DNA of 34,969 nucleotides from positions 2,405-37,373 of the forward strand of contig JAKJEF010000005.1 of assembly GCA_022705565.1 (NCBI GenBank), in the 5' to 3' direction. Below, piece by piece: positions 1 through 34,969 of the stretch. The notes below the pieces were generated by a model that was not told the DNA's origin, made no database searches, and saw only the letters and a list, made by a program, of their open reading frames with translations. Source of the stretch: Patescibacteria group bacterium (GTDB taxonomy: Bacteria > Patescibacteriota > Minisyncoccia > UBA6257 > Colwellbacteraceae). Numbering within the stretch: position 1 is the first letter of the stretch; each line of letters opens with the position of its first letter. A program made the translations under genes and the position numbers.

Positions 1-1
1 C

Positions 2-397
2 CGAGCCGTTGCCGATCACTTAAAGAGCCAAAGGCCGTTCGGTCGAAAACAAATCACCGAAGGCCTGGTTGTTCCCCAGTCGTTGACGCTTGTCGTCAAT
101 GACGCGCCTGTCTTTCGGACAAGCAAACCGTTGAGCTGCGAGCGCCACGCGTTTATGACGGTTGTCGAACGTATGAGTGGAGTAAAGTTGAAAGAACTGC
201 TTTGCTCCGGCAGTAGCTTCGTCATCTATAACCAGGTTGTCAAAAACTGTGGCCATGATTGCCGCAGTTATGACAAGATCAAAGACTCCGGCGAAGAACG
301 CGTAAAGCAAAACGGGTCTCGTCGTAATGAACGGGATAAGTCGGAAACCAAGCGGCTCTCTCAGGCCGGGATATTCTCTTTCGTCGGCCGACGCTAA
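2..397 (+). CDS. Unidentified protein, 3' part (runs off the left edge)
   Basis: An open plus-strand frame runs from the window edge to a TAA at 395-397, giving 131 visible residues without a start that must be real. I do not recognise the family. The visible part has a mixed alpha/beta-looking core (around VKLKELLCSGSSFVIYNQ) and a basic, charged C-terminal tail rich in K, R and E. Many codons follow the RNY/GC-ending pattern of the true genes here, and a good plus-strand intrinsic terminator begins about 20 nt after the stop; both favour this strand. The opposite strand is also open over much of the interval, so the call is tentative. It faces rpmG convergently. Confidence 0.42.
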   Translation, partial: RAVADHLKSQRPFGRKQITEGLVVPQSLTLVVNDAPVFRTSKPLSCERHAFMTVVERMSGVKLKELLCSGSSFVIYNQVVKNCGHDCRSYDKIKDSGEERVKQNGSRRNERDKSETKRLSQAGIFSFVGRR

Positions 398-414
398 GAC
401 CGCGAACCAAATCC

Positions 415-449
415 AAAGCCCCGTCCAGAAATGGCGGGGTTTTGTTTTT
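415..449 (+). terminator. Intrinsic terminator after the left-edge ORF
   Basis: CCCCG-U-CC pairs with GGCGGGG around an AGAAAU loop (419-439, one bulged T). Outer A/T pairs extend the stem and TTTTGTTTTT follows. The T-run is on the plus strand. The minus-strand reading, which would serve rpmG, has a poorer T tract. Confidence 0.7.
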
Positions 450-462
450 CATATCGAAACGA

Positions 463-639
463 TTATTTTTTGACCTCTTTATGTTCGGTGCGCTTCCGGC
501 AGCGGCTGCAATATTTCTGGAGACTGATTTTTCTTTCCACCAGTTTTTTATTCTTGCGGGTGAAATAATTGATCTTGCCGCAAACGCCGCATTTCAATTT
601 TATGAGGTTTTCCGAAAACTTTGATTTTGCTTTAGCCAT
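463..639 (-). CDS. rpmG: 50S ribosomal protein L33
   Basis: A 58-residue basic protein starting MAKAKSKFSENL and ending RTEHKEVKK. It carries the two cysteine pairs of zinc-ribbon L33 (CGVC at 17-20 and CSRC at 44-47), so this is the zinc-binding form of this large-subunit protein near the ribosomal E site. The length fits the family's usual 50-60 residues. It lies 27 nt downstream of tRNA-Thr(GGU) on the same strand. A tRNA next to rpmG is a common bacterial arrangement, but the secE-nusG genes that often follow are absent here; a convergent ORF and terminator follow instead. Confidence 0.95.
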   Translation of the reverse strand: MAKAKSKFSENLIKLKCGVCGKINYFTRKNKKLVERKISLQKYCSRCRKRTEHKEVKK

Positions 640-666
640 GTTGGTTTATTTTTTTTCGCTCCTTTG

Positions 667-738
667 AGCCGATGGTGAGAATCGGACTCACGACCTCTTT
701 CTTACCAAGAAAGCGTTCTACCACTGAACTACATCGGC
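667..738 (-). tRNA. tRNA-Thr (anticodon GGU)
   Basis: Read on the minus strand, GCCGATG pairs with CATCGGC as acceptor stem. The D arm is normal, the anticodon stem CTTTC/GAAAG encloses TTGGTAA (anticodon GGT), and the T arm contains TCCGATTC. CCA is not encoded. It is the last of three clustered tRNA genes and directly precedes rpmG. Confidence 0.95.
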
Positions 739-750
739 TGTAAAGCCCGG

Positions 751-822
751 AGCCAGCAAAGGGAATCGAACCCCCGACCCACTGTTTACAAAACAGTTGC
801 TCTGCCACTGAGCTATGCTGGC
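751..822 (-). tRNA. tRNA-Thr (anticodon UGU)
   Basis: Acceptor stem GCCAGCA/TGCTGGC, anticodon stem ACTGT/ACAGT around TTTGTAA (anticodon TGT), T arm with GGTTCGATTCC. CCA is not encoded. Together with the neighbouring GGU isoacceptor, 12 nt away, it covers most threonine codons. Confidence 0.95.
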
Positions 823-911
823 ATAATAGCAAAGTCTCTCGAAAACGCAAAGCCTATTTTAATACGATTTTTCTCTTATTCCGCCAAATAATCGCCGAAA
901 ACGATTATTTG
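823..911 (-). other. Spacer with a 10-bp perfect hairpin next to tRNA-Tyr
   Basis: CAAATAATCG (885-894) and CGATTATTTG (902-911) form a perfect 10-bp stem around a 7-nt loop, starting at the nucleotide after the tRNA-Tyr discriminator base. It could help 3' processing or partly terminate transcription. There is no clean U-run, so I do not call a terminator. The rest of the spacer shows no gene. Confidence 0.5.
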
Positions 912-995
912 TGCTGAGGGAGGGATTCGAACCCCCGTAGCCACAAGGGCGACAGATTTACAGTCTGTTGCGATTGACCGCTCCGCCACCTCAGC
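912..995 (-). tRNA. tRNA-Tyr (anticodon GUA)
   Basis: Class II tRNA of 84 nt read on the minus strand. The acceptor is GCTGAGG/CCTCAGC, the anticodon loop CTGTAAA gives GTA, and there is a long variable arm (CGCCCTTGTGGC region) and a T arm with GGTTCGAATCC. The discriminator is A and no CCA is encoded. The extended variable arm is expected for bacterial tRNA-Tyr. Confidence 0.95.
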
Positions 996-1007
996 GTCCG
1001 ATTAATG

Positions 1008-1031
1008 TTTGAAACGACTGAATGTTTCAAA
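1008..1031. repeat. Inverted repeat upstream of the tRNA cluster
   Basis: TTTGAAAC (1008-1015) and GTTTCAAA (1024-1031) are exact inverted copies 8 nt apart, about 12 nt upstream of the 5' end of tRNA-Tyr. It overlaps the place where the tRNA promoter should be (TTGAAA as a possible -35, weak -10). It may be an operator or part of the preceding terminator structure. Confidence 0.4.
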
Positions 1032-1058
1032 ACAAGCCTTGATAGGCTTGTTTTATTT
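1029..1058 (-). terminator. Bidirectional intrinsic terminator of the rpsB-tsf operon
   Basis: AAAACAAGCC (1029-1038), loop TTGATA, GGCTTGTTTT (1045-1054). The arms end in A-runs and T-runs, so the hairpin reads as a terminator on both strands. It lies just after the last gene of the minus-strand rpsB operon and before the tRNA cluster. Confidence 0.75.
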
Positions 1059-1072
1059 AAGCAGATTTCGGG

Positions 1073-1390
1073 CTAAGAAATCAAACCGCTATCGCCGTTC
1101 TTCTTGCCGTTTTCCGATTTGAATCCCTTGAGCTTTCCGGTAACCGCATTATCGGCTTTCATGATGGCGATCTTCGTTTTTCTCAAAGTTTTCTCGACAA
1201 AGCGATTGAAGGTGTCGTCGATCTTGTCGAGCGGCAGTTTCTTCATCGTCTGCTCCCACCACAAGCCGTCTTTTTTCTCGCCCGGCGCAACGACTTCGTC
1301 GTCCACGCGCGGAATGGCGCGGCTGAAAACATAAACCGCCGCAGCGAGAGAGAACATCATTATTATCTGGAGCAAGAAGTTATAGAACAT
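1073..1390 (-). CDS. Small single-pass membrane protein, unknown function
   Basis: A 105-residue protein with one N-terminal hydrophobic segment (about residues 4-24, with LLQIIMMFSLAAAVYVFS). A mostly charged, lysine-rich soluble part with probable helix follows (PLDKIDDTFNRFVEK). I do not recognise a named family. The start overlaps the last 11 nt of tsf, so it is translated with the rpsB-tsf operon and ends at the operon terminator. The topology suggests a signal-anchor with a short body on one side of the membrane. No cysteines or catalytic motifs are visible. Confidence 0.75.
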   Translation of the reverse strand: MFYNFLLQIIMMFSLAAAVYVFSRAIPRVDDEVVAPGEKKDGLWWEQTMKKLPLDKIDDTFNRFVEKTLRKTKIAIMKADNAVTGKLKGFKSENGKKNGDSGLIS

Positions 1391-1823
1391 AGCGGCAGAA
1401 TTTCTCCACCTGGATATTTTCGCCGGTTTTGGCGATGACGCCTTTAATCAAATTGTCGATGGTGGTGTTTTCGTCGCGGATATAGGGAGCGGCGAGTAAA
1501 TCCCCTGTCGTCTCCGGCTCCATGGCCGCGATCTGCATCGTAAGGTTGCGGCCGAGTTCCTGGAAATCTTCGAGGCGCGCCACGAAATCGGTCTCGCATC
1601 GGAGCAAAAGCAGAACGCCGATCCTTTCGTTGTGGATATAAGAAAAGATCCGGCCGCTTCCGGTAGTTCGTTCGGCTTTTTTCTCGGCTTTGGCCAATCC
1701 GCGTTCGGCGATCAAAGCTTTGGCTTTTTCGAAATCCCCGGCCGCGTCCTCGAGGGCGCGTTTCGCGTCCATCACGCCGGCGCCGGTCTCCTCCCTAAGC
1801 CGTTTGACTGTTTCCGCGTTCAT
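1380..1823 (-). CDS. tsf: Elongation factor Ts, short form
   Basis: Nucleotide exchange factor for EF-Tu. The 147 residues show the N-terminal UBA-like EF-Tu-binding segment (VKRLREETGAGVMDAKRALE) and the diagnostic TDFVAR motif of the core subdomain. The length is about half of the E. coli protein (about 280) and below the roughly 200 of Thermus-type EF-Ts, so the second core repeat and coiled-coil insert are missing. It follows rpsB, as in most bacteria. Its ATG lies 29 nt inside the rpsB end and has no Shine-Dalgarno sequence, which points to translational coupling. Confidence 0.93.
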   Translation of the reverse strand: MNAETVKRLREETGAGVMDAKRALEDAAGDFEKAKALIAERGLAKAEKKAERTTGSGRIFSYIHNERIGVLLLLRCETDFVARLEDFQELGRNLTMQIAAMEPETTGDLLAAPYIRDENTTIDNLIKGVIAKTGENIQVEKFCRYVL

Positions 1824-2562
1824 TGTTGCGTTTAAGGTTAGGTTCCAAATAATTCAAAACCCATTCGATGGAGGTCGAAAGCTTGTCGTTCCCCGGAATG
1901 GGATATTCGACCGTTGTCGGATCGGCATTGGTATTCAAGAAAGCCACTACCGGAATGCCGGCGTTCTTCGCTTCGGCGATGGCTAATTTGTTTTCCGAGG
2001 GGCTCATGACAAGCATCGCTCCCGGAAGCTCGTTCATGTCTTTGAGTCCGGTGAAGATTGCCGCCATCTTGGCGATTTCTCTTTCGATCATCAGCTGTTC
2101 CTTTTTGGTGTATTTCGCCAAATTGCCGGCTTCCTTGTCCGCCAGCAATTTCTTGAAATGCTGGACCCGGCCGTTGACGATCTTGAAATTGGTGAGCGTT
2201 CCGCCGATCCATCTTTCGATAACGTAGGGATTCCCGGTTTTTTCGGCGGAGTTTTTAACCCCCTGCTTGGCAATGGCTGCGGTTCCGACCAGAAGAACGC
2301 TTTTTCCGGAATCGACAACCGATTTCAAGAACTCGGACGCTTTTTTAAGAAGACTGATCGTCTGGACAAGATCGATCACTTCAACTCCACTTCTCGTCGA
2401 GTGGATATACGGCTTCATTTTCGGATGGGTCTTGCTTTTGGCCAAGCCGTGAATAAGCCCGGCGTCGATCATCTCCTGAAGTGTCAACAAGTCTTCCGGA
2501 GACACCTTGGCCTCCTGGGTTTCGATTATTTCGTTTTCTTTGGTCTCGGTCTGAATCGCCAT
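1795..2562 (-). CDS. rpsB: 30S ribosomal protein S2
   Basis: 255 residues with recognisable S2 motifs: LIHGLAKSKTHPKMKPYI, RWIGGTLTNF and PVVAFLNTNADPTTVEYPIP followed by GND. S2 is a late-assembling small-subunit protein that tethers S1 where S1 is present. About 20 acidic/polar residues precede the conserved fold. It is the first gene of rpsB-tsf-small membrane protein and has its own promoter, whose -35 box lies over the trmD stop codon. The last 29 nt overlap tsf. Confidence 0.96.
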   Translation of the reverse strand: MAIQTETKENEIIETQEAKVSPEDLLTLQEMIDAGLIHGLAKSKTHPKMKPYIHSTRSGVEVIDLVQTISLLKKASEFLKSVVDSGKSVLLVGTAAIAKQGVKNSAEKTGNPYVIERWIGGTLTNFKIVNGRVQHFKKLLADKEAGNLAKYTKKEQLMIEREIAKMAAIFTGLKDMNELPGAMLVMSPSENKLAIAEAKNAGIPVVAFLNTNADPTTVEYPIPGNDKLSTSIEWVLNYLEPNLKRNNERGNSQTA

Positions 2563-2574
2563 AAATACTAAACA

Positions 2575-2603
2575 ATAGTAATTAAAAACGGCTTTTTAGT
2601 CAA
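2575..2603 (-). promoter_or_regulatory. Promoter of rpsB-tsf
   Basis: TTGACT (2598-2603), 17-nt spacer, TACTAT (2575-2580), read on the minus strand. The -35 box overlaps the last codons and stop of trmD. Only 12 nt separate the -10 box from the rpsB ATG, so the 5' leader should be about 5 nt. Confidence 0.7.
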
Positions 2604-3267
2604 CTTTTCCGAGCTTTTTCTTCCCCTCCTTAAGCCGCCAGTCGGCGATTGCTTGGTGATCTCCCTGGATCAGGACTTTCGGCACTTTCCAGGCTTTTTT
2701 CTTTCGATCGGGAACAAAAACTTCCGGCCGGGTGTAAACCGGATAAGATCCTTTAACCGCCTCCAGTGACTCGTATTTCCCCAGAACCCCGGGCACGAAC
2801 CTCGATACCGCCTCGACCAAGACCATGGCCGGAAGCTCTCCGCCGGAGAGGACATAATCGCCGATGGATATTTCCTCGTCGGCGATATGCTTTACCACCC
2901 GTTCGTCCACGCCTTCATAGCGGCCGCAGATCAGAACCAGACGATCGTATTTGGCGAGCCTGCGGATGCCGGCCTCGTCCAATTTTTTGGCCGAAGGGCT
3001 GAAAAGAATCACTCTTGTTTTCTCGCGGGGTTTGGCCAAAGCCAGGATTTTTTTCACTCCGCGGCAGATCGGGCCGACCATAAGGACCATTCCCGGCCCT
3101 CCGCCGTAAGGCCGATCGTCCACTTTTCCATGTTTATCCCCGGAAAAAGAACGCAAGTCCCAGAGTTTGATCCGAATGAGTTTTTTCTCGGCCGCCCTTT
3201 TTAGAATAGACTCGTTGAAATACGATTCGAAAGCTTTGGGAAAAATCGTGAGAATATCGAATTTCAT
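2596..3267 (-). CDS. trmD: tRNA (guanine-N1)-methyltransferase
   Basis: Makes m1G37 next to the anticodon of certain tRNAs using S-adenosylmethionine, which prevents +1 frameshifting. The 223 residues start MKFDILTIFP and contain GDKHGKVDDRPYGGGPGM, LICGRYEGVDER and the knotted SAM-binding loop GDYVLSGGELPA; these are classic TrmD (SPOUT) signatures. Length is near the family norm of about 240. It follows khpA, but rimM (usually between them) and rplS (usually after) are missing. A strong hairpin occupies the khpA-trmD gap. Confidence 0.97.
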   Translation of the reverse strand: MKFDILTIFPKAFESYFNESILKRAAEKKLIRIKLWDLRSFSGDKHGKVDDRPYGGGPGMVLMVGPICRGVKKILALAKPREKTRVILFSPSAKKLDEAGIRRLAKYDRLVLICGRYEGVDERVVKHIADEEISIGDYVLSGGELPAMVLVEAVSRFVPGVLGKYESLEAVKGSYPVYTRPEVFVPDRKKKAWKVPKVLIQGDHQAIADWRLKEGKKKLGKVD

Positions 3268-3276
3268 TTTTGTTTA

Positions 3277-3309
3277 AAATCCGCCCCTGGATCAGAGAGG
3301 GGCGGATTT
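3277..3309 (-). terminator. Strong hairpin between khpA and trmD (possible attenuator)
   Basis: AAATCCGCCCCT pairs perfectly with AGGGGCGGATTT (12 bp) around a 9-nt loop, just after the khpA stop and 10 nt before trmD. The tail on the minus strand is TAAACAAAA, not a U-run, so full termination is doubtful. Partial attenuation or an mRNA-stabilising end is more likely. Confidence 0.55.
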
Positions 3310-3319
3310 GGTTGTCGCG

Positions 3320-3637
3320 TTAGAAAGCGGTTTCGGGCTGGTCCGCGGCCGGTTCGGAAGATCTTTCTTCCCGGGGCACTCGGCCGCCTTCCGGCTCTTC
3401 GATCTTCAAATTGACGCGGGCGTTGTTCTTGATGCCCACGATCCGAAGCAACGATCTAATGGATTTGGCCGTGTTGCCGTCGCGGCCAATAACTTGGCCC
3501 ATATCGCGCGGATTGACCTTTAAGGACAGCAAAACTCCCATTTCGTCGATTTTCCTCGAGACGACGACGTCTTCCGGATGATCGACTATGGATTTAACTA
3601 GGAATTCCAAAAACTCCTGGTCGGAAAACTTTTCCAT
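3320..3637 (-). CDS. khpA: KH-domain RNA-binding protein KhpA
   Basis: A 105-residue single KH-domain protein. The GxxG RNA-binding loop is visible in MGQVIGRDGNTAKSIRSLL, preceded by FLVKSIVDHPEDVVV, which is typical of the short bacterial KH protein (KhpA/YlqC). A C-terminal tail of about 25 residues rich in E, P and R is not part of the usual 75-80-residue fold and is probably disordered. It lies between rpsP and trmD, the standard place for this gene. The family binds RNA and affects growth and cell size in Gram-positives, often with KhpB. Confidence 0.93.
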   Translation of the reverse strand: MEKFSDQEFLEFLVKSIVDHPEDVVVSRKIDEMGVLLSLKVNPRDMGQVIGRDGNTAKSIRSLLRIVGIKNNARVNLKIEEPEGGRVPREERSSEPAADQPETAF

Positions 3638-3674
3638 GTCTGCTATATCTGCTTGTTTTTTATTTTTTTAAAGA

Positions 3675-3938
3675 TTATTTCGACTTTTTTACGACTGATG
3701 TCTCTGGTCCCATCCCAGATTTGGCCATGAATCTCTTAACGGTCTCCGTGGCTCTGGCGCCGTTTTTTATCCAATAATTGATTCTATCTTTCTTCAGTTC
3801 GAACTTGTCGGTGTGCGGATTGACATAACCGAGGTCTTCGATCGACTGTCCTTTCAGCTTTGACTTGGCTTCGGCCACGACCACGCGAAAAGCGGCCTGG
3901 CCCTTCTTTCCGATCCTTTTCAACTTGATGGCTAACAT
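3675..3938 (-). CDS. rpsP: 30S ribosomal protein S16
   Basis: 87 residues starting MLAIKLKRIGKKGQAAFRVV, with DLGYVNPHTD and INYWIKNGARATETVKRF, the normal S16 core. Its length matches the bacterial family. It is the first gene of rpsP-khpA-trmD. The promoter in front has consensus boxes ending only 15 nt from the ATG, and no Shine-Dalgarno sequence is visible in the short leader. Confidence 0.97.
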   Translation of the reverse strand: MLAIKLKRIGKKGQAAFRVVVAEAKSKLKGQSIEDLGYVNPHTDKFELKKDRINYWIKNGARATETVKRFMAKSGMGPETSVVKKSK

Positions 3939-3953
3939 GATCTTGTAAAGACA

Positions 3954-3982
3954 ATATTACCCGAAAATCTCAATGCAGTCAA
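3954..3982 (-). promoter_or_regulatory. Promoter of rpsP-khpA-trmD
   Basis: TTGACT (3977-3982), exactly 17 nt, TAATAT (3954-3959) on the minus strand. There are 15 nt between the -10 box and the ATG, giving a predicted leader of about 8 nt. Confidence 0.78.
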
Positions 3983-4025
3983 TCGGGAATAACTCTCGTT
4001 CTCCGAGGGAAGGGTTCTGTTATTC

Positions 4026-4034
4026 ATTATAACA
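4026..4034 (-). promoter_or_regulatory. Possible second promoter (extended -10) upstream of rpsP
   Basis: TGTTATAAT fits an extended -10 element (TGnTATAAT) on the minus strand, just after the SMC-like gene. There is no good -35 at 16-18 nt. It would add a longer leader to the rpsP operon mRNA. Confidence 0.4.
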
Positions 4035-4054
4035 TATCGATCGATCAAAACCGA

Positions 4055-6154
4055 TCAAGAGAGCTTCAGAGAAACGACTCGCGAAACGCCGTCATCTCCC
4101 ATGGTCACGCCGTAAAGTACATCCGCCGCTTCCATCGTCGCCCGATTGTGCGTAACGATCACGAACTGTGTTTCCTTGGCGTAATTCTTGAGAAGCTCGC
4201 CGAATCGGCGGGCATTCCTCTCATCGAGCGCCGCGTCCACTTCGTCCAGGACGAGAAACGGCGGAGGCGAAATGGAAATAAGAGCGAAAAGAATGGCGAT
4301 CGAAAGAAGACTTCTTTCTCCGCCGGAAAGGACTTCGAGGCCTTTTATTTTTTTCTTCGGCAGAACGACGTCGATTTCTATGCCCGGCCGGATCTCTTCG
4401 GCTTCTTCCTGATTCAAAACTACTTCGCCAAGGGTTCCGGCGGCTTCAAGCACGTCTTTTGTCGTTTCCCGGATTTTTTCCAGCTTTAATTCGGCGCGGC
4501 CGCCGCCGAACATAAGCTTGACGAAAGACTGCAGTTCATCGTTAATCTTCTTAAGGGCGACGTTGAATTCGTTTCTGATCTTAAAATCAAGGTCTTTGAG
4601 CAGGGTTTTTAGATCGGCCGAGGCTTTTTCGAGATCAACGATCTGGTTGCTCAAAAATTCGTGTCTTTCCTCGGTGGCTTCGGCTTCCTTGACGATCGCT
4701 TCGTCGACATCTCCCATACTAGAAAGCTCCGCCCGCAGCCGCATCATCCGGGTTTCGGCCGTCCGCTCGTCCATGCGCATATCGGCCGCCACCCCGACAA
4801 AGTCCTCGAACTTCCGGGAGATGGATCGGAGCTGGTTTTCCAATTCGGATTTCTGGAAAAGCGCCTTGTCTTTCTGGAAAATCAGCTGCTGTTTTTTGTC
4901 GTCGAGTTCCTCGATTTCGTCTTTTTTGGCCTCGACCTGCCGCAGGCTTTCCCGGAAAACCTTATTGAAACTATCGAGCTCGATCTGATACTTTTTCTCT
5001 TCTTCGTCGAGTTCGTCCATCAGCCGGTTGAATTCCTCGAGTTTTCCGTCGACGACTTGGACCTCGGGTTGGGCTTCGGCCGCGTTTTCCATGTCTTCGA
5101 TAAGGCTCACTATTTTTTTCAAAACCGATTTCGGGTCTTCTTCCAATCCGGAAGACAAAGCGGCTTCGGCCAATTCCCTGATTTCTTTGAGCAAAGATTT
5201 GAAATCATTTTCCGCCGGGATCGAAGCTTTCGATCGTTCGGCCGGAACAGCCGAAGAGACCAATCTTTTGTTGAAAAGTTCCCGGCGTTTGTTTCTCAAA
5301 GCCTCGAGTTCTTTTTTCGCTTTCGGTTCGGAAACTTCTATTTTCTTGAATTCCTGCTCCAAGGCCTTTTCTTCGTTTTTGAGGCGATCGATCTCCTTGT
5401 CTAGTTTTTCGATTTCCGGATCAAAAGCGCGGAGGCTTTCCGTAATCTTCCTGACGCGGCCGCTGTAATAGCTGTTTTCGATGTTCCGCAGCTCTTCGGC
5501 CAGGCTGTCGCGCTTGGTCCAGCGCGAGACCTGACGCCGAAGACTCCGAAGATGCGGTTCGATTTCGGCGAGCTGCGCCCGCGCTTTCTCCAGATTAAAA
5601 AAAGTGTTTTTAAGCTCTCTCGAAGCGGCGTTTTTCTTCAAGAGATATTCTTTGAGCCCCAAAAGCTCTTCGATCAGTTCGCGGCGTTCGAGCGGAGTCG
5701 ATTTCAGGATCAGGTCGCTTTCTCCCTGTCCGATCATATTGAGCCCTCTTGCCCCGAGTTTGGCTTTGGCGAAAAAATCGACAATGTCCTTCATCCTCAT
5801 TTCCGATTGATTCAGGAAAAACTTGGAATCGCCGTCACGGTCTATGCGGCGGCTGATGACCACCTCCTTAAATTCGGTCGGGAAAAACCCGGAAGAATTA
5901 TCGAAATACAAAGAAGCGGTTGCCATGCCCATGCGCGCTTTTTTCTCCGTTCCGGCGAAAATCAGATCGTCATTTTTTCCTCCCCGGAGATTCCTCGCTT
6001 CCCGCTCGCCCAAAAGCCAACGGATGGCGTCCGCGATGTTAGACTTTCCCGAACCGTTCGGGCCGACCACGGCGGCAATGCCCCCGGGAAAGTCCAAAAC
6101 GGTTTTGTTGGCGAAAGATTTGAATCCTTGCAGTTCGAGCTTCTGAAGAAACAT
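4055..6154 (-). CDS. SMC-like ATPase, short arms and no recognisable hinge
   Basis: 699 residues. The N-terminal ABC head has KLELQGFKSFANKT and Walker A GPNGSGKSN (31-39), then GLNMIGQGESDLILK as the Q-loop region. Helical arms run at about 170-297 and 373-545. The C-terminal head has the signature LSGGE (609-613), Walker B FLVLDEVDAALD (about 633-644) and a His switch in VIVTHNRATME. Bacterial SMC is about 1150-1200 residues with a globular hinge. Here the middle (about 298-372) is a charged, low-complexity helical stretch without hinge-like glycine motifs, and the protein has no cysteine, so a Rad50-type zinc hook is excluded. It probably acts in chromosome organisation or repair. Both heads are intact, so it is not a broken gene. 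The 5' end has its own promoter; ychF lies upstream. Confidence 0.85.
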   Translation of the reverse strand: MFLQKLELQGFKSFANKTVLDFPGGIAAVVGPNGSGKSNIADAIRWLLGEREARNLRGGKNDDLIFAGTEKKARMGMATASLYFDNSSGFFPTEFKEVVISRRIDRDGDSKFFLNQSEMRMKDIVDFFAKAKLGARGLNMIGQGESDLILKSTPLERRELIEELLGLKEYLLKKNAASRELKNTFFNLEKARAQLAEIEPHLRSLRRQVSRWTKRDSLAEELRNIENSYYSGRVRKITESLRAFDPEIEKLDKEIDRLKNEEKALEQEFKKIEVSEPKAKKELEALRNKRRELFNKRLVSSAVPAERSKASIPAENDFKSLLKEIRELAEAALSSGLEEDPKSVLKKIVSLIEDMENAAEAQPEVQVVDGKLEEFNRLMDELDEEEKKYQIELDSFNKVFRESLRQVEAKKDEIEELDDKKQQLIFQKDKALFQKSELENQLRSISRKFEDFVGVAADMRMDERTAETRMMRLRAELSSMGDVDEAIVKEAEATEERHEFLSNQIVDLEKASADLKTLLKDLDFKIRNEFNVALKKINDELQSFVKLMFGGGRAELKLEKIRETTKDVLEAAGTLGEVVLNQEEAEEIRPGIEIDVVLPKKKIKGLEVLSGGERSLLSIAILFALISISPPPFLVLDEVDAALDERNARRFGELLKNYAKETQFVIVTHNRATMEAADVLYGVTMGDDGVSRVVSLKLS

Positions 6155-6171
6155 GATGTCGGAACCTTTGA

Positions 6172-6201
6172 ATTATAGCTCAAAAATTGTGCTGTTTCGA
6201 A
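6172..6201 (-). promoter_or_regulatory. Promoter of the SMC-like gene
   Basis: TATAAT (6172-6177) with a weak -35 TTCGAA (6196-6201) at 18 nt. The -10 box is 17 nt from the ATG, with AAAGG in between as a poor ribosome-binding site. Confidence 0.5.
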
Positions 6202-6206
6202 TCGGT

Positions 6207-7211
6207 TTATCCGTGCCTGACGACAACAACATCCCCGTCTTCGACTAAATAGTCTTTTCCTTCAAGCCGGATCCAGCCTTTTTGCCTGGCGTTCACCCAG
6301 GCTCCAGCCTCGACCAGCTTCAGATATTCGACCACTTCCAACCGGATGAAATTCTTCTCGAAATCGGTGTGGATCGTTCCGGCCGCTTGCGGCGCTTTGG
6401 TTCCTTTTTCCACGGTCCAGGCGCGGGTTTCGTCCTCGCCGGTCGTGAAAAAACTGATCAGCCCCAAGACCTCGTAGGATTTCCTGATTAGCTCCGAAAG
6501 GTCAACCGAGGCGGAGAGATTTTCCACGACGAAATCGGCATTCAGGGATTTTATTTTTTCTCTCAATTCCGGCTTGATGTCCTCGGAATCGCCGTTCAAA
6601 AGATAGATCTGCGGCTTGGCGGTCAAAAACCCGAGTTCTTTGACGATCGGCTCGGTTTTAACGTCTTCCAAATTAACGATCAAATTACCGGTCTCCAAGA
6701 CCGATTTTATTTTTCTCAAAACTTCGAGCTCGCGGATCTTCTGCTTATCTCCGGTGCGCGCTTCTTTCTCGAGGCTTCCCAAACGCTTGGTTGTTGTTTC
6801 CAAATCCTTGAAAATCAATTCGGTGTTGATGATGTCGATGTCGCGGACCGGATCGACTCCGTTTTCCACGTGGATGATTTCCGAAGACTCGAAACAGCGA
6901 ACCACCTGGACAATGGCGTTCGTTTCCCTGATATTCGCCAAAAACTGGTTTCCCAAACCTTCGCCCTGGTAAGCGTTTTTAACCAGGCCGGCGATGTCGT
7001 AAAACTCGACGACCGCCGGAATCTTTTTCTTGGAATCGCTCATTTCGGCGAGCGTGTCGAGCCTGCGGTCGGGCACGGCCACCACGCCCACGTTCGGATC
7101 GATGGTGGCGAAAGGATAATTGGCGACATTCACTTCCTGCTTGGTCAAAGCCTTAAAAAGCGTGGATTTGCCAACATTCGGAAGACCGACGATACCGATG
7201 GAAAGTTTCAT
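6207..7211 (-). CDS. ychF: Redox-regulated ATPase/GTPase YchF (Obg-like)
   Basis: 334 residues. The G1 motif GLPNVGKSTLF is near residues 9-19, NYPFATIDPNVG follows, and YDIAGLVKNAYQGEGLGNQFL is the switch II region with DxAGL. It has the helical insertion of the Obg/YchF family and a C-terminal TGS domain (TAPQAAGT-like segment near GTIHTDFEKNFIR). YchF hydrolyses ATP better than GTP, associates with ribosomes and acts in stress responses. It is slightly shorter than E. coli YchF (363). It is flanked by the SMC-like gene and the toxin-antitoxin pair; no clear promoter could be assigned in the 38-nt gap upstream. Confidence 0.96.
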   Translation of the reverse strand: MKLSIGIVGLPNVGKSTLFKALTKQEVNVANYPFATIDPNVGVVAVPDRRLDTLAEMSDSKKKIPAVVEFYDIAGLVKNAYQGEGLGNQFLANIRETNAIVQVVRCFESSEIIHVENGVDPVRDIDIINTELIFKDLETTTKRLGSLEKEARTGDKQKIRELEVLRKIKSVLETGNLIVNLEDVKTEPIVKELGFLTAKPQIYLLNGDSEDIKPELREKIKSLNADFVVENLSASVDLSELIRKSYEVLGLISFFTTGEDETRAWTVEKGTKAPQAAGTIHTDFEKNFIRLEVVEYLKLVEAGAWVNARQKGWIRLEGKDYLVEDGDVVVVRHG

Positions 7212-7249
7212 TTTATGATTAATCGATCGTCTCTAACGAGATTCATTAC

Positions 7250-7678
7250 TTAATTTACAAGCTTGACTATATACGTTTCCAGGAATTTTTCTATAGCCGC
7301 TACGGTCGCCTCTTTTACTTTCGGATTGCTCGCGGCAACCCACTTCGCGAAATTATAAAATTCCTGATTATCGACTTCTATCCATTTATTATTTATATAT
7401 AAAAAAACCATAAGCGTAGTGATGGCGATACGCTTATTACCGTTTTGGAAAGGATGATTTTTAATAAGAAGATAGAACAAAATCGAAGCCTTACCGATAA
7501 GACCCTTATAAACCAACTTCTTATCGAATGTCTGAAACGGAACGGCTAAGCAACTCTCGAGGATATTGGGAAAACGGGAATTAAACTCTGGAATCGGTTC
7601 GTTATACGTCATCAACTCCCTAGCCAGCGTGTAAGCCACGTTCTCCACCTCTATAAGAGTAATCGATTTTGATTTCAT
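7250..7678 (-). CDS. doc: Doc-type Fic-fold toxin
   Basis: 142 residues with the Doc/Fic motif HPFQNGNKR at 75-83, matching HxFx(D/N)(A/G)NKR of the death-on-curing subgroup. Doc proteins phosphorylate EF-Tu and halt translation; ordinary Fic enzymes transfer AMP. Which activity this one has cannot be told, but Asn-Gly-Asn-Lys-Arg is closer to Doc. Its ATG overlaps the antitoxin stop by 4 nt (ATGA), so the two are coupled, antitoxin first. Codon use is AT-richer than the neighbours (many ATA, TTA, AAA), which suggests horizontal gain. The family length (about 125-145) is normal. Confidence 0.9.
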   Translation of the reverse strand: MKSKSITLIEVENVAYTLARELMTYNEPIPEFNSRFPNILESCLAVPFQTFDKKLVYKGLIGKASILFYLLIKNHPFQNGNKRIAITTLMVFLYINNKWIEVDNQEFYNFAKWVAASNPKVKEATVAAIEKFLETYIVKLVN

Positions 7679-7929
7679 TCCTCTCCCAATAATCGAAGCG
7701 TCTCACCGTAATCTTTAATCGTTTTTCGGACGGCTTTCTCGATTAAGTTTCTTTTTGCTTCGCCAAGAGTCGTTCCTAATATCTCCGGCAAGTCTTTTTT
7801 GGAAATAACAAAATTGCGGCCTATTCTCTCGGCTTTGATGTCTCCGGATTTGATTTTCTTGAATACCGCAACACGGCTGATATTCAACAGTTTGGCCGCT
7901 TCGGTTGTGGATAAAAATTCTTTCTCCAT
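7675..7929 (-). CDS. HTH antitoxin partner of Doc
   Basis: 84 residues. Residues 1-52 look like an excisionase/MerR-type helix-turn-helix (FLSTTEAAKLLNISRVAVFK, then GDIKAERIGRNFVISKKDL). The C-terminal 30 residues are a charged helix (RNLIEKAVRKTIKDYGETLR) of the kind that covers Fic toxins. Classical Doc is paired with Phd; this antitoxin has a different DNA-binding fold. It is the first gene of the module, directly behind a consensus promoter with palindromic sites, so autorepression is likely. The predicted transcript starts at or within a few nt of the ATG, so translation should be leaderless. Confidence 0.85.
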   Translation of the reverse strand: MEKEFLSTTEAAKLLNISRVAVFKKIKSGDIKAERIGRNFVISKKDLPEILGTTLGEAKRNLIEKAVRKTIKDYGETLRLLGEE

Positions 7930-7937
7930 TTAAATCG

Positions 7938-7984
7938 ATTATAGCCTATGTTAACCGAGTAGTCAATGGTTAACATATGTTAAC
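7938..7984 (-). promoter_or_regulatory. TA-module promoter with palindromic operator
   Basis: TTGACT (7961-7966), 17 nt, TATAAT (7938-7943) on the minus strand. A perfect 16-bp palindrome GTTAACATATGTTAAC (7969-7984) lies just upstream of the -35, and a third half-site TATGTTAAC (7947-7955) lies in the spacer. The repeated half-sites are probably bound by the antitoxin. The palindrome contains the uvrC stop codon. The -10 box ends 8 nt before the ATG. Confidence 0.82.
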
Positions 7985-9164
7985 TTAAGAATTTTTCTCC
8001 CCTCACCTTCTTATGATAGCTGATGGCAAATCTATGGGCTTCGTCGCGAAGGCTTAATAAATCGTTTTTAGACACGGATCTCGGCAAAGCGCCGATCAGC
8101 CTATCGGCTTTTCGCGTCGGGCCTTTGGCAATGCCCACGATCGGTATTTTCAGTCCGGCTTCGGACAAAGCGGCTCTCGCGGCAGACATTTGTCCGAGTC
8201 CGCCGTCGACCAAAATCAGATCCGGCAAAGGCCAATTGTTTTTAAGCCTCCGAGTGATCATTTCTTTCATCATCCCGGTGTCGTCCGCTTGTTTTATCGT
8301 TCTTATCCTGAATTTACGGTATTCGTTCGGATTCAAATCCCCGTTTTCCCAGACCACCATGCTGCCCACGGCCGAATCCCCGGAAATATTCGAAATATCG
8401 TATCCTTCGACGCGGAATTCGATTTTTTCTCCGGTCGGAAATTCGTTGTCTTTAATCAAGGCGATGTCCTGGATGTGATTCAAACTGAAGATCTGACGCT
8501 TGATCTTCTCGGCTTTCTCGAAATCGAGCGCTTCCGATGCCTTTGACATCTCTTTTTCCAGATTTTTGATCAAAGTCTTTTTCTTTCCTTTCAGAAACAT
8601 TTTCAGATTGGAGATATTCTTGCGGTAGCCGACCTTATCCGCGAGTCCGACGCATGTTCCCGGGCAAAGTCCGATTTCGAAATCGAAGCACGGCCGTTTG
8701 AATTTCCCGATTTTTTCCGGCGGATGGATGTTCCACGGAAAAATCCTTCGGAGTATTTTTCCCGCTTCCCTGGCGGAAGAGGCCGAAGTGAACGGTCCGA
8801 ACCTTTCGCCTTTTTTAGTTTCCCGACCGCGGACAAGCATCACCCGCGGATAGACGTCTTTGGTGATTTCGAAATAAAGAAAACTCTTGTCATCCTTGTC
8901 TTTGATGTTGAAAAACGGCCGGTATCTCTTGATCAGTTCGACTTCGAGAATAAGGGCCTCCAAGGCGGTGTCGGTTCGGCGATGATCTATTTTTTTGATT
9001 TCCGAAACCAGTTTTTCCAAGCGGCTGTCGTGCGGCCGCGTGAAATAACTCGAAACCCTTCGCTTCAGGTTGGCCGCTTTTCCGACATAGATGATCTCTC
9101 CGCGGCCGTTCTTCATCAAGTACACTCCGGGAGTGTCGGGAAGTTTTTCGTAAAATTTGTTCAT
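7980..9164 (-). CDS. uvrC: Excinuclease ABC subunit C lacking the C-terminal HhH domain
   Basis: 394 residues against about 600 in typical UvrC. Order: GIY-YIG nuclease for the 3' cut (PGVYLMKNGRGEIIYVGKA near the N-terminus), cysteine-rich segment (CFDFEIGLCPGTC), UVR motif for UvrB binding (ASEALDFEKAEKIKRQIF), then the RNase H-like nuclease for the 5' cut. The catalytic triad appears intact (Asp in GYDISN, Asp in LILVDGGLGQ, His in DEAHRFAISYH). The protein stops a dozen residues after that His, exactly where the tandem helix-hairpin-helix would begin. It is the last gene of uvrB-uvrA-patatin-uvrC. The truncation may be lineage-wide or a result of the downstream TA insertion. Confidence 0.93.
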   Translation of the reverse strand: MNKFYEKLPDTPGVYLMKNGRGEIIYVGKAANLKRRVSSYFTRPHDSRLEKLVSEIKKIDHRRTDTALEALILEVELIKRYRPFFNIKDKDDKSFLYFEITKDVYPRVMLVRGRETKKGERFGPFTSASSAREAGKILRRIFPWNIHPPEKIGKFKRPCFDFEIGLCPGTCVGLADKVGYRKNISNLKMFLKGKKKTLIKNLEKEMSKASEALDFEKAEKIKRQIFSLNHIQDIALIKDNEFPTGEKIEFRVEGYDISNISGDSAVGSMVVWENGDLNPNEYRKFRIRTIKQADDTGMMKEMITRRLKNNWPLPDLILVDGGLGQMSAARAALSEAGLKIPIVGIAKGPTRKADRLIGALPRSVSKNDLLSLRDEAHRFAISYHKKVRGEKFLS

Positions 9165-9166
9165 TT

Positions 9167-10051
9167 TCAGTCGAGGCCGAAAAGAAAATCCAAAAAAATC
9201 TGGAGGCCGGTTTTGGCCGACGGCTCATATCCGGTTTTCTCGAAAATCAACGCCTTCTGGGAATAGGCTTCGCGATAGCCGGAAGCGATGATATCTTCCG
9301 GATTTCCGAACCTCAGCCAATCATATCCCGTAACCGCCGGGCGAAGCGTGATGTCGGCGTTATTCTTCAAAATCTCTTTGGAAATCTGCTGATTCATGGC
9401 CGCGAGCATGTTGCTCAAAACGCTGTAAAAACCCTGCCAGCCAATACCTTTGGTGAGATCCGCGGAAATATCCACCCATTTGGCGGAAACGTCGACGGCG
9501 ATGACGACGTCGGCTCCCATTTGTTTCACGACGTCCGCCGGAATGGGTCTCGCCAATCCGCCGTCGACAAGCAGTTTCCCGTCGATCTCCACGGGCTGGA
9601 AAATCATCGGAATGGCGGCGCTCGCTTTCACCGCCGGAGCCATTAATCCTTGATCGAGACTCATCTCGTCGCCGGTTTTAAGGTCGGTGGCAACCGCCTT
9701 GAAAGGCACGGGGCAATCTTCGAATTTCGCGTCTCCGAAAAACTCGTCGATCGTTTTCAGCATCGATTGGTTTTTCGCGATCGGCTTCGCGGATTTTCCG
9801 GCAATCGCGTTCACCAATTTGAGATTCTTCCCTTCCAATCCTTTTATTTTACTTTCGATGGACTCGACGGATTCGGTCAAAGCGTAGAGTCCGCCGATGA
9901 TCGCTCCCATGCTCGTGCCGGCGATGAAATCGATCGGTATTCCCAAATCGTTCAAAGCCTTAATGATACCGATATGGGCAAATCCCCTGGCTCCGCCGCC
10001 GCCCAAAGCCAATCCGACTTTCTTCCGTGTTTTTTCCATGATCGTCTGCAT
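9167..10051 (-). CDS. Patatin-like phospholipase (RssA type)
   Basis: 294 residues with the patatin signatures: oxyanion-hole glycines LALGGGGARG (15-23 region), nucleophile elbow GTSMG with Ser47, and the catalytic Asp163 in VDGGLARP. It is a Ser-Asp dyad acyl hydrolase of the RssA/YlbK family, probably cytosolic because no signal peptide is visible. Start: ATG at 10051 is preceded by AAGG at good spacing; a second ATG four codons later is possible. It lies inside the uvr operon, 2 nt before uvrC and 20 nt after uvrA, so it is co-transcribed with the repair genes. A role in repair is not implied by the family. Confidence 0.92.
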   Translation of the reverse strand: MQTIMEKTRKKVGLALGGGGARGFAHIGIIKALNDLGIPIDFIAGTSMGAIIGGLYALTESVESIESKIKGLEGKNLKLVNAIAGKSAKPIAKNQSMLKTIDEFFGDAKFEDCPVPFKAVATDLKTGDEMSLDQGLMAPAVKASAAIPMIFQPVEIDGKLLVDGGLARPIPADVVKQMGADVVIAVDVSAKWVDISADLTKGIGWQGFYSVLSNMLAAMNQQISKEILKNNADITLRPAVTGYDWLRFGNPEDIIASGYREAYSQKALIFEKTGYEPSAKTGLQIFLDFLFGLD

Positions 10052-10071
10052 TCTACCTTAAAACTCTCAGA

Positions 10072-12594
10072 CTAATCCAACACTTTACGCAGATATTCTC
10101 CGGTATGGCTTGATTTTTTTCTCGCCACTTCTTCCGGAGTGCCGAAAGCCACCACTCGGCCGCCGTTTTCTCCGCCTTCGGGGCCGAGATCGATCACGAA
10201 GTCCGCGGACTTGATGACGTCAAGGTTGTGCTCGATAACGACCGCCGTGTTGCCTCGGTCGACTAAACGCTGGATGACTTCCAGGAGCTTTTTGACGTCA
10301 TCGAAATGGAGTCCGGTGGTCGGCTCGTCCAGAAGATAAAGCGTTCTTCTCGTGTCGCGTTTGCCGAGTTCGGCCGCCAATTTGATGCGCTGGGCTTCGC
10401 CGCCCGAAAGAGTGGTCGCCGATTGGCCGAGTTTGACGTATCCCATACCGACTTCGTCCAAGATTTTTAGCTTGTCGCGAAGCCAAGGGATGTCTTTGAA
10501 GAACTTGACCGCTTCCTCGATCGACATTTCCAGAATGTCGTGGATGTTTTTTCCGCGGTATTCGACCTCAAGCGTTTCACGGTCGAATCTTTTTCCCTTG
10601 CAGACATCGCAGCTCACGTAAACCGTCGGCAAGAAATGCATTTCGATGGCGATGTATCCGTGGCCTTCGCAGTGCTCGCAACGGCCTCCGCGCACATTGA
10701 AGCTGAACCGGCCGGGTTTCCAACCGCGAATCCTCGCGTCTTCAGTCGAAGCGAAAAGCTCGCGGATGTCGGTCCAGGCGCCGACATAGGTCGCCGGATT
10801 GGAACGCGGCGTCCGTCCGATCGGAGACTGGTCGATGTTCACCACCCGGTTCAAATATTCGAGCCCCATGATCGCCTTCAAAGCTCCGGGCTTGAAGCTC
10901 GCGTGATTCAATTTGTTGGCGACGGCCTTGTACAAAACGTCGTAGACCAAAGTACTTTTTCCGGAACCGGAAACTCCGGTGACGGCCGTGAATCGGCCAA
11001 TCGGAATATCGACGTCGATGTCTTGAAGGTTATTCTCCGTCACTCCGCGAAGTTTCAGGGTCGGAACGTCCTTGAGTCCCCGGCGTTTGGCAGGAAGGTC
11101 TATTTTTTCTTCTTTACGCAAATACCGCAAGGTAAGTGAATCCTCTTTCTTGTTGTTGAAAATTTCCGGAATCGAACCTTGGGCGACGATGCGGCCGCCG
11201 TTGATGCCGGCCGCCGGTCCGAAATCGACAAGATAATCCGACGACCTGATGGTTTCTTCGTCGTGTTCGACGATAATGATGGAATTACCGAGATCGCGGA
11301 GCTCGTGAAGGGTATTGATCAGTTTTTCGTTGTCGCGCTGATGGAGTCCGATTGTCGGTTCGTCGAGAATGTAGAGGGTGCCCACGAGCCGCGACCCTAT
11401 CTGGGAAGCCAACCTGATGCGTTGGGACTCTCCGCCGGACAAAGTTCCGGCGCGCCTGTCCAAAGTCAGATAATCGAGTCCCACGTCGTACATGAATTTC
11501 AGCCTCGCCAAAATCTCGCGCAAAGGAACTTCGGCGATTTCTTTTTGCTTCAGAGTCATTTTTTTTCCAAGGTCTCGGAAAAATCCCTGAGCCTCTCCGA
11601 TCGACATCCCCGTCACTTCGCTGATATTCTTGTTCTCCACGAGAACGCTCAAGGCTTCGGGTCGCAAACGGCGTCCACGGCAGGTCTCGCAGATGTCGTC
11701 GGACCAGATATCTTTGACGCCCAACCCGTGGCAAGCTTCGCAGGCGCCGTAAGGGCTATTGAAGGAAAAAAGCCTCGGCTCAATTTCCGGAAAAGAAAAG
11801 CTGTCTCGCGGACAGGAAAACTTGGCCGAAAAGCTCGCTTCCCGGTCGGCGTTCCGGAAAACGACCGTGTCTTCGGCGTGCTTCAAAGAAGCCTCGACCG
11901 CTTCGCTTAAGCGCAGACGATTGTCTTTGTTTTGCAGGTCGAGTCCGGCCGGCAAGCGATCGATTAGGATTTCGATCATGTGCTGCTTGTAACGCTCCAT
12001 TCTGATTTTATCGCGGAGCGACCGCATGTCGCCGTCGATCCTCGCTTCGCGGTATCCGGCGGACAAAAAGTCGTAAAGCATCTGGTAATACTCCCCTTTC
12101 CGACCGCGAACCACCGGCGCGAAAACGATCAGCTCCTTTTCCAATCTTCCTTCGGGCGCGGAAAAAGCAATGGCGGCGTCGACGATCTCCTCGAGACTCA
12201 TCTTTTTGATTTCCTGGCCGCAGATCGGACAAAAAGGCGTTCCGGCCCGGCTCCACAAAACCCTCAGATAATCGTAGATCTCGGTGATGGTCGCCACGGT
12301 CGAACGCGGATTCGAAGAATGCGCTTTCTGATCGATGGAAATCGCCGGAGACAAACCTTCGATTTCGTCCACATCCGGCTTGTCGAGCCTGCCCAAAAAC
12401 TGCCTGGCGTAAGCCGACAAAGATTCGATGTAGCGGCGCTGGCCTTCGGCGAAAATGGTGTCGAAGGCGAGAGAAGATTTTCCCGATCCGGAAAGCCCGG
12501 TGAAAACGATTATTTTGTTCCGGGGAATCTCGAGATCAATGTTCTTCAGGTTATGCTCCCGCGCTCCTTTAATGATGATTTTGTCTTTGTTCAT
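10072..12594 (-). CDS. uvrA: Excinuclease ABC subunit A (compact)
   Basis: 840 residues, about 100 short of E. coli UvrA. Two ABC ATPase halves: Walker [15 protein letters not shown] near 33 and [13 protein letters not shown] in the second half; signatures [13 protein letters not shown] and [13 protein letters not shown]; Walker [12 protein letters not shown] and [11 protein letters not shown]. Zinc-binding cysteines are visible ([13 protein letters not shown] with CETC, and CEHC with CDVC). The shortfall comes mainly from the loop between CHGLG and CETC, which is a dozen residues instead of about 100. It recognises damaged DNA with UvrB. It follows uvrB by 2 nt. Confidence 0.97.
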
Positions 12595-12596
12595 TT

Positions 12597-14600
12597 TTAT
12601 TTTCTGTTCAATCCCGATTTATTCAATTCGGGCTTTCTTTTCATCTGTTCGGTCAAAACTTTGATTTCGTCCCTCAAGATCGCCGCCAGCTCGAAATCGA
12701 GCTCTTTGGCCGCGGCCTTCATTTCCCGTTCTTTTTGCTTCAGCATCGCCTCCAGGGCTTTTTCCGACCTCGGCACCGGCTTCATTTCCAAATCGAGCAG
12801 TTCGTCCGCCGGTAAGATATCTTTGACTTCCCGGACGATCGTCCGCGGCGTGATGTGATGCTCTTTGTTGTAAGCGAGCTGTATTTTCCTCCGGCGTTCG
12901 GTTTCGGTCATGGCCCGATCGATCGATCCGGTGATCGAATCGGCATAAATCAAGACCTGGCCTTTGACGTTTCTAGCGGCCCGTCCGATCGTCTGGATGA
13001 GCGACGTTTCGCTCCGCAAAAATCCTTCTTTGTCGGCGTCAAGAATAGCCACGAGCGATACTTCCGGCAAATCCAATCCTTCCCTCAAGAGGTTTACTCC
13101 CACAAGCACGTCGAAAGCGCCCCGCCGCAGATTGGTCAGAATCTTGATCCTTTCAAGGGTTTTGACGTCGCTGTGGAGATAAGTCACTTTGATTTTCTGT
13201 TCTTCGAGATAAGAGCTCAAATCCTCGGCCATGCGCTTGGTCAAGGTGGTCACGAGCACCCTTTCCTTATTTTCTACCCGTTCCCTGATCCGCGGAATCA
13301 GATCGTCGATCTGGCCCCTGGCCGGACGGACAATAAGCTCCGGGTCGACCAAACCGGTCGGCCTGATGATCTGCTCGACGATTTTTCCGCTCCGTCGCTT
13401 CTCGTGCTCTCCGGGCGTGGCCGAAGTGTAAATCACCTGATTGATCCGCTTTTCGAATTCCGGAAAAGTAAGTGGCCTGTTGTCGGCGGCCGAAGGCAGC
13501 CTGAAACCGTATTCGATCAAAGTTTTCTTTCTCGAAGCGTCCCCTTCATACATCCCCCTCAACTGGGGAACGGTCACGTGCGACTCGTCGATAACCACGA
13601 GAAAATCTTTCGGAAAATAATCGAGTAAAGTCGAAGGCGGTTCGCCCTCGGCCCGGCCGGAAAGATGACGCGAATAATTTTCGATGCCGTTGCAATATCC
13701 GATCTCCCTCATCATGGCGATATCGGCCCTGGTGCGGCGCTCCAATCTTTCGGCTTCCAAGAACTGTTTTTTGGATTCGAAATACTTCAATCTTTCCTCG
13801 AGTTCTTTTTCGATATTCAACAAAGCGATTTCTCGTTCTTTGTCCAGAGTAATGAAATGCTTGGCCGGAGAAATGAATACTTCCGGAACCGACGGTGTCT
13901 TCTCCGGCTCGTATCCGGCGACCGGATCGATTCTCAAAATCTCCGCGATTTCGCCCTGCTCCAGCCGAAAATTGTAGATCGTTTCCTCGTTCGGCGGCAT
14001 TATTTCCCAGTTGTCTCCGCGAAGCCTAAAAGTGCCCCGCTTCAAATCGGCGTTGGTGCGATGAAACTGCATTTTGATGAACTGTCTCATCAGTTCCTGC
14101 CGGGTGATCTTATCCCCGACCTTGAAATGCAAAATATTTTTCTCGTAGACCTCCGGACTTCCCAATCCGTAGATGCAGGAAACCGAGGCCACGATAATAA
14201 CGTCTTTCCGCGTCAGCAAACTCGTGGTCGCCGCGTGGCGCAGTTTGTCGATCTCGTCGTTGATCAAAGCTTCTTTGCCGATGTAAGTATCGGTCCGCGG
14301 CATATAAGCCTCGGGCTGGTAATAATCGTAATAGGAAACGAAATAATGGATCGCGTTTTCCGGGAAAAGCTCCCGGAATTCGTTGCAAAGCTGGGCCGCC
14401 AGGGTCTTGTTGTGGGCGATAACCAAAGTCGGCCGATTGACCTTTTCGACGACATTGGCCACGGTAAAGGTCTTTCCCGACCCGGTAACGCCCAAAAGGG
14501 TCTGCTCTTTGAGACCCTGATTCAAGCCCGAAACCAGCTCCTCGATCGCCCGGGGCTGGTCTCCGGCCGGTTTGTTTTTGGAAATCAATTTAAACGCCAT
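12597..14600 (-). CDS. uvrB: Excinuclease ABC subunit B
   Basis: 667 residues, normal length. Helicase motif [11 protein letters not shown] near 39, the beta-hairpin region with [12 protein letters not shown] and [28 protein letters not shown], motif [20 protein letters not shown] and QTIGRAARN, and a C-terminal UVR motif ([15 protein letters not shown]) that contacts UvrC. UvrB verifies damage and loads UvrC. It is the first gene of the repair operon; the 103-nt upstream gap has a promoter and an inverted repeat. No shortening is seen, in contrast to uvrA and uvrC. Confidence 0.98.
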
Positions 14601-14642
14601 TTGAACAGCAAAATTTCCCCCGGTTCCGCTTACATATAAGGG

Positions 14643-14682
14643 GGTATAGAGTGTTTATACCACAAAAATAGCTAAAAAGCAA
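14643..14682 (-). promoter_or_regulatory. Promoter of the uvrB operon with an overlapping inverted repeat
   Basis: TTGCTT (14677-14682), 17 nt, TATAAA (14654-14659), with TG one base before the -10 (extended -10). The inverted repeat GGTATA-N7-TATACC (14643-14661) covers the -10 and the predicted start site, a natural place for a repressor. It does not match the E. coli or Bacillus LexA box. The gap 14601-14703 holds no gene. Confidence 0.55.
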
Positions 14683-14703
14683 AGGGATCCTTTTACCAAA
14701 GCT

Positions 14704-15270
14704 TTAATCAAAAAGATGTAAATATTTATATACGATTTCCATAGGCATGCCGTAAGCTCCGGTATATGAACCATTTATGGATTTAACTAAGGTAAAGCCG
14801 GGCGCATCTATAAATAGACCCAAGCCGCTTGCCATTCTTAACGGAAAATTATCCTTAAAAACCCTTTCTAAATCGCTACGATCGAACTTTTGGTATGTAA
14901 TTCTTGTTTCCGACAAATCGGTGAACAATCCTTTTTTAGGAAAATATAAAGTTACTCCGGTCAACGCGAGAATTTCTTTATCGCTTTGACTTAACGCCAT
15001 ACGATAAGCCTCCTCCATATCCTTTGGTTTACCGATAGTTTCTTCACCGAGAAGGGTTAAGGTGTCTGCGGCGACAATCATCGATTCCGGATGCCTATTG
15101 TGAACAGTTTCGCATTTTTTCAACGAGATTTCTCGCACTCGATCTTTAGGATTCAAATGATCGAAAACGGACTCGTCTATATCGGCTGGGTCGACATCGA
15201 AATCAAATTTCGTTTTTTCGAAAACAAACTTTTTGAGAAAAGAATCGGATGCTAAAATTATTTTTTCCAT
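14704..15270 (-). CDS. maf: Maf-like nucleotide pyrophosphatase, divergent
   Basis: 188 residues. It begins KIILASDSFLKK, matching the Maf start ASxSPRR only in part: the Pro-Arg-Arg is replaced. It has MIVAADTLTLL (the family's VxAADT strand with catalytic Asp), ETIGKPKDMEEAYRML-like spacing, and TGVTLYFP. Maf/YhdE proteins hydrolyse non-canonical or excess NTPs to NMPs. The gene is clearly AT-richer than its neighbours, and its start lies 21 nt after the FtsQ-like stop. Loss of the N-terminal arginines makes substrate and activity uncertain; the fold assignment is fairly safe. Confidence 0.78.
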   Translation of the reverse strand: MEKIILASDSFLKKFVFEKTKFDFDVDPADIDESVFDHLNPKDRVREISLKKCETVHNRHPESMIVAADTLTLLGEETIGKPKDMEEAYRMALSQSDKEILALTGVTLYFPKKGLFTDLSETRITYQKFDRSDLERVFKDNFPLRMASGLGLFIDAPGFTLVKSINGSYTGAYGMPMEIVYKYLHLFD

Positions 15271-15291
15271 AATGGGGAAAATGGATAAAAT

Positions 15292-15882
15292 TTACTTATA
15301 ATAAGCCCGGTTTTCCATCCGGAAATCGATATATTGAAGATTCTTGATTTCTCCGGACTTGATGAGCGATTCGATAACCGCGACGCTATATTCCGGCGAG
15401 TTCTTGAGGCTGAAATAAAACTTGACTCCGGAATCGATTTCGATCGCCGCCTCTTTGAGCGACAGATCCCCGAGATCGATGACGCCGAAGCTGAAATCGA
15501 ATTTCTTCATGATTTCGGAAATCCGGTAAAGATTTTCCGCCTCTTCCGGTTCGAGCACCTGGTCTCCGGTTTTGATCTCCGCCGAAGCGGAAGTCTTCAC
15601 GGTTTTAATCAGACTTCCTTCGGTTTTCGGAGCCTCCTCGAAAAGCTTTCCGTCGCGTCCGAACCAGAAGCACTTTTCCGAGCACCAAATGATCTTTTTT
15701 TCCGCAGGAGCCGTTGGTTCGGGTGTCTCGGAATCGTTATTCGAGATTTTTTCGTAAACAAGAGATACCTTCGCCAAAATACGATCTTTGAACGAGATCA
15801 GGGAATCCGGATTTGTTTTCCAAATCCAGGCGATTGCGGCAACAACGCTTAGAAGCAATATGAGCCGAATGATCCGGCGCAT
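15292..15882 (-). CDS. Single-pass membrane protein, FtsQ/DivIB-like
   Basis: 196 residues from the ATG at 15882. One N-terminal membrane segment (IRLILLLSVVAAIAWIW, about residues 4-21) is followed by an acidic linker and a C-terminal domain that ends IDFRMENRAYYK, close to the end of FtsQ/DivIB domains (YIDLRF..RVYYK). A classic POTRA domain is not obvious, so the division role is an inference. A WCSEKCFWFGRDGKLF segment (two Cys) is like FtsQ's 'vdxxGxvf'. An in-frame upstream extension into serS to 16020 gives a low-quality N-terminus; the internal start 4 nt after the serS stop is preferred. Confidence 0.62.
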   Translation of the reverse strand: MRRIIRLILLLSVVAAIAWIWKTNPDSLISFKDRILAKVSLVYEKISNNDSETPEPTAPAEKKIIWCSEKCFWFGRDGKLFEEAPKTEGSLIKTVKTSASAEIKTGDQVLEPEEAENLYRISEIMKKFDFSFGVIDLGDLSLKEAAIEIDSGVKFYFSLKNSPEYSVAVIESLIKSGEIKNLQYIDFRMENRAYYK

Positions 15883-15886
15883 TGTT

Positions 15887-17122
15887 TTATCTGGGAATGG
15901 ATAATTTTTCCTTTCCGACAAAATCCCGTAAAACTTCCGGCACCAGAACTTCTCCGGATTCGGTCTGGTAGTTCTCCAAAATGGCGATGAGCATCCGACC
16001 GACGGCGAAGGCGGTGGCATTCAAAGTATGGACGTATTTCGATTCTCCGGTCGATTTGACGCGGTATTTGATATTCAGACCGCGCGACTGGAAATCGCCG
16101 GTGTTCGAACAAGACATGGTTTCACGGTACTTCCCTTGTCCGGGAAGCCACGTTTCCACGTCGAACTGCCGATAATCCCCGAATCCCATATCTCCGGTGC
16201 AAATGGACATTACCTGGTGAGGAAGTTTGAGCTTACCCAAAAGCTCTTCTTCCCGCGCGAGGAGAAATCGGTGTTCTTCTTCCGAATCTTCGGGTTTCAC
16301 AAAAGAAAACATTTCCACTTTGTCGAATTGGTGCACCCGGAGTATTCCTTTGGTGTCTTTGCCGTAGCTTCCGGCTTCGCGGCGGAAACAAGTGGAAAAT
16401 CCCATGTAGCGCCTGGGTAACGACTCTTCATCCAATATTTCGTCCATATGCAAAGGACCGATCGAATGTTCGGAGCTACCGACGAGATAAAGATTGTCTT
16501 CCCCAATATAAAAAGCGTCTCCGGCTTCCAAGAATTTTTGCTTGCCCATTCCTTTCATGATTTCGGGTTTGACCATCACCGGAGGAATGGTCGGGATAAA
16601 GCCGTAAGGCGTAAGCGTATCCATGGCAAGCTTCACCAAAGCGAATTCCAATCTCGCCAAATCTCCGAAAATATACCCGAACCTGCTTGAAGCGATCTTG
16701 GCCGCCTGTTCGGTGTTGATTAATTTTCCCGCCAAAGATAAATAATCCTTAGGCTCGAAACCGAATTCCGGTCTGTCGCCGACTTGCTTCAAGACCACGT
16801 TTTCGGTGTCGTCTTTGCCATCCGGGACATCGTCCGCCGGAATGTTCGGGATCTGCTCCAAAATAGCCTGTCTTTCTTTTTCCAAACCAACAGTCGCCTC
16901 CTCTTTGGCCGCGATTTGCTCTTTGATGGCTTTGGCCTCTTCTCTCGATTCCGGTCCGAAAGTCTTTTGTTTGGCCCGAAGCTCGTCGATTTCTTTTTTT
17001 CCGACTCGCCAATCGGCGTCGAGTTTCAAGAAAGCGTCCACCAGCCCGGGATCATAATGCTTGCGCTCCACGCCTTTTTTGACTTTTTCGGGATTCTCCC
17101 TGATGAGATTGATGTCGATCAT
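15887..17122 (-). CDS. serS: Seryl-tRNA synthetase
   Basis: 411 residues, standard length. The N-terminal coiled-coil arm (about 30-100, many K/E) recognises the long arm of tRNA-Ser. Class II motif 2 is FRREAGSYGKDTKGILRVHQF and motif 3 lies in HTLNATAFAVGRMLIAILENYQ. It charges tRNA-Ser, one of which (GGA) lies at the right end of this window. It is 1 nt downstream of lysS, so both are in one transcript with the FtsQ-like gene. Confidence 0.98.
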   Translation of the reverse strand: MIDINLIRENPEKVKKGVERKHYDPGLVDAFLKLDADWRVGKKEIDELRAKQKTFGPESREEAKAIKEQIAAKEEATVGLEKERQAILEQIPNIPADDVPDGKDDTENVVLKQVGDRPEFGFEPKDYLSLAGKLINTEQAAKIASSRFGYIFGDLARLEFALVKLAMDTLTPYGFIPTIPPVMVKPEIMKGMGKQKFLEAGDAFYIGEDNLYLVGSSEHSIGPLHMDEILDEESLPRRYMGFSTCFRREAGSYGKDTKGILRVHQFDKVEMFSFVKPEDSEEEHRFLLAREEELLGKLKLPHQVMSICTGDMGFGDYRQFDVETWLPGQGKYRETMSCSNTGDFQSRGLNIKYRVKSTGESKYVHTLNATAFAVGRMLIAILENYQTESGEVLVPEVLRDFVGKEKLSIPR

Positions 17123-17123
17123 T

Positions 17124-18467
17124 TTATTGAAGCTGTTTTTTCGGCCTTAAGGTCGGGAAAATTATTATTTCTTTCACGGGTTTGCCGGTGATCAAAGACA
17201 CCAGCCGGTCGATGCCGATGCCGATGCCGGCCGCCGGCGGCATGCCGTATTCCACCGCTTCGATGAAATCCTCGTCGAACCTCGTCGTTTCTTCGTCTCC
17301 GGCGCGATAACGTCGTTCCTGATCTTCCATACGTTCGCGCTGGTCGATCGGATCGTTCAGTTCGGAAAAAGCGTTCGCCACCTCGGTTCCTTTGACGATA
17401 AGTTGGAACCTTTCGACAAGCCGCGGATCTTTTTCGTCGAGTTTGGCAAGCGGCGAAATGGCTTTCGGGTGTCCGGTCAGAAATACCGGATTCACCAGTT
17501 TCGGCCGCACTTCTTTCTTGAAAACCTCGTCGATCTTGCCTTCGGGAATTTTCATCAGGTCGCGGCCGGCGTATTTTTTCATCGCCTCGCTGTAGGTGAT
17601 CCGTCCGTATTTTCCCGGAATGAATTTTTTCAAAAGCTTTTCGGTGAATTTCATCAGGCTTTCGTAATCCTGGTAAGCCCAATAAAGCTCAAGCATGGTG
17701 AATTCCGGATTATGCTCGCGGTCCATGCCTTCGTTGCGAAAATTCCGGCCGATCTCGAAAATCTTGGGGAATCCGGCGACGAGCAGTCTCTTCAAGTACA
17801 GTTCCGGCGCCACCCGCAAATAAAAATCCGTATCCAAAGCGTTATGGTGCGTTTTGAAGGGCTTAGCGAGCGCTCCGCCCGGAATCGGCTGGAGCATCGG
17901 GGTTTCCACTTCCATGAATCCCTCGCAATGTAGCGTCTCCCGAAGCGAAGCCACGATTTCCGAACGCAAAACCAAATCTTTTTTGACGTCTTCGTTCAGA
18001 ATGATGTCGAGATACCGCTTTCGGAACCTCTCCTCGACGTCGTCCAACCCGAACCAGCTCGAAGGAATCGGCCGCAACGATTTTCCGGCCATGCGGCAGG
18101 TTTTGGCTTCGACGCTTTTCTCGCCTTTTTTCGTTTTGAAAAGAATTCCGCCGACTTCCATGAAATCTCCGGCATCGAAGACTTCTTTCAAAAGCTTGAA
18201 ATCTTTCAAGTTCTTTTTCGTCAAAACAGCCTGGATTTTCCCGGTGCCGTCATCGATATCGGCGAAAATAACGCCTCCCTGATCGCGAAAAGAGATCACC
18301 CTCCCGACCAAATAAACTTTCTTCTTCTCCCGGCTGAGCTTCGAAAATCCAGTCAAAGCTTCGGCCACGGACATGGTCCTTTTTACCCTCGCCGGATAAG
18401 GATTGACGCCTTCCCGGCGCAACATCTCCATTTTTTTCCTACGCGATTCGATGATGTCTTCCAGCAT
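17124..18467 (-). CDS. lysS: Lysyl-tRNA synthetase (class II)
   Basis: 447 residues, shorter than the usual 490-505. It has an N-terminal OB-fold anticodon-binding domain (about 45-140; VYLVGRVISFRDQGGVIFAD), class II motif 2 FRNEGMDREHNPEFTMLELY, and motif 3 AGIGIGIDRLVSLITG. The missing length is mainly in the N-terminal extension. First gene of lysS-serS-FtsQ-like. A -10/-35 pair precedes it and the predicted leader is about 8 nt. Confidence 0.98.
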   Translation of the reverse strand: MLEDIIESRRKKMEMLRREGVNPYPARVKRTMSVAEALTGFSKLSREKKKVYLVGRVISFRDQGGVIFADIDDGTGKIQAVLTKKNLKDFKLLKEVFDAGDFMEVGGILFKTKKGEKSVEAKTCRMAGKSLRPIPSSWFGLDDVEERFRKRYLDIILNEDVKKDLVLRSEIVASLRETLHCEGFMEVETPMLQPIPGGALAKPFKTHHNALDTDFYLRVAPELYLKRLLVAGFPKIFEIGRNFRNEGMDREHNPEFTMLELYWAYQDYESLMKFTEKLLKKFIPGKYGRITYSEAMKKYAGRDLMKIPEGKIDEVFKKEVRPKLVNPVFLTGHPKAISPLAKLDEKDPRLVERFQLIVKGTEVANAFSELNDPIDQRERMEDQERRYRAGDEETTRFDEDFIEAVEYGMPPAAGIGIGIDRLVSLITGKPVKEIIIFPTLRPKKQLQ

Positions 18468-18481
18468 GGTTCTATTGAATA

Positions 18482-18509
18482 ATCTTAAACCATTTCCTTT
18501 TATTTACAA
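18482..18509 (-). promoter_or_regulatory. Possible promoter of lysS-serS
   Basis: TTGTAA (18504-18509), 16 nt, TAAGAT (18482-18487); the -10 box is 14 nt from the lysS ATG. Boxes are 4-5 of 6 matches, so moderate confidence. Confidence 0.45.
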
Positions 18510-18513
18510 ATTC

Positions 18514-18530
18514 CCCCGCTTTTTGCGGGG
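18514..18530 (-). terminator. GC hairpin between greA and lysS
   Basis: CCCCGC/GCGGGG with a 5-nt A loop on the minus strand, just after the greA stop. The downstream bases are GGGAATTTG, not a U-run, so it may end greA mRNA only weakly or protect it. Confidence 0.45.
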
Positions 18531-18546
18531 AGGATTCAAAAACTTC

Positions 18547-19008
18547 TTATTCTCCGATTTTCGTCACCAGATAGGCGATTTCCTGTCCGGCCGGATTCTT
18601 GAACACGGCCTCATCCCCGACTTTCTTGCCGAGGAGCGCCCGGCCGAGCGGAGACTCGTTGGAAATCAATCCCTCTTCCGGCTTGGTTTCGTTGGAGCCG
18701 ACGATGACTATCTTTTTCTTTTCTCCGTTCCGCGCCACTTCGACGGTCGAACCGATGTCGACCACTTCCTGTTGGGTGGCTTTCTTGATGATGACGGCAC
18801 TTTTAATAATATCTTCGAGCTCTTCGATGCGGCTTTCTATCCGGTCTTGCTCCTCTCTCGCGTTCTCGTATTCGGCGTTTTCCGAAAGATCCCCGTATTC
18901 CTTGGCTTTCTTTATCCTGTCGGAAACTTCGATCCTGCTCACGGTTTTTAATTCGACCAACTCTTTCTTCAACTCCTCGAGCCTTTCGGCCGACAAATAA
19001 TAATTCAT
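18547..19008 (-). CDS. greA: Transcription elongation factor GreA
   Basis: 153 residues. The N-terminal coiled coil carries the tip motif EYGDLSENAEYENA with acidic Asp40 and Glu43, which reach the RNA polymerase active site and trigger cleavage of backtracked RNA. The C-terminal FKBP-like domain includes IVGSNETKPEEGLISNESPL and GRALLGKKVGDEA. Length is near the usual 158. The gene follows the glycosyltransferase by 6 nt. A divergent Gre paralogue is present at 33408-33905. Confidence 0.98.
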   Translation of the reverse strand: MNYYLSAERLEELKKELVELKTVSRIEVSDRIKKAKEYGDLSENAEYENAREEQDRIESRIEELEDIIKSAVIIKKATQQEVVDIGSTVEVARNGEKKKIVIVGSNETKPEEGLISNESPLGRALLGKKVGDEAVFKNPAGQEIAYLVTKIGE

Positions 19009-19014
19009 TTGTTT

Positions 19015-19695
19015 TTAATTATTTTTATTTTTCAAACGATAAACGTCCCGACGCAAACCGTAGACTACCCGGATAAGCGGACCGAGATTGCCTCGGAAGC
19101 TTTTTTCTCCGGCGATTCCGCCCATATCCACGGTCTTTATTTTAAAACCGGCTTGTCCGGCGATCACAACCGGCTCCCAAATAGCTCCGGTGCCGGAAAG
19201 CCTGATCTTCGGAAACACCTCGTTTCCGCATCCGCGGCGGAATCCGGCGACTCCGGAAAAAAGATCCCCGCGCTTGATTTCCAAGAGCGACTCCGCCAAT
19301 CGGTTTTTGTTTTTGGCTCCCTCGGGAAGGAAAACGTCGAAAATCTTCGCTTTGTCGGACATAAACGCCGACGACATCTTGGACAAAATTTCTCCGATTT
19401 TCATTGTCTTCGGATCGACGACAATAAAAGATTCTCCGGAAGATATTTGAACAGCCGTCTGCAAAGCTTTTCCACGATGCCCGATTGTTTCCCCGGAAAC
19501 CAAATCCAAGTTCCTGATAAGAGCTGAAAAACGGCGGACTATGTCCGCCGTCTGGTCGGCCGACTTGGCGTCGGCCACGATAATTTCGTATTCGAATCCG
19601 GATTCCCGCAAGAATTTGTCCGCGTCGATCAAAGCCAGCGGCAAAGATTTGCCGCTCTCGTAAGTCGGAATGATGACGGAAAAGAGTGGCTTCAT
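19015..19695 (-). CDS. Family 2 glycosyltransferase, divergent
   Basis: 226 residues with a GT2 start (FSVIIPTYESGKSLPLAL) and a GT-A fold pattern, including EYEIIVADAKSADQTADIV where DDGSTDGT is usual, GHRGKALQTAV, and VVDPKT in place of the DxD site. The acceptor-loop part (GTGAIWEPVVIAGQAGFK) fits polyprenol-phosphate or cell-envelope sugar transferases, but the substrate cannot be told. No membrane segment is visible. It lies between rpsI (7 nt upstream) and greA, an unusual place for such a gene. Confidence 0.8.
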   Translation of the reverse strand: MKPLFSVIIPTYESGKSLPLALIDADKFLRESGFEYEIIVADAKSADQTADIVRRFSALIRNLDLVSGETIGHRGKALQTAVQISSGESFIVVDPKTMKIGEILSKMSSAFMSDKAKIFDVFLPEGAKNKNRLAESLLEIKRGDLFSGVAGFRRGCGNEVFPKIRLSGTGAIWEPVVIAGQAGFKIKTVDMGGIAGEKSFRGNLGPLIRVVYGLRRDVYRLKNKNN

Positions 19696-19702
19696 TTTAG
19701 GT

Positions 19703-20110
19703 TTAGCGCTTGGCCCACTGCGGAGCGCGCCTGGCTTTCTTCAAGCCGTATTTCTTCCTTTCAACCATGCGCGGATCCCTTGTCAAAAGCCCGGCGGCTT
19801 TGAGGGTCGGCCGATGTCCCGCATCCATTTTGATAAACGCCCTGGCCATTCCCAGAGAAACGGCTCCGGCTTGGCTCGGCAATCCGCTTCCGGACGCCTT
19901 GGCGCTCACACCGATCTTTTCCGAAGAAATCAATTTGAGCGGAGCGTAAGCGCTTTCGCGGTCGCGGTCGGTTTTGAAATACTTTTTATAATCCAAACCG
20001 TTCACCGTAAAACCCGTTTCTCCCGGCATGATCCTCACGCGGGCCACGGCCGTTTTTCTCCGGCCCACGGCCTCGAAATATTTTCCTTCTTTTTTGCTGT
20101 CTTTGGCCAT
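19703..20110 (-). CDS. rpsI: 30S ribosomal protein S9
   Basis: 135 residues with YFEAVGRRKTAVARVRIMPG, GSGLPSQAGAVSLGMARA and the basic C-terminus (LTRDPRMVERKKYGLKKA then RRAPQWAKR) whose last residues contact P-site tRNA. Normal length. Its ATG overlaps the rplM stop (TAATG), the universal rplM-rpsI pair. Confidence 0.98.
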   Translation of the reverse strand: MAKDSKKEGKYFEAVGRRKTAVARVRIMPGETGFTVNGLDYKKYFKTDRDRESAYAPLKLISSEKIGVSAKASGSGLPSQAGAVSLGMARAFIKMDAGHRPTLKAAGLLTRDPRMVERKKYGLKKARRAPQWAKR

Positions 20111-20454
20111 TATTGTTTTTCGATGATAAGCCTTTTCAACCTTTTCGCCTGCAAAGAATTCTTGGGCAGCATACCCTGAACCGCGTGCCTCAAAGCCCAG
20201 GCCGGATCTTTGGCTTCGGCCTGCTTGTAGGTTTTGGTTTTCAGGTGGCCCATGTAACCCGTGTGGCGGTGGTAAACTTTCTGTTCGGTTTTTCTTCCGG
20301 AAAGCTCGATCTCGCCGATGTTCTTGACGATCACTTTGTCTTCCCCTTCCAAACGGGGATTGTATCCGGCCTTGTGCTTTCCTTGAAGGATATTGGCGAT
20401 TTTCGTCGCCAAGCGGCCTATTTTCTGATTTTTCGCGTCGATCACGTGTTCCAT
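20110..20454 (-). CDS. rplM: 50S ribosomal protein L13
   Basis: 114 residues, shorter than the usual 140-145 mainly at the N-terminus. It contains NILQGKHKAGYNPRLEGEDK, VYHRHTGYMGHLKTKTY and HAVQGMLPKNSLQAKRL. It is one of the early-assembling large-subunit proteins. It follows rplQ by 1 nt and overlaps rpsI. Confidence 0.97.
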   Translation of the reverse strand: MEHVIDAKNQKIGRLATKIANILQGKHKAGYNPRLEGEDKVIVKNIGEIELSGRKTEQKVYHRHTGYMGHLKTKTYKQAEAKDPAWALRHAVQGMLPKNSLQAKRLKRLIIEKQ

Positions 20455-20455
20455 A

Positions 20456-20806
20456 TTAAACGAATTTTATTTCCACCCAAGGCGCACCGTCCCTTTTGCG
20501 GCTGGTTCCCAGCTTCACGATCCGCAGATAACCCCCTTTTCTTTCCTGATACTTCGGCGCGATCTCGTGATAAATCTTCATGGCCGCTTTTTTGTCCAAA
20601 CGCTTTAGAAGCAATCTAAGCGAAGCCAAATCCTGTTTTTTCGCCAAAGTGACGAGTTTTTCCGCCAAAGGTTTGATTTCTTTGGCCCTCGCCTCGGTGG
20701 TTTTGATGGATTCGCGAATAATCAGGTTGTTCAGCAAACCCTTTATGAATTGCCGGCGGTCGCCGGTTTTTCTTCCAAATTTTCTTCCTTTTTTGCCGTG
20801 ATGCAT
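20456..20806 (-). CDS. rplQ: 50S ribosomal protein L17
   Basis: 116 residues beginning MHHGKKGRKFGRKTGDRRQF, with LLNNLIIRESIKTTEARAKE and a C-terminus GGYLRIVKLGTSRKRDGAPW, all standard L17. It follows rpoA by 2 nt, the normal end of the alpha operon. The polypeptide exit-tunnel rim is its ribosomal location. Confidence 0.98.
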   Translation of the reverse strand: MHHGKKGRKFGRKTGDRRQFIKGLLNNLIIRESIKTTEARAKEIKPLAEKLVTLAKKQDLASLRLLLKRLDKKAAMKIYHEIAPKYQERKGGYLRIVKLGTSRKRDGAPWVEIKFV

Positions 20807-20808
20807 GA

Positions 20809-21567
20809 TTATTCTTCTTTTTTCTCGCGAGCCGAAGATTTCTTTTTCCCGGACTTTTCAACAGACAATTCCCTGACGCTTATTTCCGAAATCTTTTTGA
20901 AATGATCGAGCAGGATGTTTCCGGCTTTATGCAGGGCGTCGGAAGGAGTGATTGTTCCGTCGGTCACGATCTCCAAATCGAGCTTGTTGTAATCGGTGCG
21001 ATCGCCGACGCGCATATTGTCCACTTTGAAGCTCACCGCCTGCACCGGAGTGAAAATGGCGTCAAGGGCGACGACTCCGATTTCCAGCTTTTCCGTTTTT
21101 CTCCGCTCCACCGGAACGTATCCCAATCCCTTGTCGACGGTGATTTCCATCTCGACATCGGCTTTCTTGTCGGTGACGGTAAAAAGATGCTCTTCGGGAT
21201 TCATCACCACCACCTGGGTCGACGCTTCGATGTCTCCGGCGACGACGTCTTTTTCGCCTTTGATTTTCAAAGTCAGCACCTGCGGTTCGTCGGCGAAAAA
21301 CTGGAACCTGATTTTCTTCAGATTCAATCCGATTTCCACCACGTCTTCCACCACCCCGGGGATGGTCGAAAACTCGTGCAAAATCCCCTTAACCTTGAAC
21401 TGGGTGATGGCCGCTCCGGGCAAAGACGACAAAAGTACCCTTCGGAGGCTGTTCCCCAAAGTCAGGCCGTATCCCGGATAAAGGCCTTCCACGCTGAACT
21501 TTCCGATTTTATTGTCTTCGGAAATGGTTTTGATATTGACTGTTTCACTGAGTAGTGCGTATTTCAT
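20809..21567 (-). CDS. rpoA: RNA polymerase alpha subunit without C-terminal domain
   Basis: 252 residues. The alpha-NTD is complete: GKFSVEGLYPGYGLTLGNSL, RRVLLSSLPGAAITQFKVKG, ILHEFSTIPGVVEDV and GYVPVERRKTEKLEIG through LDHFKKISEI. Instead of the 60-80-residue alpha-CTD with its helix-hairpin-helix DNA- and activator-binding surface, the protein ends with about 15 lysine/serine/glutamate-rich residues. Dimerisation and beta/beta' assembly should be normal, but UP-element recognition and class I activator contacts are not expected from this subunit. Position between rpsD and rplQ is canonical. Confidence 0.97.
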   Translation of the reverse strand: MKYALLSETVNIKTISEDNKIGKFSVEGLYPGYGLTLGNSLRRVLLSSLPGAAITQFKVKGILHEFSTIPGVVEDVVEIGLNLKKIRFQFFADEPQVLTLKIKGEKDVVAGDIEASTQVVVMNPEEHLFTVTDKKADVEMEITVDKGLGYVPVERRKTEKLEIGVVALDAIFTPVQAVSFKVDNMRVGDRTDYNKLDLEIVTDGTITPSDALHKAGNILLDHFKKISEISVRELSVEKSGKKKSSAREKKEE

Positions 21568-21570
21568 TTT

Positions 21571-22185
21571 TTATTTTGAATAAAAGTTTACGACCAATTC
21601 CAAATCGAAAGGCAGATCGATGTCTTTCGGCTCGGAGACCATTTCGCCGATCATTTTTTCCTTGTCCAATTTCAGCCAGGTCGGCGGTTCGTATTGCTTC
21701 AAGCGGGTTTCGGCCGCCTTGGCCACCGGATGGTCGGCCGACTCCTTGCGGAAAGCGATCTTGTCTCCCGGACGCACGCGCATCGAAGGAATGGTCGTTT
21801 TCCGGCCGTTCACCGTGATGTGCCCGTGGCCGACAAGCTGGCTCGCCATTCTCCGCGAAGGCGCTAACCCCAATTGGAAAACAACGTTGTCCAACCGGCT
21901 TTCCAATATCTTCACCAGAGCGACGTCGGTCGGCTCTTTGCTTTGTTCGCTCTTCGAGAAAGCTTTTTTCATTTCAGCCTCGGTCAAGCCGTAGGTAAAG
22001 CGGACTTTTTGCTTTTCCGCCATCTGTTTGCCGTATTCTCCCTGACGTCTCCGGCCTTTGCCGTGCTGTCCCGGAGCGTAAGGCTTTTTCACTTCGGCGC
22101 ATTTCGCCGACAAGCAACGCTCGGCTTTCAAAAAAAGCTTCGCCCCCAACCTTCTTTCTGTTTTTTCCAAAATTCTTCTGGACAT
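21571..22185 (-). CDS. rpsD: 30S ribosomal protein S4
   Basis: 204 residues: N-terminal segment with a CLSAKC pair (possible partial zinc site), KKPYAPGQHGKGRRRQGEYG, RLDNVVFQLGLAPSRRMASQ and the S4 RNA-binding motif LVGHGHITVNGRKTTIPSM. It initiates 16S 5'-domain assembly. Normal length. It lies 3 nt upstream of rpoA and 9 nt after rpsK. Confidence 0.98.
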   Translation of the reverse strand: MSRRILEKTERRLGAKLFLKAERCLSAKCAEVKKPYAPGQHGKGRRRQGEYGKQMAEKQKVRFTYGLTEAEMKKAFSKSEQSKEPTDVALVKILESRLDNVVFQLGLAPSRRMASQLVGHGHITVNGRKTTIPSMRVRPGDKIAFRKESADHPVAKAAETRLKQYEPPTWLKLDKEKMIGEMVSEPKDIDLPFDLELVVNFYSK

Positions 22186-22194
22186 TTTTTTGAA

Positions 22195-22632
22195 TTAGAC
22201 TCTTCTCGGTTTTTTCGGACGCGGACCGTTGTGCGGCACCGGTGTGACGTCTTTGATCGACATAATATTGAAACCATGATTCACGAGCGACCTGATGGCC
22301 GAATCCCGACCCACGGAAACGCCGGAAACGACGACGTCGACGTTGAAAGGCCCGGTCTTGGCGATCTTCTCGGCAATGGCGGCGATTATTTTCTGAGCGG
22401 CGAAAGGCGTCGCCTTCTTCGGACCGGCAAACCCCAAGGATCCGGCCGAAGCCCAGGTGACGACGTTGCCGTGGTTGTCCGTCACGGTAACGAGGGTGTT
22501 ATTGAAAGACACCTTGATGTAAATCTTGCCGGAGTCGACGCTTTTCGAAGATTTCTTCGAAGCCGCCTTGGCCTGCTTTTCTTCTCCTTCGGCGATATTC
22601 TCTTGTTTCGAAACTACTTTCTTTTTTCCCAT
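22195..22632 (-). CDS. rpsK: 30S ribosomal protein S11
   Basis: 145 residues with IYIKVSFNNTLVTVTDNHGN, WASAGSLGFAGPKKATPFAA and the C-terminal KDVTPVPHNGPRPKKPRRV of S11. The first 30 residues (lysine-rich, KKKVVSKQENIAEGEEKQAK) are an extension beyond the usual start and are probably disordered. It forms part of the mRNA exit platform. Confidence 0.97.
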   Translation of the reverse strand: MGKKKVVSKQENIAEGEEKQAKAASKKSSKSVDSGKIYIKVSFNNTLVTVTDNHGNVVTWASAGSLGFAGPKKATPFAAQKIIAAIAEKIAKTGPFNVDVVVSGVSVGRDSAIRSLVNHGFNIMSIKDVTPVPHNGPRPKKPRRV

Positions 22633-22639
22633 GGCAATA

Positions 22640-23023
22640 TTACTTCAATTCCACCTTTCTTTTGCCGCTGATGGCGGTTTTTCTCACGTTCCCGCGGACC
22701 GTCCGGGAATTGGTTTTGGTGCGCTGTCCGCGAACAGGCAGTTTTCTCGCGTGCCTTGTTCCGCGGTAACACTGAATCTCTTTCAAGCGTCCGACGTTCT
22801 GACGGACAATCTGCCTCAATTCTCCCTCGATCTTGCAGTTTTTCTCGATAAAATCCTTCAAGAGGCTCACCTCTCCCTGATCCAAATTTTTGGCTCTCTT
22901 GTTCGGATCGATCTTGGTTTCCTTGAGAATCCTTTTGGAAACTGTCGGTCCGATTCCGTAAATATAAGTAAGCGCCACCTCGATGCGCTTTTCGTCCGGA
23001 ATATTTATGCCTATCAATCTCAT
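22640..23023 (-). CDS. rpsM: 30S ribosomal protein S13
   Basis: 127 residues, MRLIGINIPDEKRIEVALTY at the start, helix-two-turns-helix (GIGPTVSKRILKETKIDPNK), and basic end RGTRHARKLPVRGQRTKTNS. Normal length. It binds the 16S head and contacts the P-site tRNA. 4 nt after rpmJ. Confidence 0.98.
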   Translation of the reverse strand: MRLIGINIPDEKRIEVALTYIYGIGPTVSKRILKETKIDPNKRAKNLDQGEVSLLKDFIEKNCKIEGELRQIVRQNVGRLKEIQCYRGTRHARKLPVRGQRTKTNSRTVRGNVRKTAISGKRKVELK

Positions 23024-23027
23024 TTAA

Positions 23028-23144
23028 CTATCCTTGTCTCTGCTTATGTTTTGGAGTTTTTTTGCAAACCACATAAATCCGCCCTCGGCGGCGGACAATC
23101 TTGCAATCCTTACAAATTTTTTTCACCGATGGTCTGACTTTCAT
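23028..23144 (-). CDS. rpmJ: 50S ribosomal protein L36
   Basis: A 38-residue protein, [20 protein letters not shown] then [18 protein letters not shown]. It has Cys11, Cys14, Cys27 and a histidine near 33, the zinc-binding C+ form of L36. The sequence and place (infA-rpmJ-rpsM) are standard. It is the shortest protein gene in the window. Confidence 0.97.
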
Positions 23145-23167
23145 ACCGATGATCTTAACGCGGATTT

Positions 23168-23365
23168 TTAAAGCCTCCTTGTCACGCGCCCTCTTTTGTC
23201 GTCGTAAGGAGACAATTCCACCGTCACTTTGTCGCCGGGCAAAACCTTAATGTGATTCTGCCTCATGCGGCCAGATAGATACGCGAGGACTTCTTTTCCG
23301 CTTTCCAACTCAACCCGAAAGTTCGCCGCCGGAAGAGCTTCGAGAACAACTCCTTTTTCTATCAT
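23168..23365 (-). CDS. infA: Translation initiation factor IF-1
   Basis: 65 residues from the ATG at 23365 ([20 protein letters not shown]). OB-fold features typical of IF-1: [28 protein letters not shown] and [13 protein letters not shown]. The reading frame stays open upstream to 23479, but the promoter -10 box lies at 23374-23379, so the transcript cannot contain the upstream codons. The in-frame ATG at 23371 is only 2 nt from the -10 box, whereas ATG 23365 lies where transcription should begin. The mRNA is therefore predicted leaderless. First gene of the alpha operon. Confidence 0.93.
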
Positions 23366-23373
23366 GTGCATGG

Positions 23374-23403
23374 ATTCTACCACAAGGGACCGCCCGGAGT
23401 CAA
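23374..23403 (-). promoter_or_regulatory. Promoter of the infA/alpha operon
   Basis: TTGACT (23398-23403), 18 nt, TAGAAT (23374-23379), with TG one base before the -10 (extended -10). It lies in the gap after the upstream membrane-protein gene. Only 8 nt separate the -10 from the ATG at 23365; the same distance is seen in the TA promoter. Confidence 0.78.
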
Positions 23404-23415
23404 TATCCGAGGCCC

Positions 23416-25023
23416 TTATTCGAGGGTTAGGGTGACGCGACCGAAGTCGGCCGGAATGCTTCTCACCCAGAAAGGCCAAAGCGTGACGACCGCCGCCTGG
23501 ATCTCCTCGTCTCCGGCGACATAAAGGCTAAAGTCTTCTGCTGATTTTCCGGCAACAACCGATTTGAATGCTTCGGCATCAAAGACCCTAGACCACTCCG
23601 AGACGATGGTTACGGGAATGATCGCCTTGCCCGTATCGAAATTGACGCTCGCTTCTCCGTAATCGATCTCGTAGCTCTTCATTTCGTAATCCTCGCCCGG
23701 ACCGCTCGTTTGGAGCTTTTCCTCGACCACTTTGCGGACGCTCGCCTCGTCAAAGGCCATGATTTTGGTTTCGGCGGCGAGCATCAATCCGAAATTCCCT
23801 TTTTCGTCGATATCATCGATCACCTCTTCTTTGACAATGGCATAGGAGGTCGCTCCTTCTATTCGCCGGAGTGTTTCCGGAACAGTGATGCCTTCGGCCG
23901 CCTTTACCATAGCCAAAAGCTCCTGCCTGGATTTTTCTTTGAGGCTCGCGATATCCGCCTCGGTCGGTACTTTGACGTCGCCCACGAATCCGCCGGACAT
24001 GGCTTCCTTGGATTCGCCGTAAAATCCGTTGAATTTCGGCGTACCCTCGAATCCGGGTATGCGCCAGCTTTGTCCGGCCGGAAGATTGTAATCGCTCCCC
24101 GGTTTTTCCGCCGTCACTTTGACGTCGATCGACGAAGCCACTATTTTGCCTTCGCTGATCGCCGCCCCGGGAATAATGATCGCCTCGTTTGTTTTGAAAA
24201 TCTTGCCGCCGGTGGTGATGAAACGCGTTCCTTTGACGATCGACTGCTTGCTCGAACTGTAAGCGTTGTAAACCGTGATGACGCCTTCAGCGCTCTCTTC
24301 CACTCTTTTGGTGCCGCTCGCCGGAGCGCTGAAAACATTGTTTTTATCGATCGAGAATATTTGGCCGGGAATGGTGAATCCGGTTTCGGCGCTCGCCTTG
24401 ATCGAAGCGGTGATGGCGATCGGCGTTTCCCAGCGCGTTTTCACGAGCGTCAGACGCGCCTCCGCCTTCGGCAAAACGAAAACGGCGGCGTAAGCCAAAA
24501 GTCCGGCGAAAAGGATCCCCCCGGACGAGAAAACGATTATTTTAATATTTCTTGATTTCCGCGGCCGATACTCGGACGCGGGCTTGGGCGACGGTTCGGG
24601 ATCGTATTCGCGGATAATCGGTTCTGTTTCCGGGACTTTTTCTTCTTCCGGTTGAGTTTTTATCGCGGGTTCTTCCCGAATAAAGGGAACGCGCGTTGGT
24701 CGCGGCTTTACTCGAGCGGAGACCGGAATGATGTCGGCCACGGCCCGTTTCACTTTTTTGAAAACAGGGTTGATCACCTGGAAACCCGAAGCCAAAGCGA
24801 GATCGACGATATCTTCGTCGCTTGATTCGATAATCACCTGTTTTCCCATGGCCGAAGCCTCGCGGAAAATCAGATAAAAATTGTTTCCGTTTTCTCCGAG
24901 CAGAGAATATCTCGGAACGGCCAAAATAACCTTGGACTCGCGGCTGTTCAAGATTCTCTGGATGACCGCGGCCGCGGAATCGGTTTTCTTGAGGTATATT
25001 TTTTTGTTTTCTGGTTTTTCCAT
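23416..25023 (-). CDS. Membrane protein with baseplate-J/gp47-like region
   Basis: 535 residues from the ATG at 25023, which overlaps the stop of the preceding gene (TGATG). An upstream in-frame ATG at 25041 is less likely. Order: N-terminal alpha/beta domain of about 100 residues ([20 protein letters not shown], then [18 protein letters not shown]); a Pro/Glu-rich linker; one membrane helix (about 165-185, [20 protein letters not shown]); a large extracytoplasmic part rich in beta ([20 protein letters not shown]); and a C-terminus ending [19 protein letters not shown]. Such proteins are often annotated as baseplate J/gp47-like in Patescibacteria. The function is unknown to me; a phage link is not implied. 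Confidence 0.7.
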
Positions 25024-25961
25024 CAGTTTATATTGAGCCACTTGATGCGCTGCTTGGCGAAACGGTTAAAATTCTTATTCGAAGAAAACTGGACGAATTC
25101 GCGCTTCAGGATGTCCCCGGGCTTTTCCCAGGGCAAAAACGCGAACTTGGCTCCGGCGCCGAAAGTAAAGGGCTTGGCCGAAGCGGTTATCTGATCGCAC
25201 ATGACGAACGCTGTCGGCTTTACCATTTTAGCATTATGAATCGCCGCTGACACGCCTTTTTCGAAAACGGAAAAATGCTTGTTGAAAACGAATCTGAATT
25301 TCTTCAGAAAATCGGGTGAAGCGTCGTTTTGGAGATAACGGTTCAATACCGGCGCCACCGAATCCTTCGGAACCGTCAAGTCATCGTGGAACGATTGGAG
25401 AAGATTATCGAGACCCCACTCGAAATCCCCGGCCGGCCGGATGTCTCCGTTTTCCTTGGCTGCGCAAACGTGGGTTTTATCCCTCAAGACGTTAACGAAA
25501 ACAAAGTTTTTGCAGCGGCTTTCTTCCCGGAGCAAATGGGATTTGACCGAGGTCGGTTCGCTCACAAATATTATTTCTCCGTTTTTCGGCAATCCTTGCC
25601 GGATTTTTTGGAACGTGTCGCGACTCGCCAAAGTTTCCGCCACTCCGACCTCGATTCTTTTGGCCGGGAAACCGATCGGGTTCAGAACTTTCGATCCGTC
25701 CACCCTGGCCGAGACGATGCGGGCGTCGATCAGAAGGACGTCGATCTCCGGCACGCCGAGCTTGAAGCTCGCCGGAGTCCGCTCCCGGTCGAACACCTTC
25801 CAAATCGCCTGGGAGACTATGTTTGACAATTCGGCTTCGTCGATTTCTTCGCGCGGCCGATCGCGTTCCTCGATGATCCTCGTGTAGACCGTGAGGCTCT
25901 GTGAAGCGGGCGCGATGACGATGTACTTCCCGTCGGCTATCTCCAAGAATTCAGTCTCCAC
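25023..25961 (-). CDS. Unknown protein, possibly actin-fold (PilM/FtsA-like)
   Basis: 312 residues without signal peptide or membrane segment. The order of strands and helices (IADGKYIVIAPASQSLTVYT at the start; IDVLLIDARIVSARVDG; an IEVGVAETLAS segment) is loosely like PilM/FtsA proteins, but I cannot point to a complete ATP-binding motif. It ends TGA, which overlaps the ATG of the membrane protein downstream, so the two are translationally coupled. A cytosolic partner of that membrane protein is a reasonable inference. Cysteines and HVCAAKENGDIRPAGDFEW are visible but not diagnostic. Confidence 0.5.
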   Translation of the reverse strand: METEFLEIADGKYIVIAPASQSLTVYTRIIEERDRPREEIDEAELSNIVSQAIWKVFDRERTPASFKLGVPEIDVLLIDARIVSARVDGSKVLNPIGFPAKRIEVGVAETLASRDTFQKIRQGLPKNGEIIFVSEPTSVKSHLLREESRCKNFVFVNVLRDKTHVCAAKENGDIRPAGDFEWGLDNLLQSFHDDLTVPKDSVAPVLNRYLQNDASPDFLKKFRFVFNKHFSVFEKGVSAAIHNAKMVKPTAFVMCDQITASAKPFTFGAGAKFAFLPWEKPGDILKREFVQFSSNKNFNRFAKQRIKWLNIN

Positions 25962-25968
25962 GACTGAA

Positions 25969-27819
25969 TTATAAAATAACCGCTCTGATGCGTCTAATTC
26001 CCGCGGCCACGGATTCTTCTTTTTGAATCTTGAATTTTCCCAAGATTCCGGTGTGAGTCACGTGCGGACCGCCGCAGATCTCGCGACTGTAGGGAGAAAT
26101 ATCGTAAACTTTCACCTTATTCCCGTATTTATCGTCGAAAACCCCCATGGCCCCGGATTTTTTCGCTTCTTCGTAATCCATTTCTTCGCAAACCACCGGT
26201 TTGTCCGCCAAAATGGCCTCATTCACAAAATCCTCCACTTTTTTGATTTCCTCGTCGGTCAATTTCTCCGAATGGGAAAAGTCGAAACGAAGTCTCTCGG
26301 CGGTGATGTTGCTTCCTTTCTGGATAACGTGTTCGCCCAATACTTGCCGCAGTCCGGCCAAGAGCAAATGGGCGGCCGTGTGGAGCTTGGTCGTTTCTTC
26401 GCTCTGGTCAGCCAAGCCGCCCTTGAACATTCCGGCCGAAGCGGTGCGGGAAAGCTCTTGGTGTTCTTTCATTTTTCTTTCGAATCCTTCTTTATCGACG
26501 GAGGTACTTTTTTCCTTGGCCAGCTCTTCGATGATCTCTATCGGAAAACCGAACGTCTGATAAAGATCGAATGCTTCTTCTCCGGAGACGCCGTCCGATT
26601 GATCGATTTTGGAAAACTCCTTCAATCCTTTTTCCAAAGTTTTCGTGAATTTTTGTTCTTCTTTTTCGAGTTCGGCGTCGACAAAATCTTTGTTTTCCTC
26701 GAGTTCGGGATAAATACCCTTGTAAATCCTCCGGACAATGTCGCCGATTTGTCTTATCCAGACCGGATCGGATATGCCGAGCTCGCGGCCGTAAACCGCG
26801 GCCCGCCTGATCAAACGCCGGACAATATAACCCTGATCCTTGTTCGAAGGGCCGATACCGGCCGGCTCGGACATGATGAATACGGCCGCTTTCAGATGAT
26901 CGCTTACAATCTCGAAAGCCTGTCTGTCTTCATCATATTTTTTTCCGGACAAATCTTCGATTTTCTCGATAATCGGCCGGAAAAGCTCGGATTCGAAAAT
27001 ATTTTGAAGATTGTTCGCCACCATGGCTATTCTCTCGAGTCCGCCGCCGAAATCGACGTTTTTGTTTTGAAGCGGTTCCCAATCTTCGGCGGTTTTCTTG
27101 AACTGCATGAAAACCGAATTGCCGATTTCGAGGAATCGGCCGCAATCGCAGTTCAGATGGCAATGTTTTCCGAATTTCGGATCGTGCGGCTTGCCGGTAT
27201 CGTAGAAAGTTTCCGAGTCCGGTCCGCCCAATTCGCCCAAGGCATCTCCCCTCTGCCACCAGTTCTTGTCGCGGTAAGCGAAAATCCTCTCGCGGTCGAA
27301 ATCGATTTCTTGTCCCGGGCCCTCTTCTCCTTTTTCAGTTGTCGCCGGACCTTCTTCGGCTTCAATACCGTATTTCTTGAAAATACCTTTGACTATTCCG
27401 ACGACCTCGTCGTCTTTTCCGAGTCCGATTGCGGGATCTCCGGCGTAAACCGTCTGGTAAAGTTTTTTCGGATCGAGTTTAAGCTCTTCGATCAAAAACT
27501 CATACCACCACTCGAGTTGCTCTTTTTTGAAATAATCTCCCAAAGACCAATTGCCGAGCATTTCGAAAAAAGTGTCGTGCCGGCTGTCTCCGACGGATTC
27601 GATGTCTTCGGCCCGGAAGCATTTCTGGGAATTGACGAGTCTATTCCCCGCCGGATGGCGCTCGCCCGCGAGATAAGGCACGAGTGGGAACATACCCGAG
27701 TTCGTGAAAAGCAAAGTGGAATCGTTTTCCGGAATCAAGGAAGCCGAAGGAATGACCGCGTGCCCCCGGGCCTTGAAAAACTCCAGATATTTTTTCCGAA
27801 TCTCGTTGGCTTGTATCAT
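25969..27819 (-). CDS. alaS: Alanyl-tRNA synthetase lacking the C-Ala region
   Basis: 616 residues versus about 875. The class II catalytic core (MIQANEIRKKYLEFFKARGH, LLFTNSGMFPLVPYLAGER, SRHDTFFEMLGNWSLGDYFK) and the tRNA-recognition domain are complete. The editing domain has HTAAH and CGGPHVTHTG; the second metal motif reads CGGPH where CGGTH is usual. The sequence stops immediately after the editing domain, so the C-terminal oligomerisation/C-Ala part is missing. Short archaeal-like and CPR AlaRS exist, so this is a lineage trait rather than a frameshift. It lies between rpoD (13 nt) and the PilM-like gene (7 nt). Confidence 0.95.
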   Translation of the reverse strand: MIQANEIRKKYLEFFKARGHAVIPSASLIPENDSTLLFTNSGMFPLVPYLAGERHPAGNRLVNSQKCFRAEDIESVGDSRHDTFFEMLGNWSLGDYFKKEQLEWWYEFLIEELKLDPKKLYQTVYAGDPAIGLGKDDEVVGIVKGIFKKYGIEAEEGPATTEKGEEGPGQEIDFDRERIFAYRDKNWWQRGDALGELGGPDSETFYDTGKPHDPKFGKHCHLNCDCGRFLEIGNSVFMQFKKTAEDWEPLQNKNVDFGGGLERIAMVANNLQNIFESELFRPIIEKIEDLSGKKYDEDRQAFEIVSDHLKAAVFIMSEPAGIGPSNKDQGYIVRRLIRRAAVYGRELGISDPVWIRQIGDIVRRIYKGIYPELEENKDFVDAELEKEEQKFTKTLEKGLKEFSKIDQSDGVSGEEAFDLYQTFGFPIEIIEELAKEKSTSVDKEGFERKMKEHQELSRTASAGMFKGGLADQSEETTKLHTAAHLLLAGLRQVLGEHVIQKGSNITAERLRFDFSHSEKLTDEEIKKVEDFVNEAILADKPVVCEEMDYEEAKKSGAMGVFDDKYGNKVKVYDISPYSREICGGPHVTHTGILGKFKIQKEESVAAGIRRIRAVIL

Positions 27820-27832
27820 CGAGAAGGATTGT

Positions 27833-29089
27833 CTAGTATTCTCCGAATTTCACGGATTTCTGGTGCTGCCTGATTTTTTCCAAAGCTTTGGCCTCGATCT
27901 GTCTGATGCGTTCCCGAGTGACGCCGAAAATCTTTCCGACTTCTTCCAAGGTATGCGGCGTGCTGTCGCGGAGTCCGAATCTCAACTCCAGTATTTTTCG
28001 CTCCCTTTCTGTAAGGTCGTTTAAAACTTCTCTAATCTGGTCTTTCAGAAGCTCCCGCGAAACCACCTGCGAGGGAGAAAGCGTTTTTTCGTCTTCGATG
28101 AATTCCGAAAGCGTCGAGTCCTCCTCTTCGCCGACCGGCGACTCCAAAGAGATCACTTCCTGGGAAATTTTCTGGATGTGGCGGATCTTCTCCACGTTCA
28201 CGCCCATTTCGATGGCCACTTCCTCGGCCAAGGGTTCGCGTCCAAGCTCCTGCATCAGCTTCCGGCGCGCCTGGGTGTATTTAGAGATCGTTTCCACCAT
28301 ATGGACCGGGATCCTGATGGTGCGCGAATGATCGGCCAAGGCGCGGGTGATCGCCTGCCTGATCCACCAAGTGGCGTAAGTCGAAAACTTGAATCCCTTG
28401 CGGTAGTCGAATTTCTGGACCGCTCGGAAAAGCCCGAGATTTCCTTCCTGGATAAGATCGAGTATGCCGAGCTGGGGGCTACGGTTCACGTAACGCTTGG
28501 CAATAGAAACCACGAGCCTCAGATTCGCCTTGATGAGCTTTTGCCTCGCCTCTTCGTCTCCGCGAGCCACTCTTTTCGCGATTTCTCTTTCTTCAATGGT
28601 CGTAAGGAGCGGGGTCTTGCCGATCTCTTTAAGGTAGATCTGGACATTGTCCGGAAGCTCTCCGGTGATCAAGGTCGCGTCCTCGAGTTCTTTTTGGGTG
28701 ATTTCGTCTCCCGGAAGCTCGATCAAATTGCCGACGTCGATGACGCGGAGTCCCGCTTCTTCGATCCGGTCGTAGATATGCTCGAGGAAAGGAACGTCGG
28801 TTTCGATCCGCGGAAAGAATTTCAGAATCTCGAGATCGGTGACAAATCCCTTGGCCTTACCCTGGTTGATAAGCTCGTCCAAGACTCCCAAATCAAATTT
28901 GAATTTGCGGGGTTTTTCTTTTTTCCGAACCGACGGTTTGGCGGTCTTTTTGGAAACTTTTTTGGCGATCTTCGGCTTGGCCGGTTTTCTGGATTTCTTC
29001 GGCCTAACTATTTTCCGCGAAGCCTTGGCCGGCTTCTTTGTTTTACGCACCGGTTTTCTCGCGGATCTTTTCTTCTTGTTTTTAGCCAT
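27833..29089 (-). CDS. rpoD: Primary sigma factor, sigma70 family (RpoD)
   Basis: 418 residues. Residues 1-60 are a very lysine/arginine/proline-rich tail ([16 protein letters not shown]). Region 1.2 is near 144-200 ([20 protein letters not shown]). Region 2 has the core-binding and -10 parts: [40 protein letters not shown] and [11 protein letters not shown]. Region 3 and region 4 ([20 protein letters not shown]) with the -35 helix-turn-helix follow. The TTGACT/TATAAT promoters seen in this window suit these regions. The order dnaG-rpoD is the classic macromolecular synthesis pair; the ATG overlaps dnaG by 8 nt. Confidence 0.97.
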
Positions 29090-30848
29090 TGTTCAAAAAT
29101 TTCTGGTTTTTTAAAAATTCTATTCTCGCGGTGATGTTTTGGAAATCCGCGATGTATTCGACGATTTTAGCGTCCTCCTTCTCTTCCGCCGTCTGGATCA
29201 ACGATTTCAAATGGTCGCGCTTTTCCGTCCAGAACTCCATTTCCAAATTCCGGCAAAGTTCTTCCATTTCCACGGCTCTGGAGACTTCGGCCGCCGAATC
29301 GTCAGCGAGGCCGGATCGTAGATTGATCAGATTGGCGAGGCCGGTCAATTCCTCGCTTTCCGGAAGCCTTCCTTCGGAAAGACAATAATACACTTCGAGA
29401 TACTTTTGCGGGAGGAATTCTTTGACTTTTTCCACGGAATTTTTCGAGTCGTCGTCTCCGGAAAAACAGCCAAGCAGCCTTTCGCTGATCAACTCCCGTC
29501 TTGATAGCTTAATATCCCGTAAATCCGTTGTCGTGTCAACTTTTTTGAGCGACTGGCCAGAGGCCATTCCCGGCTTTTCCATCTCTTCCCGCAGGCTCGC
29601 TTCCCTGACGCCGGTCCGGTCGCTTATCTGTTTCAGCCAATAGTCTTTTTCGATAGCGCTCGCTATTTTTCTCACTTTCTGGAGCGCCATTCTGATGCCC
29701 TGTTTTCTGTCGCCGATATCGCCGTCTTTCAGAAACTCCCGGCAATAATATTCCATTCCGCTCACGCTCTGACCGACGAGTTCCTTCAAAATCCCCGATT
29801 TCAACAAAACCAGATCGGCCGTGTCCTTGATTTTCAGGTCTTTTTCTGCGGCCAGCTGGCCAAGGTCGAGAACCCGCGCCTCGAAATCGTTTTCGAGGGC
29901 GAGATCGATGCTCCGTTCGGTCGCCTGCTTGCCGGCCGGATCGTTATCGAGATTGAAAACCAATTTGTTGGTGTGCCGATGAAGCAATTTCAACTGGTCG
30001 AGCGTCAGAGCGGTCCCCGAAATGCCGATCGTGTTTTTCACTCCGTCCTGATGGCTCGCGATCACATCCATCATTCCTTCGACAACAAGGACGAATCCCG
30101 CTTCGCGGATCGCCTCTTTCGCCTGAATCAGTCCATAGATGATTTTCGATTTGGAGAAAATCGGAGTTTCCGGAGAATTCAAATACTTGGCCGTTTCCTC
30201 GGTTTCGTATTCCGGCAAAATCCGGCCGGAAAAACCGACCGGTTTTCCGAAAGCGTTCCAAAGAGGGAACATGATCCGTCCGCGGAAACGGTCGAAATAT
30301 TTCCCTTTTTCGCTTTTAATGGTCATTCCGGAACGCGTCAAATCTTTAACGTCGAAGCCGGCATTGATCAGATGGAGCGTCAAGTCTTCGAAACTCTGCC
30401 CGGCGAAACCGATCTCGAAGTTTTCGATGCTTTCGACGGTCAATCCCCTTTTCTCCAGATACTTCCGGGCGATTTCCGACGCCTCGAGATTTTTCCGGTA
30501 AAATTCCGCGGATATCCTCGCGATATCGTAAAGCACGCCGAATTCGCGCTGATCCGCCGGACTGATGCGCCGGAGTTCCACCCCGGCTTTTTCCGCGAGA
30601 ACCTGGAGCGCTTCGTAAAACTCCAGATTCTCGTATTTCATCAAGAACTTGAAAATATCGCCGCCTTCGTTGCAGCCGAAGCAATGCCAAATCTGTCTGT
30701 CCGGCGAAACCATGAAAGATGGCGTCCGTTCCTTGTGAAACGGACAATTCGCCTTCAGATTTTTTCCGGCCGGCTTCAAATCAAGATAACCCCGGAGAAA
30801 ATCGACCAGGTCGAGCTTAGATTTTATTTCTTCAATCGGAGAGGCCAT
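29082..30848 (-). CDS. dnaG: DNA primase
   Basis: 588 residues, normal length. The N-terminal CHC2 zinc finger is seen in [11 protein letters not shown] and [12 protein letters not shown]. The Toprim catalytic core has [15 protein letters not shown] with the Glu, and [12 protein letters not shown] with the DxD pair. The C-terminal DnaB-binding domain is less conserved. DnaG makes the RNA primers of the replication fork. It overlaps ddl by 17 nt and rpoD by 8 nt, so the chain ddl-dnaG-rpoD is continuous. Confidence 0.97.
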
Positions 30849-31791
30849 ATTTGCGGAAAGCCGCTTGGACGACGTGATCCAAGAACTCCGGAAAACTCAT
30901 TCCGCAAGCCAAAGCTTCTTGCGGCAAAAGGCTCGTCGGCGTCATTCCCGGGATGGTGTTTATCTCCAATATATACAATTTGCCGTAGGGGGACAAAATC
31001 ATGTCCGTCCTCGACAATCCCGAGGCTTTGATCGCCTGATGGGCGGCGAGAGCCGTTTTTTGGATAAGCTGGATAAAGTCTATCGGCAAATCCGGAGGCG
31101 TTATTTCTTCGGAAGCGCCGGGAATATATTTGGATTCGTAGTCGAAAAACCCGGCCGATTTCGGGACGATCTCCGTCGGGGGTAAAGCCCTCGCGTTTCC
31201 GAGTCCGTCGTCGATGACACCGCAGGTGAGTTCTCGGCCTTTGACGAATTCCTGGATCATCACGTTATGGGAAAAAGCGAAAGCCTGTTCCAGGGCCGGA
31301 TATAATTCTTCCGGAGACTGGACGATCGACACGCCGACGGACGAACCTTTATCTGCCGGTTTGACCACGAGCGGCCAGCCGAAATCTATGCGCAGATTTC
31401 CTAAATCTCCGAAATGCTGGAGTAAAAGCGATTCCGGGGGATTCAGTCCGGCGGTTCGGAAAACCCTTTCCGACATCACTTTGTTCATACCGAGGGCGCT
31501 CGAAGCCGGACCGCTTCCGGTATAAGGCAAGCCCGCTTCCTCGAGAACAGACTGGATCGCGCCGTCCTCGCCGTATTCGCCGTGCATGGCGATGAAAGCG
31601 AGATCGATCAGATCTTTCAGCTGGCGCGGATCCTCATCCCATTTTCCTTTTTTGTCGATCAAAACCGGAAAAACTTCGTATTTTTTCCTGTCCAAAAGTT
31701 TGGCCACGGTCTTGCCGCTCGACAAAGACACTTCGTGTTCGGACGAAGGTCCTCCCATCAAAACCGCGATTCGTTTTTTCGGAGACATCAC
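30832..31791 (-). CDS. ddl: D-alanine--D-alanine ligase
   Basis: 319 residues of the ATP-grasp superfamily. Motifs: IAVLMGGPSSEHEVSLSSG, MHGEYGEDGAIQSVLEEAGL, PYTGSGPASSALGMNK, VVKPADKGSSVGVS and EINTIPGMTPTSLLP. It joins two D-alanines for peptidoglycan precursors in the cytosol, which implies a conventional cell wall. It overlaps the gdhA stop by 4 nt (ATGA) and the dnaG start by 17 nt. A second ATG immediately after the first does not change the length meaningfully. Confidence 0.97.
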   Translation of the reverse strand: MMSPKKRIAVLMGGPSSEHEVSLSSGKTVAKLLDRKKYEVFPVLIDKKGKWDEDPRQLKDLIDLAFIAMHGEYGEDGAIQSVLEEAGLPYTGSGPASSALGMNKVMSERVFRTAGLNPPESLLLQHFGDLGNLRIDFGWPLVVKPADKGSSVGVSIVQSPEELYPALEQAFAFSHNVMIQEFVKGRELTCGVIDDGLGNARALPPTEIVPKSAGFFDYESKYIPGASEEITPPDLPIDFIQLIQKTALAAHQAIKASGLSRTDMILSPYGKLYILEINTIPGMTPTSLLPQEALACGMSFPEFLDHVVQAAFRKYGLSD

Positions 31792-33044
31792 AATTCTCCC
31801 CTGGCTTGCATGGCTTTGACGACCTTTTGAACGGCCAAAGAATAAGCCGCCTGCCTCAGAGTCGCCTTCTTCGTCGTTTTCGACATCCGTTCGTACTCGG
31901 CCCAGACCGAAGTAAAAGCGGAGTCCATCAGTTTTTTAAGCTTCGCGCAGATCTCTTCTTTTTCCCAATAATAATTTTGGAGATTCTGGACCCATTCGAA
32001 ATAAGAAACCGCCACGCCGCCGGCGTTCGCCAATACGTCGGGAACGATCAAGACCTTCTTGTTGGTCAGGATCTCTTCGGCTTTCGGAGTCACCGGGCCG
32101 TTGGCCATCTCGAGAATCTGCTTGGCGTTGATCTTGGAAACGTTTTCTTCGTTAATGGCGTTTTCCAAAGCGGCCGGCACGAGAATATCGACGTTCAAGC
32201 CCAAAACCGCCTCCGAAGGTAAAAGCTTTCCTCCGACAAATCCTTTAAAAGCGTCGTTTTTCGCTTTGTAATCGAAAGCTTTTCCGATATCCAATCCTTT
32301 TTCGTTGTAAAGGGTGTTTTTGCTGTCGGAGACCGCCACTACTTTGTATCCGCTCTCGTGGACGAACTTGGCGAAATACGATCCGACATTCCCGAATCCC
32401 TGGATGGCCACGGAAACGGCTTTTTTCTGTTTTTTTAGTTTTTTGACGAAAGAATCGAGAATATAAGAACCACCCAAACCCGTGGCTTCGGTGCGACCTT
32501 TGGAGCCGCCGAGCTCCAAAGGCTTGCCCGTGAGCGCTCCCGGATCTTTGTGGCCGATGATTTTTTCGTATTCGTCGAGCATCCAGCCCATGATTTCGGC
32601 GTTCGTGTTCACGTCCGGCGCCGGAATGTCTTTGTCGCTGCCGATCGATTTCGCGATCAACCGGATATATCCACGGCTCAATCTTTGAAGCTCGGATTTG
32701 GAAAGGGTTTTCGGATTCACCGCCACTCCGCCTTTGCCGCCGCCGTAGGGAATGCCGATAATGGCCGTTTTCCAGGTCATCCACATCGAAAGCGCCTTCA
32801 CTTCTTCTTCGGTCGTTTCCTCGTGGAATCTGATTCCGCCCTTATAGGGTCCGATGGCGTTGTTGTGCTGGCTCCTCCAAGCTTTGAATTTTTTGATTTT
32901 GCCGTTGTCGAGCTTTACCGGAATCTCTCCGGAAACCAAATTCTCTATTTTAAGCAACCGATCGATGGTTTTTTTATCGAGCTCAAGGATTTTGGCTATA
33001 TCAAAGAGCTGCTGCCTGGCGTTTTCGAGCGGATTATTTTTCAT
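31788..33044 (-). CDS. gdhA: Glu/Leu/Phe/Val dehydrogenase
   Basis: 418 residues from the ATG at 33044 (MKNNPLENARQQLFDIAKIL). Substrate region PYKGGIRFH, catalytic lysine motif PYGGGKGGVAVNP, DIPAPDVNT, a dinucleotide fold with GFGNVG and a C-terminal PDVLANAGGVAVSYFEW. These place it in the amino-acid dehydrogenase family, most like NAD(P)-dependent glutamate dehydrogenase; the exact substrate is not certain. The frame is open 19 codons further upstream, but that part covers the promoter, so the internal start is chosen. First gene of gdhA-ddl-dnaG-rpoD-alaS and others. Confidence 0.93.
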   Translation of the reverse strand: MKNNPLENARQQLFDIAKILELDKKTIDRLLKIENLVSGEIPVKLDNGKIKKFKAWRSQHNNAIGPYKGGIRFHEETTEEEVKALSMWMTWKTAIIGIPYGGGKGGVAVNPKTLSKSELQRLSRGYIRLIAKSIGSDKDIPAPDVNTNAEIMGWMLDEYEKIIGHKDPGALTGKPLELGGSKGRTEATGLGGSYILDSFVKKLKKQKKAVSVAIQGFGNVGSYFAKFVHESGYKVVAVSDSKNTLYNEKGLDIGKAFDYKAKNDAFKGFVGGKLLPSEAVLGLNVDILVPAALENAINEENVSKINAKQILEMANGPVTPKAEEILTNKKVLIVPDVLANAGGVAVSYFEWVQNLQNYYWEKEEICAKLKKLMDSAFTSVWAEYERMSKTTKKATLRQAAYSLAVQKVVKAMQARGEL

Positions 33045-33054
33045 AAGTGATTTA

Positions 33055-33083
33055 ATTCTAACCCCGATTCGGAAAAGCCCCAA
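33055..33083 (-). promoter_or_regulatory. Promoter of gdhA
   Basis: TAGAAT (33055-33060) with TTGGGG (33078-33083) at 17 nt on the minus strand. The -10 box is 10 nt from the ATG at 33044, again a very short leader. The -35 is weak. Confidence 0.5.
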
Positions 33084-33132
33084 ATAGAAATAAACTATCA
33101 AAAAAGCCTTTATTGGAGTTTATTTCTGCCTC

Positions 33133-33162
33133 TTGACAAAACAAACCAATATATGTTGTAAT
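33133..33162 (+). promoter_or_regulatory. Plus-strand promoter of the structured RNA region
   Basis: TTGACA (33133-33138), 18 nt, TGTAAT (33157-33162), with TG one base before the -10. It faces away from gdhA. Predicted start near 33170. Confidence 0.7.
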
Positions 33163-33169
33163 AAAATTA

Positions 33170-33330
33170 CAAAAATTGAGGAGCGACAAAAACGAACGCT
33201 CCAGGTCTTCAAAAGTAGCGAAGCGGAGTCTAAAAACCAGGCTCCAGCCAGACGGCGCGCAGGTTCTCATTCATACCAAGAGCGGAGAAAGAACCTGTCG
33301 CGCCGTTTCCATATCCGCACGGATATTTTA
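33170..33330 (+). ncRNA. Candidate structured RNA or long leader, unknown class
   Basis: About 160 nt without a convincing gene. Hairpin 1: GGAGCG/CGCTCC (33180-33202, A-rich loop). Hairpin 2: GGAGTCT/AGGCTCC (33225-33245) with loop AAAAACC and one G-U pair. Hairpin 3: ACGGCGCG-CAGGTTCT paired with AGAACCTG-T-CGCGCCGT, a 16-bp stem with one bulged T (33252-33306) and a 22-nt loop. Hairpin 4: ATATCC-GCAC-GGATAT then TTTT (33311-33329), terminator-like. I do not match it to tmRNA, RNase P, SRP RNA or a known riboswitch. It could be a free RNA or the leader of the Gre-like gene 78 nt further on. Confidence 0.55.
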
Positions 33331-33331
33331 C

Positions 33332-33360
33332 TTGCAATCTATTCCTTAAATTGCTATTTT
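33332..33360 (+). promoter_or_regulatory. Weak second promoter directly before the Gre-like gene
   Basis: TTGCAA, 17 nt, TATTTT. Both boxes are imperfect. If used, the Gre-like gene is transcribed separately from the structured RNA. The rest of 33361-33390 is AT-rich without other signals. Confidence 0.35.
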
Positions 33361-33392
33361 AAAAATCTGTTCTCAATATTTTCCAATATATA

Positions 33393-33398
33393 AGGAGG
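33393..33398 (+). promoter_or_regulatory. Strong Shine-Dalgarno site of the Gre-like gene
   Basis: AGGAGG lies 9 nt before ATG 33408 but only 3 nt before the in-frame TTG at 33402, so it selects the ATG. Such a complete site is unusual in this window. Confidence 0.8.
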
Positions 33399-33407
33399 GT
33401 CTTGTTG

Positions 33408-33905
33408 ATGGAGTCGTCGCCCCGAAGAACTTCGTCCAAAGCCTGTCTTTTTCCCAGACTGCTTCCCAAAGATCGGGAAGCCTTGCCGGCGGAAATCTCC
33501 AAGCTGGAAAAGGCCATCGCTAAACTTCAGGAGGATTTCGAGACCGCTAAGGAGGATGGCGAAGAGGCCTGTCGCATTCGCGATGAGATCACTAAGAAGA
33601 GAGAGGAGCTGAAATATCTCTTTGATCTTCAAAGATGCGCCGTTCTGGTCGAGAAACCCCAAAACGACGAGGTCGCGACGATAGGCCACAGAGTGACCTA
33701 TCATAATGCCCGTAACGGAGAATCTAGGACCATCGTCCTCTGCGGCGATTGGACTCCCGACGAGGAAAGATGCCGACGGACGAGAATCAAGACGCCTCTT
33801 TTCGCCGCGCTCGAAGGAGCCAAACGCGGCGAAGAAAGGAATCTCTTTACCAACGAATCCCAGAGAATCGTCATCGATCGCATCGAGGCCGCCGACGACG
33901 AATAA
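33408..33905 (+). CDS. GreA/GreB-family factor, divergent paralogue
   Basis: 165 residues. After a 20-residue basic/Ser-rich start, a helical hairpin (about 22-75, EISKLEKAIAKLQEDFETAK; then EELKYLFDLQRCAVL) has an acidic turn KEDGEEA near 48-54, the place of the catalytic tip in GreA. The C-terminal part (GHRVTYHNARNGESRTIVLC, IKTPLFAALEGAKRGEERNL) matches the FKBP-like Gre domain. Roles could be transcript cleavage, blocking of the RNAP secondary channel, or another use. It is plus strand, isolated, with a strong ribosome-binding site and its own terminator, unlike the housekeeping greA at 18547-19008. Confidence 0.72.
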   Translation: MESSPRRTSSKACLFPRLLPKDREALPAEISKLEKAIAKLQEDFETAKEDGEEACRIRDEITKKREELKYLFDLQRCAVLVEKPQNDEVATIGHRVTYHNARNGESRTIVLCGDWTPDEERCRRTRIKTPLFAALEGAKRGEERNLFTNESQRIVIDRIEAADDE

Positions 33906-33934
33906 GCAAATCGTTCCTTGCCGCGCAAAACATA

Positions 33935-33967
33935 ACGCTCCGGAAAATTCCGGAGCGTCTTTATTTT
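33935..33967 (+). terminator. Intrinsic terminator after the Gre-like gene
   Basis: ACGCTCCGGAA/TTCCGGAGCGT, a nearly perfect 10-11-bp stem, then CTTTATTTT. On the opposite strand it could also end pspC mRNA. Confidence 0.85.
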
Positions 33968-33993
33968 CGCGGAAAATGTTTTTAAAAAAAATA

Positions 33994-34212
33994 TTAGTCT
34001 TCGATTGTCTTCGCGGTCTTTTTGGACTCCAAAGGAATAATGATCGCGGAAATCAAATAGATCAAAATTCCGCTGGCCATAAAAGCGAATAACACGAAAA
34101 GTAATCGGAAGATCACCGGATCCACTTCGAAATATTCTCCGAGTCCGCCACAGACCCCGAAGATAATCCTATCGGTTCTCGACCTGTATATTTTTCTTAT
34201 TTTTTCAGGCAT
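33994..34212 (-). CDS. pspC: PspC-domain membrane protein
   Basis: 72 residues: YRSRTDRIIFGVCGGLGEYF, then VDPVIFRLLFVLFAF and a hydrophobic helix MASGILIYLISAIIIP. This is the PspC fold (GVCGGLAEYF motif), a small membrane protein of the phage-shock/envelope-stress class. It is a stand-alone PspC domain without extension. The gene has its own extended -10 and sits after a terminator, so it is a single-gene unit. Confidence 0.93.
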   Translation of the reverse strand: MPEKIRKIYRSRTDRIIFGVCGGLGEYFEVDPVIFRLLFVLFAFMASGILIYLISAIIIPLESKKTAKTIED

Positions 34213-34235
34213 GTTGATTGATATTACTTTCCATA

Positions 34236-34244
34236 ATTATATCA
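34236..34244 (-). promoter_or_regulatory. Extended -10 promoter of pspC
   Basis: TGATATAAT (TG-n-TATAAT) on the minus strand; no -35 is visible at 16-18 nt because the upstream terminator stem is there. Leader about 17 nt. Confidence 0.5.
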
Positions 34245-34245
34245 C

Positions 34246-34283
34246 AAAAGAAAACCGCGCGAACTTGGTATAGATCCGCGCGG
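34246..34283 (-). terminator. Intrinsic terminator after the Cys-rich gene
   Basis: CCGCGCG and CGCGCGG pair (7 bp) around a 15-nt loop, then TTTTCTTTT on the minus strand, about 20 nt after the upstream stop. Confidence 0.75.
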
Positions 34284-34304
34284 CCAGAACTTGTTTCCCG
34301 GAAA

Positions 34305-34640
34305 TTAAAAAAGGACAACCTCTTCTTGATCGCGGATAACGCATTTTTCGCAGGGCTGGCCGCAGAGGCATTCGGCCTTTTCCCCTCCATATAGACAATA
34401 CTGCGTTTCGGATTCGTCGTCTTCGAGGAAATAGAAAGGACAAACGTCCATATCTATCCCCCATTCTTTCTGGATCCGGAATATGAGCTCCCGGGCCGGC
34501 ATGATCGGCCAGGAACAAGTCTCGGGAAGGAGCTTTTCCAAAATACCGAGTCTTTCGTTGTCGTTTGATCCACGAAGCATTTCTTCTCCGCCGATCCGGT
34601 CTAATTCTCGAAGAGCGGCCTGCACGCGGTCGGAACGCAC
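34305..34640 (-). CDS. Cysteine-rich small protein, unknown
   Basis: 111 residues, GTG start at 34640 with GGAGGT (34649-34654) 8 nt upstream, the clearest minus-strand ribosome-binding site in the window. The N-terminal half is helical (RVQAALRELDRIGGEEML). The C-terminal half has CPFYFLEDDE, QYCLYGG and CLCGQPCEKC, seven cysteines in all including one at about 42, which suggests a metal site. I do not recognise the family. The promoter TTGACC-17-TATTTT and a terminator make it a single-gene unit next to pspC. No membrane segment. Confidence 0.7.
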   Translation of the reverse strand: MRSDRVQAALRELDRIGGEEMLRGSNDNERLGILEKLLPETCSWPIMPARELIFRIQKEWGIDMDVCPFYFLEDDESETQYCLYGGEKAECLCGQPCEKCVIRDQEEVVLF

Positions 34641-34677
34641 GATCGAACACCTCCAAAACTATATTCGGATAATTAAC

Positions 34678-34706
34678 AAAATAATGTTTTTGCGAACCGC
34701 GGTCAA
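34678..34706 (-). promoter_or_regulatory. Promoter of the Cys-rich gene
   Basis: TTGACC (34701-34706), 17 nt, TATTTT (34678-34683). Leader about 30 nt with a Shine-Dalgarno site, in contrast to the short leaders of the housekeeping operons. Confidence 0.6.
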
Positions 34707-34711
34707 GCCCC

Positions 34712-34741
34712 TTATTGAGAAAAAGGCCGTAAAAGTATAAG
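34712..34741 (+). promoter_or_regulatory. Possible promoter of tRNA-Ser
   Basis: TATAAG (34736-34741) with TTATTG at 18 nt or TTGAGA at 15 nt. About 12 nt to the tRNA 5' end. Confidence 0.4.
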
Positions 34742-34753
34742 CTGAATACGCTT

Positions 34754-34841
34754 GGAGAGGTCGCATAGCGGTCTAGTGCGTTCGCTTGGAAAGCGAATAT
34801 ACCGCAAGGTATCCAGGGTTCGAATCCCTGCCTCTCCGCCA
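34754..34841 (+). tRNA. tRNA-Ser (anticodon GGA)
   Basis: Class II tRNA, acceptor GGAGAGG/CCTCTCC, anticodon stem TTCGC/GCGAA around TTGGAAA (GGA), long variable arm (TATACCGCAAGGTAT), T arm with GGTTCGAATCC, discriminator G and encoded CCA at 34839-34841. It is the only one of the four tRNAs here with encoded CCA. Confidence 0.96.
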
Positions 34842-34872
34842 AGTTTTACATTCAGCGAAATTGAAAGAGTTT

Positions 34873-34895
34873 GCCTCGGCGCTTCGCGCCTCGGC
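34873..34895. repeat. GC-rich palindromic element near the right edge
   Basis: GGCGC/GCGCC around a 3-nt loop with outer GCC/GGC arms; on the minus strand the two halves are separated by symmetric GA/GA mismatches. It has no T-run, so not a terminator. Possibly a dispersed palindromic repeat. After it, an open plus frame from ATG 34896 runs off the edge (MVFFRNFEGIF) but cannot be judged. Nothing else is seen in 34842-34969. Confidence 0.4.
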
Positions 34896-34969
34896 ATGGT
34901 ATTTTTCCGCAATTTTGAAGGTATTTTTGAAATCCAAAAACAAAGTGCGGTCGGCAATGCGGAAGTTCG

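Follow-up and report, generated by a model that had tools for sequence, protein, structure and literature searches.

A candidate small RNA gene with a conserved hairpin core between gdh and a gre-like gene in a Patescibacteria group bacterium

Does the strongly folding DNA between a glutamate dehydrogenase gene (gdh) and a gre-like gene belong to the gre-like mRNA as a leader, or does it constitute an RNA gene of its own? The question arises in a contig of a Patescibacteria group bacterium, of which a stretch of 34,969 nt, here called the window, was analysed. The source genome (G000) comprises 555,587 bases in 47 contigs with a completeness estimate of 98%; judged from its size, it looks like a reduced genome of the candidate-phylum type. 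The initial annotation had seen in a 274-nt gap a promoter-driven, structured RNA, either a new small RNA or a leader controlling the gene behind it. Measured from the gdh start (33044) to the ATG of the gre-like gene (33408), the gap actually spans 363 nt. The locus was compared with its counterparts in two congeners, the sister species G002 and a third member of the genus, G001 (Table 1).

Table 1. Features of the gdh-gre-like locus and of the canonical GreA gene; positions are those of the window.
Feature	Position	Strand	Description
glutamate dehydrogenase (gdh) gene	31788-33044	-	divergent, left neighbour of the RNA
gdh-gre-like intergenic gap	33045-33407		363 nt
likely gdh promoter	33055-33083	-	TTGGGG-17-TAGAAT; marks the insert's left edge
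promoter P1 of the RNA	33133-33162	+	TTGACA (33133-33138), 18-nt spacer, TGTAAT (33157-33162), extended -10 TGT
proposed small RNA	33169-33332	+	about 160 nt; z -5.9, tile rank, structure kept in G002; both ends predicted
hairpin H1	33180-33202	+	6 bp
hairpin H2	33223-33248	+	9 bp, one bulge
hairpin H3	33250-33308	+	18 bp with one bulge, plus inner part; long GC-rich stem
apical sequence of H3, TTCATACCAAnAGCGGAGAA	33270-33289	+	candidate functional site; 19 of 20 positions identical in G002
hairpin H4	33311-33326, with tail to 33332	+	6 bp, then TTTTAC; weak terminator-like, -5.2 kcal/mol
promoter P2 of the gre-like gene	33332-33360	+	TTGCAA-17-TATTTT, extended -10 TGC
gre-like (Gfh1-like) gene	33408-33905	+	RBS AAGGAGG just 5'; outside the RNA gene
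canonical GreA gene	18547-19008		tip GDLSENAEY with D..E cleavage motif

The proposed RNA folds with -59.3 kcal/mol, and none of 200 dinucleotide shuffles was as stable (z = -5.9). For the stretch named in the initial annotation z was -5.3. The tile holding the RNA was the strongest folding outlier of the window (z = -6.6, the lowest among the 427 tiles of the plus strand); its opposite strand folds less strongly (z = -4.7). All four stem-loops that had been announced for the locus, here H1 to H4, were recovered in the computed fold. As to the terminator-like character of the last one, H4 with its T-rich tail is present in the window, yet the hairpin is weak and does not form in G002, where no terminator is conserved. 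The second-strongest folding tile of the plus strand, 22387-22550, overlaps, in antisense, a minus-strand ribosomal-protein-like gene (22195-22632) and is probably a by-product of coding sequence.

The good promoter that the initial annotation had placed in front of the RNA stood up to inspection as P1, with a TTGACA box, an 18-nt spacer, TGTAAT and an extended -10. A simple promoter scanner, which requires an A at position 2 of the -10 box, missed it. The architecture is kept in G002 (TTGACA-18-TATTAT, with the same TGT 5' of the -10 box). A second putative promoter, P2, begins where the RNA ends in the window. The three congeners align at P2: G002 has the same boxes, and G001 has TTGCCA-17-TAATTT with TGC. 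The alignment of the P2 region between G000 and G001 scored 18, where shuffles averaged -19 (sd 4.4); RBS and start codon account for part of the score. Judged from these motifs, the gre-like gene appears to have a promoter of its own. At the other end of the gap, the -10 and -35 boxes of the likely gdh promoter were, by eye, the same in G001 and G002. Between this promoter and P1 lies a perfect 11-bp inverted repeat (AGAAATAAACT/AGTTTATTTCT, 20-nt spacer, 33086-33127), which is absent from G002. 3' of the gre-like gene, a strong hairpin of 10 bp, followed by a T-rich run (33935-33958), is a likely intrinsic terminator.

Is the structure maintained in relatives? A DNA search of 100 relatives returned a homologue in G002 only, a member of the same genus (85% identity over query positions 109-275); in the search of 101 genomes, matches other than G002 were short A/T-rich or promoter pieces. 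G002 carries the RNA at the same place and in the same gene order, and its copy, though diverged, has a z of -4.6. The alignment of H2 and H3 between the two species has 123 columns, and each of the 28 pairs is a standard one in either sequence despite nine substitutions in paired columns. Three pairs changed on both sides and three on one side; one of each kind falls into H2 and two of each into H3, and no pair is broken in either hairpin. When the same substitutions were placed at random among the paired positions, every pair was kept in 264 of 200,000 trials. Sliding the 3' partners lowered pairing to 43-56%. Shuffling of the 3' letters reached the observed value in 59 of 500 shuffles, a weak control with two sequences only; likewise, the covariation test is thin because it has only these two sequences to compare. 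Three varying positions carry G-U pairs; read from the minus strand, these would turn into A-C mismatches, so that the RNA more likely corresponds to the plus strand. At the position of H1 the G002 copy also has a hairpin, but a longer one with a different sequence, and the A-rich linker diverges between the two species. A small protein was rejected as the product of the locus: its reading frames are not conserved against G002 and are interrupted by stops and by indels of 1 and 4 nt.

The main argument on the initial question came from G001. There, both flanking genes are kept, and the RNA cassette is missing together with P1. The intergenic space measures about 120 nt in all, and where the cassette would lie, the shared GCCCCAAAT is separated from ACTTGC/CTTGC by 10 nt only. 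G001 is thus without the insert and yet has P2; therefore, we consider the RNA to be a separate small RNA gene and not a Gre leader.

How far does the RNA extend beyond the genus? Run against 244 genomes of the order, a covariance model matched G000 and G002 and no others. With laxer filters it gave no significant match beyond these two in 39 near relatives, and no credible relative was found in 380 genomes of the phylum. A weak match in one further genome, G344 (20.2 bits), was put down to chance; it is located inside an open reading frame and has many broken pairs. An exact-motif scan of genome contigs yielded five matches, one of them G002; the other four consisted of the 20-nt tip alone, about the number expected by chance. 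Searches of viral, phage and plasmid collections yielded nothing; three initial matches failed the covariance model. The RNA is narrow in range: it was either gained before the split of G000 and G002 or lost in G001. The initial annotation had named conservation in relatives as the check on its proposal. Conservation was found in G002, but the RNA is present in only two of the three congeners and in none of the more distant genomes searched.

We conclude that the locus probably harbors a standalone non-coding small RNA gene which would act in trans via the tip of H3 or the A-rich linker. Of the two readings offered by the initial annotation, the new small RNA is the one supported, by the compensatory changes in G002, an own promoter, the lack of an Rfam match and the lack of a conserved frame. 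The gene would lie as an insert between the promoter of gdh and that of the gre-like gene, and transcription from P1 would start near 33169. At its 5' end the transcript would have H1, a hairpin that varies, and then an unpaired A-rich linker; the conserved core of H2 and H3 would come next, with H3 presenting the nearly invariant 20-nt tip. Tip or linker may then operate in trans, either by pairing with an mRNA or by binding a protein. Local target prediction over the start regions of nearby genes returned no convincing partner, and neither the gre-like nor the gdh mRNA next door was supported as a pairing partner. What is expected of a trans-acting small RNA, i.e. conserved structure, own promoter and no reading frame, was found here, in two species only. 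Intergenic trans-acting bacterial small RNAs are similar in further respects: they measure 50-500 nt, are transcribed from their own promoter, form several hairpins, leave A-rich stretches unpaired and have a narrow phylogenetic spread. The candidate differs in that it belongs to no known family and that its host has a reduced, 0.56-Mb genome.

A leader or attenuator of the gre-like gene, as the initial annotation had also proposed, is unlikely. Transcripts from P1 would partly stop at H4 and partly continue as a long-leader mRNA. In fact, the RNA is on the same strand directly 5' of the gre-like gene, a weak terminator is available in the window with H4, and there is a precedent in GraL, a small RNA which originates by termination in the E. 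coli greA leader and acts in cis and in trans (PMC6829880). The GraL loop in E. coli requires catalytically active GreA (PMC6829880). The leader reading is disfavoured by P2, which is located between RNA and gene, is aligned in three congeners and is the sole visible promoter in G001, a species without the RNA. Further, H4 is not conserved in G002, and predicted pairing between the RNA and the start region of the gre-like gene did not exceed shuffles in the window (z = 0.33) and was weak in G002 (z = -2.3). With so weak an H4, transcripts may read through into the gre-like gene, which leaves the leader some probability.

The comparison with GraL was made by features, not by sequence. Common to both are the position of a small RNA directly 5' of a Gre-family gene and a terminator-like hairpin, although the latter is weak in the window and absent in G002. 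GraL, however, measures 37-59 nt within the greA leader, whereas the candidate has about 160 nt and P1 for itself, while the gene that follows is apparently served by P2, recognized by its sequence motifs only. In addition, the downstream protein lacks the GreA cleavage tip, and a canonical GreA is encoded elsewhere in the window. A GraL-like loop is not a good fit here, though the general idea has a precedent in GraL.

Which protein, then, is encoded next to the RNA? The gre-like protein is a weak match to the Gre family (Pfam E = 3.1e-4, below the cut-off). A structure model built from three orthologues (mean pLDDT 73.7) matched the folds of GreA, GreB and Gfh1 with a best E of 3e-7. The best sequence match among solved structures in the PDB was Gfh1 (E = 2.6e-4). 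Gfh1 is an anti-cleavage paralogue, i.e. an anti-GreA factor. The cleavage tip motif of GreA, on which GraL autoregulation depends, is absent from the gre-like protein in all three orthologues. The protein is fast-evolving, with 36% identity between the congeners G000 and G001, and clear orthologues occur only within its genus. The absent cleavage motif and Gfh1 as the best sequence match weaken the Gre feedback loop envisaged in the initial annotation.

Considerably less probable still is an RNA that works by protein binding and not by mRNA pairing, with RNA polymerase as the partner, as for 6S RNA, or a GGA-binding regulator. The very stable H3, with its nearly invariant tip containing GCGGAGAA, would be suitable for such a function, and Rfam detected no 6S RNA in the genome. 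6S RNA (RF00013) has a similar length; in the candidate, however, the two ends do not pair to form a single long rod with a central bubble, and an Rfam match is lacking. Moreover, the GGAG repeats are mostly within stems, and presence in two species is ill suited to a housekeeping RNA. Searches with Rfam 15 at gathering and at relaxed thresholds gave chance-level matches only, for the window RNA as well as for the G002 copy, in agreement with the initial annotation, which had recognized no known RNA class. SRP RNA, tmRNA or RNase P RNA in disguise was also rejected, since G001 and other relatives lack the RNA; the genome's tmRNA and RNase P RNA sit elsewhere. As a side observation, the small SRP RNA (RF00169) was undetected in 39 genomes (G000 and 38 relatives) and the large SRP RNA (RF01854) in G000. 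In these genomes SRP RNA may be absent or out of reach of the Rfam models.

A more far-reaching version of the small RNA gene would be a new RNA family of one ultra-small-genome genus, gained ready-made between two promoters, with an H3 tip whose binding partner is a protein of the transcriptional or translational apparatus, and in this way coupled to the neighbouring Gfh1-like factor. This we regard as a long shot. That the locus holds no functional RNA is hardly credible, whether the insert is taken as neutral or decaying, its strong hairpin then being an accident, or as a palindromic element at the DNA level: the RNA is absent in G001, is known in only two copies and diverges quickly in H1, linker and H4, but all pairs are kept under substitution, G-U pairs are biased to one strand, the promoter is kept, and the RNA is single-copy in its genome and therefore no dispersed repeat.

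A limited literature search found no small RNA described from such reduced genomes. The candidate RNA gene is new in sequence and familiar in kind, and it is lineage-restricted. The analysis corrects the tempting leader reading and draws attention to a Gfh1-like factor next door. With a promoter, a conserved core and presence or absence among sister species, the candidate can be checked directly in metatranscriptomes, and it could seed a family model.
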